From NCBI RefSeq assembly GCF_003722315.1, contig NZ_CP033580.1, positions 495,001 to 559,000 of the forward strand: a stretch of 64,000 bases of DNA. The letters are read 5' to 3'. Position numbers and translations under genes: made by a program. This DNA is from Thermoanaerobacter ethanolicus JW 200 (lineage in GTDB: Bacteria > Bacillota > Thermoanaerobacteria > Thermoanaerobacterales > Thermoanaerobacteraceae). This document shows, piece after piece, positions 1-64,000 of the stretch (position 1 is its first letter; every line of letters starts with the position of its first letter). The notes beneath the pieces were generated by a model. The model saw nothing but the letters and a program-made list of their open reading frames with translations. It was not told the origin of the DNA and ran no database searches.

Positions 1-832
1 GGGCATGTTAAGTGGTAAAGGAAGTGGGACTTCGAAGACAACCAGGATGTTGGCTTAGAAGCAGCCATACATTTAAAGAGTGCGTAACAGCTCACTGGTC
101 GAGAGGTCCTGCGCCGAAAATGAACGGGGCTCAAACATGCCACCGAAGCTGGGGCTACCGCGGAAGCGGTGGGGTAGGGGAGCGTACTGTACGGGTAGAA
201 GGCAAAGCGTAAGCTAAGCTGGACTGTACAGTAGAGAGAATGCCGGCATGAGTAACGAGAGTAAGGTGAGAAACCTTACCGCCGGAAGCCTGAGGTTTCC
301 TGGGGAAGGGTAATCCACCCAGGGTAAGTCGGGGCCTAAGCCGAGGCGAAAGCGTAGGCGATGGGGAACCGGTAGAGAATCCGGTACCACCGAGGGCCGC
401 AAAGAGAAGTGGGGACGCAGCGAGATAGGTGGAGCGTGCGGTTGGTAGGGCACGTCCAATCAGGCACCGAAGGGTACGTAGGCAAATCCGCGTACTGGCA
501 GGGGCCTGAGAAGGGGAGCCGGAAGGCGAAGCCACCGAAGCAGCTGCCGAGAAAAGCCGCTATCGAGGTCCAAGGTGCCCGTACTGCAAACCGACACAGG
601 TAGGCGAGGAGAGTATCCACAGGCGAGCGGGAGAACCCTCATTAAGGAACTCGGCAAAATGACTCCGTAACTTCGGGAGAAGGAGTGCCGAAAGGCCGCA
701 GAGAAGAGGCCCAAGCGACTGTTTACCAAAAACACAGGTCTCTGCTAAGTCGGAAGACGAAGTATAGGGGCTGACGCCTGCCCGGTGCTGGAAGGTTAAG
801 GGGAAGTGTGAGAGCACTGAACCGAAGCCCCA

Positions 833-919
<87 letters not shown>

Positions 920-1168
920 TGGGCGCTGTCTTGATGAGGGGCCCGGTGAAATTGTAGTACTCGTGAAGATGCGAGTTACCCGCGATTGGACAGAAAGACC
1001 CCGTGGAGCTTTACTGTAGCCTGTCACTGGATTTTGGTAATTCTTGTACAGGATAGGTGGGAGACGGAGAAGGTAGGGCGCCAGCCTTACTGGAGTCGGC
1101 GTTGGGATACCACCCTGGGATTACCGGAATTCTAACCTATAGCCGTGGAACCGGCGTAGGGACAATGG

Positions 1169-1206
<38 letters not shown>

Positions 1207-1358
1207 GGTAACGGAGGCGCCCAAAGGTTACCTCAGCGCGGACGGGAATCGCGCGAGAGAGTGCAAAGGCAGAAGGTAGCCTGACTGCGAGAGAGACATC
1301 TCGAGCAGGGACGAAAGTCGGGCTTAGTGATCCGGCGGCAGTGAGTGGGAACGCCGTC

Positions 1359-1395
<37 letters not shown>

Positions 1396-1412
1396 GATCT
1401 CCCCCAAGAGTC

Positions 1413-1556
<144 letters not shown>

Positions 1557-1583
1557 TCGCGGGCGAAGGAAACTTGAGAGGCA

Positions 1584-1615
<32 letters not shown>

Positions 1616-1728
1616 AACCGATGGTGTACCAGTTGCACCGCCAGGTGCACAGCTGGGTAGCCAAGTTCGGAGGGGATAAACGCTGAAAGCATCTAAGCGT
1701 GAAGCCCGCCTCAAGATTAGGTTTCCCA

Positions 1729-2036
1729 CCCGGCACTCAACTATACTTACTGGAGGAAGGCAAGATGTATTATGTGTATGTCCTGACAAATGAAAAAGGA
1801 AAGATATATATAGGCTATACGTCTAATATAAAGGAAAGGTATTTAGCGCATCAACGAAAAGAAGTAAAGAGTACAAGAGAAGGAAAATGGAGATTAGTAT
1901 ACTATGAAGCATATAGAGATAAAAAAGATGCGTTAATAAGGGAGAAACATTTAAAAAAGTCAGGACAAGGGCGTAGATGGCTAAAAGAGAGGATAAAGAA
2001 TAGTCTTTCCACTAGTGAGTAGAGTTGAGTGCCGGG
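1729..2036 (+). other. 23S rRNA intervening sequence (helix 98) bounded by an inverted repeat
   Basis: The insert is bounded by a perfect 14-bp inverted repeat: CCCGGCACTCAACT at 1729-1742 and its complement at 2023-2036. These arms close a stem where helix 98 normally has a short hairpin. Such intervening sequences are usually cut out of the rRNA by RNase III without religation, leaving fragmented but functional 23S. Most known ones are short or encode the S23 four-helix protein; this one encodes a GIY-YIG nuclease-like protein. Excision and fragmentation are inferred, not shown by the sequence. Confidence 0.85.
1765..2022 (+). CDS. GIY-YIG nuclease-domain protein inside the 23S rRNA intervening sequence
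   Basis: This 85-residue protein is a single GIY-YIG domain of the small UvrC-N/YhbQ type. It has VYVL near residues 4-7 (the GIY position), YIG near 17-19, a conserved arginine in KERY, and a C-terminal REKHLKK segment holding the metal-binding glutamate. The ATG at 1765 is chosen because GGAGGAAGG at 1752-1760 lies just upstream; an upstream in-frame ATG at 1699 is inside rRNA. The stop codon falls just before the right arm of the intervening-sequence stem, so the gene exactly fills the insert. It may act as a homing or spreading nuclease or may be a passenger. A real ribosome site and intact motifs argue it is translated. Confidence 0.85.
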   Translation: MYYVYVLTNEKGKIYIGYTSNIKERYLAHQRKEVKSTREGKWRLVYYEAYRDKKDALIREKHLKKSGQGRRWLKERIKNSLSTSE

Positions 2037-2163
2037 GTAAGACACCTCGAAGACCACGAGGTAGATAGGCCGGGGGTGTAAGAGTGGAAACACTCTTAGC
2101 TGACCGGTACTAATCAGTCGAGGACTTGACCGAGAAGGCTTTGTGCAGTTTTGAGGGTCTAGA

Positions 2164-2275
<112 letters not shown>

Positions 2276-2296
2276 AATTTTATAAAGCCCCCTTTA

Positions 2297-2328
2297 TGAA
2301 ACTCCTGTAAAGGAGTTTATTTTTTTAT
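2297..2328. terminator. rRNA operon terminator, also usable from the minus strand
   Basis: A hairpin AAACTCC-TGTAAA-GGAGTTT is followed by ATTTTTTTA on the plus strand. It lies between 5S and the converging tusA-like gene, whose stop codon is within the right side. Confidence 0.8.
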
Positions 2329-2535
2329 ATATACTTCCCAGACGCCAGTTAACACTTCCTCTATTTTTAAAGTGCAACCTATTTTAGAAAAGTATGTTTC
2401 TATATTGTCCAAACTACAGCGATGGTCTACAACTACTTTTAATACATCCCCTTCTTTCATTTCTTCATATTTTTTTCTGGTTTTTAAAAGAGGCAAAGGA
2501 CAGATTTCCCCCATACACATGATTTCATGAACCAT
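2317..2535 (-). CDS. TusA-like sulfurtransferase (SirA/TusA family)
   Basis: This 72-residue protein has the TusA signature: a short N-terminal strand, then CPLP (catalytic Cys12) and the helix LLKTRKKYEEM. TusA proteins accept sulfane sulfur on this cysteine as a persulfide and pass it to DsrE/TusD-type or other partners in the cytoplasm. The ATG at 2535 is preferred because AAAGGTG precedes it; a GTG and an ATG slightly upstream are in frame. It lies 12 bp downstream of the LysR gene, so the two are probably cotranscribed, and it is the second TusA of this locus. It is likely part of the divergent sulfur island. Confidence 0.85.
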   Translation of the reverse strand: MVHEIMCMGEICPLPLLKTRKKYEEMKEGDVLKVVVDHRCSLDNIETYFSKIGCTLKIEEVLTGVWEVYIKK

Positions 2536-2546
2536 TTGCATCACCT

Positions 2547-3440
2547 TTAGCAGAAAAATTTTTTACCGCTGTTTTTTATAAAGTCGATGAAATCAGACTT
2601 GGATTTTTTGTAAATCTTTTTATTGTATATGATTGAATAAGTGTAATTAAATTCTATGTCTTCAACCTGAACTATGGACAAGGTCTTAGTATATAATTCT
2701 TTCTTTATGGCTATATAAGGTAAAATAGACAGACCGTGTCCTGCTGCTACAGAGGACTTTATCGACTCAATAGAGGGAGATTCAATTTCAATTTTTAGTT
2801 TTTTGATGTCAATTCCATTGGCTAGAAGTGTTTCTTCAATTACTTTTCTTAGAGCGCACTTTTTGTGTATTATAAAAAAATTATAACGTAATAATTTGTT
2901 TTTTAACAAGCTTTTTTCTTCCCAATTACCGCTTGCAACAAAATGCATTTTGAATTCTCCCAAAGGTATACAGGAAATATTTTCATCGACATAACAGCCT
3001 TCTATAAACCCAATATCTATTCCTCCTTCTTTGATGTTATAGATTACTTCTGGTGTGAAATTGTGTTCTACATGAACTGTCACATTCTTATACCTTCTCT
3101 TAAATTCGTGAAGAGTGCAAGGGAGAGCATATTGGCCAATAGTGGGGCAAGAAGAAATTGTAAGCCTATTTATGCAGTCGTTTTCGCAGCACTCTAAGTC
3201 CTTAATCATATTATCGCATAGATTTAATATCCTCTCTGCATACTGATACACCAATTCCCCAGCTGGGGTAGGAATGACTCCTCTGTTACTGCGCTTTAAA
3301 AGAGTAACTTTTAAGTCTTTCTCTAACGCTTTTATTTGTTGACTTATAGCAGGTTGTGAGAGATACAATTCTTTTGCTGCGGAAGAAATGCTCTTGTAGT
3401 ATACGGTTTTATAAAATGCTCTTAAATTTTCAATATTCAC
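2547..3440 (-). CDS. LysR-family transcriptional regulator, probably of the sulfur island
   Basis: The 297-residue protein has an N-terminal winged helix-turn-helix (SISSAAKELYLSQPAISQQI near residues 18-37) and a C-terminal type-2 periplasmic-binding-like effector domain. The GTG at 3440 is chosen because AGGGGGG lies directly upstream and because LysR proteins start near the first helix; an upstream ATG would add 13 atypical residues. It is transcribed away from the tusA-yeeE-dsrE operon, the classic arrangement for a LysR activator and its target. Family members such as CysB, CysL or YeiE respond to sulfur compounds, but the ligand here is unknown. Confidence 0.9.
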   Translation of the reverse strand: MNIENLRAFYKTVYYKSISSAAKELYLSQPAISQQIKALEKDLKVTLLKRSNRGVIPTPAGELVYQYAERILNLCDNMIKDLECCENDCINRLTISSCPTIGQYALPCTLHEFKRRYKNVTVHVEHNFTPEVIYNIKEGGIDIGFIEGCYVDENISCIPLGEFKMHFVASGNWEEKSLLKNKLLRYNFFIIHKKCALRKVIEETLLANGIDIKKLKIEIESPSIESIKSSVAAGHGLSILPYIAIKKELYTKTLSIVQVEDIEFNYTYSIIYNKKIYKKSKSDFIDFIKNSGKKFFC

Positions 3441-3629
3441 AATACCCCCCCTGTTTGTTAAAAAGCTATCGCAATACAACGTTTCGTTTCGTTAAGTTTT
3501 ATTATACTACAAAGTTTGTTATAAGTAAAACTAATATTACATAAGAATTTCAAATGATATGAGAAGAAAATTTTATAGTATAATGAAACTAGAATGTTAA
3601 AATGATAACAAAGTGAGGAGGAATGTAAA
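3441..3629 (+). promoter_or_regulatory. Divergent control region between lysR and the sulfur operon
   Basis: This 189-bp intergenic stretch has a good -10 (TATAAT at 3579-3584) for the plus-strand operon but no recognisable -35 17 bp upstream (GATATG). That is typical of an activator-dependent promoter. The AGGAGG before the tusA ATG is clear. I could not define one LysR box with certainty. Confidence 0.55.
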
Positions 3630-3872
3630 ATGGGTAATGATGTTAAACCTACCTATACTTTAGACGAAAGAGGTGAAGTGTGTCCAGTTCCAGATGTAGA
3701 CACGAGAAGGAAGCTTAAGGAGATGAAATCAGGGGAAATTCTTGAAGTGCTTATTGACTATGCGCTTTCCAAAGAAAGAATCCCAGCTGGAGTTAAAGAA
3801 GTAGGAGGGGAAGTCATCTCTATTGAGGAAATTGGACCCAGTGAGTGGAGAATTCTCATTAAAAAGCTTTGA
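3630..3872 (+). CDS. TusA-like sulfurtransferase (YeeD/TsuB type)
   Basis: The 80-residue protein has the CPVP motif with Cys18, followed by the charged helix DTRRKLKEMKSGE. It lies 20 bp before a YeeE-family transporter. In E. coli and other bacteria YeeD (TsuB) is encoded with YeeE (TsuA) and helps thiosulfate uptake by taking sulfur from the imported molecule. The same role is inferred here. It is the first gene of the plus-strand sulfur operon and has a strong ribosome site (GAGGAGG). It differs clearly from the other TusA at 2317-2535, so the two probably have separate partners. Confidence 0.85.
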   Translation: MGNDVKPTYTLDERGEVCPVPDVDTRRKLKEMKSGEILEVLIDYALSKERIPAGVKEVGGEVISIEEIGPSEWRILIKKL

Positions 3873-3892
3873 TAAGTTGAGGGGGAGATTTT

Positions 3893-4909
3893 ATGGATCC
3901 GAGGTTACAGGGGCTTTTAGTTGGGATTCTTTTTGGAATTGTTTTGCAAAGAGGTAGGATGTGTTTTAACTCTGCTATTAGGGATGTCAAAATGACAAAA
4001 GATAATTATCTCATGAAAATGGCTCTGGTTGCAATACTTGTAGAGACGATTGGCTTTCATCTGGCGGCGCAACTGGGTTGGATTAAATTAAATCCAAAAC
4101 CTTTGATTCCTCTCGCTCAGATCATAGGCGGTTTCTTATTTGGTATGGGCATGGTTCTAGCAGGTGGTTGTGCCAGCGGTGTTACTTATAGGATAGGCGA
4201 GGGATATATAACAGCATTTATTGCAGCAGTCTTCTACGGAATCACTGCAGCAGCTGTAAAAGGTGGTCCTCTATCATTTGTAAACAATTGGCTGGGGAAG
4301 CCTATCACTACCACTAACAATCCCGGTGGATTGTATGGGGCAAAAGATGGAGCTGTAAATCTAACTATTGCAAATCTGCTTAATATTAATCCATGGATTG
4401 TTGCAATCATTTTTGCAGTAATACTTTTGATCATAGTTATTGTGTGGAAAACAACAGAGAGAAAAGTGTCAGGACTTGATTGGATTACAGGTGGCATTGC
4501 TCTTGGTCTTGTAGGAACTATAGGATATATTTCACAAAAAACTTATGCTCTTGGAATTACTGGGGGTTGGGTAAATCTTTTTAGAACTACAACTGCAAAT
4601 ATTAATCCAACAGAACCAATTCCGTACAACTGGGAAGGAATGGAAGTATTAGGGATTATAATTGGTGCATTTATAGCGGCTCTTCTTACAAAAGAATTTA
4701 GATTAAGAGCTCCAAAAGACCCAAAAACTTTTGTACAAGTTGCAATAGGTGGCGTTCTAATGGGACTTGGTGCAGGAAGTGCAGGAGGATGCAATATAGG
4801 GCACATTCTTTCTGGACTTCCCCATCTAGCTATAAGCTCAATTGTTTTTGCGGTATTTGCAGTGCTCGGAAACTGGTTTATGGTGTGGTATCTTTTTGAA
4901 AGAAGATAA
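3893..4909 (+). CDS. YeeE/YedE-family thiosulfate (sulfur) transporter
   Basis: The 338-residue membrane protein has about nine hydrophobic segments and the two sulfur-transport repeats of the YeeE/YedE family. Three cysteines fall in the expected places: GRMCFNSA (Cys24), GGCASG (Cys93) and GGCNIGH (Cys300). In the structurally studied YeeE, cysteines at comparable positions relay thiosulfate through the membrane by transient S-S-S contacts, so transport chemistry seems intact. It sits between tusA and dsrE. Thiosulfate is the likely substrate; sulfite or selenium compounds cannot be excluded. Confidence 0.9.
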   Translation: MDPRLQGLLVGILFGIVLQRGRMCFNSAIRDVKMTKDNYLMKMALVAILVETIGFHLAAQLGWIKLNPKPLIPLAQIIGGFLFGMGMVLAGGCASGVTYRIGEGYITAFIAAVFYGITAAAVKGGPLSFVNNWLGKPITTTNNPGGLYGAKDGAVNLTIANLLNINPWIVAIIFAVILLIIVIVWKTTERKVSGLDWITGGIALGLVGTIGYISQKTYALGITGGWVNLFRTTTANINPTEPIPYNWEGMEVLGIIIGAFIAALLTKEFRLRAPKDPKTFVQVAIGGVLMGLGAGSAGGCNIGHILSGLPHLAISSIVFAVFAVLGNWFMVWYLFERR

Positions 4910-4911
4910 AT

Positions 4912-4937
4912 TGTGGAAGGGCTTTGCCCTTCCCACG
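4912..4937 (+). other. Intercistronic hairpin between yeeE and dsrE genes
   Basis: GTGGAAGGG and CCCTTCCCAC form a strong stem (4913-4936) with a short loop. No T-tract follows, so it is more likely an mRNA-processing or stability element than a full terminator. Confidence 0.5.
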
Positions 4938-4961
4938 AAATTTTAAGAGGAGGGGATAAAT

Positions 4962-5315
4962 ATGCATATAACAATACAGGTAAATGTACCACCTTATACA
5001 AATGAGGATATGGATACAGCCATTAATTTAGCGCAAACCCTTGTGAATAGGGGGCATAAAGTTTCAATATTTTTGTTTGCTGATTCTGTTCTTGCAACAA
5101 ATAAACTGGTAAAGCCCATGAAAATTGATAGGAATATTCCGTTAAAACTTCAAGAACTTTCCGTTAAAGGGATAGAGGTTCACATTTGCGGCCTTTGTGC
5201 GCAGTATAGGGGAATTACAGAAGATATGAAAATTGAAGGTGCAGATTTTTCCGGAGTGCCGGAGATGGCAGCACTTATTTACAATTCCGATAGATACATC
5301 AATTTACTGCCATAG
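4962..5315 (+). CDS. DsrE-family sulfur carrier protein (TusD/DsrE-like)
   Basis: This 117-residue protein has the DsrE/F fold pattern, an alternating strand-helix protein starting ITIQVNVPPYTNED. It ends in the active-site region HICGLCAQYRG with Cys76 and Cys79. In TusD and DsrE the equivalent cysteine carries a persulfide received from, or given to, TusA. It is the first of three small genes (DsrE-, DsrF- and DsrH-like) in the order seen in TusDCB/DsrEFH heterohexamers, so it is probably the active subunit of such a complex. A ribosome site AGAGGAGG precedes the ATG. Confidence 0.85.
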   Translation: MHITIQVNVPPYTNEDMDTAINLAQTLVNRGHKVSIFLFADSVLATNKLVKPMKIDRNIPLKLQELSVKGIEVHICGLCAQYRGITEDMKIEGADFSGVPEMAALIYNSDRYINLLP

Positions 5316-5327
5316 GAGGTGTAAAGA

Positions 5328-5687
5328 ATGAAAAAAGTTTTATTTGCAGTGTACAATTCGCCTGTTGGGAGCATCTGGATAAATGAGGCTTTCAGAAGTG
5401 CTTTTGGCATGTATGGAGAAGACCTTGAACCGGTTGTACTTTTTGTAAACGAAGCAGTTCTTGCAGTTCGTAAACAATGCAAACCAGAAATAATTGGATG
5501 TTTACCGCTCTCTATTACATTTAAATATTTGGAGAAATACAATACTCAAGTATATGCAGTAAAAGAAGACCTTGAAAAATATAGCATAAAAGAAAATGAG
5601 ATTGAACCTCATTGGAATTTAAAGACGATAATAAAAGAAGAACTTCCAGAGTTTGTACATTCTTTCGATAAGGTAGTATTCTTTTAG
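5328..5687 (+). CDS. DsrF/TusC-like protein of the DsrE family
   Basis: The 119-residue protein starts with a Rossmann-like strand (KKVLFAVYNSPVGS) and contains two central cysteines in KQCKPEIIGC. It lies 12 bp after the DsrE-like gene. It resembles the TusC/DsrF branch only weakly, so the call depends partly on position between a DsrE-like and a DsrH-like gene. In TusBCD the C subunit is structural. Whether the two cysteines are functional here is open. Confidence 0.6.
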   Translation: MKKVLFAVYNSPVGSIWINEAFRSAFGMYGEDLEPVVLFVNEAVLAVRKQCKPEIIGCLPLSITFKYLEKYNTQVYAVKEDLEKYSIKENEIEPHWNLKTIIKEELPEFVHSFDKVVFF

Positions 5688-5699
5688 GAGGGAAAAGAT

Positions 5700-5978
5700 A
5701 TGGCGTTAATAATTGTTAAGAAAAGTCCAGCTGATAAACTTTCAGAATTTTTGTTGAAACTTGCACTGCCTCAGGATAAAGTTATTTTCATACAGGATGG
5801 GGTCATTTTTGCAATTGAAAAAAATCTAAAGGGCCTTGTAAAAGAAGGGGTTGAGCTCTTCGCGCTTAAGGAAGATTTTATTGCAAGAGGATTTGAAGAG
5901 AGTGAAAGCCAAATTCCTTTGATAGATTATGAGGGATGGGCTGATCTTATAGAAAGGGATGAGAAAATAATTTCTTAG
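5700..5978 (+). CDS. DsrH/TusB-like protein
   Basis: The 92-residue protein has the DsrH-type pattern: a short opening strand (ALIIVKKSP), then QDGVIFAI, the typical strand-turn where TusB reads out QDGV. It has no cysteine, so it would serve as a structural partner rather than a sulfur carrier. It is 12 bp from the preceding gene and completes a DsrE-F-H-like trio. The next gene in the operon is a dihydrolipoyl dehydrogenase. Confidence 0.75.
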   Translation: MALIIVKKSPADKLSEFLLKLALPQDKVIFIQDGVIFAIEKNLKGLVKEGVELFALKEDFIARGFEESESQIPLIDYEGWADLIERDEKIIS

Positions 5979-6013
5979 AGGTATGATTGGCTATCACGCT
6001 GGAGGTATGTCAA

Positions 6014-7423
6014 ATGAATGGAGAGATAAAAGTGGCTGAATTCTCAGATGTCAAGGAATATGATTTAGCTGTAATAGGGGCAGGTCCTGGAGGATATGTT
6101 GCTGCTATTAAAGCTGCTAAAAAAGGTGCAAAAGTAGCTTTATTTGAAAAAGATAAATTAGGTGGTACCTGTTTAAACAGAGGATGTATACCGACAAAAG
6201 CTTATGCAAGAATTGCCGAAGTGTATGACATTTTAAAACGAGCTGGAGAATTTGGATTTGATGTAAAAGTGAACTCTTTTGATTATACTCAAGTTGTAAA
6301 GAGAAAAGATGATATTGTAGGGGAGCTTGTTGAAGGCATTAATGCTTTGCTGAAGGCTAATGGAGTAGATGTTTTTAATGCTGAAGCAAAAGTTGACAAA
6401 GAAAAGAATGTACTATTTGGAGAAAATAAAATTAAAGCGAAAAACATTATTATTGCAACTGGGTCATCACCTGCTGAACTTCCTATTGAAGGCATTAATT
6501 CTAAAAATGTCATGAATAGTGATACTATTCTTGAAATGACCTCTTTACCTCAAAGTTTATGCATTATAGGTGGCGGAGTAATAGGCATGGAATTTGCTTT
6601 TATAATGAATCAATTTGGAGTAAAAGTGTCAGTTGTTGAAATGATGCCTAATATTCTTCCTACACTTGATAAAAAGATAAGTTCCTCTATTAAATTCGTT
6701 GCACAAAAAAGAGGAATCAAGATATATACTTCTTCAACGGTTGAGAGAATAGATGAAGAAGAAAACGGTGGGAGTATAGTAACAGTTAAAAATGGTGAAA
6801 ATATAAAGCGCATATACGCAGACAAGGTATTTGTGTCTATAGGGAGGAAGTTAAATACGGATATTGGTCCAATTGTAGAACTATTAGAATTTGAAGGAAA
6901 AGCTATTAAAGTTGATGAGCACATGAAGACAAATGTAGAAGGAGCTTATGCAGTAGGTGATGTCACAGGCAAAATGATGCTGGCTCATGTTGCTTCAGCA
7001 CAAGCAGAAGTTGCGGTAGATAATATTTTTGGCGAATCATCTACTTTAGATTATATGAAAATACCTGCAGCAGTGTTTACAGAGCCAGAGATTGGATATT
7101 TTGGTTATACCGAAGAAGAAGCGAGAAAGAAATTTAAAGAAATAAAAGTAGGAAGATTTGATTTCAAACACAATGGAAGAGCTAAAACTTATGGAGAAAC
7201 AGAGGGCTTTGCAAAGATAATTTCAAATGAAAATGGAGAAGTAGTTGGTGCATGGGTAGTAGGTAGTGGAGCTTCTGAACTTATTCACATACTTTCAACG
7301 GCTTGTCAAGAAGGTGTGGATGCAGAAGCTTTGAAGAAAGCGGTTTATGCCCATCCTACCCGAAGTGAAACTATTATGGAAGCTGCTAAGGACATCTTTG
7401 GGGAGTCTATACACAAAGTGTAA
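6014..7423 (+). CDS. lpdA: Dihydrolipoyl dehydrogenase (E3), sulfur-island copy
   Basis: This 469-residue FAD disulfide oxidoreductase has GAGPGGY near residue 22, the redox-active pair GGTCLNRGCIPT (Cys53, Cys58), the NAD-binding GGGVIGME segment and the C-terminal AHPTRSE with the catalytic His-Glu pair. It oxidises protein-bound dihydrolipoamide with NAD. The ATG at 6014 follows GGAGGT at 6001; an upstream TTG has no better support. The next gene encodes a lipoyl carrier, its likely substrate, and no pyruvate dehydrogenase or glycine-cleavage subunits are near. Its placement after DsrE/F/H-like genes suggests oxidation or reduction of a lipoyl carrier during sulfur transfer. Confidence 0.95.
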   Translation: MNGEIKVAEFSDVKEYDLAVIGAGPGGYVAAIKAAKKGAKVALFEKDKLGGTCLNRGCIPTKAYARIAEVYDILKRAGEFGFDVKVNSFDYTQVVKRKDDIVGELVEGINALLKANGVDVFNAEAKVDKEKNVLFGENKIKAKNIIIATGSSPAELPIEGINSKNVMNSDTILEMTSLPQSLCIIGGGVIGMEFAFIMNQFGVKVSVVEMMPNILPTLDKKISSSIKFVAQKRGIKIYTSSTVERIDEEENGGSIVTVKNGENIKRIYADKVFVSIGRKLNTDIGPIVELLEFEGKAIKVDEHMKTNVEGAYAVGDVTGKMMLAHVASAQAEVAVDNIFGESSTLDYMKIPAAVFTEPEIGYFGYTEEEARKKFKEIKVGRFDFKHNGRAKTYGETEGFAKIISNENGEVVGAWVVGSGASELIHILSTACQEGVDAEALKKAVYAHPTRSETIMEAAKDIFGESIHKV

Positions 7424-7511
7424 TTTTCTTAAATACAACTATTATTAAAAACTAAAGTTTGGTAGTTTTTTAAATGGACAAAATATTTCATGAAATAGGA
7501 GGTTTTCCAAA

Positions 7512-7892
7512 GTGGAAGTTTTGGAAGGATTGTACTATTCGAAAGACCATGTATGGCTCAAAATAGAGGGAGATAAAGCATATATAGGAATAACTGACTA
7601 TGCACAGGATTCTGTAGGAGATATAGAATACATTGAATTGCCAGAAGTAGGGACGGAATTCACTGCTGGCGATGTACTTGGAGTTCTAGAATCAGCAAAA
7701 GCAGCCTCTGACGTTTATATACCAGTGGATGGAAAAGTGGTTGAGGTAAACAACAATATTGTTGATGACCCTTCTCTAGTAAACAGTGATCCTTATGGTA
7801 GTTGGCTTGTATTAGTAGAACTTAAAAACAAATCACAACTTGAGGATTTAATGACAGCCGAAAAATATAAGAAATTATTGGAAAAAGGATAA
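7512..7892 (+). CDS. GcvH-like lipoyl carrier protein
   Basis: The 126-residue protein has the complete GcvH fold and the lipoylation site ESAKAASD with Lys63, followed by the usual DGKVVEVN strand. The GTG start follows AGGAGGT. Its length equals ordinary glycine-cleavage H protein, but no gcvT, gcvPA or gcvPB lies nearby. The neighbours are a dihydrolipoyl dehydrogenase and sulfur-carrier genes. In several bacteria and archaea GcvH-like proteins (LbpA) carry sulfur intermediates on lipoate during thiosulfate oxidation, and that role is inferred here. An ordinary H protein with P and T proteins elsewhere remains possible. Confidence 0.85.
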
Positions 7893-7925
7893 AAGAGAAT
7901 GCCTGAAAGGGCATTCTCTTTTTGT
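7891..7925 (+). terminator. Terminator of the sulfur operon; 5' exon of the group IIC intron array
   Basis: GAGAATGCC-TGAAA-GGGCATTCTC is followed by TTTTTG. The intron array begins at 7930, four bases after the T-tract. Group IIC introns characteristically insert just behind such hairpins. Confidence 0.9.
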
Positions 7926-9196
7926 GTGCGTGCGCCCGGCATGGGCGATAACTAGGCGGTGAAAGTCCGCTGTGGGCTTGGTAGTGGGAACCACTAGCCA
8001 AGAGCAAGGGTGTCCATCGTGAGGTGGAATCTGAAGGAAGCTTAAGGCAAAATCTCGGTCTGATGAACAAGAACCAGATAAGAGGCTGAATTGGGGTGGA
8101 TGAGTTTGCGTAACAAAACGAAGTCCAACACTACCCGAACCCCATACAGTAAATCTGGCAGATATATGAGATGAAAGTTATCGTTCTTACCCGGGGAGGT
8201 CTCAAGGATAAGTCATGGAAGTAAAATCTGAAGTGACAACCCATGCAGTGATGTATGGCTGAACCTTGAGAAGTCAGCAGAGGTCATAGTACTTATCTAG
8301 ACATGAATAGATAAGGAAGGACCGAACGTTAGGAGGTTTTGGAAATCTTATGGACTCGAAAGATATGCAGAGACTGCAGACAACTCAACAAAGAAGCTAT
8401 CCGTTGAATAGAGAAATGGAATTTCAAAAGACAACGGAAGTGCATAGTATATCATCGGCGTCGGAAGATGGAAGAAACGAAGTACAAAGATATACCAGCA
8501 AGATGCTTGAAATGATAGTAGAACGAAGGAACATGGAAGCAGCATACAAGCGCGTTGTTGCAAATAAAGGAAGCCATGGAGTCGATGGGATGGGAGTAGA
8601 TGAACTTCTACCGTATCTCAAAGAAAACTGGCCAACCATAAAACAACAACTGCTGGAGGGGAAATACAAACCACAACCAGTGCGAAGAGTAGAAATTCCC
8701 AAACCAGATGGAGGAGTAAGACTACTAGGAATACCTACAGCACTAGACAGACTAATACAACAAGCAATAGCCCAAATACTAAATAGAGTCTACAACCATA
8801 CATTTTCTGATAGCAGTTATGGATTCAGACCAGGACGCAGTGCAAAAGACGCAATAAAAGCCGCAGAAGCATACATAAATGAAGGATACACATGGGTTGT
8901 AGATATGGACTTAGAAAAGTTCTTTGACAGAGTAAACCACGACATAATAATGTCCAAACTAGAAAAGCGGATAGGGGACAAAAGAGTACTAAAGTTAATA
9001 CGAAGATACCTAGAATCAGGAGTAATGATAAACGGAATCAAAATATCAACAGAAGAAGGGACACCCCAAGGAGGGCCATTAAGTCCCCTATTAGCAAACA
9101 TAATATTGGACGAACTAGACAAAGAACTTGAGAAACGAGGGCATAAATTCTGCCGATATGCAGATGACTGCAACATATATGTAAAAAGCAGGTCGG

Positions 9197-9280
9197 TGTC
9201 AATTCTCAAATTAAATCTCCAAAGATTTTCAAATTATAATGGCATTTTTTAAGTGTATAAAAGTATTTTTTCTCAAATTA
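9197..9280. repeat. Left-end array of transposase-binding-like repeats
   Basis: The motif TTnTCAAATTA occurs at 9203-9213, 9226-9236 and 9270-9280 in the same orientation. The first copy is part of the terminal inverted repeat. Arrays of this type bind TnsB/MuA-like transposases. Confidence 0.65.
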
Positions 9281-9408
9281 TCACAGCCTGATTAAAAATT
9301 TTTTTCACTTTTTAAGAGCATTACCGCTAAAATATGTTAATATCTGTTATTGGCAATTTGGGTTAATTGATGTATAATAAAAAATGAGAGTAGCGAAAGC
9401 TACTACTC

Positions 9409-10209
9409 TCACAAACTGATTTCATTTTGTGCCTGGTATATTACTTCTTCATCTATTTCTCTTAGCCTTTTAGAATACGCATAGAGAAGAGAAGCTGTTA
9501 CCAGGTTATTTATTATCCTTGGGAGCCCTTTTGTTAGAGAATATATTGCTTCATATGCTGATGGTGTAAATATATCATTCACCACTCCGGCTATTTTCAT
9601 TCTTGTTTTTATATAATCTTGAATTTCTTCTTTTTTTAGCCCTTGCATCACATACTTTATAGAAATTCTTTGCCTTAGTGCACTGTTTACATTCAAGGCT
9701 AGTTTGTTTCTTATGTGTGGTTGTCCTGAAAGTATCAATATATACGGGTTTTGAGAATCCATATTAAAGTTAAATATTATTCTCAAATCTTCAAGAACAT
9801 CGTTAGAAACCAGTTGTATTTCATCTAATATTATGACAGGAGTTATCTTCTGGCTATAGTAAAGTTCTGTTATCGCTCTTTGTATCTGGTGAAAGAGCGT
9901 TACTTTTTTGTATGAGGGTGTTTCGCCTAAAATCATAGCCAATGCTTGATAGAATTCTCTCACTGTGAGTGTAGATAGAGCAAAGTAACATGGTTTAAAT
10001 GTAGAACGGTTGAGGCTTTCAGCATATCTTCTTAATGCGGTAGATTTGCCTGAACCGGCCTCCCCAACGATAAGTCCTATACCCCTTGTTTCTTGTAAAT
10101 ATTTTAGCCTGGCATTTAATTCAGCAATGTCTTCACTTATGTAAAGGTCGTTTACACTTATCTCTTTAGAAAATGGATTAAATTTCATTCCAAAATATTG
10201 GGTAAACAT
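9409..10209 (-). CDS. ExeA-like AAA+ ATPase of the transposon (TnsC/TniB analogue)
   Basis: The 266-residue protein opens with YFGMKFNPFSKE, the start typical of ExeA/TniB-like ATPases. It has Walker A GEAGSGKST near residue 50, Walker B VIILDEIQ near 130, and an arginine-rich lid region. Such ATPases select target DNA and activate the DDE transposase. The ATG at 10209 follows GAGGTG; it starts 16 bp after the transposase gene ends, so the two are cotranslated. A plain secretion ExeA role is unlikely because of the transposon context. Confidence 0.9.
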   Translation of the reverse strand: MFTQYFGMKFNPFSKEISVNDLYISEDIAELNARLKYLQETRGIGLIVGEAGSGKSTALRRYAESLNRSTFKPCYFALSTLTVREFYQALAMILGETPSYKKVTLFHQIQRAITELYYSQKITPVIILDEIQLVSNDVLEDLRIIFNFNMDSQNPYILILSGQPHIRNKLALNVNSALRQRISIKYVMQGLKKEEIQDYIKTRMKIAGVVNDIFTPSAYEAIYSLTKGLPRIINNLVTASLLYAYSKRLREIDEEVIYQAQNEISL

Positions 10210-10225
10210 TGTAAACACCTCTTTT

Positions 10226-11542
10226 TTAATCAATGATATCGTTAAAGGATATCACTGTGTGTTTAATAAAATCAACTAACTCTTCATTTCTGCTTACAGC
10301 ATTTTTGTTTTGGGTGTATCCTATGGGAATTTTAGCATTATCATGAAAATTTACCTTATACGCTTCCCCCACTTTTTTGCCTTCATGAAAAAGTAGAAGA
10401 GGTGTATTATCCTTAAGCCACTGCGGGTCATATCTGACTTCTAAGCGCATACCTTTAAACTTTTCTTCTGTTTCATAAAGTATATTTTCCACTTTAAGTG
10501 TAGCATCTTTGTTTACTTTACGATTTACTCTTATGAGAAAACATTCATTCAACATATCTATGTCACCACACATATTTACCCTTGATATTTGAGACATGAA
10601 AAAATCTAAAGGACTCATGCCAATACTGCTGTGTTCTTTTCGGTTGTAATCATCCTCCAGCCATTTAAAAAACATCATATTGAGCTCATCTATACTCTTT
10701 ATGGATGTAGGATCTATTGTGCTTAAAAATCTCATTCTCACCGTATGAAAGAATCTTTCTATTTTTCCTTTTGAATGAGGTGAAAAGGGCTCAGTATGAA
10801 TAAGAGATGTACCTAGTGAGGCACATATATATTCAAATTGACTGCTTCTATATATCTTTCCATTGTCAGTGTAGAGCATTTTGGGTATTCCCCTTCTTAG
10901 CACTGCTTCTTTAAATGAGTCTCTTAAAGCTAAAAAATTCTGGGTATAGTAAAAGTGAGCATAGGTACACAGCCTGGAAGCATCATCTATATATGCAATA
11001 AGGTACGTTTGTCTCTTTGTTTTACCTTCTTTAATATATGGCCCATACATGACATCAGTTTGCCACAGTTCATTGATGTATTCATGGGAAAACCTCTTTG
11101 TTTTACCCTCTTTTTCTTTATCTAAAGATTTTACAGGAATGTTTTTCAAAAACCTATAGAATGTCGAAAGGGATACTTTATCCGGTGATATTATTCCTTC
11201 TCCTATCAATGTTTCATAAAGAAGTTTGTTTGGCATTTCAGGATGTTCAAGCTTCTTTTGCTTTATTTTCTCTGAAAGTTCAAAGTCTATCTTTCTGTAT
11301 TTGCCTCTGTCGCTTCGATAACCCGGCTTTAACGCTTCTATACCACCTCTTAAATACTGATATAGCCACCCTCTAAGTGTCTTGGGAGTATATCTTCTCA
11401 TTCCAAGATAAGGTATCTCAATAGGTTTATCGGAAAGAGCATCAAAATATTCTTTCTGATTTTTTACCTGTCCGTTTAGCACCGGACTTATCAGTGAAAA
11501 TCTCTTTAATGCTATAACTTCTCTCGCTTTTTCATCAAGCAT
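10226..11542 (-). CDS. DDE transposase with rve integrase core
   Basis: The 438-residue protein has N-terminal helix-turn-helix segments and an rve core with the DDE triad in LWQTDVMYG, LYTDNGKIY and KGKIERFFHTVR, followed by a Mu-type C-terminal beta domain. It is the DNA-breaking and joining enzyme of the surrounding element. The ATG at 11542 follows GGGGGA. It is complete, with all catalytic residues visible, so the element may still be mobile. Confidence 0.92.
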   Translation of the reverse strand: MLDEKAREVIALKRFSLISPVLNGQVKNQKEYFDALSDKPIEIPYLGMRRYTPKTLRGWLYQYLRGGIEALKPGYRSDRGKYRKIDFELSEKIKQKKLEHPEMPNKLLYETLIGEGIISPDKVSLSTFYRFLKNIPVKSLDKEKEGKTKRFSHEYINELWQTDVMYGPYIKEGKTKRQTYLIAYIDDASRLCTYAHFYYTQNFLALRDSFKEAVLRRGIPKMLYTDNGKIYRSSQFEYICASLGTSLIHTEPFSPHSKGKIERFFHTVRMRFLSTIDPTSIKSIDELNMMFFKWLEDDYNRKEHSSIGMSPLDFFMSQISRVNMCGDIDMLNECFLIRVNRKVNKDATLKVENILYETEEKFKGMRLEVRYDPQWLKDNTPLLLFHEGKKVGEAYKVNFHDNAKIPIGYTQNKNAVSRNEELVDFIKHTVISFNDIID

Positions 11543-11678
11543 TTATATGTTCCCCCTTCACTTTTTTGATTTCTTAATCGTAATTTTAGCTCATACCTGG
11601 GGGACATTAAAGGAAAAAGTTATGTTGCTAAGAAAAAATCAAAATTTTTATTTAAATTTTTCAGGTTTAATGCTAGAA

Positions 11679-12260
11679 TTATGTGAGAGAGGCCAGAAAT
11701 GATTTTTGGCAATGAGCATAAAACCGTTGGGAGAAGAGTGGTACAATGCTTATTATGTCCAAAATCTCTCTGGCCCTCTCTCTTTGTGAGTCAGTCTCAG
11801 ATAACTTTATGTAAGGGTCTATTTGCCTTAATCCGTATATGATAAAACTTAAATTATTCATTATCCTTTTGGTGTAAAAATATATATGCTGTCTTGAAAA
11901 TAGTATGGTAGGAAAGTTTCTTTTTAAGTCACTTATGAAAGAACTGAGAGTTTTTTCTCTTGTAAGTGTCTCTTTTAAAGACTTTACAATCATATTGAAA
12001 GAATACTGAAAATGGGGGAGACAGAAATCAGGAAGGTAGGAAAGAGTTCTTTTGCACACAGGACATATATATCTTCTTATGGCTATTTTTATACAGTTAG
12101 GTCCATCTAAATAGTAACGGTAATAAAACCCGTGCTTTTTTAGTTTTACTCTACACTTGCAATCGGGATAAGGACATCTATCTGGTGGGTCAGGAAAATT
12201 GTAATCTTTACCTTTATGTAAATATTCTTCAATGTTATCAACATGGAAAATTATTTGCAT
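11679..12260 (-). CDS. Zinc-ribbon protein of the transposon (DUF6431-like)
   Basis: The 193-residue protein begins with an acidic helix, then two CxxC-type pairs (CPYPDCKCR near residue 28 and CPVCKRT near 65) that would form a zinc ribbon, then a helical region. I believe this matches the family catalogued as DUF6431, which I recall next to similar rve/ExeA pairs, but I could not check. Position and composition suggest a DNA-binding accessory factor, possibly a target selector like TniQ/TnsD. The ATG at 12260 follows GGAGAGG; a TTG at 12275 would place the ribosome site inside the gene. Confidence 0.7.
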   Translation of the reverse strand: MQIIFHVDNIEEYLHKGKDYNFPDPPDRCPYPDCKCRVKLKKHGFYYRYYLDGPNCIKIAIRRYICPVCKRTLSYLPDFCLPHFQYSFNMIVKSLKETLTREKTLSSFISDLKRNFPTILFSRQHIYFYTKRIMNNLSFIIYGLRQIDPYIKLSETDSQRERAREILDIISIVPLFSQRFYAHCQKSFLASLT

Positions 12261-12277
12261 AAGTAACCTCTCCAATT

Positions 12278-12335
12278 AAAATTAATGCTAAAGGAATCTG
12301 AAAAAATTTTTTTAAATTCCTTTAGCATTAATTTT
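12278..12335. repeat. Perfect 20-bp inverted repeat in the transposon right end
   Basis: Positions 12278-12297 and 12316-12335 are exact reverse complements with an 18-base loop, just upstream of the zinc-ribbon gene. The hairpin could stop transcription entering from outside, or it could be a transposase or leader-RNA structure. Confidence 0.75.
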
Positions 12336-12400
12336 ATCACAAGATTATTTAATCTGAAAAATTTTATCGGTTTTGGGCTAAATTAATTTGAGAAATGACA
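12294..12400. repeat. Right-end repeats of the transposon
   Basis: TAATTTGAGAA at 12384-12394 is the inverse of the left-end motif. Weaker copies are TAATCTGAAAA at 12350-12360 and GAATCTGAAAA at 12294-12304. The spacing between copies differs from the left end, as in asymmetric Tn7-type ends. Confidence 0.55.
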
Positions 12401-13472
12401 AGGTCGGCAGGAAACAGAGTAATGAAGAGCATAAAGAAATTCATAGAAAGCAAATTAAAACTAAAAGTCAACGAAGCAAAAAGTGCTGTAGATAGACCAT
12501 GGAGAAGAAAATTTCTTGGATTTTCATTCTACACAAAAGAAAACGAAGTAAGAATAAGAATCCATGAAAAATCCATCAAAAGGTTTAAGGAAAAAGTAAG
12601 AGAAATAACCAATCGGAACAAGGGAATAAGCATGGAAAACAGAATAAAAAGACTAAATCAAATAACAACAGGATGGGTCAACTATTTTGGATTAGCAGAC
12701 GCGAAAAGCATAATGAAAACCCTTGACGAATGGATAAGGCGAAGACTAAGGGCATGTATATGGAAACAATGGAAGAAGATAAAAACGAAGCATGATAACT
12801 TAGTAAAACTAGGAGTAGAAGAACAAAAAGCCTGGGAATACGCCAATACAAGGAAAGGCTACTGGAGAATATCCAATAGCCCAATCCTAAATAAGACTCT
12901 TACAAATAAATACTTTGAAAGCATAGGTTATAAGAGTTTATCCCAAAGATATCTAATTGTACACAATTCCTAATGAACCGCCGTATACCGAACGGTACGT
13001 ACGGTGGTGTGAGAGGACGCTGAATAAAATAATTATTCAGCTCCTACTCGATGTGCGCCCGGCATGGGCGATAGCTAGGCGGTGAAAGTCCGCTGTGGGC
13101 TTGGTAGTGGGAACCACTAGCCAAGAGCAAGGGTGTCCATCGTGAGGTGGAATCTGAAGGAAGCTTAAGGCAAAATCTCGGTCTGATGAACAAGAACCAG
13201 ATAAGAGGCTGAATTGGGGTGGATGAGTTTGCGTAACAAAACGAAGTCCAACACTACCCGAATCCCATACAGTAAATCTGGCAGATATATGAGATGAAAG
13301 TTATCGTTCTTACCCGGGGAGGTCTCAAGGATAAGTCATGGAAGTAAAATCTGAAGTGACAACCCATGCAGTGATGTATGGCTGAACCTTGAGAAGTCAG
13401 CAGAGGTCATAGTACTTATCTAGACATGAATAGATAAGGAAGGACCGAACGTTAGGAGGTTTTGGAAATCTT

Positions 13473-14885
13473 ATGGACTCGAAAGATATGCAGAGACTGC
13501 AGACAACTCAACAAAGAGGCTATCCGTTGAATAGAGAAATGGAATTTCAAAAGACAACGGAAGTGCATAGTATATCATCGGCGTCGGAAGATGGAAGAAA
13601 CGAAGTACAAAGATATACCAGCAAGATGCTTGAAATGATAGTAGAACGAAGGAACATGGAAGCAGCATACAAGCGCGTTGTTGCAAATAAAGGAAGCCAT
13701 GGAGTCGATGGGATGGAAGTAGATGAACTTCTACCGTATCTCAAAGAAAACTGGGCAACCATAAAACAACAACTGCTGGAGGGGAAATACAAACCACAAC
13801 CAGTGCGAAGAGTAGAAATTCCCAAACCAGATGGAGGAGTAAGACTACTAGGAATACCTACAGTACTAGACAGACTAATACAACAAGCAATAGCCCAAAT
13901 ACTAAATAAAGTCTACAACCATACATTTTCAGATAGCAGTTATGGATTCAGACCAGGACGCAGTGCAAAAGACGCAATAAAAGCCGCAGAAGCATACATA
14001 AATGAAGGATACACATGGGTTGTAGATATGGACTTAGAAAAGTTCTTTGACAGAGTAAACCACGACATAATAATGTCCAAACTAGAAAAGCGGATAGGAG
14101 ATAAAAGGGTACTAAAGTTAATACGAAGATACCTAGAATCAGGAGTAATGATAAACGGAATCAAAGTATCAACAGAAGAAGGGACACCCCAAGGAGGGCC
14201 ATTAAGTCCCCTATTAGCAAACATAATGTTGGACGAACTAGACAAAGAACTTGAGAAACGAGGGCATAAATTCTGCCGATATGCAGATGACTGCAACATA
14301 TATGTAAAAAGCAGGTCTGCAGGAAACAGAGTAATGAAGAGCATAAAGAAGTTCATAGAAAGCAAATTAAAACTAAAAGTCAACGAAGCAAAAAGTGCTG
14401 TAGATAGACCATGGAGAAGAAAATTTCTTGGATTTTCATTCTACACAAAAGAAAACGAAGTAAGAATAAGAATCCATGAAAAATCCATCAAAAGGTTTAA
14501 GGAAAAAGTAAGAGAAATAACCAATCGGAACAAGGGAATAAGCATGGAAAACAGAATAAAAAGACTAAATCAAATAACGACAGGATGGGTCAACTATTTT
14601 GGATTAGCAGACGCGAAAAGCATAATGAAAACCCTTGACGAATGGATAAGGCGAAGACTAAGGGCATGTATATGGAAACAATGGAAGAAGATAAAAACGA
14701 AGCATGATAACTTAGTAAAACTAGGAGTAGAAGAACAAAAAGCCTGGGAATACGCCAATACAAGGAAAGGTGACTTAAGAATATCCAATAGCCCAATCCT
14801 AAATAAGACTCTTACAAATAAATACTTTGAAAGCATAGGTTATAAGAGTTTATCCCAAAGATATCTAATTGTACACAATTCCTAA
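13473..14885 (+). CDS. ltrA: Group IIC intron reverse transcriptase/maturase (intact)
   Basis: The 470-residue protein has the RT domain with the template-binding PVRRVEIPKPDGG start, fingers GFRPGRSA, palm GTPQGGPLSPLLAN and YADD at residue 270. A thumb/maturase domain and a C-terminal DNA-binding segment follow. There is no endonuclease domain, as expected for class C. It resembles the thermostable GsI-IIC enzyme closely. It binds its own intron RNA for splicing and copies it into DNA targets. Near the C terminus it reads RKGDLRIS where relatives and the broken copy have RKGYWRIS. The ATG follows AGGAGG at 13454. Confidence 0.95.
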   Translation: MDSKDMQRLQTTQQRGYPLNREMEFQKTTEVHSISSASEDGRNEVQRYTSKMLEMIVERRNMEAAYKRVVANKGSHGVDGMEVDELLPYLKENWATIKQQLLEGKYKPQPVRRVEIPKPDGGVRLLGIPTVLDRLIQQAIAQILNKVYNHTFSDSSYGFRPGRSAKDAIKAAEAYINEGYTWVVDMDLEKFFDRVNHDIIMSKLEKRIGDKRVLKLIRRYLESGVMINGIKVSTEEGTPQGGPLSPLLANIMLDELDKELEKRGHKFCRYADDCNIYVKSRSAGNRVMKSIKKFIESKLKLKVNEAKSAVDRPWRRKFLGFSFYTKENEVRIRIHEKSIKRFKEKVREITNRNKGISMENRIKRLNQITTGWVNYFGLADAKSIMKTLDEWIRRRLRACIWKQWKKIKTKHDNLVKLGVEEQKAWEYANTRKGDLRISNSPILNKTLTNKYFESIGYKSLSQRYLIVHNS

Positions 14886-14886
14886 T

Positions 14887-14964
14887 GAACCGCCGTATAC
14901 CGAACGGTACGTACGGTGGTGTGAGAGGACGCTGAATAAAATAATTATTCAGCTCCTACTCGAT
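14887..14964 (+). ncRNA. Group II intron domains V and VI (copy 2)
   Basis: Domain V is the hairpin at about 14888-14920, where ACCGCCGTA pairs with TACGGTGGT. Domain VI follows, with a long AT stem and an unpaired A in CTACTCGAT near the 3' end as candidate branch point. Copy 1 has the same structure at about 12975-13052. Confidence 0.8.
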
Positions 14965-15071
14965 TGACTTTATTAATAATTTTAGTAATGCTATAATTAT
15001 TTAAAGGTTTTTTATCCAGAATGGTATATATAATTCTTTAAAGGTAAGAATATGGCAATGGAGGGATAAAA
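14965..15071 (+). promoter_or_regulatory. Promoter region of the glucokinase gene
   Basis: TATAAT at about 14992-14997 is a good -10. A TTGACT straddling the intron end (14964-14969) is 22 bp away, too far to pair well, so the -35 is weak or TTTATT. GGAGGG precedes the ATG. Confidence 0.4.
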
Positions 15072-16019
15072 ATGGTGAAAATCCTATGCGGTGTGGACTT
15101 AGGGGGGACAAAGATAAGTACAGGGCTTGTAGATGAGAAGGGCAATATCATAAAGAGCATCAAAATACCTACTATGGCAGAAAAAGGGCCAGAAGAAGTA
15201 ATTAAGCGAATCGAACAAAGTGTTTATGACGTTTTAAAAGAAGCAGGATTAAAAATATCTGATTTAAAAGGAGTTGGGATTGGATCTCCAGGGCCCCTTG
15301 ATGCCAAAAGGGGGGTAGTTATAAGCCCACCTAATCTTCCAGGTTGGGACAATGTTCCCATTGTGGATATTTTATCTCATAAGCTGGGAGTTGAAGTAAA
15401 ATTAGAGAATGATGCAAATGCTGCAGCTATTGGAGAACATTTATTTGGCGCAGGAAGAGGTATAGACAATTTTGTTTATATAACTGTAAGTACTGGGATT
15501 GGTGGTGGCGTGATAATTCAAGGAAAACTTTATAGCGGAGAAAATTCTAATGCAGCTGAGATTGGGCACCATACTATAAATTTTAATGGGCCTCGATGTA
15601 ATTGCGGAAATTATGGGTGCTTTGAGGCTTTTGCTTCTGGTACGGCTATTGCGAGATTTGCTCAAGAAGGAATTCAAAATGGGAAAGATACAATGATAAG
15701 GGATTTAGCCAAAGATGGAGTAGTAAAATCGGAACATGTATTTGAAGCGGCAAAATTGGGAGATGAGTTTGCGGAAGAATTGGTTGACAATGAAGCTTTT
15801 TATCTTGGAGTGGGAATTTCAAATATCATGGCTTTTTATAATCCAAAAAGAATTGCCATAGGTGGTGGCGTATCCACTCAATGGGAGATGCTTTATGATA
15901 AAATGATGGAAACAATAAAGAAAAAAGCTTTAAAGCCTAATGCCGAAGTATGTGAAGTAGTAAAAGCAGAGCTTGGAGAAAACGTGGGTGTTTTAGGAGC
16001 GGCAGCATTACTTTTATAA
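15072..16019 (+). CDS. glcK: ROK-family glucokinase
   Basis: The 315-residue protein has the ATP-phosphate motif GVDLGGTKI near residue 8, the ROK zinc/sugar signature GHH-NFNGPRCNCGNYGCFE near 170-190, and the catalytic NDANAAA-GEH segment. It phosphorylates glucose, and possibly other hexoses, at carbon 6 with ATP at the head of glycolysis. The length fits Firmicute GlcK. It is followed 10 bp later by tag; both probably form one unit ending at the terminator at 16608. Confidence 0.92.
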   Translation: MVKILCGVDLGGTKISTGLVDEKGNIIKSIKIPTMAEKGPEEVIKRIEQSVYDVLKEAGLKISDLKGVGIGSPGPLDAKRGVVISPPNLPGWDNVPIVDILSHKLGVEVKLENDANAAAIGEHLFGAGRGIDNFVYITVSTGIGGGVIIQGKLYSGENSNAAEIGHHTINFNGPRCNCGNYGCFEAFASGTAIARFAQEGIQNGKDTMIRDLAKDGVVKSEHVFEAAKLGDEFAEELVDNEAFYLGVGISNIMAFYNPKRIAIGGGVSTQWEMLYDKMMETIKKKALKPNAEVCEVVKAELGENVGVLGAAALLL

Positions 16020-16029
16020 GAGGTGAAAT

Positions 16030-16602
16030 ATGAATAGGTGTCCTTGGTGTCTTAGTGACGACATTTACATAAAATATCATGATGAAGAATGGGGAGTGCC
16101 TGTTCATGAGGATAAAAAACATTTTGAGTTTTTGGTTTTAGAATCGGCACAAGCAGGTCTTAGTTGGATTACTATTTTAAGAAAAAGAGAAAATTACAGA
16201 AAGGCCTATGCTGACTTTGACCCTATAAAAGTGTCACAATATGACGAAAAGAAAGTAGAAGAACTCATAAAAAATAGTGGAATTATAAAAAACAGAAAGA
16301 AAATAGAGGCTTCAATACACAATGCAAAAAGGTTTATAGAAATACAAAAGGAATTTGGAAGTTTTGATCAATATATTTGGGGTTTTGTAAATTATAAACC
16401 TATAATAAATGCGTGGGAAAAAATTGAAGATATACCTTCTAAAACTGAATTATCAGATAAAATCAGCCAAGACCTTAAAAAGAGAGGATTTATTTTTATA
16501 GGTTCTACTATTATATATTCCTATATGCAGGCGGTTGGAATAGTAAATGATCATTTAATAAGTTGCTTTAGATATAAGGAGTTAGTTGAGACTTTTAAAT
16601 AA
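16030..16602 (+). CDS. tag: DNA-3-methyladenine glycosylase I
   Basis: The 190-residue enzyme starts MNRCPWC and has the HDEEWGVPVHED segment with the catalytic-site glutamates, plus the C-terminal NDHLISCF. Cys4, His17 and the C-terminal His/Cys pair match the Tag zinc site. It removes 3-methyladenine from alkylated DNA in base-excision repair. It is the last gene before a strong terminator. Confidence 0.93.
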   Translation: MNRCPWCLSDDIYIKYHDEEWGVPVHEDKKHFEFLVLESAQAGLSWITILRKRENYRKAYADFDPIKVSQYDEKKVEELIKNSGIIKNRKKIEASIHNAKRFIEIQKEFGSFDQYIWGFVNYKPIINAWEKIEDIPSKTELSDKISQDLKKRGFIFIGSTIIYSYMQAVGIVNDHLISCFRYKELVETFK

Positions 16603-16607
16603 TACAG

Positions 16608-16647
16608 GCAGGGCTTGGTGCAATTTGCATTGAGACTTGCTTTTTTT
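16608..16647 (+). terminator. Terminator after tag
   Basis: A 16-bp stem with one mismatch and several GU pairs (arms 16608-16623 and 16625-16640) is followed by TTTTTTT. Confidence 0.85.
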
Positions 16648-16742
16648 CTTTTACGAAAAAATATAATGAAATTAGGAAATACAAAAAAGGGTGAATATAT
16701 TTTTGCACAAAAGGGAATAATTACATTAGAAAATTTTGAAAG

Positions 16743-16967
16743 ATGGTGTTGCATATGGAAAGCATAGCAACGAAAAGGAAATGCTTTATATGCGAACAGG
16801 AATCACAAGATGGAATAGAAGTGTTAGGAAAATTTCTTTGTACAAATTGCCAAGAAAAATTGATAAACTTATCTCCTTTTGATGAAGGTTATGATTTTTA
16901 CAGGCAAAAAATGATAGACATATGGGAAGGCTATATGAAAGACATAAAATATGAAAACCGGATATGA
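16743..16967 (+). CDS. gin: Sigma-G inhibitor Gin (CsfB-like)
   Basis: The 74-residue protein has two zinc-binding pairs, CFICEQE and CTNCQEK, followed by an acidic helix ending DIWEGYMKDI. This is the pattern of Gin (CsfB), which binds sigma-G and keeps it inactive until engulfment during sporulation. In Bacillus csfB also lies just before xpaC/yaaO-tmk, so synteny supports the call. The true start could be the ATG at 16743 or the one at 16755; neither has a convincing ribosome site. Its last codons form one arm of a 15-bp inverted repeat whose partner lies 3.7 kb away at 20709-20723. Confidence 0.85.
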   Translation: MVLHMESIATKRKCFICEQESQDGIEVLGKFLCTNCQEKLINLSPFDEGYDFYRQKMIDIWEGYMKDIKYENRI

Positions 16968-16984
16968 ATTAACTAAACTATGAT

Positions 16985-17030
16985 AATAGATAGGCTACAC
17001 AGTATTTTGTGTATGCTCTATCTATTATTT
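16985..17030. repeat. Palindromic recombination-site-like structure at the Tn554-like left end
   Basis: AATAGATAG at 16985-16993 faces CTATCTATT at 17017-17025, around a centre with further imperfect symmetry (CTACAC and GTGTAT). Two inverted 9-11-bp arms around a short core is the layout of a tyrosine-recombinase crossover site. Confidence 0.5.
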
Positions 17031-17121
17031 TTATACATAAGTAAATATTAATATATATTGAATAATTGTAGTATATTTAGTATACTTGGTATATTAATAT
17101 TTTTGCATAGGAGGTGTTCCC

Positions 17122-18252
17122 TTGAGAGTGGAGGAAATAGTTATACTAGGAGGACAGAAGCGATACTTGCTTGTTGATGATGACGGTGAGCCAGTAGAGT
17201 CAGTGTATAGGTTTTTAAAATTTAAAGATAATGCTGGAAAAGCAAGGAACACTCTTCGTGCATACTGTTATCATTTGAAGGAGTTTTTTGAGTTTCTTCA
17301 ACAAAAAGACAGAGATTATCGTGATATAAGCATAGACGATATGGCAGAGTTCATGAGATGGCTACAAACACCACATAGGAATGTAAAAGTATCATCAATA
17401 AAGCTTTCGCAAGATGTTTTACAAGCAAATACTGTTAATGCCTACATATCAAGTGTTATTGAGTTTTATGACTATCTAATGAAGATTGATGATTATTCTA
17501 TACAATTATCTCAAAGGCTTAAAAAGCAGATACCAGGTTCTCGGAGAGAATTTAAGGATTTCTTATATCATATTAACAAGAACAGGGATTACAATACGAA
17601 AATTTTAAAGGTTAAAGTCCCAAAAAAACGCCCAAAAACCATTTCAAAAGAGAAAATCGCTATATTGATAGATGCTTGTTCTAATTTGAGGGACAAGTTC
17701 CTTATACAACTGCTCTGGGAAAGTGGATTCCGTATAGGTGAGTGTTTATCCTTATGGCTTGAGGATTTCATCATTGATGCAAGGAAGATTGACCTTAAAG
17801 ACAGGGGTGAATTGCCTAACCTTGCTGATATTAAAACAGTTTGCAGTCCAAGAAGGATAGATGTATCTGCTGACCTAATGAACCTGTATATGGACTATGT
17901 TGCAGAGTATCACACTGATGAAGTAGATACAAACCATGTCTTTATTAAACTTTCAGGAAAAAACAAGTATCAACCTATGGAATATCCTGATGTGGCTTCA
18001 CTATTTAAAAGGTTACGTGAAAAAACGGGCATATATGTAACTCCCCATATGTTTCGTCACAGTCATTTTGATACACTTCGGAAGCAAGGTTGGGGATTTG
18101 AAAAGATTAAGCAACGTGGCGGATGGTCGAATGTTCAAACACCTATGCAGATATATTCACATCCAGACGAAGAAGAAATGCGTAAAGACTGGGAACAGGC
18201 TGAAAAACGTATGAAGTTAAAAAATAAAACCAAGGAGAATGATAAAAAGTGA
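17122..18252 (+). CDS. tnpA: Tyrosine recombinase, Tn554 TnpA-like
   Basis: The 376-residue protein has an N-terminal SAM-like core-binding domain (residues about 35-130) and a C-terminal catalytic domain with the Arg in ESGFRIGE, the HMFRH box, GGW and the nucleophile in QIYSH. The TTG start follows GGAGGTG at 17110. Together with TnpB and TnpC it would cut and rejoin element ends. The stop overlaps the start of tnpB by four bases, so the two are translationally coupled. Confidence 0.92.
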   Translation: MRVEEIVILGGQKRYLLVDDDGEPVESVYRFLKFKDNAGKARNTLRAYCYHLKEFFEFLQQKDRDYRDISIDDMAEFMRWLQTPHRNVKVSSIKLSQDVLQANTVNAYISSVIEFYDYLMKIDDYSIQLSQRLKKQIPGSRREFKDFLYHINKNRDYNTKILKVKVPKKRPKTISKEKIAILIDACSNLRDKFLIQLLWESGFRIGECLSLWLEDFIIDARKIDLKDRGELPNLADIKTVCSPRRIDVSADLMNLYMDYVAEYHTDEVDTNHVFIKLSGKNKYQPMEYPDVASLFKRLREKTGIYVTPHMFRHSHFDTLRKQGWGFEKIKQRGGWSNVQTPMQIYSHPDEEEMRKDWEQAEKRMKLKNKTKENDKK

Positions 18253-20207
18253 GTGTTGCATATCAAGTTAAACCAACAGTAGAAAAAAAGCAAGAAATTA
18301 GGAAGTTATTGAGTGGTTATTGGGGTAATGATGTTTGGGATATTAGAGATTCCTTTTTTGATGACTTACGCCCTGCAAAGTGGAGTTTATCCAATAAAAC
18401 TATTGACTTTTCATCCTTTAGCTCTTCAATCAAAAATGAAGTTAAGTATATGTATGCTTACCGATTGCAGGAAAAGGAAATTAGGCTCATTACCGTTGTT
18501 GCATATGGTATTGCATTAAACCGTTTTGCTGAATTTCTTAATGAATATTATCCTCACATAGCCAGTATTGTAGATATTACATATGACAAGGCTCTGTTAC
18601 AATGGCGTTCTTTTCTTGTTGACAAGGGTATGAGTATAAATGATGACGGAGAAATTTCAAATAAGCAATACGAGACGGTTTTTAACCAATTATATTCTTT
18701 CTTTACCAATCTTTATGATACTCGTGATGAATATGAAAAGGATATTTGGGATTGCCGAAAGATACCTGGAGCAAAGATAACAGAAAATAAATCTAATTAT
18801 TACCTCAATTTTTCAGATATACCAGTAGAATTTCGAGAATTAGTTAAAAAATTTATAAAATTTAGAACAACCAACAATTCACAGGGACAATGCGAAGCAG
18901 ACATTATGGCTCTACGCCTATTTACAAAATACATTCATGCTCAAGAGCCTACATGGAAAAACTTAACTATGCTGACACGAAAACATATGGAGAACTATTT
19001 ATCCTGGTATAGAGAATATACAATTGGTTGGAAAAAAAGGCACATTGAATATCTAATTTCCTTACGAATCTTCCTTGATTATATTCAACGTGCTATGTAT
19101 CCAGAAGCACCTGAATTACCATCTGTATGTTTATTATTCAAAGAGGATATTCCAAGAAAACCTCAAAAGCCCGAAAATGATATTAAATATATTCCTGAAA
19201 GAGTTCTTCAACAGTTGGAAGATAATCTGGAGCATTTAACACCTTCTGAATACATCCCAATTGTTTTTCTATTAAGAGCCAGTGGCTGGCGAATATCGGA
19301 TATTCTTAATTTGCGTTATGATACTTGTTTAGACCGTACTTCCCAAGGTTGGTATCTTTGTGGAGATATTCTAAAAACACAGATTTTAAACCATCGTATA
19401 CCAATTACCGATGAAGTCTATGCAGTTGTACAAGCAGTAGTTGATGAAGTCAAAGAAAAAAGTACAGATGACAACAATCCCAATCATCTATTGTTTGTCA
19501 GGTTTGATGGAAAAAGAAAAGGCCGTTGCCCTCAAGGATATTTAATACAACAGGCACTTAATCGTCTTTCTAAAAATCAAAATATTACTGATGACCAAGG
19601 TAATGTATTTCACTTTGGCAACCATGCTTTTCGCCATACCAAAGGAGTTGAATTAATCAATAACGGAATGAACATCTTGCATGTTCAGAAGTGGATGGCT
19701 CATGCTTCCCCTGAAATGACACTCTGTTATGCTAAAATTCTTGATACAACCATGCGCAAATCATGGGAAGAAGCAACAAAACAGGGGCTATTCAAGATTG
19801 ACGAATCAGGTAAAATCAAAAAAATTAATATTTCTGACATACAGAATGAGGATGTAATTGAATGGGAGTACATCCGACACAATCTTGATGCTGTGAGAAT
19901 GCCTCTTGGGTATTGCATGAAGCCTAAAAAGCAGGAATGTCATACACAATTAAATCCTTGCCTTACCTGTAGAAACCTTTGTACCACTCCAGATTTTATA
20001 CCACAGTATGAACTTGAAATACAGGAGACAAAGGCCCTTATTGAACGTGGTAAAGCACAAGGACGTACTGTATGGGTTGAGAAGAATATGAGCCTTTTAA
20101 AGCGTTATGAAGAGATTTTAAAGGTACTAAAGGAAGGAAAGATACACCATAAAGCAGGTAAAAAAGGTCGTGAGTATATCGGGGAGGAAAGAAACAATGA
20201 CAAGTGA
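18249..20207 (+). CDS. tnpB: Tyrosine recombinase, Tn554 TnpB-like
   Basis: The 652-residue protein is close to Tn554 TnpB in size. Its catalytic part has ASGWRISD, HAFRH, the WMAHASPEMT stretch and tyrosine in LCYAK. A long C-terminal extension carries a cysteine cluster (CMKP, ECH, CLTCRNLC near residues 555-580) typical of TnpB. The GTG start overlaps the tnpA stop. All catalytic residues appear intact. Confidence 0.92.
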   Translation: MSVAYQVKPTVEKKQEIRKLLSGYWGNDVWDIRDSFFDDLRPAKWSLSNKTIDFSSFSSSIKNEVKYMYAYRLQEKEIRLITVVAYGIALNRFAEFLNEYYPHIASIVDITYDKALLQWRSFLVDKGMSINDDGEISNKQYETVFNQLYSFFTNLYDTRDEYEKDIWDCRKIPGAKITENKSNYYLNFSDIPVEFRELVKKFIKFRTTNNSQGQCEADIMALRLFTKYIHAQEPTWKNLTMLTRKHMENYLSWYREYTIGWKKRHIEYLISLRIFLDYIQRAMYPEAPELPSVCLLFKEDIPRKPQKPENDIKYIPERVLQQLEDNLEHLTPSEYIPIVFLLRASGWRISDILNLRYDTCLDRTSQGWYLCGDILKTQILNHRIPITDEVYAVVQAVVDEVKEKSTDDNNPNHLLFVRFDGKRKGRCPQGYLIQQALNRLSKNQNITDDQGNVFHFGNHAFRHTKGVELINNGMNILHVQKWMAHASPEMTLCYAKILDTTMRKSWEEATKQGLFKIDESGKIKKINISDIQNEDVIEWEYIRHNLDAVRMPLGYCMKPKKQECHTQLNPCLTCRNLCTTPDFIPQYELEIQETKALIERGKAQGRTVWVEKNMSLLKRYEEILKVLKEGKIHHKAGKKGREYIGEERNNDK

Positions 20208-20580
20208 CCATAAGCGAAATACTGAAGGTCTTGCTAAAGCCAGAGAAAAGAAGTCGGAAGAATGTCAGGAAAGAGTTGATAAAGCCATACAGCAACTTTT
20301 GAAGGAAAAAGAGAAGATTAACTTTAATAGTGTTGCTGAAAGAGCCAATGTTTCAAAAAAATACCTTTATGATAACCATTATGACCGTATTGATACACTC
20401 CGAAAACAGCAAGAAGGACTACCTTCTCTAAAGCAAGTAAAACGGGAGATGACGGATGCAAGCAAAGATGTCCTTATCGCTGCAAAAAACAAGCGTATAA
20501 AAGAGTTAGAGAAAGAAGTCCAACGCTTAAAAGGCATTTTGGCACGTAGATATGGCGAAGATTACGATAAAGGTATTTAA
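20197..20580 (+). CDS. tnpC: Tn554 TnpC-like accessory protein (DUF6262 type)
   Basis: The 127-residue protein is basic, with a helix-turn-helix-like part (INFNSVAERANVSKKYLYDN near residues 37-56) and a C-terminal coiled coil (KRIKELEKEVQRLKG). Tn554 TnpC has similar size and place; there it affects efficiency and orientation of insertion. The ATG at 20197 follows GGGGAGG and overlaps tnpB by 11 bp. Confidence 0.85.
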   Translation: MTSDHKRNTEGLAKAREKKSEECQERVDKAIQQLLKEKEKINFNSVAERANVSKKYLYDNHYDRIDTLRKQQEGLPSLKQVKREMTDASKDVLIAAKNKRIKELEKEVQRLKGILARRYGEDYDKGI

Positions 20581-20653
20581 GGTTCATTCGTATAATGCAT
20601 CATGCACCCTATCTATTATTACAGTTTAGTTTTACATTGTTTACATATATACA

Positions 20654-20688
20654 ATGAGGCAGGCCTTTGTTTATAAGACCTGCCTCAT
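20654..20688 (+). other. Hairpin downstream of the Tn554-like element
   Basis: ATGAGGCAGG and CCTGCCTCAT form a perfect 10-bp stem around a 15-base loop. Only two T residues follow, so termination would be weak. It lies outside the inferred right end. Confidence 0.5.
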
Positions 20689-20775
20689 TTGGAGTTCAGA
20701 TAAAGTAAATCCGGTTTTCATATTTTTATGGTATAATCAAAATAACGAAAAATTATGATTATACGGAGGTATTGT

Positions 20776-22197
20776 ATGACAGCTCCATTATATGAAGCAC
20801 TTATGGATTATGCAAAAAACCAAATTATACCTTTTCACATGCCAGGTCATAAACAAGGAAGGACTTTTCCAGGAGAATATCTTGTTAATTTGGCAAAGAT
20901 TGATCTAACAGAGGTACCAGGACTTGACAATCTTCACAACCCTGAAGGTCCCATACTTGAGGCACAAAAACTTGCAGCAAAAGCTTTTGGGGCAAGAGAG
21001 TCTTTTTTTCTTGTAAATGGGACGACATCCGGCATATATGCAGCGATGTATGCAGTGTTAAATCCTGACGATAAAATACTTATAATGAGAAATTCTCACA
21101 AATCTGTGTACAATGGCCTTGTATTGACAGGAACAGTGCCTGTCTATATAAACCCGGAAATTGATTATGAAGACGGTATTCCAATGGGAATTGACATAAA
21201 CAAATTGGAAGAATATTTAAAAAAAGATGAGGCTATAAAAGCAGTTGTGATGACTTATCCCAATTATTACGGGTTCTGTAGCGATATCACAGGAATTTCT
21301 GACATTGTTCATAAATACAATAAAATTTTAATTGTAGATGAAGCCCATGGAGCTCACTTTCCTTTTTCTAATAATTTGCCTCTTTCTTCTATACAGGCAG
21401 GAGCAGATATTGTGGTACAGAGTGTACACAAAACCTTGTCTTCTTTTACTCAAAGCTCTATACTTCATTTGAATTCTGATAGAGTAGATACAAATCGACT
21501 AAAATATTCTTTAAGCCTTTTTCAATCAACATCTCCTTCTTATATTCTCATGTCCTCCCTTGACATTGCAAGAGATTACATGGAGAAAGAAGGTAAAAAT
21601 AGATTAGAAAAAGCGATTATTCTTGCTGATTATGCAAGATATGAGATAAACACCATTGAGGGAATAAGATGTTTAGGTAAAGAAATAGTAGGCAAATACG
21701 CCATTGTTGACTTTGACAAAACCAAACTTACTATAAGTGTAAAGAACTTAGGTATAAAAGGGCCTGAAGCAGAAAAGTTTTTGAGAGAGAATTTTAATAT
21801 ACAGGTAGAGATGGCCGATACTTTTAATATACTTGCTATGGTTACATTAGCGGATGATAAAGAAAAGGTTGACCTTTTAATAAAGGGGATAAAAGGGCTT
21901 GCAAATGTAAAAAAAGATAAAAAAACAGCTGAAGAAGTAGCAGCTTATCCTGATACTCCAGAAATGGTTTTAAAACCTTCTGAAGCAGTAAGGCAAAAGA
22001 CTAAATTAATATCTTTAGAAGAAGCAGAAGGCCGTGTTTCTGCAGACTTTATTATCCCTTATCCTCCAGGTGTTCCACTTATTTGTCCGGGAGAGCGCAT
22101 AAAAAAAGATATGGTAAAATATATAAATGTATTATATAATAAAGGTATTAAGATATTAGGTCTTAAAAATAACAGCCTATTGGTGTGTGAAATATGA
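20776..22197 (+). CDS. yaaO: Orn/Lys/Arg decarboxylase family protein (YaaO-like)
   Basis: The 473-residue PLP enzyme has FHMPGHKQG near residue 20 and the PLP-lysine motif VVQSVHKTL near 220, with the aspartate in IVDEAHGAH. The family includes arginine (SpeA) and lysine decarboxylases of fold type I; the substrate of the YaaO branch is not settled. The ATG at 20776 follows CGGAGG. It is directly before tmk with a 4-base overlap, as in Bacillus. The upstream -10 TATAAT at 20732-20737 is outside the transposon, so the insertion probably left the gene expressed. Confidence 0.9.
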   Translation: MTAPLYEALMDYAKNQIIPFHMPGHKQGRTFPGEYLVNLAKIDLTEVPGLDNLHNPEGPILEAQKLAAKAFGARESFFLVNGTTSGIYAAMYAVLNPDDKILIMRNSHKSVYNGLVLTGTVPVYINPEIDYEDGIPMGIDINKLEEYLKKDEAIKAVVMTYPNYYGFCSDITGISDIVHKYNKILIVDEAHGAHFPFSNNLPLSSIQAGADIVVQSVHKTLSSFTQSSILHLNSDRVDTNRLKYSLSLFQSTSPSYILMSSLDIARDYMEKEGKNRLEKAIILADYARYEINTIEGIRCLGKEIVGKYAIVDFDKTKLTISVKNLGIKGPEAEKFLRENFNIQVEMADTFNILAMVTLADDKEKVDLLIKGIKGLANVKKDKKTAEEVAAYPDTPEMVLKPSEAVRQKTKLISLEEAEGRVSADFIIPYPPGVPLICPGERIKKDMVKYINVLYNKGIKILGLKNNSLLVCEI

Positions 22198-22805
22198 GAG
22201 GAAAATTTATAAGCTTTGAAGGAATAGATGGATGCGGTAAGACTACTCAGATAAAATTTCTGGAGGAGTATCTTTTAAAACAGGGTTATAATATTTTGGT
22301 ATTAAGGGAGCCTGGAGGCACAAAAGTTGGAGAAAAAGTTAGAGATATTTTATTAGATAAAAATAATTTTATTTCTCCAGTTACAGAAATGCTTTTATAC
22401 GCTTCTTCTAGGGCTCAGCTAGTGGAGGAGAAAATTTTGCCCGCCCTTGAAAAAGGCCAAATTGTAATTTTAGACCGCTTTGTAGACAGTTCATATGTGT
22501 ATCAGGGATATGCAAGAGGTTTAGGGATAGAAAAAGTTAAGTTAGTTAATGAAATAGCTACAATGGGGATTTTGCCTGATGTAACAATTTATATAGACAT
22601 TACTCCTGAAGAAGCAATGAAAAGGCGAGGAAAAAGAGAAGCAGACAGATTAGAAAAAGAAAGTTGGGGGTTTCACAAAAAAGTGAGAGAGGGGTATATT
22701 AAATTAGTTAAAGAATTTCCTAAAAGGTTTGTATTTATAGATGGAATGCAAGAGCTTATGAAAGTGCACCAAGACATAATTGATGTAGTAAAAAAATATT
22801 TATAA
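22194..22805 (+). CDS. tmk: Thymidylate kinase
   Basis: The 203-residue enzyme starts with the P-loop FEGIDGCGKTT, has the DR(F/Y) motif in ILDRFVDSS, and a lid with RRGKREADR. It converts dTMP to dTDP for DNA synthesis. It overlaps yaaO and precedes yaaQ by 13 bp in the conserved operon. Confidence 0.97.
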   Translation: MRGKFISFEGIDGCGKTTQIKFLEEYLLKQGYNILVLREPGGTKVGEKVRDILLDKNNFISPVTEMLLYASSRAQLVEEKILPALEKGQIVILDRFVDSSYVYQGYARGLGIEKVKLVNEIATMGILPDVTIYIDITPEEAMKRRGKREADRLEKESWGFHKKVREGYIKLVKEFPKRFVFIDGMQELMKVHQDIIDVVKKYL

Positions 22806-22818
22806 GGAGGGCAATAAC

Positions 22819-23148
22819 ATGAAATTAGTGTTAGCTATTGTGCAGGACGAGGATGTAAGAAGACTTATGGATGGCCTGACTGAAGGGGGATTTAGCTTTA
22901 CGAGAATAGCATCTACTGGTGGATTTTTAAGGTCTGGCAATACAACTTTGATAATAGGTGTAGAAGACGAAAAATTAAATGATGTTATCAGCATAATAGA
23001 GAAAAAATGTAAAACTCGCGATAGAATAATTACTTCTCCTACACCTATGGGTGGTGCTACAGACATTTTCCTGCCACAAGCCGTTGAAGTTACAATTGGT
23101 GGAGCTACAGTTTTTGTATTAAATGTAGAAAAATTCCTTAGGATTTAG
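22819..23148 (+). CDS. darA: Cyclic-di-AMP receptor, PII-like (DarA/PstA)
   Basis: The 109-residue protein matches YaaQ: MKLVLAIVQDEDV, the flexible segment GGFLRSGNTTLIIGV, and TPMGGATDIF near the C terminus. Family members form trimers that bind c-di-AMP; the downstream output is not fully known. It lies in the tmk-yaaQ-yaaR-holB order found across Firmicutes. Confidence 0.93.
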   Translation: MKLVLAIVQDEDVRRLMDGLTEGGFSFTRIASTGGFLRSGNTTLIIGVEDEKLNDVISIIEKKCKTRDRIITSPTPMGGATDIFLPQAVEVTIGGATVFVLNVEKFLRI

Positions 23149-23158
23149 GGTGTTTGAC

Positions 23159-23599
23159 ATGAGAATTGAAGAGGTAAAATCTCCAAAGATTTCATCTGAT
23201 ATAAAAAGTGAGTACAATAAGTCTTATAGAGTTTCTAAAAAATTTATTGATACCTTTGACGAAGAATTAGAGCAATTTCATCAAGATAAATTGAATGGGA
23301 TTTTATCAGAGATAGACAGTGCAGCACAAAAATTAAAAGAAAATTTAACTTTGCAGGACTTAATTAATTACAAAAAACTTGTAAAGAAGTTTTTACAGGA
23401 AGCGACAAATGGCATGTTAAAATACACCAAAAAAGAATACGTCGACTTAAGAGGTAGGAAGAAAATTTATTCTCTAGTGGAAAAAGTAAATGACAAACTA
23501 GAAAAGCTTACAGAGGAGTTTTTAAAAGATTCCAAGCACTTGGAACTTTTGAAAATGATAGATGATATAAGAGGATTATTAATAGACATATATTCATAG
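23159..23599 (+). CDS. yaaR: YaaR-family (DUF327) protein
   Basis: The 146-residue protein is mainly helical and charged, with the conserved YTKKEYVDLRGRKKIYSLVEKVNDKL block. Its function is unknown. The ATG at 23159 has AGGG upstream; a GTG at 23150 touches the yaaQ stop. It is always found between yaaQ and holB, suggesting a link to DNA replication or c-di-AMP. Confidence 0.85.
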   Translation: MRIEEVKSPKISSDIKSEYNKSYRVSKKFIDTFDEELEQFHQDKLNGILSEIDSAAQKLKENLTLQDLINYKKLVKKFLQEATNGMLKYTKKEYVDLRGRKKIYSLVEKVNDKLEKLTEEFLKDSKHLELLKMIDDIRGLLIDIYS

Positions 23600-23607
23600 G
23601 TGATAGC

Positions 23608-24582
23608 GTGTATAGGATTTATGGGCATGAAGCCGTATTAAATATTTTTAAAAATGTAATATCTCAAAATAAAATTTCAAATGCTTATTTGTTTGTAGGA
23701 GAAGAAGGATTAGGGAAAAGATTTATGGCAGAGTATTTTGCCATGATGATAAATTGCAAAGGGGAAACTGCAAAGCCTTGCTTTAGGTGTAGTTCTTGCC
23801 TAAAGATAATGGATAAAAATCATCCAGATGTGTTTTTTATAGAGCCGGAGGAGAATTCTATAAAAGTAGATACTATAAGATATATAACTAATGAAATCAA
23901 TATAAGACCCTATGAAGCTAACAAAAAGATTTTTATTATAGACCAAGCTGATAAAATGACTGTAGCAGCTCAAAATGCCTTTCTCAAAACTTTAGAAGAA
24001 CCTCCCTTATATGGCCTTTTTATATTGATTGCACCACAACAAGAAGAGCTTTTGCCTACGATTGTCTCTCGCTGTAATATAATTCGTTTTAATAAGGAAA
24101 ATAAAAATACGATAAAGAACTATTTAATGTTTGAACACAATATTCCTGAAAAAGAAGCGGAAGTGTTAGCTCATATTGCTGATGGTAATTTTGCTCAAGC
24201 TAACAAATTAGCTAATAAGGAATATTTAAATTTTAGAAGAGAGGCAATACAAGAAATAGAAAAAATTCTTGCTACGAAGGGATTTGAAGTGATAGAGGAG
24301 TTTGAGTTTTTTGATAAGAATAAAGACAATATAGAAGAAATTTTAAAAATTCTACTTTCCTATATGAGAGATTTGTTAGTTTTTAAGGCTACAAAAGATG
24401 CCTCTTTCATAAAAAATATAGATTTTTTAAATAGAATACAGAAAATGGAATCTCGATTGACTATCAATAAGCTTAATAATATAATTAATAGAATAGAGCA
24501 GTTTAATTCACAGATTAATTCAAATATAAACTATCAATTAGCAGTAGAGAATCTACTTTTAGATATAGCGGGAGGTTTATAA
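23608..24582 (+). CDS. holB: DNA polymerase III delta' subunit
   Basis: The 324-residue clamp-loader subunit has a Walker-A-like GEEGLGKRF near residue 32, a zinc module with CKGETAKPCFRCSSC near 50-65, and the conserved LKTLEEPP segment. It takes part in loading the sliding clamp. GTG start, in the tmk-holB-ricT operon. Confidence 0.93.
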   Translation: MYRIYGHEAVLNIFKNVISQNKISNAYLFVGEEGLGKRFMAEYFAMMINCKGETAKPCFRCSSCLKIMDKNHPDVFFIEPEENSIKVDTIRYITNEINIRPYEANKKIFIIDQADKMTVAAQNAFLKTLEEPPLYGLFILIAPQQEELLPTIVSRCNIIRFNKENKNTIKNYLMFEHNIPEKEAEVLAHIADGNFAQANKLANKEYLNFRREAIQEIEKILATKGFEVIEEFEFFDKNKDNIEEILKILLSYMRDLLVFKATKDASFIKNIDFLNRIQKMESRLTINKLNNIINRIEQFNSQINSNINYQLAVENLLLDIAGGL

Positions 24583-24584
24583 TT

Positions 24585-25466
24585 TTGGTTACTGTTGTGG
24601 GTGTGAGATTTAAAAAAGCAGGGAAGATATACTATTTTGACCCAGGGGATTTGCCAATAAAAGTAGGAGATAAAGTTATAGTTGAAACAATAAGAGGGAT
24701 AGAATTTGGCGAAGTAGTTGTCGGTATAAAAGAGGTGCCAGAAGAAGAGATTGTGGCTCCTTTAAAAAAAGTAATAAGGATTGCGACACCAGAAGATGTA
24801 GAACATTATTATGAAAACAAGAAAAAAGAAGCTGAGGCTTTTGAAATATGTCTTCAGAAGATACAACAGCATGGTTTGGAAATGAATTTAATTGATGTAG
24901 AGTACACTTTTGATAACACCAAAGTCATATTTTATTTTACTGCAGAAGGCAGAGTAGACTTTAGAGAATTAGTGAAAGATTTGGCTGCAGTTTTTAGGAT
25001 GAGAATAGAACTAAGGCAAATAGGAGTAAGGGATGAGGCAAAAATCATAGGAGGTTTAGGACCTTGTGGAAGGCCTCTATGTTGTACCGCCTTTTTAGGG
25101 GAATTTGAGCCTGTTTCTATCAAAATGGCTAAAGACCAAAATTTATCTTTAAATCCCACCAAAATATCGGGTATTTGCGGGCGATTGATGTGCTGCTTAA
25201 AGTATGAACAGGAGATGTATGAAAAAATTAGAGCAGAGCTTCCTAAGGTTGGCAGCATAATAAGAGTTGGAGATAAAGAAATGAAGATTGCAGAAGTAGA
25301 TGTGATTAGACGAAAACTCAAAGTAAAAATGAAAAATGTAGAAGGAATAGAGATAATAAAAGAGTACGATCCTGAAGAAGTGGAAGTTATAGAAGAAAGA
25401 GAAGAAATTGAAGGAACCTACGAGGATGAACTATTTGAGGAGGACTTAGAAAAAATAGAGGAATAA
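24585..25466 (+). CDS. ricT: RicT (YaaT), PSP1 domain protein
   Basis: The 293-residue protein begins MVTVVGVRFKKAGKIYYF and has the PSP1 domain with cysteine motifs GPCGRPLCC and CGRLMCCLKYE that bind iron-sulfur clusters in the RicA/F/T (Y) complex. That complex promotes RNase Y-dependent mRNA maturation and sporulation in Bacillus. The TTG start follows GGAGGT. The acidic tail is rich in Glu. Its stop codon is in the loop of a convergent terminator. Confidence 0.92.
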   Translation: MVTVVGVRFKKAGKIYYFDPGDLPIKVGDKVIVETIRGIEFGEVVVGIKEVPEEEIVAPLKKVIRIATPEDVEHYYENKKKEAEAFEICLQKIQQHGLEMNLIDVEYTFDNTKVIFYFTAEGRVDFRELVKDLAAVFRMRIELRQIGVRDEAKIIGGLGPCGRPLCCTAFLGEFEPVSIKMAKDQNLSLNPTKISGICGRLMCCLKYEQEMYEKIRAELPKVGSIIRVGDKEMKIAEVDVIRRKLKVKMKNVEGIEIIKEYDPEEVEVIEEREEIEGTYEDELFEEDLEKIEE

Positions 25467-25482
25467 ATTTCCTCTATTTTTA
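25451..25482. terminator. Bidirectional terminator between ricT and the DUF1634 gene
   Basis: AAAAATAGAGG and CCTCTATTTTT pair around an 8-10-base loop, with A and T tracts on either side so that it can work for both converging genes. Confidence 0.85.
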
Positions 25483-25884
25483 TTCTACTTTTCCAAGTAT
25501 GAAGCTTATTATTAAAATTATAAAAACGAGTGTAGTGATACCCGCATACAAATAATCTTTTTCGTACAAAAAAGTAATTATAGATACGGCCACCCGAAAT
25601 ACAGGCGTTAATATAAGTAATAAAAGTCCTGTAAGGATGATAGCATAAGGCTTTAAAGAGATGAAACCTTTTAAAATTTCACCTGGTGAAGTGGGATAAT
25701 AACCAATAGGATATCCACTTTTCCCTGTTATTATAAGCATTAAAAGGCCTATAAGAATGACAATTGCGCTGGTGGTAACCCCTATATTTAAAGCCTTGCT
25801 TATTATAAGTTCCATAGCCATTATTTTTTCATTTTCTTTATTTTCTTTTTTTAACATTAAATCTTTATTACTTTCTCTTTCCAT
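25480..25884 (-). CDS. DUF1634 membrane protein
   Basis: The 134-residue protein has three membrane segments (about residues 35-55, 75-95 and 105-130) and the conserved SPGEILKGF stretch between the first and second. DUF1634 genes are usually next to TauE/SafE genes, as here (4 bp apart). It is probably an accessory of the transporter; its exact role is unknown. Confidence 0.8.
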   Translation of the reverse strand: MERESNKDLMLKKENKENEKIMAMELIISKALNIGVTTSAIVILIGLLMLIITGKSGYPIGYYPTSPGEILKGFISLKPYAIILTGLLLLILTPVFRVAVSIITFLYEKDYLYAGITTLVFIILIISFILGKVE

Positions 25885-25888
25885 GGTT

Positions 25889-26722
25889 TTACACCCCCAA
25901 GCCTTTTATAAGCATTTGAATAGAAATATAGGCGAGCACTGGTATAAATATTTTCCTTATAGTAGTATTTTTAAGTTTTTCCATTATTCTTGTTCCCAAC
26001 ATTGCTCCTAATAGAACTCCTAAAGCTACTGGACCGGCTATTTTTGGGTCTATATAACCTCTCATTAAATACACACCTGCACTGGCTGCAGCAGTCACTC
26101 CAATCATGAAATTGCTTGTAGCGGTAGAGACCTTCATAGGCAATTTCATAAATAAATCCATTGCCATAACTTTAAAAATACCACTTCCTATTCCTAGAAG
26201 TCCTGATAAAACGCCAGCTACATACATTGTTCCAAAACCGCTGTAAACTCCCGCTACTTTGTATTTTACTTCTTTATTTAACACTTTGTCAAAATAGGAC
26301 CCTTCTAATTTCAATTTTTTAGCTAAAGGGTGAGATACGACATTTTGAGGCAATTCTTCATGCCTTTTTCTAAGCATAGCCAAAGCCGAATACAAAAGCA
26401 CAATGCCAAAAATTATATAAAGATATTTTGGGCTTATCAATCCTGCAATGTAAGCTCCTGTTATAGCTCCTGTAGTTGTAGCGATTTCCAAAAACATCCC
26501 TATTCTCAAATTTGTAATTTTGTCTCTCACATATGCAACTGCTGCCCCACTGGAAGTTGCGATGACTGAAACTATACTTGCACCTATAGCGTATTTGATA
26601 TCTACACCTAATAACAAAGTAAGAGCTGGAATTACAATTATTCCTCCTCCTAATCCTAAAAGGGCTCCAAAAATTCCTGCTATAAAAGAAAAGGCGAGAA
26701 TTTCTAGAGAGGTTAAAACCAC
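25889..26722 (-). CDS. TauE/SafE-family sulfite/organosulfonate exporter
   Basis: The 277-residue protein has eight predicted membrane segments and two repeats beginning GLGGGIIVIP and GIGSGIFKV, the TauE/SafE signature. The GTG at 26722 follows AAGGAG at 26731-26736; a TTG further upstream would bury that site. The family exports sulfite, sulfoacetate or other anions. It may complement the sulfur island at 2.3-7.9 kb, but they are not linked here. Confidence 0.88.
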   Translation of the reverse strand: MVLTSLEILAFSFIAGIFGALLGLGGGIIVIPALTLLLGVDIKYAIGASIVSVIATSSGAAVAYVRDKITNLRIGMFLEIATTTGAITGAYIAGLISPKYLYIIFGIVLLYSALAMLRKRHEELPQNVVSHPLAKKLKLEGSYFDKVLNKEVKYKVAGVYSGFGTMYVAGVLSGLLGIGSGIFKVMAMDLFMKLPMKVSTATSNFMIGVTAAASAGVYLMRGYIDPKIAGPVALGVLLGAMLGTRIMEKLKNTTIRKIFIPVLAYISIQMLIKGLGV

Positions 26723-26820
26723 ATTATCATCTCCTTGTTTTTGTTGGGTCAATTGCTACAATAACAATTATAACATACCCTTTAAAAGGAGCCAAATATA
26801 AAGGCTACAGTGATTATTTA

Positions 26821-28992
26821 TTATACCTTCCTTTGAAGGAGTAGTAAAATAGGAGGTATTGCGTATATACAGGTAGTGGCTGCTGCTACAATGCCAGCAT
26901 CGTTGAAGGCAAGAGCAAAAAGCATACCTACGATACTGCCAAAAAATCCGTAATACACGTATTTATAATTTTTGAAGATGTTTTTAAGTACTCCCGTTGG
27001 TCTATAAGATAGTATAAATAGTACTAAAATAGATATTATAAGTACCCATGACCATATAGTGTATCTTATAAGGTTAAGCTCCATTTGAAGCTTTCTTGTA
27101 AAAATTTGGAACAAAGAATTTATACCTTCACTTTTTACAATAATAGCTGTTTGGGCCATATGGGTAGTAGTTCCAAAAAACATTGAAGCTATAAACATCA
27201 AAAATAGTAATATTACCATAGAGATAAACATTATTAAAAAGGTCTTTTTATTTATTTTTACTCCAAAGAGCATCAAAATTGTGGAACCAAAAGCCATAAA
27301 ACCAGTTATAAATCCGCCGACTTTTGCTCCAAATTGTGGTAGAACCATTAACCAAAATGCAACAGTAAAAAGGATAAAGCCTAAAATTTTTACGCTCTTG
27401 GTTTTATATTTTTCAGTTAATGCCATAGTTCCCATAATTGAAGAACCTATCAAGACTCCCATGTATTCATTTCCTATTCCATAGAACCTAGCTCCGCTTA
27501 TGACGTCATATCCTAATATAGAGTTTTTCATCAAAGGAGAATTAAGTAACAAATCTATTATTATTGTGATTGTGGTTACCAAACTTATTACCATTAGTCT
27601 ATCTAAATCATTTTTTACAAAATACATGATTAACCCGTCAATTAATCCAGTTAAAACAACAACAGCCACAATGTTTAAGTAAAGAGATAAGGGGCCTAAT
27701 AAAGGCAGAATTAAAAATGTCAGAGGAACAGTCATTACTCCTAAAATTATAGGTGTCAAATACTTTAAATATTCTTTTTTCAAGAACAATAGGCCTATAT
27801 AAAGTATTAGCACAATGACTAAAAACAAAACGTAACTTTTCAATACCAATGGTCTAGCATTGTGGACAGAAACTATCATTTTATCTGCGTTGATAAGATA
27901 ACCAAGGGCGTTTTGGTATTTGATGCTTTCAATTGGATGTCCCAACATTTCTACAGGGGGTTCTATGTTAAAGTATGATAATATTGTTGGTGCTATGTCT
28001 AAATTTGTAATAATTCCTTGGCGCTTTGTAGTATTAGAAGTCGCAAAGCCTTGTGAATAAGAAGGACCTGCTATTATTACAGGGGTAATTAAATTGTTAA
28101 TTTGTATATCTTGATTAGAAGGATAAGGAGTCACGACAATAAATAAATCTTTAGACAAATCCAAATCAGATAATATTTTACCTATAAGTTTATCAGATTC
28201 ATATAATGCCTTTTCTCTGTAACGCTGAGCCAAGGAAGGGGAAGTATATTTAGAAAATACATCTGCCCTTAAAATATCTCCAGGGTCTATAATAATGAGG
28301 CCACCATTTTTACTGTATTCTACAAATTTATTGTAAAGTTTTTCATAATCGGCTTTTACCATGTAAGGACTATTATCATCTTTTACTAATAAATCTTCGC
28401 TAATATCTCCCTCAGATATCCCGTTTTTGTCCATGCCAATTAAAGGGGCATATCTTTTATAGGATATTCCAGAGGGAGTCTTTATGTCAGAGTTCCCTAA
28501 TACGTACACGTTAATTTCATTTCTTTTTAAAAGTTCACCTAACAATCCCGGCGTAACAGTATAATTTAAAGTAGAAGCTTGATTTATTAAATCTTGTATT
28601 CCTAAGTTAACTATATTACCTTCTTGTGGAAGTTTCCCAGTGTAAAGGTGATATAATTTTTCTGCAGAAGTATAGCCATAAACTTCATCATTGTTAAAAC
28701 ATAAGCTACCCATTTCACCAGCCGAAGCTCGGGTACCTGTTCCTATGGTGAGATAAGAAGAAGGTTCTGAATAACTTCCGGCTGCTCTTGTATTCATAAG
28801 TGCTAAGGAACCTATGTCTAATAACTTTTTTATATTTGGAAGATTGTATTTAGCAAGGTCATTAATACTTGTCCTATCTAAAATAAAGAGCACTGCTATT
28901 TTATTCTTTGTTGGAGATGCAAAAGAAATTGAAGGGGAAACTGCAAAGAAAATAAACACAAGACATAAAAAAATTGCAAAAAACTTTTTCAT
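26821..28992 (-). CDS. Membrane protein with an extracytoplasmic alkaline-phosphatase-like domain
   Basis: The 723-residue protein has a signal peptide (KKFFAIFLCLVFIFF to SFAS), an outer domain of about 350 residues with FILDRTSINDL and a later NLDIAPTILSYF motif typical of the alkaline-phosphatase/phosphoglycerate-mutase superfamily, then about ten membrane segments in the C-terminal half. I do not recognise a named family. The usual catalytic Thr or Ser is plausibly in DRTS. Such proteins often act on cell-wall polymers or lipids. It is monocistronic. Confidence 0.7.
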   Translation of the reverse strand: MKKFFAIFLCLVFIFFAVSPSISFASPTKNKIAVLFILDRTSINDLAKYNLPNIKKLLDIGSLALMNTRAAGSYSEPSSYLTIGTGTRASAGEMGSLCFNNDEVYGYTSAEKLYHLYTGKLPQEGNIVNLGIQDLINQASTLNYTVTPGLLGELLKRNEINVYVLGNSDIKTPSGISYKRYAPLIGMDKNGISEGDISEDLLVKDDNSPYMVKADYEKLYNKFVEYSKNGGLIIIDPGDILRADVFSKYTSPSLAQRYREKALYESDKLIGKILSDLDLSKDLFIVVTPYPSNQDIQINNLITPVIIAGPSYSQGFATSNTTKRQGIITNLDIAPTILSYFNIEPPVEMLGHPIESIKYQNALGYLINADKMIVSVHNARPLVLKSYVLFLVIVLILYIGLLFLKKEYLKYLTPIILGVMTVPLTFLILPLLGPLSLYLNIVAVVVLTGLIDGLIMYFVKNDLDRLMVISLVTTITIIIDLLLNSPLMKNSILGYDVISGARFYGIGNEYMGVLIGSSIMGTMALTEKYKTKSVKILGFILFTVAFWLMVLPQFGAKVGGFITGFMAFGSTILMLFGVKINKKTFLIMFISMVILLFLMFIASMFFGTTTHMAQTAIIVKSEGINSLFQIFTRKLQMELNLIRYTIWSWVLIISILVLFILSYRPTGVLKNIFKNYKYVYYGFFGSIVGMLFALAFNDAGIVAAATTCIYAIPPILLLLQRKV

Positions 28993-29121
28993 AGATTATC
29001 CTTCCTTTTCAATTAGTAAATTGACACCCAAACATTATACCATTAAATTATTAAAAATTTATTAACAACAGAAAGGTTAAATCTGTTAATTTGTTAATAA
29101 CTTTTCAATGCAAATTAAAAA

Positions 29122-29162
29122 ATCCCCTTTTTTATGCTTTAAATTTGTGCATAAAAAGGGGA
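29122..29162 (-). terminator. Terminator of arginine deiminase
   Basis: Read on the minus strand, CCCCTTTTTTATGC pairs with GCATAAAAAAGGGG and is followed by ATTTTTTAA. Confidence 0.85.
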
Positions 29163-29174
29163 CTGTGATTTAAT

Positions 29175-30398
29175 TTATTCTCTTAAAAGGGGCATAGTCA
29201 TACAACGAGGGCCGCCTCTTCCTCTTGAAAGTTCCGACCCTTCAATAGGGATTACCTTTATTCCTTCTTTTTCCATTATTTTATTAGATATTTCATTTCT
29301 AGAATAGGTTACAATAACTCCCGGAGCGATAGCTAAAGTGTTTGTACTGTCATTCCATTGTTCTCTTGCAGAAGTTATTGCATTTAACCCGCCAGTTGGT
29401 ATTATATCTATTGTGTAGAGATTTAGCGCATTTTTTAATGCTGTTTGCAAATCTTTTTCCTGATGTATAGAGAAACCTTTTTCCTCTTTTATGATGCTAA
29501 ATACTCTCAACTCGTTTTTTATTCCTGGATAAAAAACAAATCTGTTTGTGTCAACCATGGTGAAAACTGTATCTAAATGCATATAAGAACGGTTTATAGG
29601 GATTTGCACTACCAATATTCTTTCGACAGAGGAACCTTTTTCAAATAAATTATGGGCTAATTGTTCTATTGCCTGAGGAGTTGTTCTTTCACTACATCCT
29701 ACTGCAATTACTTTTTCGCTTAATACCAGCACATCTCCGCCCTCTATGGAATGAGGATAGCTATCATCATACCACCAAGGAATATTATTTTTTCTAAAAA
29801 TTTCATGATATTTATAAATGTATTTTAATATTAGAGTTTCTGGTTTTCGCGCTGCTGTTTTCATAGAACTTATCATTAAGCCGCCATCTATCATTGCTCC
29901 GGGGTCTCTTGTAAAATAAAGGTTTGGTAAGGGCTTTATATAAAAATAATTATCTTGGTATATGTATTCTGCTAAACCCATCATAGATTTTTTTATCTTT
30001 ATTTCATTTAGAGCCAAACCTGCAATTGCTATTTCGGCAACCTCGTTTGAAGATTTTTCTTTAAGGAATTCTTTTAAATAGTTATTGATTTTTGGAGAGG
30101 TAACTCCATTTACTTGAAGTAATTCCTCAATAAATTTTTCTTTTACATCTTCTTCTTTTAATATTTCTTCTAAGAGATTTTGTAAATACAGTACTTGGAC
30201 TTCATTTTGCTGCAATACTTTTGCAAAGTTGTCGTGTTCTTCTTGGATCCTTCTAACCCAAGGGATATCGTCGAAAAGAAGCTCGGATAAATTTTGAGGG
30301 GTCAATCTTTCCAATTCTTTCCCTGGCCTGTGCAAAATCGTTGTTTTTAATTTATTTATTTCTGAATTTACGCGGGGAGCAGTAACTACTTTTGTCAA
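29175..30398 (-). CDS. arcA: Arginine deiminase
   Basis: The 407-residue enzyme has LHRPGKELERLTP near residue 25, FTRDPG near 165, the EGGDVL motif and the C-terminal GGPRCMTMPL with the nucleophilic cysteine. It hydrolyses arginine to citrulline and ammonia. The TTG at 30398 follows AGGAGG. No ornithine carbamoyltransferase or carbamate kinase lies beside it, so the usual ATP-forming operon is split or absent. Confidence 0.95.
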   Translation of the reverse strand: MTKVVTAPRVNSEINKLKTTILHRPGKELERLTPQNLSELLFDDIPWVRRIQEEHDNFAKVLQQNEVQVLYLQNLLEEILKEEDVKEKFIEELLQVNGVTSPKINNYLKEFLKEKSSNEVAEIAIAGLALNEIKIKKSMMGLAEYIYQDNYFYIKPLPNLYFTRDPGAMIDGGLMISSMKTAARKPETLILKYIYKYHEIFRKNNIPWWYDDSYPHSIEGGDVLVLSEKVIAVGCSERTTPQAIEQLAHNLFEKGSSVERILVVQIPINRSYMHLDTVFTMVDTNRFVFYPGIKNELRVFSIIKEEKGFSIHQEKDLQTALKNALNLYTIDIIPTGGLNAITSAREQWNDSTNTLAIAPGVIVTYSRNEISNKIMEKEGIKVIPIEGSELSRGRGGPRCMTMPLLRE

Positions 30399-30432
30399 CT
30401 TTTCATCCTCCTAATGTTTAAATTCTTTATAT

Positions 30433-30461
30433 AGTATACTGTGCACTACTTCAATTTTCAA
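30433..30461 (-). promoter_or_regulatory. Promoter of arcA
   Basis: On the minus strand, TTGAAA (30456-30461) and TATACT (30433-30438) are 17 bp apart, a good sigma-A promoter. Confidence 0.7.
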
Positions 30462-30722
30462 TACGTATTTAAAAAGTTAATAAAAACTTTTGGCAATTGT
30501 GATAAAATAAATCAAGAATAGGGATGTGCAAAATTAATAAAAATAATCACGATCAAAAACCAGAATATGTATGATATACAATATATAGTAATCAAAACTG
30601 ACAATCAAACATAAAGGAAGTGGTAAGGGAAAAGAAAAGACAAAAAGAGGAGCTAAAAAAGGGCATAAATATCCTGTAGAAGTCAAATGTTAAAAAATGG
30701 CATGAACTAAATTCAGTAAAAG

Positions 30723-32000
30723 TTAAGCCGATTGCATCAGACCAATAAGGGACTTAAACTCATCAAATTTACCCAGTTTAATAGCTACAATAGCGACAGT
30801 AAGCAAAGTAATATGGCCAAAAGTATTAAGGTTGCTGACAGAATTAATATTTCTAACATAAGCTTTTTCAAAATCTAGAGCTTTAAAGCGGGAATTATAT
30901 CTTTCTGATTCAATCCTCAATTTATAGACAGCCTTAAAATATAGGGAGTCTCTATTAATAGAGGACCTATAATCAGAAGATATAATAGCATACTTAGTAC
31001 AGCCTCTATGCTTTTTGCCATTAAAATATTTAGGATGCTGAATAGGGCAGGCAGAGTCATCTTTAGAATTACAGAACTTGCAAACAAATTTTTGCTTAAT
31101 AAAACCATCAAAATATTGCTTGCCGTCTTTGAGCATTTTAATACCTGCTTCACAAACCATATAACCATCATCAGTCAGTGGGGGATTTTTAGAATTACGC
31201 TTGTTAAGAGGAATAAAACAATGACCATGGAGAGTATCTCTAACAAAATTATAAACTCTCTTAACATCATACCCCTTATCGGCAATAAAATTAACATACT
31301 TAAGGTTAAACCACTTATTAGTCTTCTCAAGCAAAGATAAAGCGACTTCAAAATCAGGGGCATCAGCGGGGGTAGTAGTTTCAGCGATGGGTAAACCAGA
31401 GATAGCATCAACAATAATGTGATTTTTATAGCCCCAATAAAACTTATAGCGTTTATTAGAAGAATCATTAGAAGCAGAATAAACGCCTAATTTACAATCC
31501 TTATCAGACTTAGGCTGATTATCTTTAGAGAATTTATTTTTAGAAAAAGACTTAGGGTTATTTAACTTAGTGTTAGCTTTAATAGGGGTAGAGTCCATGG
31601 AAATAAACTCACCGGAGATAATACCCATATTTTTGAGGATATTGACCTGATTTTGAAAAATAGAGGTCAAATAATCATGAGAGAAGTCATTAATAAAACG
31701 GCGAAAAGTCCAATAAGAAGGAAGAGGTTTAGAAATGTCGAAGCCACAAAGATGAGCAATGATAAGATTATTGCGGAGATAATCTAAAAGGTCAGAAATT
31801 GTGCCGAATCTTTCAGCTTTCATGACAATAAAAGCTCTAAAAAGTGCATGATGAGAGTAACCCTTACGGCCAGGACTAGAGGAAGGGAATTCAGGTATTG
31901 AAGACAGGTCAAGATTTTCAAACATAGAAGAATAGAAATCAATTTTAGACTGAGAGGTAAAGAGTTCAGGTATATTTAAAAGTAATTGAAGCTGGTACAT
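30723..32000 (-). CDS. DDE transposase (IS1182/IS5-like)
   Basis: The 425-residue protein has an N-terminal DUF772-like domain (GRKGYSHHALFRAFIV), then a catalytic DDE core with ISMDSTPIKAN, FIADKGYD and RIESERYNSRFK. A cysteine cluster (CKFCNSKDDSAC) sits between the second D and the E. The ATG at 32000 follows GGAGG and is inside a leader hairpin. The gene is complete. Confidence 0.9.
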   Translation of the reverse strand: MYQLQLLLNIPELFTSQSKIDFYSSMFENLDLSSIPEFPSSSPGRKGYSHHALFRAFIVMKAERFGTISDLLDYLRNNLIIAHLCGFDISKPLPSYWTFRRFINDFSHDYLTSIFQNQVNILKNMGIISGEFISMDSTPIKANTKLNNPKSFSKNKFSKDNQPKSDKDCKLGVYSASNDSSNKRYKFYWGYKNHIIVDAISGLPIAETTTPADAPDFEVALSLLEKTNKWFNLKYVNFIADKGYDVKRVYNFVRDTLHGHCFIPLNKRNSKNPPLTDDGYMVCEAGIKMLKDGKQYFDGFIKQKFVCKFCNSKDDSACPIQHPKYFNGKKHRGCTKYAIISSDYRSSINRDSLYFKAVYKLRIESERYNSRFKALDFEKAYVRNINSVSNLNTFGHITLLTVAIVAIKLGKFDEFKSLIGLMQSA

Positions 32001-32078
32001 GTAGGATTTCCTCCTTCTTAAAAAATTTTTTATAGTGTATATATAATAATTCGACAAATGGGAGGGGAAATCCTACAT
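31999..32078 (-). promoter_or_regulatory. Transposase leader hairpin masking ribosome site and start codon
   Basis: On the minus strand, 32078-32061 (ATGTAGGATTTCCCCTCC) pairs with 32014-31999 (GGAGGAAATCCTACAT), giving about 16 bp with a two-base bulge. The second arm contains the GGAGG and the ATG, so a full leader RNA would hide both. This form of control limits transposase made from outside transcripts. Confidence 0.75.
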
Positions 32079-32191
32079 AAAAGATAAAAAATTCAAGAGT
32101 GATAGAAAAAAAGCATGTCTGTGGAATGGCTTAAATGAAGGCTTCTGAATTTTGCACAAGTCTAAATCAAGAATATTATAGAGGTGATAAA

Positions 32192-32938
32192 ATGTTAAGA
32201 GATGGGGAAAGATTAGATGAATTAAACTTGAAAGATTTAGTTATAATTCAACACAAGGATAAATTTAAATTCGGAATGGATGCGGTATTGCTTGCTAATT
32301 TTGTTACTGCTAAAAAAGGAGATAAAATTGTAGATTTAGGATGTGGGTCTGGCATAATACCTATTTTAATTGCTGCTAAAACTCAAGATACCTTTATTTA
32401 CGGTGTTGAGATACAAGAAGATATGGCGGATATGGCTACAAGAAGTGTAGTTATTAATAAAATGGAAGAAAGAATAAAAATAATAAAAGGCGATGTAAGA
32501 GGATTAGAAAAGATATTAGGATATGAAAAATTTGATATAGTGACTTCAAATCCTCCCTATATGCCAGTAAAAACGGGATTTGATAAAAAACAAAAGTCAG
32601 AAAATATCGCGAGATACGAAATATATGGAGGACTTGAGGAATTTATAAAGGCTGCTTCGAAACTTTTAAAATTTGGAGGAAAATTTTTTATGATTCATAG
32701 AACAGAAAGATTAGTTGACATTTTGTATTTTTTGAGAAAATACAATTTAGAACCTAAAAAATTGAGATTTGTGCATCCTTATGTAGATAGTAAACCCAAT
32801 CTTTTGCTAATAGAATCAAAAAAAGGTTCTCAGCCAGGTTTAAACATATTGGCTCCCCTTTATGTGTATGAAAAAAGTGGAGAGTATACAAAAGAAATTA
32901 TAGAAATATACTCTAAAACGCAATTAGAGGAGGAATAA
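32192..32938 (+). CDS. trmN6: tRNA1(Val) adenine-N6 methyltransferase family (YabB)
   Basis: The 248-residue SAM methyltransferase has VDLGCGSGIIPI near residue 48 and TSNPPYMP near 122, the NPPY motif of N6-adenine methylation. In E. coli the homologue modifies A37 of tRNA1(Val). The ATG at 32192 follows GAGGTG; the frame continues upstream into the IS. It overlaps no other gene and is 2 bp before rsmI. The IS is 29 bp upstream, so its promoter may have been displaced. Confidence 0.9.
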   Translation: MLRDGERLDELNLKDLVIIQHKDKFKFGMDAVLLANFVTAKKGDKIVDLGCGSGIIPILIAAKTQDTFIYGVEIQEDMADMATRSVVINKMEERIKIIKGDVRGLEKILGYEKFDIVTSNPPYMPVKTGFDKKQKSENIARYEIYGGLEEFIKAASKLLKFGGKFFMIHRTERLVDILYFLRKYNLEPKKLRFVHPYVDSKPNLLLIESKKGSQPGLNILAPLYVYEKSGEYTKEIIEIYSKTQLEEE

Positions 32939-32940
32939 AG

Positions 32941-33762
32941 ATGGAAAATTATGGGGTATTATATTTATGTCCCACTCCTATTGGTAATTTAGAAGATATA
33001 ACTTTAAGAGTTTTAAAAACTTTAAAAGAAGTTGATATTATAGCTGCCGAAGATACGAGGCAAACTCTTAAACTTTTAAATCATTTTGACATAAAAAAAC
33101 CTCTTACCAGTTACCATGAACATAACAAAAGGACAAAAGGGGTAAAACTTATAGAGGAATTAAAAAAAGGGAAGTCAATTGCCTTAGTTACAGATGCAGG
33201 TACACCTGCAATCTCAGACCCTGGGGAAGACCTTGTGAAACTTTGCATAGAAGAAGACATAAAAGTTGTGTCATTGCCTGGTCCAACTGCTGCAATTACC
33301 GCTTTAGTTGCTTCAGGATTAAATACTTCTTCCTTTGTTTTTGAAGGTTTTTTGCCGACAAAAAATAAAGAAAGAGAAGAAAGGCTAAACCGTATTTCAA
33401 AAGAAGAGAGAACTGTCATACTTTATGAGGCACCTCATCGTTTAAAAGAAACTCTCCACGAATTGAAATCTTATGTAGCTGAAAGAAAGATTGTCATAGC
33501 AAGAGAACTTACTAAAATTCATGAAGAATTTATAAGAGGGACAATAGATGAGGTTTTAACGAAACTGGGGGATGAAATAAAAGGTGAAATTGTACTAATT
33601 ATTGAAGGAGCACAAAAACAACAAGTTGAAGAAAAACCAGAAAAATTAATTCAAAAATACCTTGAGGAAGGAATGGATAAAAAAGAGGTTATTAAAAAAG
33701 TTGCTAAGGAATTGGGAATACCCAAAAGTCAAGTGTATAAACTTACTATAGGAAAAAAGTAA
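32941..33762 (+). CDS. rsmI: 16S rRNA C1402 ribose 2'-O-methyltransferase
   Basis: The 273-residue enzyme has the RsmI signature: LCPTPIGNLEDITLR at the start, AAEDTRQTLKLL and VTDAGTPAISDPGE. It methylates the ribose of C1402 in the ribosomal decoding centre. It follows trmN6 as yabC follows yabB in Bacillus. Confidence 0.96.
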   Translation: MENYGVLYLCPTPIGNLEDITLRVLKTLKEVDIIAAEDTRQTLKLLNHFDIKKPLTSYHEHNKRTKGVKLIEELKKGKSIALVTDAGTPAISDPGEDLVKLCIEEDIKVVSLPGPTAAITALVASGLNTSSFVFEGFLPTKNKEREERLNRISKEERTVILYEAPHRLKETLHELKSYVAERKIVIARELTKIHEEFIRGTIDEVLTKLGDEIKGEIVLIIEGAQKQQVEEKPEKLIQKYLEEGMDKKEVIKKVAKELGIPKSQVYKLTIGKK

Positions 33763-33764
33763 AG

Positions 33765-33855
33765 AAGTTGGAAATAATAGTTATTATCAATTGAATTTGA
33801 TTTTCAATATCCCAAATTAAAAATATTTGCATATTTTTCACCAATAAACTATAAT
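33765..33855 (+). promoter_or_regulatory. Promoter and operator-like palindromes before the CDF gene
   Basis: TTGCAT (33827-33832) and TATAAT (33850-33855) are 17 bp apart. Just upstream lie ATAATAGTTATTAT and ATTGAA-N7-TTCAAT. The first resembles AT-rich metal-repressor boxes (Fur/MntR-like), but the match is loose. Confidence 0.45.
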
Positions 33856-33898
33856 ATATATCAACAGTGAAATTTCAATTGAGAATATGGAGGATGTT

Positions 33899-34768
33899 AT
33901 GAATAAACAAAACGCAGCTTTGCTATCTGTGGTTTCTAACAGTGTATTGATAGCTATAAAATTGTTGGCAGGTATACTAATGCATTCAGTAGGGGTAATT
34001 TCTGAAGCCATACATTCTTCAATTGATTTAATTGCTAGTCTAATTGCCTTTTTCTCCATACGAGTAGCAGTAAAACCCGCAGATGAGGACCACCCTTTTG
34101 GACACAGCAAATATGAGAACGTTTCTGGCTTTGTGGAAGCTATTTTAATTTTTTTTGCAGCTATACTTATCATATATGAGGCAGTGCGAAGAATAATTAC
34201 TGGTACTTATGTAGAAAATTTAGGAATGGGCATTATTGTCATGCTTTTTGCATCTTTTGTAAATGGAGTAGTATCATATTTTTTGTTTAAAGTATCTAAA
34301 GAAGAAAATTCTATTGCCTTAAAAGCAGATGCAATGCACCTTTTAACTGATGTATTTACGTCTTTGGGAGTTACACTAGGACTTGTTGCCATAAAAGTCA
34401 CTAAATTGGATATTTTGGATCCAATCATAGCTATTTTTGTTGCATTGCTTATTATAAAAGCATCAATTGAGTTGACAAAGGAAGCTTTAAAAGATTTGAC
34501 AGACACTAGTCTTCCAGAAGAGGAAGTTAAAGAAATAGAGAATATAATAAAATCAAATTCTGAAATTACAAGTTTTCACAAATTGAGAACGAGAAAATCG
34601 GGGCCTCGAAGAGAAATAGACGTTCATTTGAGAGTGGACAGAAATTACAACATAGTAGACGCCCATGAATTGTCCCATAAGGTTTCAAAACAAATAACTG
34701 ATAAATTCCCTGATTCCCATGTGATAATCCATGTAGAACCGGAAAGAAAAAAAGAAGAGGATAAATAA
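33899..34768 (+). CDS. Cation diffusion facilitator (CDF) metal exporter
   Basis: The 289-residue protein has six membrane segments, the metal-site motifs SEAIHSSID near residue 40 and ADAMHLLTD near 147, and a C-terminal cytoplasmic ferredoxin-like domain (HVDR, HVIIHVEP). Family members exchange protons for zinc, iron or manganese. The ATG at 33899 follows GGAGG. It is inserted in the rsmI-abrB interval relative to Bacillus. Confidence 0.92.
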   Translation: MNKQNAALLSVVSNSVLIAIKLLAGILMHSVGVISEAIHSSIDLIASLIAFFSIRVAVKPADEDHPFGHSKYENVSGFVEAILIFFAAILIIYEAVRRIITGTYVENLGMGIIVMLFASFVNGVVSYFLFKVSKEENSIALKADAMHLLTDVFTSLGVTLGLVAIKVTKLDILDPIIAIFVALLIIKASIELTKEALKDLTDTSLPEEEVKEIENIIKSNSEITSFHKLRTRKSGPRREIDVHLRVDRNYNIVDAHELSHKVSKQITDKFPDSHVIIHVEPERKKEEDK

Positions 34769-34798
34769 TAGGAGGACACACCCTCCTATTATTTATCC
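34759..34798. terminator. Bidirectional terminator between CDF gene and abrB
   Basis: A perfect 17-bp stem (34759-34775 with 34782-34798) has a six-base loop. The CDF stop codon lies in the left arm. T-tracts are short, so efficiency is uncertain. Confidence 0.7.
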
Positions 34799-34803
34799 TG
34801 CTA

Positions 34804-35055
34804 TTAGTCTACAGATTTCTTTAACTCTTCAAGGCAATTTTTACATATATTTTTGCCTTTGTAGTTTATTACATTCTCAGCGTTGCCGCAGAAAATGCAA
34901 GCAGGCTCATACTTTTTGAGGACTATTTGTTCCCCATCAACATAGATTTCAAGAGCATCTCTTTCTGCTATGTTAAGTGTCCTCCTGAGCTCGATTGGTA
35001 TTACTACCCTTCCCAATTCGTCTACTTTTCTTACAATACCTGTGGATTTCAACAT
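34804..35055 (-). CDS. abrB: AbrB-family transition-state regulator
   Basis: The 83-residue protein has the swapped-hairpin DNA-binding start MLKSTGIVRKVDELGRVVIP and a C-terminal half with two CxxC-type pairs (CIFCGN and CKNCLE). The ATG at 35055 follows GGAGGGG; upstream codons overlap the Spo0A-box region. AbrB represses stationary-phase genes during growth. Its place between rsmI and metS repeats the Bacillus order. Confidence 0.93.
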   Translation of the reverse strand: MLKSTGIVRKVDELGRVVIPIELRRTLNIAERDALEIYVDGEQIVLKKYEPACIFCGNAENVINYKGKNICKNCLEELKKSVD

Positions 35056-35080
35056 TTTTCTCCCCTCCTGAGTTACAAAA

Positions 35081-35133
35081 TTCGACAACTAAACTTCACT
35101 TATAATAATACCAAGTTTTGAAAAATAAGTCAA
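35081..35133 (-). promoter_or_regulatory. abrB promoter with a Spo0A box just downstream
   Basis: On the minus strand, TTGACT (35128-35133) and TATTAT (35105-35110) are 17 bp apart. TGTCGAA (35081-35087), the core 0A-box, lies about 18-24 bp beyond the -10. In Bacillus Spo0A-P represses abrB through boxes in the same place. Confidence 0.75.
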
Positions 35134-35232
35134 CACCTTTTTTGGAATTTTTTAAGGTTAATAACATAAATTTTATTACATAAGAAGAAAAGCATAAACG
35201 AAGTTTTTTTGGTAATTTGGGAGGGCTATACC

Positions 35233-35817
35233 ATGATAAATTACATATGGTTTTTTATGATAGCGATAGGAGTTTTAGTAGGAATAATAAATGGCAGAAT
35301 GGCAGAAGTATCCAAAGCTATAATTGATTCAGCACAGACTGCTGTTGCTATTTCGATAGGGCTAGTTGGTGTAATGTCTTTATGGCTTGGAATAATGAAA
35401 ATTGCAGATAAGTCAGGCCTTACAGATATTATCGCAAAATTACTAAAACCTACAATTATAAGGCTTTTTCCTGATGTGCCAAAAGATCACCCAGCTATTT
35501 CAGCGATGATAATGAATATATCAGCTAATATGTTGGGATTAGGTAATGCAGCAACACCTTTTGGGATTAAGGCTATGGAATACCTTCAAGAGCTTAATAA
35601 AAAAGACAGTGCTTCAAATGCTATGTGCCGCTTTTTAGTGATAAATACAGCTTCAATACAGCTTATACCTGCAGTGATGATTGGAATAAGGGCTTCTTTG
35701 GGAGCTAAAAATCCTGCGGATTTTGTGATTGTCAGCGTACTTTCAACCAGCACTGCTCTTGTAGCTGGCCTTATTTTGAATAAATACCTTGAAAAAATGC
35801 CTATATTTAAGGAGTGA
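35233..35817 (+). CDS. spmA: Spore maturation protein A
   Basis: The 194-residue membrane protein has a nucleoside-recognition (Gate) domain: five to six membrane segments and SANMLGLGNAATPFGIKAM. SpmA works with SpmB in dehydration of the spore core. The ATG at 35233 follows GGGAGGG. It precedes spmB with overlap of the ribosome site only. Confidence 0.93.
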   Translation: MINYIWFFMIAIGVLVGIINGRMAEVSKAIIDSAQTAVAISIGLVGVMSLWLGIMKIADKSGLTDIIAKLLKPTIIRLFPDVPKDHPAISAMIMNISANMLGLGNAATPFGIKAMEYLQELNKKDSASNAMCRFLVINTASIQLIPAVMIGIRASLGAKNPADFVIVSVLSTSTALVAGLILNKYLEKMPIFKE

Positions 35818-35822
35818 AAATA

Positions 35823-36344
35823 ATGATGAAAATTATATCTGAATGGATTATTCCTATACTTGTTCTTGTTATTCCTTTTTATGGAATCATAAAAAATGTC
35901 AAAGTGTATGAAGGGTTTGTCGATGGGGCAAAAGAAGGAATTTCTGTAGTTATAAAAATATTTCCAGCTCTTGTAGCGATGCTTGTGGCAATAGGTGTAT
36001 TAAGAGCGTCAGGTGCCCTTGACTTGTTAGGGAAATTTTTAATGCCTTTTACAAATAAAATAGGCATGCCACAGGAGCTTGTGCCTCTTGCTTTAATAAG
36101 GCCCCTTTCGGGAAGTGGTGCTTTGGGGATTGCGACTGAGATTATAAAAACTCATGGTGCCGATTCTCTAATCGGGAAAATGGCTTCTGCTATGTATGGA
36201 TCTACTGAGACCACTTTTTATGTTCTTGCTGTTTACTATGGGGCAGTGGGAATAAAAAAGATGAGACATTCTGTTATCTCTGGAATTTTTGCAGATATTG
36301 TTGCAATACTTTCCTGTGTATTTTATAGCAGATTATTTTTTTAA
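35823..36344 (+). CDS. spmB: Spore maturation protein B
   Basis: The 173-residue membrane protein has the Gate-domain motif LALIRPLSGSGALGI and AMYGSTETTFYVLAVYYG. It matches SpmB in length and follows spmA. The ATG at 35823 has AAGGAG eight bases upstream, better than the GTG at 35814. Confidence 0.93.
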   Translation: MMKIISEWIIPILVLVIPFYGIIKNVKVYEGFVDGAKEGISVVIKIFPALVAMLVAIGVLRASGALDLLGKFLMPFTNKIGMPQELVPLALIRPLSGSGALGIATEIIKTHGADSLIGKMASAMYGSTETTFYVLAVYYGAVGIKKMRHSVISGIFADIVAILSCVFYSRLFF

Positions 36345-36425
36345 TACTTGTACACTTTTTCACTTTTGTTATACTATATAGTGTAATGTTGTTTTTGCCT
36401 TTTAAAAGGAAAGGAATGATTTTTT

Positions 36426-37829
36426 GTGGCAACAATACCAAAATTAATAAGAAAATTAGGAAAAGAAGCATATAATTTGTATATTGTTGGGGGATACATA
36501 AGGGACAGGATTTTAAATAGAGAAGCTAAAGATTATGATTTTGTAGTTCAGGAAGATGCAGAGAAAATCGCCAAATTAGCGGCAGAAAAATTAGGGGGTA
36601 CTTTTGTGCCTTTTATGGCGGAAAAAGGCACATATAGGGTTGTTGTAGGAGATGAAATATTAGATTTTACTAATTTAAGAGGTGAAGACATATACATAGA
36701 TTTAGCTCATAGAGACTTTACAATGAATGCTATGGCTATAAAACTGACAGATTATTTTGAATTTGAATATATTATTGACCCTTTTGGTGGCATGATGGAC
36801 ATAAAAAACAGGAAAATAAAGCATGTGGGTGTGATGACCTTTAAAGAAGACCCTTTAAGGGCTTTGAGGGCCGTAAGATTTGCTGCGACTTACAAATTTG
36901 ATATTGATGAGGGTACAAAGGCTAAAATAAGAGAAGAAGCGGCCTTAATAAAACAAGTAGCGCCAGAGAGAATAATGAATGAAATTTTTATAATATTAAA
37001 AGAAAAGAATTCTCACAAATATTTAAGAATGATGGAAGATTTAAAGCTTATGGAAAATATATTTGAAGAAGTTGCTAAAATGAAAGAAGTAGGAAAGTGC
37101 TATTATCACCTTACAAATGCTTGGATACATTCACTAAAAACTGTAGAAGAATACGAAAATATCATAAATTCTATGAGATTTCCCAAAGACGTATATGATA
37201 TAGTTTCGGAGTATTTAGATAGAAAGCTTTCTTCTGACAACAAAGTAAAGGACATAATAAAACTTGGAGCTCTTTTTCACGATATAGGCAAACCAGAATC
37301 CATATACATTGATACTGAAAATAGAGTACATTTTTACAACCACGAGACAAAAGGAGCAGAAATCGTAAAAAAGATAGCATCAAGGATGAAAATGCCCAAA
37401 AAAGAGTCTTCTTTGCTAAAGAAGCTTGTCCTTTATCACATGAAGCCTTTAATGTACTATGTAAATGGCGGACCAACGAATAAATCTCTTTTTAGATTTT
37501 TTTCCGAACTTAAGGATGATTCAATAGCGATTCTACTTTTATCTCAGGCTGATTTTACTGCTACAAGGCTTAATTTAGGTAAAGAGGAAGAGATACCAAA
37601 GTTTACAGATTATATTACCAAGCTTTTAAAAAGATATGTAGAATTTAAAGAAACAGAAAAACCATTACTTTCGCCGCTGGATATAATAATAAATTTTGAT
37701 GTAAAAGATGGGAAAAAATTAGGACAGATTTTATATGAAATAAGGAAAAATAGATTTTACGGAGAAATTCAAGATAAAGAAGATGCTGTAGAGTTTGTAA
37801 AAGAAAGAATGAAAATAGAGAAAATATAA
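36426..37829 (+). CDS. CCA-adding/poly(A) polymerase-family nucleotidyltransferase with HD domain
   Basis: The 467-residue protein has the class II nucleotidyltransferase start VGGYIRDRILNREAKDYDF near residue 20, RDFTMNAMA near 98, and an RNA-binding linker. A C-terminal HD domain (FHDIGKPE and YNHETKGAE) follows. It adds or repairs CCA at tRNA 3' ends, or adds A-tails; the split between these cannot be read from motifs alone. GTG start, 82 bp after spmB. Confidence 0.88.
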   Translation: MATIPKLIRKLGKEAYNLYIVGGYIRDRILNREAKDYDFVVQEDAEKIAKLAAEKLGGTFVPFMAEKGTYRVVVGDEILDFTNLRGEDIYIDLAHRDFTMNAMAIKLTDYFEFEYIIDPFGGMMDIKNRKIKHVGVMTFKEDPLRALRAVRFAATYKFDIDEGTKAKIREEAALIKQVAPERIMNEIFIILKEKNSHKYLRMMEDLKLMENIFEEVAKMKEVGKCYYHLTNAWIHSLKTVEEYENIINSMRFPKDVYDIVSEYLDRKLSSDNKVKDIIKLGALFHDIGKPESIYIDTENRVHFYNHETKGAEIVKKIASRMKMPKKESSLLKKLVLYHMKPLMYYVNGGPTNKSLFRFFSELKDDSIAILLLSQADFTATRLNLGKEEEIPKFTDYITKLLKRYVEFKETEKPLLSPLDIIINFDVKDGKKLGQILYEIRKNRFYGEIQDKEDAVEFVKERMKIEKI

Positions 37830-37833
37830 TTTA

Positions 37834-37870
37834 AAAAGAGATGCAAAAATTTTCGCTGCATCTCTTTTTT
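37834..37870. terminator. Bidirectional terminator between cca-like gene and tautomerase
   Basis: AAAAAGAGATGCA and TGCATCTCTTTTT are perfect complements with an 11-base loop, flanked by A and T runs. Confidence 0.88.
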
Positions 37871-37877
37871 ATAAGAG

Positions 37878-38072
37878 TTATTTTTTATGTAGTTCAGAGA
37901 GAGGGGTTCCTCCTACGCCTATATTGTCTGGATTATTTTCTTTTATAATCACTGAGAATGCATTTATAGGAATATTGAGTACTTGTGAAGCTGCTTTTGT
38001 AAGTTCAGAAATAAGTTTTGCTTTTGTTTCCTTACTTAAATTGTCAGGTCCTTCAATTGTTATAAAAGGCAT
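37878..38072 (-). CDS. 4-oxalocrotonate tautomerase-family enzyme
   Basis: The 64-residue protein starts MPFITIEGPDNLSKE with the catalytic Pro (residue 2 before Met removal), has the standard SELTKAASQVL helix and ends in the hexamer strand GVGGTPLSEL. The arginine usually at position 11 is replaced here, so substrate use may differ. The cellular substrate is unknown. Confidence 0.85.
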   Translation of the reverse strand: MPFITIEGPDNLSKETKAKLISELTKAASQVLNIPINAFSVIIKENNPDNIGVGGTPLSELHKK

Positions 38073-38198
38073 TGCAATCCTTCCTTTCTATATTTTTTTG
38101 ATGTTCTCGATATTTATTTTAACACTTTTTTGTGTAAGAAACCAAATTATAAGAAAAATTTATGATGACAATTACTAAAAATCAATTATATAATATTG

Positions 38199-38453
38199 TT
38201 AGCATTTTTGGGATAGAGAGGAAAATGAAAAAGCTTTTATTTTTGTATAATTGCTTTTTTCTTTTGGATTTTTTTGACCCTTACCTATTTCGATTAAAAC
38301 ATCAAAAGAATAGTTTTTACTTTTTGTAAAATATTTTACATCTGAAGCGGCTTCTATATCAAAAAGTTGTTCATTTTTTTGAGGTTTGATTTCATAAATG
38401 TGATATATTGCGACGAGTGTAATTGTAAAAGCTATACTAATGCAGAAAATATA
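38199..38453 (-). pseudogene. Remnant of a small membrane-anchored protein gene
   Basis: An 84-codon open frame reads through a hydrophobic stretch (ISIAFTITLVAIYHIYEI) and a soluble tail, but has no ATG, GTG or TTG start before the stop at 38454. The residue pattern looks coding, so I read it as a 5'-truncated gene. Use of an ATT start is possible. The surrounding 38073-38465 otherwise shows nothing I can name. Confidence 0.35.
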
Positions 38454-38465
38454 CTAAAAAGGTAG

Positions 38466-38494
38466 TTGACAATACTTTTTATAAAGGGTATATT
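38466..38494 (+). promoter_or_regulatory. Promoter of the metG T-box transcript
   Basis: TTGACA (38466-38471) and TATATT (38489-38494) are exactly 17 bp apart, a strong sigma-A promoter. Confidence 0.85.
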
Positions 38495-38514
38495 AAAGAA
38501 TAAATAGATATAGT

Positions 38515-38765
38515 AAAAGGCGATGAAGGAAAGAGTAAAAAGCTTGAACTTTCACAGAGAGTCGGGCGAGGTGCGAACCGATAAAGTTTGGGCTTTTGAA
38601 GATGGCTCCGGAGCCGTACTGCCGAAGGCTAGTAGGTTTTACCGGGAACTCCCGTTACAGGGTAGGAGTGTGTTAGCACTCTGTGAGGCATGCGTCGTGA
38701 GGCGCATGTGAAGAAGGGTGGTACCGCGACAATCTCGCCCCTTATGTGGAGGCGAGTTTTTTATT
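38515..38765 (+). promoter_or_regulatory. T-box riboswitch controlling methionyl-tRNA synthetase
   Basis: The leader has the AGAGAGTC element of stem I near 38557, the conserved T-box AGGGTGGTACCGCG near 38715-38728, and a terminator CTCGCC-loop-GGCGAG-TTTTTT at about 38735-38763. ATG at 38602-38604, in the GAAGATGGC loop, is a candidate methionine specifier codon. Uncharged tRNA-Met would then favour the antiterminator and allow metG transcription. Confidence 0.9.
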
Positions 38766-38787
38766 TACAAAAAAGAGGAGGATGGAT

Positions 38788-40689
38788 ATGAAAAAGACTT
38801 TTTACATTACGACACCTATCTATTATCCCAGTGATAAATTACATATTGGTCATTCATATACTACAGTTGCTGCAGATGCAATGGCAAGGTTTAAAAGGCT
38901 TACCGGATATGATGTCAAGTTTTTGACCGGTACTGATGAACATGGGCAAAAAATTCAAAGAATAGCAAGAGAAAAAGGGATGTCTCCTAAAGAATATGTA
39001 GACGGGATAGTTGAATGGATAAAAGATTTATGGAAGACAATGGATATAAGTAATGACCAATTTATTCGCACAACCGATAAATATCATGAGGAAATAGTAC
39101 AAAAAATATTCACGAAATTGTATGAAAAAGGAGATATATACAAAAGCGAATATGAAGGATGGTACTGTACTCCTTGTGAATCTTTCTGGACAGAAAGCCA
39201 GCTTGTAGATGGGAAATGCCCAGACTGTGGTAGACCAGTAGAAAGGGTAAAAGAAGAAGGGTATTTTTTTAAATTGTCTAAATATGGGGATAGGCTGTTA
39301 CAATATTATGATGAACATCCTGATTTTATACAGCCTGAGTCAAGGCGCAATGAGATGATAAACTTTATAAAATCAGGTTTGGAGGATTTGTTTGTCTCAA
39401 GGAGTTCGTTTGACTGGGGTATAAAGGTACCTTTTGACCCAAGACATGTGATTTATGTTTGGATAGATGCTTTGTCAAATTACATAACTGCTTTAGGATA
39501 TTCTACAGACCATGACGACGACTTTAAAAAATACTGGCCAGCAGATGTTCATTTGGTTGGAAAAGAGATAATGAGGTTTCACACAATAATATGGCCAGCA
39601 ATGCTTATGGCTCTTGACTTGCCCCTTCCTAAAAAAGTGTTTGGACACGGTTGGCTTATACTGGAAGGAGGCAAGATGTCAAAATCTAAAGGCAATGTAG
39701 TAGACCCTAAAGAGCTGGTTAGGAAATATGGCGTGGATGCTGTAAGATATTTTCTTTTGAGAGAAGTGCCTTTTGGGGCGGATGGAGTGTTTTCTAATGA
39801 AGCTTTGATAAACAGAATAAATTCAGACCTTGCTAATGACCTTGGAAACTTGCTGAGTAGGACTGTTACAATGATTGAAAAATACTTTGAGGGCATTCTG
39901 CCAAAGCCTTCACAAAAAGAAGAAGTAGATGATGACCTTATAAATACTGCACAGAATCTACCTAAAACTGTTGAAGAGTACATGGATAAACTTCAGTTTT
40001 CCAACGCTTTAATTGAAATATGGAAATTAGTAAGACGAGCTAATAAGTACATTGATGAAACAATGCCTTGGATTTTAGCGAAAGATGAAAGCAAAAAGGA
40101 AAGATTGGGTACTGTTTTGTATAATTTAGCGGAAGCTTTGAGATTTATTGCAATACTTATATCTCCTTTTATGCCAAATACCCCGCAAAAAATGTTTGAA
40201 CAATTAGGAATAGAAAAAGATTTGACGACTTGGGAGAGCTTAAAGTTTGGCTTGTTAAAAGAAGGTACAAAAGTAAAAAGAGGAGAAATTATTTTCCCGA
40301 GAATAGATGTAAATAAGGAGCTGAGTGCTATAGAAGAAAAAGCAGAGGAGGAAGAGAAAAAGATAGATTATATCACTATTGAGGATTTTGCAAAAATTCA
40401 GCTTAGGGTTGCAGAGATTTTGGAAGCCGAAAAAGTGGAAGGCTCTGACAAGCTTATAAAGATGAAGCTTAAAGTGGGAGAGGAGACAAGGCAAATTGTA
40501 GGAGGAATTGCTCGTTATTACACTCCTGAAGAGCTTATAGGAAAGAAAATAATTATTGTATATAATCTGGAGCCAAAGAAACTAAAGGGTATTGAGTCTC
40601 AAGGAATGCTTTTAGCAGCATCTACCGAAGGAAAAATGTCCCTTCTTACAGTGGACAGGGATATAGAAAGTGGGGCAAAGATAAGCTAA
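38788..40689 (+). CDS. metG: Methionyl-tRNA synthetase
   Basis: The 633-residue class I enzyme has KLHIGHSYTT (HIGH motif), a zinc knuckle CTPC and CPDC near residues 127-147, GGKMSKSKG (KMSKS) near 300, the anticodon-binding helical domain, and a C-terminal tRNA-binding domain (IQLRVAEILEAEKVEGSDKL) near 530. It charges tRNA-Met. The ATG at 38788 follows GAGGAGG at the ideal distance. Confidence 0.97.
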   Translation: MKKTFYITTPIYYPSDKLHIGHSYTTVAADAMARFKRLTGYDVKFLTGTDEHGQKIQRIAREKGMSPKEYVDGIVEWIKDLWKTMDISNDQFIRTTDKYHEEIVQKIFTKLYEKGDIYKSEYEGWYCTPCESFWTESQLVDGKCPDCGRPVERVKEEGYFFKLSKYGDRLLQYYDEHPDFIQPESRRNEMINFIKSGLEDLFVSRSSFDWGIKVPFDPRHVIYVWIDALSNYITALGYSTDHDDDFKKYWPADVHLVGKEIMRFHTIIWPAMLMALDLPLPKKVFGHGWLILEGGKMSKSKGNVVDPKELVRKYGVDAVRYFLLREVPFGADGVFSNEALINRINSDLANDLGNLLSRTVTMIEKYFEGILPKPSQKEEVDDDLINTAQNLPKTVEEYMDKLQFSNALIEIWKLVRRANKYIDETMPWILAKDESKKERLGTVLYNLAEALRFIAILISPFMPNTPQKMFEQLGIEKDLTTWESLKFGLLKEGTKVKRGEIIFPRIDVNKELSAIEEKAEEEEKKIDYITIEDFAKIQLRVAEILEAEKVEGSDKLIKMKLKVGEETRQIVGGIARYYTPEELIGKKIIIVYNLEPKKLKGIESQGMLLAASTEGKMSLLTVDRDIESGAKIS

Positions 40690-40701
40690 GGAGTGATAAA
40701 A

Positions 40702-41469
40702 TTGTTGGTAGATTCTCACGCTCATCTTGAAGATGAGAAATACGATAGAGATAGAGAAAAAGTTATTGAAGAATGTAAAAAAGACCTCACATTTTTAATA
40801 AATGTGGGGTCTAACCTCTTAACTTCTAAACAGTCTATTGAGCTAGCTCATAACTATGACTTTATATATGCTTCTGTTGGAATTCATCCCCATGATGCAC
40901 AAAGGGAATTTGACAAAGTGGAAGAAATAGAGAGATTAGCTTTACAGGAAAAGGTTGTAGCAATAGGAGAAATAGGGTTAGATTATTATTACGACGACCC
41001 TCCCAAAGAGTTTCAAAAAGAGATTTTTATAAAACAAATAAGGCTTGCGAAAAAGCTAAATCTTCCAATAATAATACACGATAGGGATGCTCATGGAGAT
41101 ATACTAGATATATTAAAACAGGAATGGACAAAAGATTTAAGAGGGGTTTTTCACAGTTATTCGGGAAGTGTTGAAATGGCTTTTCAAGTAATTGAAATGA
41201 ATTTTTACATTTCTTTAGGAGGGCCTGTGACATTTAAAAATGCAAAAAAACCTAAAGAAGTAGCAAAAGCTGTTCCCATTGAAAAACTTTTAATTGAGAC
41301 AGATAGCCCTTATCTTACTCCTGAGCCTTATAGAGGAAAAAGGAATACACCGGTGTATGTGAAATTTGTAGCGAAAAAAATTGCAGAATTAAGAGAGATG
41401 CCTTATGAGGAGGTTTGTAGGATTACTGCTGAAAATGCTATAAAACTTTTTAACATCCCTCTCAAATAA
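40702..41469 (+). CDS. tatD: TatD-family metal-dependent hydrolase/DNase
   Basis: The 255-residue protein starts LVDSHAHLED with the HxH metal pair, followed by EIGLDYYY, HDRDAH and the final ETDSPYLTPEP. The TTG at 40702 follows AAGGAG. TatD proteins act as 3'-5' exonucleases or deacylases. It sits directly after metG as yabD does in Bacillus. Confidence 0.93.
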   Translation: MLVDSHAHLEDEKYDRDREKVIEECKKDLTFLINVGSNLLTSKQSIELAHNYDFIYASVGIHPHDAQREFDKVEEIERLALQEKVVAIGEIGLDYYYDDPPKEFQKEIFIKQIRLAKKLNLPIIIHDRDAHGDILDILKQEWTKDLRGVFHSYSGSVEMAFQVIEMNFYISLGGPVTFKNAKKPKEVAKAVPIEKLLIETDSPYLTPEPYRGKRNTPVYVKFVAKKIAELREMPYEEVCRITAENAIKLFNIPLK

Positions 41470-41580
41470 AAGTTTTAAAAAACAACCTCCTGTTTTGAGG
41501 GGAGGTATCAAAAGTCAAAAAAATGCGTATAATATCATTGAGTTTGGTTTCCCCATAAATGAAAAATTGTGTATAAAAAT

Positions 41581-41609
41581 TTGACAAATCAATTTAATTG
41601 GATTAAAAT
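41581..41609 (+). promoter_or_regulatory. Promoter of yabE-like gene
   Basis: TTGACA (41581-41586) and TAAAAT (41604-41609) are 17 bp apart. The AGGAGG before the ATG lies at 41642. Confidence 0.75.
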
Positions 41610-41654
41610 TACTTACGACTCCCCTAAATTAAATTTTTAACAGGAGGTTATGGG

Positions 41655-42686
41655 ATGGATACAGACAAGTTTAGAAAGCGACTTGGTGAAATAGTTAAAA
41701 AACCAGTTGCTCTTCTAACGTTGGCTGCAGTATTCCTATTGATTGTCGGAGCTATAACATACGCAAGCTTAAAAAAGGAAATAACCCTTCAGGATGAAGA
41801 TAAAAAAATGGTTGTTACAACATTTAAATCAACAGTTAAGGATTTGTTAGAAGAGAAAGGAATTAAGCTAAGAAAAGAAGATGTAGTAACGCCTTCTTTA
41901 GACACTGCTTTAAAAAATGGCATGAAGGTGACTATCAAAAGAGCAGTTCCTATCACTATCTGTGTGGGTGGAAAAGCAAAAGATATTTACACTGCTGCAT
42001 CTAATGTAAAAGAAGTATTTCAACAAAATAGTATAACTTTAGGACCACAAGACAAAGTGAATATGAGTTTAGATACGCCTGTGTTTAGGTACATGTACAT
42101 CGACGTTACAAAAGTAACAGAAAAAATTGTTACTCAAGAAGTAGATATACCATATCAAACAGAGACAGTAAAGAATGACAATATGGAAAGAGGACAAGTA
42201 AGAGTAGTTCAACAAGGAGAAGTTGGGAAAAAACAAATTGTGATGAAAGTTACTTATGAAAACGGCAAAGAGGTAGCAAAAAATATAATAGAGGAAAAGA
42301 TAATAAAAAATCCGATAAACCAAATTGTGCATGTTGGAACACTAGGAGTTTTTACTACTTCAAGAGGAGAGACTTTTAGGTATAGGGAAATTAGAACTAT
42401 GGTTGCTACTGCTTATACTAATAGCGTAACAGATACCGGTAAAAAACCAGGAGATCCCAATTATGGGATAACTGCTACTGGTACGAAAGCTACAAGGGGA
42501 GTAATAGCTGTAGATCCAAGGGTTATACCTTTGGGCACACGACTTTACGTAGAAGGATATGGATTTGGAATTGCTGCAGATACAGGTGGAGCTATTAAAG
42601 GGGATAAAATTGATGTTTTTTTCCCGACTCTTGAGGAAACAATTAAATGGGGAAGAAGATACGTGAAAGTTTATATTTTAAAATAG
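41655..42686 (+). CDS. yabE: YabE-like cell-wall protein with DUF348, G5 and 3D domains
   Basis: The 343-residue protein has an N-terminal membrane anchor (residues 18-40), two DUF348 repeats (from about 45 and 100), a G5 domain (about 150-235) and a C-terminal 3D domain with the aspartates in VAVDPRVIP, AADTGG and IDVFF. This matches YabE and Rpf-like muralytic proteins that remodel peptidoglycan. It is in the conserved place before rsmA; rnmV, normally between them, is missing. Confidence 0.92.
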   Translation: MDTDKFRKRLGEIVKKPVALLTLAAVFLLIVGAITYASLKKEITLQDEDKKMVVTTFKSTVKDLLEEKGIKLRKEDVVTPSLDTALKNGMKVTIKRAVPITICVGGKAKDIYTAASNVKEVFQQNSITLGPQDKVNMSLDTPVFRYMYIDVTKVTEKIVTQEVDIPYQTETVKNDNMERGQVRVVQQGEVGKKQIVMKVTYENGKEVAKNIIEEKIIKNPINQIVHVGTLGVFTTSRGETFRYREIRTMVATAYTNSVTDTGKKPGDPNYGITATGTKATRGVIAVDPRVIPLGTRLYVEGYGFGIAADTGGAIKGDKIDVFFPTLEETIKWGRRYVKVYILK

Positions 42687-42711
42687 ACAGGGTTTCCCTG
42701 TCTTATTTTTT
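42686..42711 (+). terminator. Terminator after yabE
   Basis: GACAGGG-TT-TCCCTGTC is followed by TTATTTTTT. Confidence 0.85.
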
Positions 42712-42722
42712 GAGGTGGAGCT

Positions 42723-43544
42723 ATGAAAGTAAAAGGGGTTAATGTAAAGAAAAAATGGGGACAAAATTTCATATTTGACAAAAATATTTTAGCAAAAATT
42801 GTGACTGCTTCGGGAGTTGCTTCTGAAGATTTTGTACTAGAAATTGGAACAGGATTAGGGACTTTGACAGAAGAACTAGCTAAAAGGGTTAAAAAGGTAA
42901 TTTCTTTTGAAATTGACAGAGAGCTTTATGAAGCAACAAAAGAAAAACTTAACATTTATAACAATGTGATTATCATAAATGAAGATATAATGAAGGTAGA
43001 TTTAAATAAAATAGCTAATGAATATTTTGAAGGGAAGCCTTTTAAAGTAGTTGCTAATCTTCCTTATTACATAACTTCTCCTATAATAATGATGCTTTTA
43101 GAGTGTAAATTTGTAAAAGAGATAACTGTGCTAGTGCAAAAAGAAGTTGCTGAAAGAATTTGTGCTCTGCCGGGTACTAAGGACTATGGGATACTTACAG
43201 TTTTTATAAATTTTAAAGCAAAGCCTAAGAAACTTTTTAATCTACCACCAAGTGTTTTTGTTCCTCCACCTAAGGTAGATTCTTCTCTGGTTAAATTAGA
43301 GATACTTGATAAATCTTTAGTTGAGGTAAAAGATGAAAGGTTATTTTCTAACGTGGTAAAAGCTGCTTTTGGACAAAGGAGAAAAGTATTGTCCAATGCT
43401 TTAAAAACTTTAGGACTTCCAAAAGAAATTATAGATAAAGCTTTTACTCTTTCAAACTTATCACCTCAAAGGAGAGGAGAAACTCTTAGTATAGAGGAGT
43501 TTGCTGCTTTGGCAAATGTTATTTATGATTTGACAAAGCAGTAA
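42723..43544 (+). CDS. rsmA: 16S rRNA dimethyladenosine transferase
   Basis: The 273-residue enzyme (KsgA) has KKWGQNFIFD at the start, the SAM motif LEIGTGLGTLT, and ANLPYYITSP, the N6-adenine catalytic motif. A helical C-terminal domain includes FGQRRKVLSNAL. It dimethylates A1518 and A1519 of 16S rRNA. Confidence 0.97.
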   Translation: MKVKGVNVKKKWGQNFIFDKNILAKIVTASGVASEDFVLEIGTGLGTLTEELAKRVKKVISFEIDRELYEATKEKLNIYNNVIIINEDIMKVDLNKIANEYFEGKPFKVVANLPYYITSPIIMMLLECKFVKEITVLVQKEVAERICALPGTKDYGILTVFINFKAKPKKLFNLPPSVFVPPPKVDSSLVKLEILDKSLVEVKDERLFSNVVKAAFGQRRKVLSNALKTLGLPKEIIDKAFTLSNLSPQRRGETLSIEEFAALANVIYDLTKQ

Positions 43545-43613
43545 TAATAATCCCCCTCTTTTCATAATATATATTGCAAAGTTATATTTAAGATAAATGA
43601 GGGGGAAGAATAA

Positions 43614-44702
43614 ATGCCAATAAATATATATAAAAGGTTTTATATTGTCTTTAATCAAGAAGACAAGGGATGTTCTATTGAAGGAAAAGAAGTGACAGGT
43701 TATTTAAAAGTGGAGTTTAGAGGAAGCAGAGGAAGAATAACAGCGGCTTTGCAAAATCTTAATCCCACGTATTCCTATAATGTGAAATTGCTAAAAGGCG
43801 AGGGAGAAGTTGCTGTTGTAGATTTTGGAGCAATAAAAGTAGATGATAAAGGACGCGGTGGAGGAGAATGGACTTTTAATGTAGAGAATGTAAAAGATTC
43901 GGGAATTAGTTGGGAGGAATTTTCTGTAGCATTTATAGAAGCCCATGATGGCATAAAAACTTTAGTACCTTTGGCATCTGTTATAAACAAGAAAACTACA
44001 AACTGGAAGGCTGCTTATAAAAAATATCTGTTAAAGGTAAAACAAGAAGAAACATTAACAGAGAAGAGTGATAAGAATGATAGGGGAATTAAGCAGGAGG
44101 AAACTGAAACTGCGATACCCCAAGACTATGAAAGTGCGGAAGATGAAAATATTAAAAATGAATTTACTAAAAAAGATGAAACTTTACAAAATGTTTCGGA
44201 AGAGACTCAATTTGAAACCAATTTTTATATTTCTGCCCCTGAAGAAACTCCTAAGCCATTGATGTATTCTTCTGATACTCAACAACAGAAAACTTCTTTT
44301 AAGTTTGAGGAGGAAGTAGAGGAAGGATATATAAAATATTTAAGAGAGTATGTTAACAATATAGTGAGTTTTTTGGAGGAAGTTCAGCCTTTTGAAAAAA
44401 ATTTTGAAGGTTATAGGTGGTGGAAAGTTAAAACGGGTTACAGGGAGGGAAGCTTTGACCATTATCTTGTGGGATTTGTAAATGATGAGAAGGGTGAATT
44501 AAAATACATTGTGTATGGAATGCCAGGATTTTTTACTCTTGCAGACCAGCCTTTTGGTGGTATGACAGGGTTTGTAGTTTGGAAGCCAGTTAAAGAAAAT
44601 TTAAGAGGCGCGAGGGATGAGGGATATTGGATTTTGCATATTGATGCAAAGACAGGACAAATTGCTGTGCCTATAGAACCAACTCCACCGCCTTTGATAT
44701 AA
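43614..44702 (+). CDS. Unrecognised two-domain protein downstream of rsmA
   Basis: The 362-residue protein has no signal peptide. An N-terminal beta-rich part (residues 1-135) repeats short G-rich strands; a highly charged Glu/Lys/Thr linker (about 145-235) follows. The C-terminal domain (240-362) contains aromatic blocks YRWWKVKTGYREGSFDHYLVG and GMPGFFTLADQPFGG. The same layout occurs, from memory, in other clostridial spore formers, but I cannot name it. The position where Bacillus has yabG/veg suggests a sporulation link, but that is inference. Confidence 0.6.
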   Translation: MPINIYKRFYIVFNQEDKGCSIEGKEVTGYLKVEFRGSRGRITAALQNLNPTYSYNVKLLKGEGEVAVVDFGAIKVDDKGRGGGEWTFNVENVKDSGISWEEFSVAFIEAHDGIKTLVPLASVINKKTTNWKAAYKKYLLKVKQEETLTEKSDKNDRGIKQEETETAIPQDYESAEDENIKNEFTKKDETLQNVSEETQFETNFYISAPEETPKPLMYSSDTQQQKTSFKFEEEVEEGYIKYLREYVNNIVSFLEEVQPFEKNFEGYRWWKVKTGYREGSFDHYLVGFVNDEKGELKYIVYGMPGFFTLADQPFGGMTGFVVWKPVKENLRGARDEGYWILHIDAKTGQIAVPIEPTPPPLI

Positions 44703-44737
44703 AAATAAAAGCGTAGTCTCTACGCTTTTATTTTTAT
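44702..44737. terminator. Bidirectional terminator between the unknown gene and the HPr-like gene
   Basis: AAAATAAAAGCGTAG pairs with CTACGCTTTTATTTT around a short loop. T-tracts exist in both directions. Confidence 0.85.
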
Positions 44738-44741
44738 ACTA

Positions 44742-44978
44742 TTATACTATGAATTCTTTTAAATCTTCTTCTAATTTTTTCAAGCTTTCTTCATCAGTTG
44801 TGTGAGGTATTACTGTAAGGACATTTTCTAAATTAAGGCTAAAAAGGCCCATTATTGATTTTGCGTCTATTACATAACGACCAGAAGTCACGTCTATGTC
44901 AAAAGGATATTTTGAAGTTTTTTCTACAAAATTTTTGACACTTTCAATTGTAGTTAATTTTACTTTTATTTCTTTCAC
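44742..44978 (-). CDS. HPr-like domain protein without the phosphorylatable histidine
   Basis: The 78-residue protein follows the HPr fold, most clearly in YVIDAKSIMGLFSLNLENVL, which aligns with the KSIMGxMSL region around HPr Ser46. The active-site His15 and its GLHARPA context are absent; the region reads TIESVKNFVEK. It therefore cannot act in the normal PTS relay. The role is unknown. Confidence 0.75.
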   Translation of the reverse strand: MKEIKVKLTTIESVKNFVEKTSKYPFDIDVTSGRYVIDAKSIMGLFSLNLENVLTVIPHTTDEESLKKLEEDLKEFIV

Positions 44979-45085
44979 GGATAATTCCCCCTTTTATGGA
45001 TTTAACTTTATCGTATATGATTTGTGGACTTTTATCAATTAGCTTTTTTCACAAAAATTTTATGCTTATTTTAGTAATTGTTTTC

Positions 45086-45119
45086 AAAAGTAAAATCCCT
45101 CCAATGAGGGATTTTACTT
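45086..45119 (-). terminator. Terminator of the sigI operon, inside the SLH gene end
   Basis: AAGTAAAATCCCTC and GAGGGATTTTACTT form a perfect stem with a four-base loop that includes the SLH gene's stop codon. The T-tract is weak. Confidence 0.65.
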
Positions 45120-46382
45120 AACATCTGAGGCTAAATCAATATCAACAGAAACATTTATATTTTTATCTGTTTTAACACTTATTTGTGTAATTTTACCATC
45201 GTAAGTAAAACTTTTTATGTCATATGGATAAGTTATAGCTTGTGTCACAATTGCATCGGGAGAAGGGTCTATATATTTTACTTCAACTTCTAATATGGTA
45301 TCTTTTGACGTTTTTATTATTTGAGCCTTTTGTATATTTACGATATATCCACCTGTTCGCATCATACCGCGAGTTGCGATTACATAATATATTCCATTTT
45401 CTTCTACTAGTTTAACAGCAGGCTTATTTTTAATAGCTTCCACAGCTGATGATACTTTTTCAGGAGGATTTTTAACATCTTTAAGTTCTATAGGAATCAC
45501 TTCCTCACTTTTATTGTTTAACACTTCCACAAATATTATATTATTTTTGAAATCTAATATTAATCTTATTTGATAGCCGGGCTTTAGATAATCTATTCCG
45601 ACATACTCATTTTCGTTGTAAACTGGCACATTTTTTAATATATTGAAAGTCTTTAGTCCACCATTGACTTTTACAGTTATAGTATTGTTATCTATAGCAT
45701 AAACAGTAGCAACGACATCACGGCCATTGAGGTTATTTTGTACCTTTTCGTCAAGCCTTTCCAATAAAACAGCCATTTCTACTCTTCTGACTGGATCGTT
45801 TGGCTTGAGCTTTTCTCCATCTCCTTTGATGAGGTTCTTTTCTACAGCTACGTACATATAACCTATAGCATCTTTAGGGATCTTATCCCAGTCTTTGTAG
45901 TTCAAAACTTTATTCATATTTTGCTGAGCTTGGTTTTCCAAGCCTAAAGCGCGAACTAAATATTTTGCTATTTCGTATCTTTTTGCCTTTTCATTTGGAT
46001 TAAACCTTTTTAACTCGTCATAAGTTAATATGCCCTTTTGGTATGCCAGCGTAATAAAGCCTTTTCCCCAACTAAGTTTTGGGCCTTTGTACTCTTTAGG
46101 TAGCTCAGTTATTTTATTAGCTTGTTCTTCATAACCCATCGCCCGTAAAATCATTACTAATGCCTCTAAGTGAGTGACAGGCTTTGAAGGGTTAAATTTT
46201 TTATCTCCAACTCCTTTTATAAAACCTTTTGCATACATTTTTTCAATTGCTTTTACTGCCCATGTGAATTGTTGAATGTCGTCAAAAGAGTATTTTGGCT
46301 GCGGTTTTGCATATGCTGTCGTGGAAAACAATAGTAAAAAGATTAAAACTACTGAAATAAAAAAACGAGATTTTTTTAGCAT
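45114..46382 (-). CDS. S-layer homology (SLH) domain protein of the sigI operon
   Basis: The 422-residue protein has a signal peptide (FFISVVLIFLLLFSTTAYA) and three SLH repeats at about 30-80, 95-145 and 150-205 (GFIKGVGDKKFNPSKPVT; RFNPNEKAKRYEIA; IKGDGEKLKPNDPVRRVEMA). A 210-residue C-terminal beta-rich domain follows. SLH domains bind secondary cell-wall polymer. It starts one base after rsgI ends, so it belongs to the sigI-rsgI transcript, an arrangement that suggests a role in envelope sensing or response. Confidence 0.88.
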   Translation of the reverse strand: MLKKSRFFISVVLIFLLLFSTTAYAKPQPKYSFDDIQQFTWAVKAIEKMYAKGFIKGVGDKKFNPSKPVTHLEALVMILRAMGYEEQANKITELPKEYKGPKLSWGKGFITLAYQKGILTYDELKRFNPNEKAKRYEIAKYLVRALGLENQAQQNMNKVLNYKDWDKIPKDAIGYMYVAVEKNLIKGDGEKLKPNDPVRRVEMAVLLERLDEKVQNNLNGRDVVATVYAIDNNTITVKVNGGLKTFNILKNVPVYNENEYVGIDYLKPGYQIRLILDFKNNIIFVEVLNNKSEEVIPIELKDVKNPPEKVSSAVEAIKNKPAVKLVEENGIYYVIATRGMMRTGGYIVNIQKAQIIKTSKDTILEVEVKYIDPSPDAIVTQAITYPYDIKSFTYDGKITQISVKTDKNINVSVDIDLASDVK

Positions 46383-47555
46383 TTAATCTTTCACCTCCCT
46401 CATTTTTTCATTATATTTTTCGCTATTTTTGTCATCTTTTTGGGGGTAGTTTTCAATTTCTTTTACATTTTTGTAAGGATTTTTATCAAAGCTTTTATCA
46501 AGACTTTTATCAGAATTATTCAATTCTTTATTATCAGAATTGGATTTTACTTTATTTTCTTCTTTTTGATCAAAAACATTATTGGTGTTGCTTTTTTTTG
46601 ATTCTGTATTTTCTGTGGCTCCGATATCTTTCTGTGTAGGTTTATTATCAATATTCTCATCTTTTTTAGTTGATTTGTTTTGATTTTTTGCTTCTTCTTT
46701 TTTTACATTTTTTATAGTTTGAGTAGGTTCTTCTTTATAAAGGTCTTTTGTATTTATTTTAGCAGGTTTATCAGTGGTAATTTTAACTTTAGGAATATCT
46801 TTATCTTTAGAATCTTGAGAGGTAGTATTCATCTTTTTTTCATCCTGTTTTTCTTTTATTTTTGTATAAGCTTGTTTTAGTTCTTTAAAAAATTCGGGAC
46901 TATTTAATTTATCTTTTGGTATGTTTATTCCTTCATTTTTAGCTTTTTCCCAGAGGATAAGCCTGCCAGGTGATGTTTTTTCATTTTTAGCCTCTTCTCT
47001 TTGTACTTCATTGGATTTCAAAGTTTCTATTTGAATTTTAGCATTTGTTTTTTTTATGTCATTTATGGCTTTTTGTATATCTTCATTTATAACATGTGAA
47101 TTTTTTATGTTAACGGTAGTTATTACTATGGTATCTTCTTCTTTCAAAAAACCAAGTTTTTGTGATTCTTTTACTGTTTGATTTATAAACGTTGTAATGT
47201 CAAGGCCTTTATAAGAGAGATTTTTTAAGATTTTTTTTCCATCTTCATTTAAAGGATTGGCACTTATTATTTTGGCGTTTTTATCTATTAAAACTTCAAT
47301 ACTTGGATTTATATCTATATACACATAGGCGTAAACTTCTGGTGATTTAAAATTAATAATAGTAAATATTAATGCGAGAAGAAGAGAAGCAGCTATTAAA
47401 ATTTTAGCAGTATGCCTTAAAGCTAAAAAATTTTCATTAAGTTCGATAGTTTCACCTATATCTACATTTTGCAAATTATTCAAACACTTAAATTCCCCTT
47501 TTTCAGTCATTACATAAGTTTTATTTTTTTCTTTTTGAACTACAACGGCCTTCAT
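46383..47555 (-). CDS. rsgI: Anti-sigma-I factor RsgI-like
   Basis: The 390-residue protein has an N-terminal cytoplasmic anti-sigma part (MKAVVVQKEKNKTYVMTEKG), a membrane segment near 51-70 (ILIAASLLLALIFTI) and the conserved outer segment YVYIDINPSIEVLID. The Asn-Pro in this region is where RsgI proteins cleave themselves in signal transduction. A low-complexity Lys/Asn/Asp/Glu tail fills residues 200-390. It lacks the carbohydrate-binding modules of cellulosome RsgI proteins. It overlaps sigI by four bases. Confidence 0.9.
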   Translation of the reverse strand: MKAVVVQKEKNKTYVMTEKGEFKCLNNLQNVDIGETIELNENFLALRHTAKILIAASLLLALIFTIINFKSPEVYAYVYIDINPSIEVLIDKNAKIISANPLNEDGKKILKNLSYKGLDITTFINQTVKESQKLGFLKEEDTIVITTVNIKNSHVINEDIQKAINDIKKTNAKIQIETLKSNEVQREEAKNEKTSPGRLILWEKAKNEGINIPKDKLNSPEFFKELKQAYTKIKEKQDEKKMNTTSQDSKDKDIPKVKITTDKPAKINTKDLYKEEPTQTIKNVKKEEAKNQNKSTKKDENIDNKPTQKDIGATENTESKKSNTNNVFDQKEENKVKSNSDNKELNNSDKSLDKSFDKNPYKNVKEIENYPQKDDKNSEKYNEKMREVKD

Positions 47556-48226
47556 ATTTTTGACACCTCACTTTCGGGGCTTATGTATTGTTTTAAAAGA
47601 GGCAAGTCTTCAGAAATGATTATTACTAGCGCTATTATGTATTTTCTGTGTTTTTCTATAGTCTTGCGGCTTACTTTTAAAATATTTACTAAATCTTTTA
47701 TAGGAAGATTCTTTTTGCTTTTTAAATATTCCAGTAAGCCCCTATTTTCACAAATTGTATAAGCAATTTTTGTAGCTATTTTTCTTGTGTCTGCGTGCTT
47801 GGGAGATTGTTTGACTAAATCATCTAAAGTTATGTTGTAAAGACTTAGCAAGTTTACAAAAGAAATCATTTCTAGTTTTCTATTTTCCGCTTCATAATCA
47901 GTGCTTTTTTCTACATATAGTTCTAAAGGAATAGTATTTTGCTGATTTTGCCGATTTTGCCGTAAAAAATCTATAAGTCGCCTTTTAATAAGCAAACTTG
48001 AAAAGCTTAAGAATGAGCCTTTTGTATCATCAAAGCTGTCTATGGCTTCGCTAAAAGCTATAAGTCCTATGCTTAATTCATCACTATTTTTTTCATCTAT
48101 GTATTTGTTTGTAAATAAAGACAATTGCTTTATGATAAAGGGGGTATATTCCTCAATTAATTTTTCTCTCTCGGAGGGGTCTTTTTTAGCCACGTATACT
48201 CTGTCGTTTATATCCAACTTAACCAC
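47552..48226 (-). CDS. sigI: RNA polymerase sigma factor SigI
   Basis: The 224-residue sigma factor has a region 2 with SDELSIGLIAFSEAIDSFDDTKGSFLSF and KRRLIDFLR, and a C-terminal SigI-type domain with LSRKTIEKHRKYI in place of a classic region 4. SigI responds to heat or polysaccharides in relatives through RsgI. A SigI-like promoter lies directly upstream. Confidence 0.92.
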   Translation of the reverse strand: MVKLDINDRVYVAKKDPSEREKLIEEYTPFIIKQLSLFTNKYIDEKNSDELSIGLIAFSEAIDSFDDTKGSFLSFSSLLIKRRLIDFLRQNRQNQQNTIPLELYVEKSTDYEAENRKLEMISFVNLLSLYNITLDDLVKQSPKHADTRKIATKIAYTICENRGLLEYLKSKKNLPIKDLVNILKVSRKTIEKHRKYIIALVIIISEDLPLLKQYISPESEVSKI

Positions 48227-48238
48227 CCCACTATATTA

Positions 48239-48265
48239 TTCGCATCGACAAAATTTTTTGAGGGT
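48239..48265 (-). promoter_or_regulatory. Probable autoregulatory SigI promoter
   Basis: On the minus strand, ACCCTC (48260-48265) is followed 17 bp later by CGAA (48239-48242). These resemble the ACCCCC / CGAA elements reported for SigI promoters in Bacillus. No sigma-A promoter is seen here. Confidence 0.5.
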
Positions 48266-48334
48266 ATTCTATTAATAATGATTATATATTATAATATAAA
48301 TGTCAACAAAAAAATACCAATGGGAGGTATAGAG

Positions 48335-49390
48335 TTGCTTACAAAAGAACAAGTATTAAACGCTCTAAGAAAGGTTTATGACCCAGAAATAGGAAGAAGT
48401 ATAGTTGACCTTGATATGGTGAGAAATATTCAAATAGAAGGGGATAAAGTTACAATTGACATAAACCTTACTGTGAAAGGTTGCCCTCTTCAAGATACTA
48501 TTAAAAAAGATGCTATCGAAGAAGTATCCAAACTTGAAGGAGTTTCAGAAGTAATAGTAAATTTAGGTAGCATGACAGAAGAAGAAAGACAAAATTTAGC
48601 AAGAAAGCTTAGCGGTGGCAGAAAACCTATATTTGAAAATACGAGAGTAATAGTAGTAGGTAGTGGAAAAGGTGGAGTAGGTAAATCAACTGTTGCAGCT
48701 AATTTAGCTGTAGCTCTTGCCAGATTAGGCTTTAAAGTAGGGCTTTTGGATGCGGATGTGTTGGGATTTAGTGTTCCAAGGCTTTTGGGGATTGTGGATG
48801 AAAGACCTTATGCATTGGATGAGCATACTATTTTGCCATTAGAAAGATTCGGAATAAAAGTGATTTCGATGGGTAATTTTACTGACGAAGATACACCTTT
48901 GATATGGAGAGGTCCACTTTTGTCAGGAGTTCTTGATCAGTTTTTCAATGATGTATATTGGGGAGAATTAGATTATTTAGTATTGGATTTACCACCAGGA
49001 ACAGGAGATATACCTCTTACAGTGATGCAAAAATTGCCCGAGTCAAAATTTGTGCTTGTGACAACTCCACAAGCTTCAGCATCTCACGTAGCGGGAAGAA
49101 TTGGCTATATGGCTAAAAAAGTTAATTTAGAAGTTATAGGTATTGTGGAAAACATGTCATATTTTGAATGTCCTAACTGCCACCAAAGATATAATATTTT
49201 TGGTGAAGGGGAAACAGAAAAATTAGCGCAAGATTTAGGAACAGAAATACTTGTAAAGATTCCAATAACGGTTAAAGTCAGAGAATTAAGCGATGTAGGT
49301 ATACCACCTGCTCTTGATGATGGACCTGAGGGACTTCCTTATATTGAGCTGGCGGAAAAGGTTGTGGAGAAAGTAAGGCCTATCAAATAA
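48335..49390 (+). CDS. mrp: Mrp/ApbC-type iron-sulfur cluster carrier ATPase with DUF59 domain
   Basis: The 351-residue protein starts with a DUF59/MIP18 domain (YDPEIGRSIVDLDMV, VKGCPL). A deviant Walker A GSGKGGVGKSTVAAN follows near residue 113, then DADVLGFSVPR and the CPNC motif that binds the bridging cluster. It delivers [4Fe-4S] clusters. The TTG at 48335 follows GGGAGGT; a more upstream ATG would add an unlikely tail overlapping the sigI promoter. Confidence 0.9.
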   Translation: MLTKEQVLNALRKVYDPEIGRSIVDLDMVRNIQIEGDKVTIDINLTVKGCPLQDTIKKDAIEEVSKLEGVSEVIVNLGSMTEEERQNLARKLSGGRKPIFENTRVIVVGSGKGGVGKSTVAANLAVALARLGFKVGLLDADVLGFSVPRLLGIVDERPYALDEHTILPLERFGIKVISMGNFTDEDTPLIWRGPLLSGVLDQFFNDVYWGELDYLVLDLPPGTGDIPLTVMQKLPESKFVLVTTPQASASHVAGRIGYMAKKVNLEVIGIVENMSYFECPNCHQRYNIFGEGETEKLAQDLGTEILVKIPITVKVRELSDVGIPPALDDGPEGLPYIELAEKVVEKVRPIK

Positions 49391-49393
49391 AAA

Positions 49394-49687
49394 AAGCCTC
49401 TTTGTAAAGCTTCAGTTTACTGACAAAGTTAAAAATATTCAAAGGAGATATTTTGCATCGTAGCTCCGATGTTACAAAGCGACAAAACTAAAGCTCGACC
49501 TTCGGGCTCCGGCAGGGTACCGGCCACATTCGACCTCCTTGTCTTAATGCCCGCCTCTGCCATCCTTGGCTTCGGCCCTGCCTCCACCCTCAGTCTTGCT
49601 AACTTTTGTTAGCGCTTTGTAACAAGTCACACCGATTGCAAAATATCTCCTTGATGAAAGTTTGTCTACAGTCTGAAGCCTCTTTGT
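49394..49687. repeat. 12-bp direct repeats around the MITE-like element, in the mrp terminator
   Basis: AAGCCTCTTTGT occurs at 49394-49405 and 49676-49687. Removing one copy and the insert restores AAAAAGCCTC-TTTGT-GAGGGTTTTTT, a plausible mrp terminator, so the insert sits in a terminator loop. Confidence 0.8.
49406..49675. mobile_element. MITE-like element related to the IS1182-type element at 63.7 kb
   Basis: The 270-bp insert has no coding capacity. Its right end, read on the minus strand, starts CAGACTGTAGACAAA, almost the same as the IS left end at 63691 (CAGACTGTTGACAAA). Further inside, AAGGAGATATTTTGCA (49443-49458) faces its exact complement at 49637-49652, and GTTACAAAGC faces GCTTTGTAAC. 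The centre (about 49490-49590) is much richer in G and C than the genome and folds into several short stems. It is read as a non-autonomous relative mobilised by the IS1182 transposase. Confidence 0.75.
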
Positions 49688-49696
49688 GAGGGTTTT

Positions 49697-50053
49697 TTAT
49701 TTTGCAAGTTCGTCTTCAGGAATTGTATCGGTTAAATTTTCAACATATTTTGAGAGGTTTTGTATAACTTTTTCATAAGGCAAACTTTTCTCAAGACGTA
49801 TAAATTTTAGCCCTTTTTGCTTTGCCTTTCCATAAGAAAGACTGCAAAAAGCTTCAGGCACAGTTATTATTACATCGGTTTTTTGGTCAAGGAGAAAATC
49901 TACAATAGCACTTCTTCTCCCTTCTTTTAGAAAGTATCCTGGATTATCGTACTTTTCACTATTTTCTTTTTGTGTATCAAAAATAATTATATATGGCCCG
50001 TCGGGAAGTTTTTCAATATAGCCCTTCTCTGTTATTGTAGCAGCTATTCTCAT
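49697..50053 (-). CDS. NifX/NifB-C-like (dinitrogenase cofactor-domain) protein
   Basis: The 118-residue protein has the ribonuclease-H-like fold of the NifX family, with MRIAATITEKGYIEK at the start and a central AIVDFLLDQKTDVIITV strand. Such proteins bind iron-sulfur or cofactor precursors, and many are found in genomes without nitrogenase. Neighbouring mrp encodes a cluster carrier, so an iron-sulfur role is possible. It converges with mrp. Confidence 0.7.
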   Translation of the reverse strand: MRIAATITEKGYIEKLPDGPYIIIFDTQKENSEKYDNPGYFLKEGRRSAIVDFLLDQKTDVIITVPEAFCSLSYGKAKQKGLKFIRLEKSLPYEKVIQNLSKYVENLTDTIPEDELAK

Positions 50054-50195
50054 ACAAATTTGCCTCTTTATTTTTTACGTATTTTCTATAAATTAATTAT
50101 ACTCCCTATAAGAGAGAAAACAAAATTTTTAATATTGTACTTGGTATATATTCTATGATATAATACAGTATATCAATAAATGAGGAGTGAGAGTT

Positions 50196-50714
50196 TTGCT
50201 CAAGGGAATAAAATGGCAGATTGTTTTGATAACTTTTGTAGTAGTTTTAGGATTTTTATTTGCCAGCTTTCAATTGTATCAAAATAAAATTCTGCCCGAT
50301 AAGATTTCAAAAGATGTAAGTACAGTTAAATTTGTTAAAATGGTAACAATTTCAACTGATACCAATGGATATGCTATAAAAGTTAGATTAGGAGAAGTAG
50401 AAAATTTAATGGAAACTTACAAAGAAATAGAAAACAAGGTAAATAAATACTCTGTTAAAATAAATATTTTACTTATTGACAATCCTAATGAAAAGTTAAA
50501 TAATGTTTATTATAACTCTCAGTTTTCAATTTACGAAGGTATACAAAAAGGCGATTATATGAAGATGTATGATACAATAAGAGAAATTTCAAGTAAAAAT
50601 AGTATAATATCTTATATATATATTGATAAGCAAAACATCTATTTAGATTTAAGAGATGGTTCTCATTATTTATATAAAATAATACCACGTGAAGTTTACA
50701 AGGGGGAAAGCTAG
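50196..50714 (+). CDS. Membrane-anchored partner of the short FtsH-like protease
   Basis: The 172-residue protein has one membrane segment (IVLITFVVVLGFLFASFQLY) near its N terminus and a soluble domain of about 130 residues facing outward or inward. I recognise no family. The TTG at 50196 is chosen because GAGGAG lies 8 bases upstream; the GTG at 50187 is inside that site. It ends one base before the FtsH-like gene, so the two are probably partners, perhaps replacing the outer domain that normal FtsH carries itself. Confidence 0.6.
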   Translation: MLKGIKWQIVLITFVVVLGFLFASFQLYQNKILPDKISKDVSTVKFVKMVTISTDTNGYAIKVRLGEVENLMETYKEIENKVNKYSVKINILLIDNPNEKLNNVYYNSQFSIYEGIQKGDYMKMYDTIREISSKNSIISYIYIDKQNIYLDLRDGSHYLYKIIPREVYKGES

Positions 50715-52196
50715 ATGGTTAAAGAAATTTTACTGGGAATAACTATCGCATTTGCTATATTTGCAGCTTTTCTTGGTATAAATGTTACTCCTTTACTCTT
50801 TCTGGCAGGTGCTTTTTTACTTTTTAATTATATTATGGAAAATAAAGGGTTAATACCAGGGAGCAAAAATATTATAAAACCCGAATCGGAAATATCCTTT
50901 GAAGATATTGGAGGACAAAATACTGCTATTTCTGAGTTAAAAGAAGCCTTGGATTTTGTAATAAATAGGGAGAAAATCTCTAAAATGGGTATACGGCCTA
51001 TCAAGGGCATATTACTGACAGGACCTCCTGGAACTGGTAAGACTTTATTAGCTAAAGCAGCTGCAAAATATACAAATTCCAGCTTTATAGCTACTTCAGG
51101 TAGTGAATTTATAGAAATGTATGCAGGAGTAGGTGCTCAAAGAGTTAGAAATCTTTTTGAAACAGCAAAAAATCTTGCTAGAAAAGAAGGCAAAAACAGT
51201 GCAATAATATTTATTGATGAAATTGACATATTAGGTGCTAAAAGAGGAACTAATGAAAGCCATCATGAATACGACCAAACCCTTAATCAATTGCTAGTGG
51301 AAATGGATGGGATTAAAAGCGATGGAGAAATAAATATTTTAGTAATTGCTGCAACAAACAGGCCAGATTTATTAGATCCTGCTCTTTTGCGACCTGGCAG
51401 ATTTGACAGGCAAGTAGTTGTGGACTTGCCTGATAAAAGTGGAAGGCTGCAGATTTTAAAAATTCATACAAAGAATAAGCCTTTGGGGGAAGATGTTAAT
51501 CTTGAAGAAATAGCTGAAGATACTTTTGGTTTTTCTGGAGCTCATTTAGAGAGCCTTTGCAATGAGGCAGCAATTCTTGCTATGCGAGATAATTCAGAAG
51601 TTATTTTACAAAAGCATTTTAAAGAGGCTGTAGATAAAGTTATATTGGGAGAAAAAAGTGATAGAAAACCTACAGAAGAAGAAATATTTAGAGTTTCTGT
51701 TCATGAATCGGGACATGCTATAATAAGCGAAACAGTAAATCCAGGTTCTGTTGCGACTGTGACAATTGTACCAAGAGGTAAAGCACTTGGATTTGTGAGG
51801 CAGACAGACAAAGAAGACATGCTCATTTATACAAAAGAACAGTTGGAAAAAGATATAATGGTGGCTTTAGGTGGTACAGTAGCTGAGCTTTTGGTTTTGG
51901 GCAATAGAAGTACTGGTTCTGCTAATGACTTTGAACAGGCGGTTGATATTGCAAAGAAGATGGTATACACTGGATTGTCCGATTTAGGGATAGTAAGTAA
52001 AGAAGATGTTCCTAAGGAAAAGGTCAATGAGGAAGTAAATAAAATTATTCAGGTCCAAGAAGGAAAAGTAAAAGAAATTTTAGAGGAAAAACTGGAAGTA
52101 TTAAAAGCGATTGCAGATATTTTAAGAAAAGAAGAAACTATATCAGGAGAGAAACTAAGAGAACTGATAGGTGAAAAGGAAGTTGCTATAGCTTGA
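50715..52196 (+). CDS. Short FtsH-like AAA+ metalloprotease
   Basis: The 493-residue protein has two membrane segments at the very start with almost no loop between them. The AAA+ module follows: GPPGTGKT near 99, IIFIDEIDILGAK near 163, and the SRH ATNRPDLLDPALLRPGRFDR. The M41 peptidase has HESGH near 338 and the third zinc ligand in SANDFEQA. Normal FtsH is 600-650 residues with a periplasmic domain of about 70; that domain is missing here. All catalytic residues are present. Confidence 0.9.
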   Translation: MVKEILLGITIAFAIFAAFLGINVTPLLFLAGAFLLFNYIMENKGLIPGSKNIIKPESEISFEDIGGQNTAISELKEALDFVINREKISKMGIRPIKGILLTGPPGTGKTLLAKAAAKYTNSSFIATSGSEFIEMYAGVGAQRVRNLFETAKNLARKEGKNSAIIFIDEIDILGAKRGTNESHHEYDQTLNQLLVEMDGIKSDGEINILVIAATNRPDLLDPALLRPGRFDRQVVVDLPDKSGRLQILKIHTKNKPLGEDVNLEEIAEDTFGFSGAHLESLCNEAAILAMRDNSEVILQKHFKEAVDKVILGEKSDRKPTEEEIFRVSVHESGHAIISETVNPGSVATVTIVPRGKALGFVRQTDKEDMLIYTKEQLEKDIMVALGGTVAELLVLGNRSTGSANDFEQAVDIAKKMVYTGLSDLGIVSKEDVPKEKVNEEVNKIIQVQEGKVKEILEEKLEVLKAIADILRKEETISGEKLRELIGEKEVAIA

Positions 52197-52203
52197 TTTG
52201 TAT

Positions 52204-52236
52204 AAAAGAAGCGTCTGATAAAAGGCGCTTCTTTTA
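52204..52236 (+). terminator. Terminator after the FtsH-like gene
   Basis: AAAAGAAGCG and CGCTTCTTTT pair around a 12-base loop, with T residues in the right arm. Confidence 0.8.
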
Positions 52237-52335
52237 TATGATAAAAATAAAACGAATCATAAGAAAAAAATAAGAGTATTATGAATTCTAATAAGTGGAG
52301 ATTTAAAAGACAGTTAAGAAAGGAAGAAGCCTAAT

Positions 52336-52379
52336 TTGTTAAAATAATAACAGAAAAAATTATCATTATTTCATGATAA
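52336..52379 (+). promoter_or_regulatory. Rex-like operator and a second palindrome upstream of ech
   Basis: TTGTTA-AAATAA-TAACAG at 52336-52353 matches the clostridial Rex box TTGTTA-N6-TAACAA with one mismatch. A second perfect palindrome, TTATCAT-N6-ATGATAA, is at 52360-52379. Both lie upstream of the -35 at 52396. The rest of 52237-52509 holds nothing else I can identify besides the promoter. Confidence 0.55.
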
Positions 52380-52395
52380 ATATTATCTATTGTTA

Positions 52396-52424
52396 TTGAC
52401 TTTATACACATGAAACCGTATAAT
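52396..52424 (+). promoter_or_regulatory. Promoter of the ech-hyp operon
   Basis: TTGACT (52396-52401) and TATAAT (52419-52424) are exactly 17 bp apart, followed by about 85 bases of leader and GAGAGG before echA. Confidence 0.85.
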
Positions 52425-52509
52425 CATTGTAGAAGGTTTATCAATTAATTAGGATTCTGTATACAATATGTAAGTTGCAGTTAGTTAAATTTTTAAGAGA
52501 GGTGTTTTT

Positions 52510-54396
52510 ATGCAGTCAAATTTATTACTGCTAAGCATTATATTTCCTATTATAGCGGGTATTATTGTTCTTTTTTTGAGGCAATCTTCTATTAGAAAGG
52601 TTTTTATTGCTGTATCTTTGGGTGTAATCATTTTACTATCTTTAATTATGTTGGAGAACTTAAAAGTACCTGATATTTTTAATTCACCGGCTTATTACAG
52701 TGGTATGGATGTGGCCATCAAGATAGGGGACTTTGTTCTTTTGCTTTATGTTCTTTATATTTCTTTTAAAATTAAAGAATGGAGAGCGACTTTTTTTGCA
52801 GTATTACAACTTGTTCCTTTAATATACTTTGAGTTTTTTATATTAAAGGAACACGAAGTTGCAATGTTTTTAGTAGATGAACTGTCTATTATAATGAACT
52901 TGATTATATCAATTGTTGGTTCTCTAATAGCTCTTTATGCCTTTGGATATATGGACCATCATGAAGAAGAGAAACATGTATCACCTACAAGACAGCCAAG
53001 ATTTTTTGCTATTATACTTATATTCATAGGGGCAATGAATGGAGTAGTATTTTCTAATAATTTGATGTGGATGTATTTCTTCTGGGAAGTAACTACATTA
53101 AGTTCCTTCATGCTTATAAGCCATGACCAAACAGAAGAAGCTATTAGAAATGCAGCAAGAGCTTTATGGATTAACATGATGGGTGGTTTTGCACTTTTAC
53201 TGGGCATAATATTTATTTACACTAACTACAACACTATATCTTTAGTTGATGTATTAAGCATAAAAGATACTGCGTATATACTTTTGCCAATGTTCTTTAT
53301 AGCATTTGCAGCTTTTACAAAATCTGCGCAACTGCCCTTCCAGAGTTGGCTTCTTGGGGCAATGGTGGCTCCCACGCCGGTTTCTGCACTTTTGCACTCC
53401 AGTACAATGGTTAAGGCGGGTATATATATTTTACTGAGATTTTCGCCACTTTTTAGAGGTACATTGTTGAGTGATTTTATAGCAATATATGGTGCGTTTA
53501 CTTTCATAGCTACAGCTTTCCTTGCTATAAGTCAAAGCAATGCCAAGAGAATACTGGCATATTCTACTGTATCAAATTTAGGGCTTATGATAGCAAGCAT
53601 TGGAATTAATACTTCAAGTGCTATTGCTGCAGCTATATTGCTTTTGATATTCCATGCAGTGTCTAAAGCTTTGTTGTTCTTGTGCGTTGGAACGATAGAG
53701 CAACATATTGGAAGTAGAGATATTGAAGATATGAAGGGTTTGGTAAATAGGATGCCTGTAACAGCGGCAATAACTTTTATAGGAATTTTAACTCTTATGG
53801 CAGCACCCTTTGGAATGCTTGTATCTAAATGGCTTATAATAGAAGTAGCAGCTAATCAAATATGGATTTCTGTTATATTAGCGATAGGAAGTGCTTTGAC
53901 AGTACTTTATTACACCAGATGGATAGGAAATCTTTTATCGGGAACGTATTTTAGTAAGCGCTCAGAGGAGCATATGAATACCACAATTGGTATTTCTCTC
54001 TACAGCTTAACAGCTATAGCTATTGTATTAAGTTTTGCAATTTCAACTTTATATAATATGTTAGTAATGCCTCAAATATTGAATATGAAAATGGATGTGG
54101 CTCTCAAAGCTGTTAAAGGCTATTTATATACTTCAAACGGAGGATTTACCATTTATCCTATTTTCATAACAATTGGTATAGCGATAGTGTTATCACTAAT
54201 TTCCATAAGAAAATCTACACGAGTTGCTGTAAAAACTACTCCTTATACAGCAGGACTTACTTATGTAGAAGAGGATGGGTATGATGTAAAAAACTACTAT
54301 CTCACGACTTTTGCAACTGAAGGGATATTGACAAAATATTTTAATTATATTTCTGTTGCTTTAATTGCTGTGATTCTGGGAGGTGCTATCCTATGA
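52510..54396 (+). CDS. echA: Ech hydrogenase subunit A (NuoL/Mrp-like)
   Basis: The 628-residue protein has about 16 membrane segments and the NuoL/antiporter signature with VAPTPVSALLHSSTMVKAGIYIL and WEVTTLSSFMLI. It forms the proton or sodium channel of the energy-converting hydrogenase. It starts the six-gene ech set and overlaps echB by four bases. Confidence 0.95.
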   Translation: MQSNLLLLSIIFPIIAGIIVLFLRQSSIRKVFIAVSLGVIILLSLIMLENLKVPDIFNSPAYYSGMDVAIKIGDFVLLLYVLYISFKIKEWRATFFAVLQLVPLIYFEFFILKEHEVAMFLVDELSIIMNLIISIVGSLIALYAFGYMDHHEEEKHVSPTRQPRFFAIILIFIGAMNGVVFSNNLMWMYFFWEVTTLSSFMLISHDQTEEAIRNAARALWINMMGGFALLLGIIFIYTNYNTISLVDVLSIKDTAYILLPMFFIAFAAFTKSAQLPFQSWLLGAMVAPTPVSALLHSSTMVKAGIYILLRFSPLFRGTLLSDFIAIYGAFTFIATAFLAISQSNAKRILAYSTVSNLGLMIASIGINTSSAIAAAILLLIFHAVSKALLFLCVGTIEQHIGSRDIEDMKGLVNRMPVTAAITFIGILTLMAAPFGMLVSKWLIIEVAANQIWISVILAIGSALTVLYYTRWIGNLLSGTYFSKRSEEHMNTTIGISLYSLTAIAIVLSFAISTLYNMLVMPQILNMKMDVALKAVKGYLYTSNGGFTIYPIFITIGIAIVLSLISIRKSTRVAVKTTPYTAGLTYVEEDGYDVKNYYLTTFATEGILTKYFNYISVALIAVILGGAIL

Positions 54397-55244
54397 TAAA
54401 AGAAATTGGGATATTTGTTGTTGCAGTGATTTTAGCTCCTTTAATCGGCGGTTTTTTATCAGGGATTGACAGAAAACTAACAGCATTTATACAAGGAAGA
54501 TATGGGCCTCCCATCTGGCAGCCTTTTTACGATGTAATAAAACTTTTATACAAGCAAAGACTATTAGTAAATGACTTTCAAGTGTTTTCTGCCTATATGT
54601 ATCTTTTATCAGCGATTCTTTCTGTGGGGCTTTTTGCTATAAAAGCAGACCTTTTGATGATTTTGTTTATAATGTCTGTAGGACTTGTGTTCTATATAGC
54701 GGGAGCTCTTTCAACAAAATCTCCTTACAGCCAAGTTGGGGCTCAAAGAGAGCTAATGCAGATGTTAGCATATGAACCGATGTTGATATTTTTTGCTATA
54801 GCAGTCTACAATGTGACCGGAAGCTTTAATTTAGCTCAAATAATGACCCATGGCAAATTGCTTTTAGATTTGCCTTTGATGTTTATACTTTTGGGCTTGG
54901 TTTTGACAATCAAGTTAAAGAAATCACCTTTTGACTTATCAGCTTCAGAACATGCTCATCAAGAGTTGGTACGAGGCATTTTGACGGACTATTCAGGTCC
55001 TTACCTTGCTTTGATTCATATTGCTGATTGGTATGAAATGATTTTAATACTAGCAATGATAGCTATATTATGGTCTCAAAATCTTGTAATAGGTGCTCTT
55101 ATTGCTTTGGCGACATTCTTTGTGGATATAGTCATAGATAATATAACAGCAAGAATGACAGTAAAATGGATGTTAGCTTTTAGCTGGAGTATAAGTATTC
55201 TATTTACAATTGTGAATATAGCTTATATATATTTTAGGAGATGA
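54393..55244 (+). CDS. echB: Ech hydrogenase subunit B (NuoH-like)
   Basis: The 283-residue protein has eight membrane segments with the NuoH motifs GIDRKLTAFIQGRYGPP near residue 24, PYSQVGAQRELMQMLAYEP and the acidic SPFDLSASEHAHQELVRG. It anchors the hydrogenase arm and may take part in ion coupling. Confidence 0.95.
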   Translation: MIKEIGIFVVAVILAPLIGGFLSGIDRKLTAFIQGRYGPPIWQPFYDVIKLLYKQRLLVNDFQVFSAYMYLLSAILSVGLFAIKADLLMILFIMSVGLVFYIAGALSTKSPYSQVGAQRELMQMLAYEPMLIFFAIAVYNVTGSFNLAQIMTHGKLLLDLPLMFILLGLVLTIKLKKSPFDLSASEHAHQELVRGILTDYSGPYLALIHIADWYEMILILAMIAILWSQNLVIGALIALATFFVDIVIDNITARMTVKWMLAFSWSISILFTIVNIAYIYFRR

Positions 55245-55249
55245 TTGGT

Positions 55250-55717
55250 ATGGGTTTAAAAGAATTTGTAGAAAAATCTTTTAAAAAGTCACCGTGGGTT
55301 TTGCATTACAACTGCAGCAGTTGTAATGGTTGTGATATTGAAATCTTAGCTTGTATGACTCCTCTCTATGACATGGAGAGGTTTGGAATGGTAAATGTAG
55401 GAAATCCGAAACATGCGGATATTTTAGTGGTGACAGGTACAGTCAATACAAGAAATAAGGAAGTCTTAAAAAATATATACGACCAAATGCCTGACCCTAA
55501 AGTTGTGGTAGCAGTAGGAGTTTGTGCCGCGACTGGTGGAGTATTCAGAGAAGCTTATAATGTTATAGGAGGAATTGATAAAGTAATTCCTGTAGATGTC
55601 TATGTGCCAGGTTGTCCTGCGAAGCCGGAGGCTATAATAGACGGGCTTTATAAAGCGGCTGAGATTTTAAAAGAAAAATATGAAAAAATGGGGAAAGCTG
55701 AAGAGGTGTTAAAATGA
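55250..55717 (+). CDS. echC: Ech hydrogenase small subunit C (NuoB-like)
   Basis: The 155-residue protein has the NuoB-type [4Fe-4S] ligands: NCSSCNGCD (Cys22, 25, 28), VGVCAATGG and VPGCPAKPE. The ATG at 55250 follows AGGAG at 55236; the ATG at 55241 touches that site. It carries the cluster nearest the nickel-iron centre. Confidence 0.95.
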   Translation: MGLKEFVEKSFKKSPWVLHYNCSSCNGCDIEILACMTPLYDMERFGMVNVGNPKHADILVVTGTVNTRNKEVLKNIYDQMPDPKVVVAVGVCAATGGVFREAYNVIGGIDKVIPVDVYVPGCPAKPEAIIDGLYKAAEILKEKYEKMGKAEEVLK

Positions 55718-56091
55718 TTACGACTAAAGAAATAAAATTGGAGGATATCGAAAAAGAAACGAAATATTATTATGAAAATGGGTATAGATTTGTTACTGAA
55801 ACATGTCTTGAAGAAGAAGGCAAATTTAAAATAATTTATACCTTTGAAAAAGACTATCAAATGGATAGTTTTCATGTTTTTGTATCTCCACAAGAAGAGG
55901 TACCCAGCATTTCAAAAATATATTTTGCTGCACTTCCTGTGGAAAATGAGATACATGAAATGTTTGGAATGAAATTTAAAAATTTAGTACTTGACTTCCA
56001 AGGATTGTTATTTTTAGGGGAATACGCTCCTATTTCTCCACAAGCTAGTATAGAAATCATGAGAAGGGATAAAGGTGATAAGAATGAGTGA
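55714..56091 (+). CDS. echD: Ech hydrogenase subunit D (NuoC-like)
   Basis: The 125-residue protein contains the NuoC-like ENEIHEMFGMKF motif near residue 80 and LVLDFQGLLFLGEY. It overlaps echC by four bases and echE by a few. It serves as a linker subunit of the hydrogenase module. Confidence 0.92.
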   Translation: MITTKEIKLEDIEKETKYYYENGYRFVTETCLEEEGKFKIIYTFEKDYQMDSFHVFVSPQEEVPSISKIYFAALPVENEIHEMFGMKFKNLVLDFQGLLFLGEYAPISPQASIEIMRRDKGDKNE

Positions 56092-57166
56092 AAAAAGTAC
56101 AATACCATTTGGCCCACAACATCCTGTTTTGCCAGAGCCTATACACTTGAAATTGGTCGTTGAGGATGAAAAAGTAGTAGAGGCTTACCCGGCTTTTGGT
56201 TTTGTTCATAGAGGGCTTGAGTTGCTTGTTAAGAAAAAGGATTTTAATCAAATGGTATATGTGGTTGACCATATTTGTGGCATCTGCAGTGCTATGCATG
56301 GCCAGGCTTATTGCCAGGCAGTAGAAGAATTGATTGGCGTTGATGTACCAGAGAGAGCAAAATATTTAAGGGTTATTTGGGCAGAAATTCACAGGATTCA
56401 CAGCCATCTTCTATGGTTTGGCCTTTTGGCAGATGCTTTTGGATTTGAGAATCTTTTTATGTTGTCTTGGAGAATAAGGGAAAAGATAATGGATATACTG
56501 GAAGCTACAGCTGGTAACAGAGTGATTATTTCTGTAAACATTGTTGGTGGTGTGAGAAGAGATATTAATAGTGAACAAGCAAAATGGTTACTTAATGAGC
56601 TTAAAGAAGTCGAAGAAGGCTTAAAAGAGCTTGATAAAATAGTTAGAAATAATTATACTATTAAGCAAAGAACTGTAGGTGTTGGTGTACTTTCTAAAGA
56701 TGAAGCATATAAGTTGGGAGCTGTAGGACCTACTTTAAGGGGAAGCGGTGTACCTATCGATATGAGAACGACAGGTTATGCTGCTTATAAGGACTTAAAT
56801 TTTGAACCAATTGTAGAAAAAGATGGAGATACTTATGCGCGAACAATTGTAAGGGTAAAAGAAATGTTTCAGTCAATAGACCTTGCAAGACAAGCAATAA
56901 GTAAGCTGCCAGAAGGTGAAATAAATGTAAAAGTAAAGCCTAATTTACCTGCTGGTGAAGTTATCTCAAGAGTCGAACAGCCTAGAGGCGAAGTATTTTA
57001 CTACATTAAATCCACTGGAGGAAAATACTTAGATAGGCTTAGAATAAGAACGCCTACTTTTGCAAATTTAGCATCTCTTTTGCACATGCTTCCAGGCAGT
57101 ACTTTAGCAGATGTGCCTGTGCTTGTTTTGACAATTGACCCATGTATCAGCTGTACTGAAAGGTAG
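56084..57166 (+). CDS. echE: Ech hydrogenase large (NiFe) subunit E (NuoD-like)
   Basis: The 360-residue protein carries both nickel-binding pairs: DHICGIC with Cys65 and Cys68, and the C-terminal DPCISC with Cys354 and Cys357. Only three residues follow the last cysteine, so there is no C-terminal tail of the kind cut by maturation proteases. No such protease gene is in the cluster, which agrees. The ATG at 56084 follows AAAGGTG. It evolves or consumes H2 with ferredoxin. Confidence 0.95.
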   Translation: MSEKSTIPFGPQHPVLPEPIHLKLVVEDEKVVEAYPAFGFVHRGLELLVKKKDFNQMVYVVDHICGICSAMHGQAYCQAVEELIGVDVPERAKYLRVIWAEIHRIHSHLLWFGLLADAFGFENLFMLSWRIREKIMDILEATAGNRVIISVNIVGGVRRDINSEQAKWLLNELKEVEEGLKELDKIVRNNYTIKQRTVGVGVLSKDEAYKLGAVGPTLRGSGVPIDMRTTGYAAYKDLNFEPIVEKDGDTYARTIVRVKEMFQSIDLARQAISKLPEGEINVKVKPNLPAGEVISRVEQPRGEVFYYIKSTGGKYLDRLRIRTPTFANLASLLHMLPGSTLADVPVLVLTIDPCISCTER

Positions 57167-57175
57167 GTGGTGTAG

Positions 57176-57547
57176 ATGCTGGATATGCTTAAAAATGTAG
57201 TAAGTAATCTTACTCATAAACCGGCTACAAGAAAATATCCTTTTGAAAAGAGAGAACCTTTCGAAAGGGCAAGAGGCCATATAGAAAATGATATTGAGAA
57301 GTGTATCTTATGTGGTATATGTCAAAGAGTTTGCCCTTCAAATTGTATACAGGTAGATAGAAAAGAAGGGACGTGGGGCTTTGAGCCTTTTGCTTGTATA
57401 ATATGTGGTGTTTGTGTGGATGCTTGTCCTACTAAGTCCCTGACCATGCTAAGAGAATATCGACCTATTTCTAATGACAAATATGTCGTATTGCAAAAGA
57501 AAGAGGTTAAAAATCCTCCTGAAAAGGATAAGAAGGAAGGAATATAA
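57176..57547 (+). CDS. echF: Ech hydrogenase ferredoxin-like subunit F (NuoI-like)
   Basis: The 123-residue protein has two [4Fe-4S] motifs, CILCGICQRVCP near residue 43 and CIICGVCVDACP near 72. It accepts electrons from ferredoxin and passes them to EchC. The next gene, hypA, begins two bases after its stop. Confidence 0.95.
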   Translation: MLDMLKNVVSNLTHKPATRKYPFEKREPFERARGHIENDIEKCILCGICQRVCPSNCIQVDRKEGTWGFEPFACIICGVCVDACPTKSLTMLREYRPISNDKYVVLQKKEVKNPPEKDKKEGI

Positions 57548-57548
57548 A

Positions 57549-57890
57549 TTGCATGAGTTGTCTGTGACCCAAAGTCTGGTTGACATGGTGCTGGAAGAAG
57601 CAGAAAAGAGAGAGGTTAAAAAAGTTACCAAAGTTACAGTTGTAATAGGGGAACTTACTGGTCTTGAAAGTGAAAGTATAAAGTTTTATTTTGACATATT
57701 ATCAGAAAATACGGTAGCAGAAGGAGCAGAGCTAACGTTTAAAATTATAAAAGCACAGTTTAAGTGCAGGCAGTGTGGTACCATTTTTGAAAGGTCTAAT
57801 TTTACTTTTAACTGTCCTGTATGTGGAGGAGTAGGAGTTTTGGTGAACAAAGGGAAAGAATTTTACATTGAAAGTATAGAGGTGGAATAG
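57549..57890 (+). CDS. hypA: Hydrogenase nickel-insertion protein HypA
   Basis: The 113-residue protein starts (TTG at 57549) with MHELSVTQSLVD, the MHE nickel-binding start, and has a zinc knuckle with CRQCG and CPVCGG. AAGGAAGG precedes the TTG by 8 bases. It delivers nickel to the EchE active site together with HypB. Confidence 0.95.
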   Translation: MHELSVTQSLVDMVLEEAEKREVKKVTKVTVVIGELTGLESESIKFYFDILSENTVAEGAELTFKIIKAQFKCRQCGTIFERSNFTFNCPVCGGVGVLVNKGKEFYIESIEVE

Positions 57891-57891
57891 T

Positions 57892-58548
57892 ATGGAGGAA
57901 ATTGTAATTATAAGAGATGTACTCGAGGTTAATAATAATGTAGCTCATGAAAACAAAGTCATAAAAGATGAAAAAAACATCTTGATGGTAAACCTAATAG
58001 GCTCACCTGGAGCTGGAAAAACAACTTTTATTTTACGGGCAATTGAAAATCTCAAAGTGCCTTGTGCTGTAATTGAGGGGGATGTCACTTCAGACATTGA
58101 TGCTAGGAAAATGGCTGAAAGAAATATACCTGTTGTGCAGATAAATACAGGAGGGTCTTGTCATTTAAATGCTGGTTCAGTAAACAAAGCGCTTAAGGCT
58201 TTATCTTTTGATGATGGTATTGTATTTATTGAGAATGTAGGAAATCTCATATGCCCTTCTGCCTTTGAATTAGGTGAAGACTTTAAATTGGCAATGGCTA
58301 ATGTTCCAGAAGGTGATGATAAACCTTATAAATATCCAGCACTTTTTACCAAAGCAAAAGCTGTAGTTTTGAATAAGATTGATATGCTTCCCTTTTTTGA
58401 ATTTAATAAGAAATTCTTCTATGATGGGATAAGAGCTTTAAATCCGGATGCACCAATTTTTGAAGTTTCTGCAAGGACAGGAGAAGGATTTGGTGAGTTT
58501 GCAAAATGGTTAGAAGAAGAGTATCACAAATTCAGGCAAGACAAATAA
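57892..58548 (+). CDS. hypB: Hydrogenase nickel-insertion GTPase HypB
   Basis: The 218-residue GTPase has GSPGAGKTT near residue 38, EGDVTSD near 62, INTGGSCHL with the metal-binding Cys-His, and NKIDML. It has no histidine-rich store. It powers nickel insertion with GTP. Confidence 0.95.
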   Translation: MEEIVIIRDVLEVNNNVAHENKVIKDEKNILMVNLIGSPGAGKTTFILRAIENLKVPCAVIEGDVTSDIDARKMAERNIPVVQINTGGSCHLNAGSVNKALKALSFDDGIVFIENVGNLICPSAFELGEDFKLAMANVPEGDDKPYKYPALFTKAKAVVLNKIDMLPFFEFNKKFFYDGIRALNPDAPIFEVSARTGEGFGEFAKWLEEEYHKFRQDK

Positions 58549-60761
58549 ATATTTATGGCATTGTACAGGGCGTTGGTTTTCGCCCTTTTGTCTTTAATAT
58601 TGCACAAAAATACAATCTAAAGGGAATGATATATAACAATTCCTCTGGAGTGTATATAGAGGTTGAAGGAGAAAAAGAAAACGTAGAATGTTTCATAAAA
58701 GAAATAAAAGAAAATCCTCCTTCTTTAGCTGTTATAGACGAGATAAAAATAAAAGAGTCAGAAGTTAAAAATTACAGGGAATTCAAAATTATGGAAAGTA
58801 AAGAAGATGACGGATTTGTCCCTGTGTCCCCTGATATGGGAGTTTGCGACGACTGTTTAAAGGAAATGAACGACCCAAATGACAGAAGATACAGGTATCC
58901 TTTTATAAATTGTACAAATTGTGGGCCAAGGTTTTCCATAATAGAGGATATTCCTTATGACAGACCTAAAACTTCCATGAAAGTATTCCCAATGTGTGGA
59001 AAATGTGAACAAGAATACAATAACCCCAATGACAGGAGATTTCACGCGCAACCGGTAGCCTGTTTTGACTGCGGTCCTAAGCTTGAATTTGTAGGAGATA
59101 ATTGTCAGGAAGATGAAATAAAATGTGCTGTAGATGCTCTTAAAAGGGGTAAAATTCTCGCTATTAAAGGTATAGGCGGTTTTCACTTGGCAGTAAATGC
59201 TCTTGACGATGAAGCTGTTTCTACTTTGAGAAGTCGAAAAAAGAGATATGGAAAGCCTTTTGCAGTTATGATGAAAGACATAAAGCAGGTAAAGGAGTAT
59301 TGCATTTTAAGTGAAGAAGAAAAAAAACTTCTTTTAAGTCAGAGAAAGCCGATTGTACTTTTAAAGAAAAAAGGAGAAAAACTTGCAAGAGGTGTTGCTG
59401 ACGGATTAGATACGTTAGGAGTAATGCTTCCATACGCTCCTATACATTATCTTTTGATGGAAGAGATTGATTTTCCTATTGTGATGACAAGCGGAAATGT
59501 CAGTGAAGAACCTCTTTGCAAAGACAATGAAGAGGCTTTAGAAAAATTAAAGGATATAGCTGATGTTTTTCTTTTAAACAATAGGGATATAGTCAATAAA
59601 ATAGATGATTCAGTAACTTCCTTTAATGGAGGTGCTGAGAGGATTATAAGAAGGGCAAGAGGATATGCCCCTCAGCCACTTTTATTGAAAAAAGATGTCA
59701 AAGCAAATGTGCTGGCGGTTGGTGGCTTTTACAAAAATACCTTTTGCATGACTCGCGGTCAATATGCTTTTATAAGTCATCACATAGGAGATTTGGACAA
59801 TGAAAAGACTTTTGAATATTATAAAGAGCAGATAGAAAGGTATAAAGGACTTTTTAGAGTGACCCCTCAGGTAATAGCTCATGACATGCATAAAGGCTAT
59901 CTTTCTACTCAGTACGCCTTGTCCTGTGACTTGCCTCGCATTGAGGTTCAGCACCATCATGCCCATATTGCTAGCTGTATGGCAGAGTATAATATTACAG
60001 ATAAAGTGATAGGGATAGCCTATGACGGCACTGGATATGGTACAGATGGTAATATATGGGGTGCAGAATTTTTGATATGCGATTTAAAGGATTTTTTAAG
60101 AGTAGGACATTTGAAATACAAGCCACTTCCAGGTGGAGAGTTGGCGATAAGAAAGATTTACAGGGTAGCTTTAGGTTTTATTTCAGAGGATATAAATTTT
60201 TATAAAGATTTTGTGGAAAGATTTGATTCTAGAGAGGTTGATTTAATTTTAAAGCAAATTGAGAAAAGGATTAATACTCCGTATGTATCCAGTATGGGAA
60301 GACTTTTTGATGCAGCAGCTTCTTTACTTGGCGTGAGAGACCAAGTACTTTTTGAGGGGCAGGGTGCAATGGAGCTTGAGAGTTTAATAATTGAAAATGA
60401 TGATTTTTATGATTTTGATGTTTATCGCGATGAAGAATATATAATAAATCCAGAAATGATATTACACCAACTCTATGAGGACTATAAAAATGGAATTGAC
60501 AAAAGAATAATTGCGACAAAATTTCACAACTCCATTGTAGAGTTTACTCACTATTTAGCATTGGAGTTGAGAAAAGAGTTTGGTATAAATAAAGTGGTGT
60601 TAAGCGGTGGAAGTTTTCAAAACAGGTATTTATTAAAGAAACTACTGGCTAAGCTTACTGCTTCAGGGTTCGAAGCCTATTCTAACAGCAAAGTTCCCTG
60701 CAATGATGGAGGAATTTCATTAGGTCAGGCTGTTATTGCGAATAAAAAATTGGAGGGATAA
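58506..60761 (+). CDS. hypF: Carbamoyltransferase HypF
   Basis: The 751-residue protein has an acylphosphatase domain (NIYGIVQGVGFRPFV near 14-28), four zinc-finger pairs (CDDC, CTNC, CGKC, CFDC at about 113-190), a YrdC-like domain (KGIGGFHLA) and a Kae1-like part with HHHAHIASCMAE. It makes the thiocarbamoyl group on HypE for the CN ligands of the active site. The ATG start overlaps hypB by 43 bp and has a poor ribosome site, so an alternative non-ATG start is possible. Confidence 0.93.
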   Translation: MVRRRVSQIQARQINIYGIVQGVGFRPFVFNIAQKYNLKGMIYNNSSGVYIEVEGEKENVECFIKEIKENPPSLAVIDEIKIKESEVKNYREFKIMESKEDDGFVPVSPDMGVCDDCLKEMNDPNDRRYRYPFINCTNCGPRFSIIEDIPYDRPKTSMKVFPMCGKCEQEYNNPNDRRFHAQPVACFDCGPKLEFVGDNCQEDEIKCAVDALKRGKILAIKGIGGFHLAVNALDDEAVSTLRSRKKRYGKPFAVMMKDIKQVKEYCILSEEEKKLLLSQRKPIVLLKKKGEKLARGVADGLDTLGVMLPYAPIHYLLMEEIDFPIVMTSGNVSEEPLCKDNEEALEKLKDIADVFLLNNRDIVNKIDDSVTSFNGGAERIIRRARGYAPQPLLLKKDVKANVLAVGGFYKNTFCMTRGQYAFISHHIGDLDNEKTFEYYKEQIERYKGLFRVTPQVIAHDMHKGYLSTQYALSCDLPRIEVQHHHAHIASCMAEYNITDKVIGIAYDGTGYGTDGNIWGAEFLICDLKDFLRVGHLKYKPLPGGELAIRKIYRVALGFISEDINFYKDFVERFDSREVDLILKQIEKRINTPYVSSMGRLFDAAASLLGVRDQVLFEGQGAMELESLIIENDDFYDFDVYRDEEYIINPEMILHQLYEDYKNGIDKRIIATKFHNSIVEFTHYLALELRKEFGINKVVLSGGSFQNRYLLKKLLAKLTASGFEAYSNSKVPCNDGGISLGQAVIANKKLEG

Positions 60762-60763
60762 AC

Positions 60764-61006
60764 ATGTGCATTGCAGTTCCATCAAAAGTGTTAAAAATTG
60801 AAGGAAAAGTTGCAGAAACAGAATTAGGCGGTGTAATAAGAAGAGTATCGATAGAGATGGTGCCAGAGGTTAAAGTGGGAGATTATGTAATGGTTCATGC
60901 AGGGCTTGCTATAAGCATTGTGGATAAAGAAGAAGCAGAAATGGAAAGGGAGCTTTGGGAAGAACTTATGGAGGTTTTAAATGATGCAGCAGACAGAAAT
61001 GATTGA
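60764..61006 (+). CDS. hypC: Hydrogenase maturation chaperone HypC
   Basis: The 80-residue protein starts MCIAVPSKV, with the essential Cys2, and has the GDYVMVHAGLAI strand. It binds the Fe(CN)2CO unit with HypD. It lies 2 bp after hypF and overlaps hypD. Confidence 0.95.
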   Translation: MCIAVPSKVLKIEGKVAETELGGVIRRVSIEMVPEVKVGDYVMVHAGLAISIVDKEEAEMERELWEELMEVLNDAADRND

Positions 61007-62042
61007 AAAGGCAAAAAGAGCAATTGAAGCTTTAAATCCGGGTGGTCTTTTTAATATCATGGAGGTATGTGGTTCCCATACAATGGCTATCTCAAAATTT
61101 GGATTAAGACAGCTTTTGCCTAAAAATATAAGGCTTATATCAGGCCCAGGATGTCCTGTGTGCGTGACAGCTCAGAACGAAATAGATAGTGTAGTAGAAC
61201 TTGCTAATAGAAATGTTGTAATTGCTACTTTCGGGGACCTTATAAGGGTACCAGGTAGCAAGTCATCATTGCAGTTAGAGAGAGCAGCAGGCAAAGAGGT
61301 AAAAGTGTTTTATTCACCTCTTGATGCTTTAAATTACGCTGAGGGAAATCCGAGCAAAGAGGTAGTTTTTATAGGAATAGGATTTGAAACAACTGTTCCG
61401 ACTGTTGCTGTTACTATAAAGGAGGCGAAGGAGAAAAATATAAAAAATTACAGTGTATACTGCCTTCATAAGACAATGCCTGAAGCTTTAAGAGCACTTC
61501 TTGAAGGGGGTTCAAATGTTCAAGGATTTTTGCTTCCAGGACATGTGAGTGCAATAACGGGCAGTAAAATATATGAATTTTTGCCTAAAGAATTTGGCGT
61601 TGGTGGTGTAATTTCTGGCTTTGAAGCAATGGATATTCTGATGAGCATTATAATGCTTCTTAAAAATTATAAAAATCCTGCTATTGAAATTCAGTATAAA
61701 AGAGTGGTAAGAAAAGAAGGAAATCTTGAAGCACAAAAGATAATTGATGAAATTTTTGAACCTTGTGATAGTACTTGGAGAGGTCTTGGAAAGATCAAAG
61801 GTTCAGGACTAAGGATAAAAGACAAGTATAAAGACTTTGATGCGGCGGTAAAATTTGATATAAAACCAATTGGAGAAGAAATCAAGATAAAAGGTTGCCG
61901 ATGTGGAGATGTTTTAAAGGGAAGTATTTATCCTAATGAATGTCCTCTGTTTGGAAGAGCATGTACACCTGAAAATCCTGTGGGGCCTTGCATGGTCTCT
62001 TCAGAAGGTTCTTGCGCAGCTTTTTATAAGTACGGGGCTTAA
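60981..62042 (+). CDS. hypD: Hydrogenase maturation protein HypD
   Basis: The 353-residue protein has MEVCGSHTMA near residue 28, GPGCPVCV near 56, IGFETTVPT near 137, and the C-terminal cluster ligands CRCGDV and CPLFGRACTPENPVGPCMVS. It assembles the Fe(CN)2CO group. GGAGGT precedes the ATG. Confidence 0.96.
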   Translation: MMQQTEMIEKAKRAIEALNPGGLFNIMEVCGSHTMAISKFGLRQLLPKNIRLISGPGCPVCVTAQNEIDSVVELANRNVVIATFGDLIRVPGSKSSLQLERAAGKEVKVFYSPLDALNYAEGNPSKEVVFIGIGFETTVPTVAVTIKEAKEKNIKNYSVYCLHKTMPEALRALLEGGSNVQGFLLPGHVSAITGSKIYEFLPKEFGVGGVISGFEAMDILMSIIMLLKNYKNPAIEIQYKRVVRKEGNLEAQKIIDEIFEPCDSTWRGLGKIKGSGLRIKDKYKDFDAAVKFDIKPIGEEIKIKGCRCGDVLKGSIYPNECPLFGRACTPENPVGPCMVSSEGSCAAFYKYGA

Positions 62043-62057
62043 GAAAGGATGAGAAGT

Positions 62058-63047
62058 ATGGATAAAGTTTTGCTGTCTCATGGTGGCGGCGGAACCATGA
62101 TGGAAAATTTAATTGAAGAAGTTTTTTCAAAGGCTTTTGACAATGAATATATAAAAGGGATGGAAGATGCGGCATTGCTTTTTGGGAATATCACTCTTAC
62201 CACTGACAGTTTCACAGTAAAACCTATCTTTTTCCCTGGAGGAGACATAGGAAGACTTGCAGTGTGCGGGACAGTAAATGATGCGTCTATGAGAGGAGCT
62301 AAACCTTTATATTTAACCTCAGCCTTTATAATTGAGGAAGGTTATCCAATAGAAAATTTGAAGAGAATAGTAAAATCTATGGCTGAAACAGCAGAAGAAG
62401 CAGGTGTGAAAATAGTCGCGGGAGATACTAAAGTCGTAGAAAAAGGCGGAGTCGACGGCGTATTTATAAACACTTCTGGTATAGGTGTAGTGTATGAAAA
62501 TGTAGATGTGTCAATTAAAAATGCCAGACCTGGAGATGTAGTGTTAATTTCTGGAACAATAGGAGACCACGGGATGGCTATTATGAGTGCGAGAGAGGAA
62601 TTGCAATTTGACCCTCCTATTTTGTCGGACGTTTCACCTCTTAACAAGTTGATAGAAAAGCTCATGACTTTGGGGAAAGCCGTTAAGGTATTGCGGGACC
62701 CTACAAGAGGTGGCGTTGCGGAAGTTCTTTATGAGATATCAAAAATGAGTGGTGTTGGTATTAAAATATACGAAGATAAGTTGCCTGTAAAAGAAAGTGT
62801 AAAATCTGCTTGTGATTTGATGGGATTTGACTTTTTGCACTTAGCAAATGAAGGAAAGTTAATTGCGGTTGTTGACAGGAAATATGCGGAGGAAGCTCTA
62901 GAAATCATGAAATCAGACAAATATGGAAAAAATGCAGCGATAATAGGTGAAGTGAATGATTCAAAACTTGTCACAATCAATACAGTTTATGGAACTTCGA
63001 GAATTATAGATAGACCTATAGGGGAACTGCTTCCTAGGATATGCTAA
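62058..63047 (+). CDS. hypE: Hydrogenase maturation protein HypE
   Basis: The 329-residue protein starts with LLSHGGGGTMM and ends in PRIC, the cysteine on which thiocyanate is formed. It dehydrates the HypF product to give cyanide. The ATG at 62058 follows AAAGGATG. It closes the hyp set. Confidence 0.95.
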   Translation: MDKVLLSHGGGGTMMENLIEEVFSKAFDNEYIKGMEDAALLFGNITLTTDSFTVKPIFFPGGDIGRLAVCGTVNDASMRGAKPLYLTSAFIIEEGYPIENLKRIVKSMAETAEEAGVKIVAGDTKVVEKGGVDGVFINTSGIGVVYENVDVSIKNARPGDVVLISGTIGDHGMAIMSAREELQFDPPILSDVSPLNKLIEKLMTLGKAVKVLRDPTRGGVAEVLYEISKMSGVGIKIYEDKLPVKESVKSACDLMGFDFLHLANEGKLIAVVDRKYAEEALEIMKSDKYGKNAAIIGEVNDSKLVTINTVYGTSRIIDRPIGELLPRIC

Positions 63048-63072
63048 ACTGCTTGTAGGACAGGAGATATAA

Positions 63073-63174
63073 GGTGTGTTGAGGCAGAGACTTTTTAGAG
63101 ATGGCAAATATTACGACGAGTATATAATGAGCATATTAAAAGAGGAATTTGATGAGAAATATGGAAGGAGATAG
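63073..63174 (+). pseudogene. C-terminal remnant of a GNAT acetyltransferase
   Basis: A 33-codon frame reads GVLRQRLFRDGKYYDEYIMS and ends KEEFDEKYGRR. This is the conserved C-terminal tail of RimJ/RimL-type GNAT proteins. No upstream acetyltransferase frame exists before the hypE stop, so it is a fragment left by a deletion. Confidence 0.6.
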
Positions 63175-63238
63175 ACAGGAATTTAAAGTAAGTGGGGAAA
63201 CTAATTCATAAATTTTTTAATAAATTTTTAATTTAAAA

Positions 63239-63265
63239 AGAGGAATATTTATTTTTTTGTAGAAT
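63239..63265 (+). promoter_or_regulatory. Sigma-H-type promoter of the Spo0F-like gene
   Basis: AGAGGAATA (63239-63247), an 11-bp spacer and GTAGAAT (63259-63265) match the sigma-H consensus RnAGGAwWW-N11-12-RnnGAAT. TTTGTAGAATA overlapping the -10 is close to a Spo0A box. Bacillus spo0F has the same kind of control. Confidence 0.65.
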
Positions 63266-63319
63266 ATTAATTATTGTGTGTGCTAAAGAAAGATTTATGG
63301 GTGTAAAAGGTGGCATAAA

Positions 63320-63670
63320 ATGAGTAGAATTTTAGTTTTAGATGATAATAAGGGAATCTGTAATTTAATAGAAGAAATTTTCACGATGGATGGACATGAA
63401 GTGAGAACTTACAGTGATATTAGCCATTTTGACAAAGAGATAGAAAAATTTAGACCTGATATAGGCTTGTTTGATTTACACATGGCAAGCGATATGTTAA
63501 AAATTATCAGAAAGATTAAAAAAATTTATCCCAATATGAAGAGTATTATAATGTCAGCGGAAGAGCCACAAGAGCCTTTTACGGAATTTCCTTTTATATC
63601 TAAACCTTTTGACATAACAGCGCTAAAAAATTTAGTTTATGATAATCTAAGGCAAGAAATGGCTGTGTAA
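63320..63670 (+). CDS. Single-domain response regulator, Spo0F-like
   Basis: The 116-residue receiver domain has the acidic pair in LVLDDNK, the phosphorylation Asp in GLFDLH (residue about 54), the switch Ser in IMSAEEP and Lys in ISKPFD. There is no output domain, so it works as a phosphate carrier like Spo0F or as a CheY-like regulator. The sigma-H-type promoter favours the sporulation phosphorelay. No kinase is nearby. Confidence 0.8.
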   Translation: MSRILVLDDNKGICNLIEEIFTMDGHEVRTYSDISHFDKEIEKFRPDIGLFDLHMASDMLKIIRKIKKIYPNMKSIIMSAEEPQEPFTEFPFISKPFDITALKNLVYDNLRQEMAV

Positions 63671-63690
63671 AAAGGTACGTTTGTACCTTT
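63669..63690 (+). terminator. Hairpin after the Spo0F-like gene, bordered by an IS
   Basis: AAAGGTACG-TT-TGTACCTTT pairs around a small loop. The IS begins right after TTT, so the original T-tract may have been cut. Confidence 0.55.
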
Positions 63691-63710
63691 CAGACTGTTG
63701 ACAAAATATC

Positions 63711-63748
63711 GGGAACCCGTTATTATGAGAAGGGTTCCTTGTTTTTTT
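63711..63748 (+). terminator. Terminator inside the IS left end
   Basis: GGGAACCC pairs with GGGTTCC, and TTGTTTTTTT follows. It would shield the transposase gene from outside transcription. Confidence 0.8.
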
Positions 63749-63777
63749 ATGAAGCAAAAGAGGAGAGGAGAAGAAAG

Positions 63778-64000
63778 ATGTTATCAAAGAAACAGGATGC
63801 CAGACATCAAATAGAATTTGTAAGCATAGATCAGTTAGTTCCAAAAGATCACCTTTTAAGGAAGATAGAAAGAGTTATAGATTTTAGTTTCATATATGAT
63901 TTAGTAAAAGACAAATATTCCGAAGATCACGGCAGACCAAGCATAGATCCAGTAGTATTAATAAAAATCCTGTTTATTCAGTATCTTTTTGGCATACCCT
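63778..64000 (+). CDS. IS1182-family transposase, N-terminal part
   Basis: The visible 74 residues (MLSKKQDARHQIEFVSIDQL, then VPKDHLLRKIE) and HGRPSIDPVVLIKILFIQYLFGI give the N-terminal DUF772 domain of IS1182-type transposases. The catalytic core is beyond the window. GAGGAGAGGAG precedes the ATG. Confidence 0.88.
   Translation, partial: MLSKKQDARHQIEFVSIDQLVPKDHLLRKIERVIDFSFIYDLVKDKYSEDHGRPSIDPVVLIKILFIQYLFGIP

Follow-up and report, generated by a model that had tools for sequence, protein, structure and literature searches.

A MITE of Thermoanaerobacter, probably moved by an IS1182-type transposase, that duplicates whole terminator hairpins as its target sites

Downstream of an mrp-type ATPase gene, Thermoanaerobacter ethanolicus JW 200 carries a GC-rich, palindromic MITE. 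Comparison of its copies and their insertion sites leads us to conclude, with high confidence, that this element, probably moved by an IS1182-type transposase that targets terminator hairpins by their structure, duplicates the whole hairpin as its target-site duplication (TSD). The element lies in the 64,000-nucleotide stretch analysed here (the window; positions 495,001 to 559,000 of contig NZ_CP033580.1), which also contains the left part of an insertion sequence (IS) with matching ends.

A preliminary description of the window had placed an insert of about 270 bp at 49394–49687. The insert is real, and the element proper is confined to 263 bp within it. The relevant features are:

48278–49390, forward strand: mrp-type P-loop ATPase gene (ORF), whose terminator is the insertion target
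49394–49412, no strand: left TSD copy, duplicated mrp terminator hairpin, decayed (−1.0 kcal/mol)
49413–49675, forward strand: MITE, 263 bp, non-coding, with terminal repeats CAGTTTACTGACAAA ... TTTGTCTACAGTCTG, delimited by alignment with about 36 own-genome copies
49442–49457, no strand: left arm of the outer palindrome, 16 bp, pairing with 49637–49652 (100% complementary)
49470–49481, no strand: left arm of the inner palindrome, 12 bp, pairing with 49613–49624 (100% complementary)
49485–49625, no strand: GC-rich folded core, with homologous cores between other ends in further Bacillota families
49613–49624, no strand: right arm of the inner palindrome, pairing with 49470–49481
49637–49652, no strand: right arm of the outer palindrome, pairing with 49442–49457
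49676–49694, no strand: right TSD copy, duplicated mrp terminator hairpin, followed by a T-tract (−7.8 kcal/mol)
49697–50053, reverse strand: convergent gene (ORF) sharing a bidirectional terminator with mrp
63671–63690, no strand: left TSD copy of the IS, a 20-bp hairpin, AAAGGTACGTTTGTACCTTT; the identical right copy lies beyond the window
63691–64000, forward strand: left part of the IS1182-type IS, 1560 bp in all and running to about window position 65250, with the transposase from 63781

The MITE-like, mobile character proposed in the preliminary description has stood: the element is short and non-coding, with dispersed copies and flanking duplications, and the ORF list of the window contains no frame of 60 or more residues within 49413–49675. 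The two conditions given there as speaking against mobility, a single copy in all genomes and flanks without duplications, do not hold. The nested inverted repeats and the GC-rich centre that it noted were likewise confirmed, the latter with a GC content of 63% at 49500–49589 against about 30–40% in most neighbouring intervals. The insert folds with z = −7.3 on the forward and −8.6 on the reverse strand, and none of 100 shuffles was equally stable. The reported 12-bp direct repeat also exists, since AAGCCTCTTTGT is present at both 49394 and 49676; it forms the perfectly matching portion of a 19-bp repeat (3 mismatches overall), a remnant of the target duplication, and is target DNA outside the element proper rather than a repeat of the element's own.

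The two hairpins that flank the window copy have decayed since insertion, to −1.0 kcal/mol on the left and −7.8 kcal/mol on the right, compared with −18.5 kcal/mol for the empty mrp site, and a terminator scanner run on the window consequently reported no site. With its hairpins degraded, each side resembles a fragment, as would be expected if the mrp terminator had been split, as first described, without duplication and the flanking repeats were its two halves. We give this reading almost no credence: well-preserved copies carry a complete hairpin on each flank, exactly one hairpin is found in empty sites, and the empty sites refute it. The entire mrp hairpin has instead been duplicated, as a 19-bp TSD.

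A sequence search of the host genome (one contig, 2.91 Mb) locates the MITE at about 36 dispersed places, and many copies are present in each of eight congeners. Clear TSDs flank 25 of the 29 own-genome copies with both ends, while the other four, through decay or rearrangement, have no clear TSD. One MITE subfamily (L020–L026; e.g. G000:C1:1352486-1352555) carries a 70-bp palindromic insert, CCCGGCACTCAAGTAAG...CTTACTTGAGTGCCGGG, which occurs in both orientations at 10 genome places, almost all within MITE copies.

The relation between TSD and hairpin was assessed in 66 distinct insertions with a clear TSD, drawn from the host genome and its congeners, including a few from G006; the unoccupied site was rebuilt for each insertion, and the best hairpin was sought in about 100 bp. 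The TSD, which ranges from 17 to 40 bp, coincides with the best hairpin of the site in 63 of the 66 insertions, mostly on its centre, and its left and right offsets relative to the hairpin are mirror images. The mean hairpin score is 21 for TSDs against 8 for random windows of equal length, none of which reaches the median TSD score. In our own scoring, TSD length correlates moderately with hairpin length (r = 0.53), the correlation being limited by A/T tracts that lengthen many hairpins. Because the TSD follows the hairpin, the target appears to be read as a structure.

Many copies in G006 (L091, L093, L095–L097, L099 and L100) have one identical flank in common and carry an additional CG ahead of the left end, and several copies in this assembly have different hairpins on their two sides. 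These flanks probably reflect repeat collapse or misassembly; they were taken to be assembly collapse, and no weight was placed on them.

The rebuilt sites have a T-rich right flank in 45 and an A-rich left flank in 47 of the 66 insertions, compared with about 10% at random positions. Gene context is convergent for 22 insertions and tandem for 40, and none lies between divergent genes; stop codons are only a few bases from the TSDs. Taken together, the hairpin TSDs, the T- and A-rich flanks and the convergent or tandem context near stop codons identify the targets as intrinsic terminators. As all copies occupy tolerated places near gene ends, the restriction to hairpins might reflect selection and not targeting, insertions anywhere else being lethal or purged. 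This is very unlikely, however, as the TSD has the hairpin dyad at its centre and matches the hairpin in extent, and positional selection cannot set TSD boundaries.

For at least 11 insertions, an orthologous site without the element was found, with a single hairpin, in the same species (G061) and in other congeners. Several of these empty sites are within the same species, where the copies are polymorphic. In G001 and G008 the mrp site is unoccupied, with one hairpin, AAGCCTCTTTGTGAGGCTTTTTT, and a single AAGCCTCTTTGTGAGGCTT. Elsewhere it is occupied: G061 and G005 have a different MITE subfamily there, oppositely oriented, G002 a same-orientation copy and G004 another MITE subfamily. Filled by sequence-distinct subfamilies in both orientations and empty in two congeners, the mrp terminator is therefore a recurrent target. 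In-place inversion was considered for the opposite orientations at this site and rejected, the copies being different MITE subfamilies.

Other elements are found at the same hairpins. In L126, L147, L113 and L148, the MITE has another IS or MITE end beside it at one duplicated hairpin, suggesting that regenerated targets are hit repeatedly. The 5′ ends of group II introns, GTGCGCCCGGCATGGGCGATA, directly follow the same terminator hairpins in several loci (L206, 215–330, in G061; L004, L010 and L047), and in L206 the intron lies inside a MITE end, 7 bp past the hairpin.

In the mechanism we propose, the transposase would select intrinsic-terminator hairpins by their palindromic structure and insert the element at the hairpin base, its 3′ ends being joined to the 5′ feet of a cruciform. 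The entire hairpin would be duplicated, the TSD being the hairpin itself, with a length set by the hairpin and not by a fixed stagger. Joining of 3′ ends at cruciform 5′ feet fits TSDs that span the hairpin from foot to foot at any length. The right copy keeps the T-tract and the left copy the A-tract, and therefore termination is likely to be mostly preserved in either direction, with regeneration of the target. The earlier suggestion of a portable terminator holds in this sense only: every insertion leaves the target with two copies of its own terminator hairpin.

Given that IS1272 belongs to the same IS1182 family and likewise targets hairpins and terminators (PMC5678879, PMC4923244), a replacement of the IS1272/TnSha1 kind might be envisaged, in which the element takes out the target stem-loop and forms a new hairpin from its own ends. 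Yet there is no deletion at any well-preserved site: the hairpin is intact and doubled, and empty sites hold a single one. Replacement with loss of the stem-loop and no TSD is thereby ruled out here, and we regard it as extremely improbable. Whole-hairpin duplication has a precedent on paper, as Wan et al. drew cruciform 5′-foot joining as a possible pathway (b) and proposed hairpin replacement for IS1272 (PMC5678879). In the open literature surveyed, where whole-hairpin duplication appears as a hypothetical pathway only, no report of whole-terminator duplication by the IS1182 group was found; ISfinder entries or a subscription review may hold such notes.

The candidate driver of the MITE is the IS at 63.7 kb, whose transposase scores 492 bits against NCBIfam NF033551 (IS1182 family; cut-off 270). 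The preliminary description had matched one MITE end to this IS, and the match extends to both: the right end of the window MITE, CAGACTGTAGACAAA, is identical to the IS left end, CAGACTGTTGACAAA, in 14 of 15 positions, and the family left end in the MITE consensus, CAGTTTGTTGACAAAG, equals the IS right end. All eight full-length IS copies in the genome (1560–1566 bp, with ends CAGACTGTTGACAAA and TTTGTCAACAAACTG) have perfect hairpin TSDs of 20–32 bp, so that MITE and IS have the same type of TSD. With the same ends and perfect hairpin TSDs, the IS copies are likely drivers, and the MITE is probably moved in trans by the IS1182-type DDE transposase.

Simple deletion within the IS does not account for the MITE, nor is such an origin required for a MITE. 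Searches with the transposase and with the MITE give separate loci besides the end matches, and the MITE core matches elements with other ends, not the interior of the partner IS. In G005, which has many MITEs, no transposase match was found at E 1e-60; the copies there may no longer be mobile or may depend on some other transposase.

The palindromic core is conserved as a fold. Among 20 divergent MITE copies, 20 of 56 pairs show double changes that keep pairing, compared with 8 in shuffles and 2–6 in slid controls, and the helix of the outer arms has compensatory changes at 8 of 15 pairs. In a wider core family of 14 sequences, double changes affect 31 of 45 pairs, and 94% of cells pair. Small RNAs had been mentioned as a possible role in the preliminary description, and covariation this strong could indicate that the element acts mainly as a small RNA or a transcribed regulatory hairpin under selection, with mobility secondary; its copies stand at gene 3′ ends and would be transcribed by read-through from the gene upstream. 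Against this, G-U pairs are few, and the variable cells show a balance of G-U and A-C (17:26 and 11:9), which gives no sign of a transcribed strand and points to a DNA palindrome with co-changing arms. The window element has no Rfam match up to E 5, and its many interchangeable copies are polymorphic within the species. A primary RNA role therefore appears improbable, although less so than the other alternatives considered here, and the sequence patterns suggest that the core is maintained as a DNA-level structure, which may assist in folding, replication or recognition of the element.

Cores homologous to this one but bearing different ends are present in the sister genus (L068–L072 and L074) and in several further Bacillota families (L354–L372). 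For example, TATCCCCAGTTTT...AAAACTGGGGATA-like flanks surround the core in G218, G281 and G304. In the sister genus, L070 and L072 represent one orthologous locus in different species with the core (about 1467–1675) in opposite orientations; here the core is 97% conserved and the flanks 90–92%.

Hairpin duplication extends to related IS1182-type elements of other families of the phylum. The rule is followed by 10 of 11 IS copies in G073, by IS copies of the close type in G056 and by single copies in G040 and G104. Across named Bacillota genomes, the TSD is a hairpin of 18–42 bp at 50 of 79 related IS loci, in hosts including Bacillus, Neobacillus, Sporosarcina, Enterococcus, Exiguobacterium and Lachnospiraceae; for most of the remaining 29 the termini could not be delimited, and at a few the two sides carry different hairpins. 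The sampled hairpin duplicators form one clade (97/92) in a tree of 41 transposases; sampling focused on this clade, and the outer part of the tree, with its long branches, is unsure. Family members checked outside it have TSDs of 4–9 bp, or none were found. IS copies flanked by two different hairpins (L299, L324, L330 and L254) are probably products of recombination between copies. We lean towards the broader view that a phylum-wide IS1182-type clade recognises hairpins in DNA as structures and duplicates each in full and that, separately, the GC-rich core is a modular cargo of elements with unrelated ends in several Bacillota families, kept by paired changes in its two arms and apparently as a DNA structure.

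Targeting of this kind would represent a safe-landing strategy, as each insertion restores the stop signal and regenerates the target. Classical DDE transposons generate a TSD of fixed length from the spacing of two strand transfers, and IS-finding methods that assume a fixed TSD could miss hairpin-duplicating elements. The element ends could also serve for terminator-directed insertion tools.

Group IIC introns insert beside intrinsic-terminator hairpins. They share this neighbourhood with the MITE, one of them (G061, L206) lying in the end of a MITE, at the same duplicated hairpin, but move by RNA-mediated retrohoming and leave no TSD. Other bacterial MITEs, such as MITEAba12 (PMC6382973), are similarly short, non-coding and present in many copies, with IS-like inverted-repeat ends and TSDs; the present MITE differs in its variable, structure-defined TSD of 17–40 bp and in an interior that is unrelated to the partner IS and common to elements with other ends. 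The partner transposase conforms to the IS1182 family in its score above the family cut-off and in the 1.56-kb length of its element. Some members of that family have palindromic targets, according to Siguier et al. 2015 as cited in PMC4923244 and PMC5678879, but the family is mixed, and the clade described here duplicates the whole hairpin. The staphylococcal IS1272/TnSha1 elements also recognise stem-loops, often terminators, without a sequence consensus, and TnSha1/IS1272 deletes hairpins without target duplication, including at RNA-seq-confirmed terminators (Furi et al., PMC4923244). Their stem-loop is thus deleted or replaced with no TSD (PMC5678879, PMC4923244), whereas here it is doubled. 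With a hairpin-deleting IS1272 in the same family, the proposed mechanistic fork, joining at the 5′ versus the 3′ feet of a cruciform, is testable across relatives.
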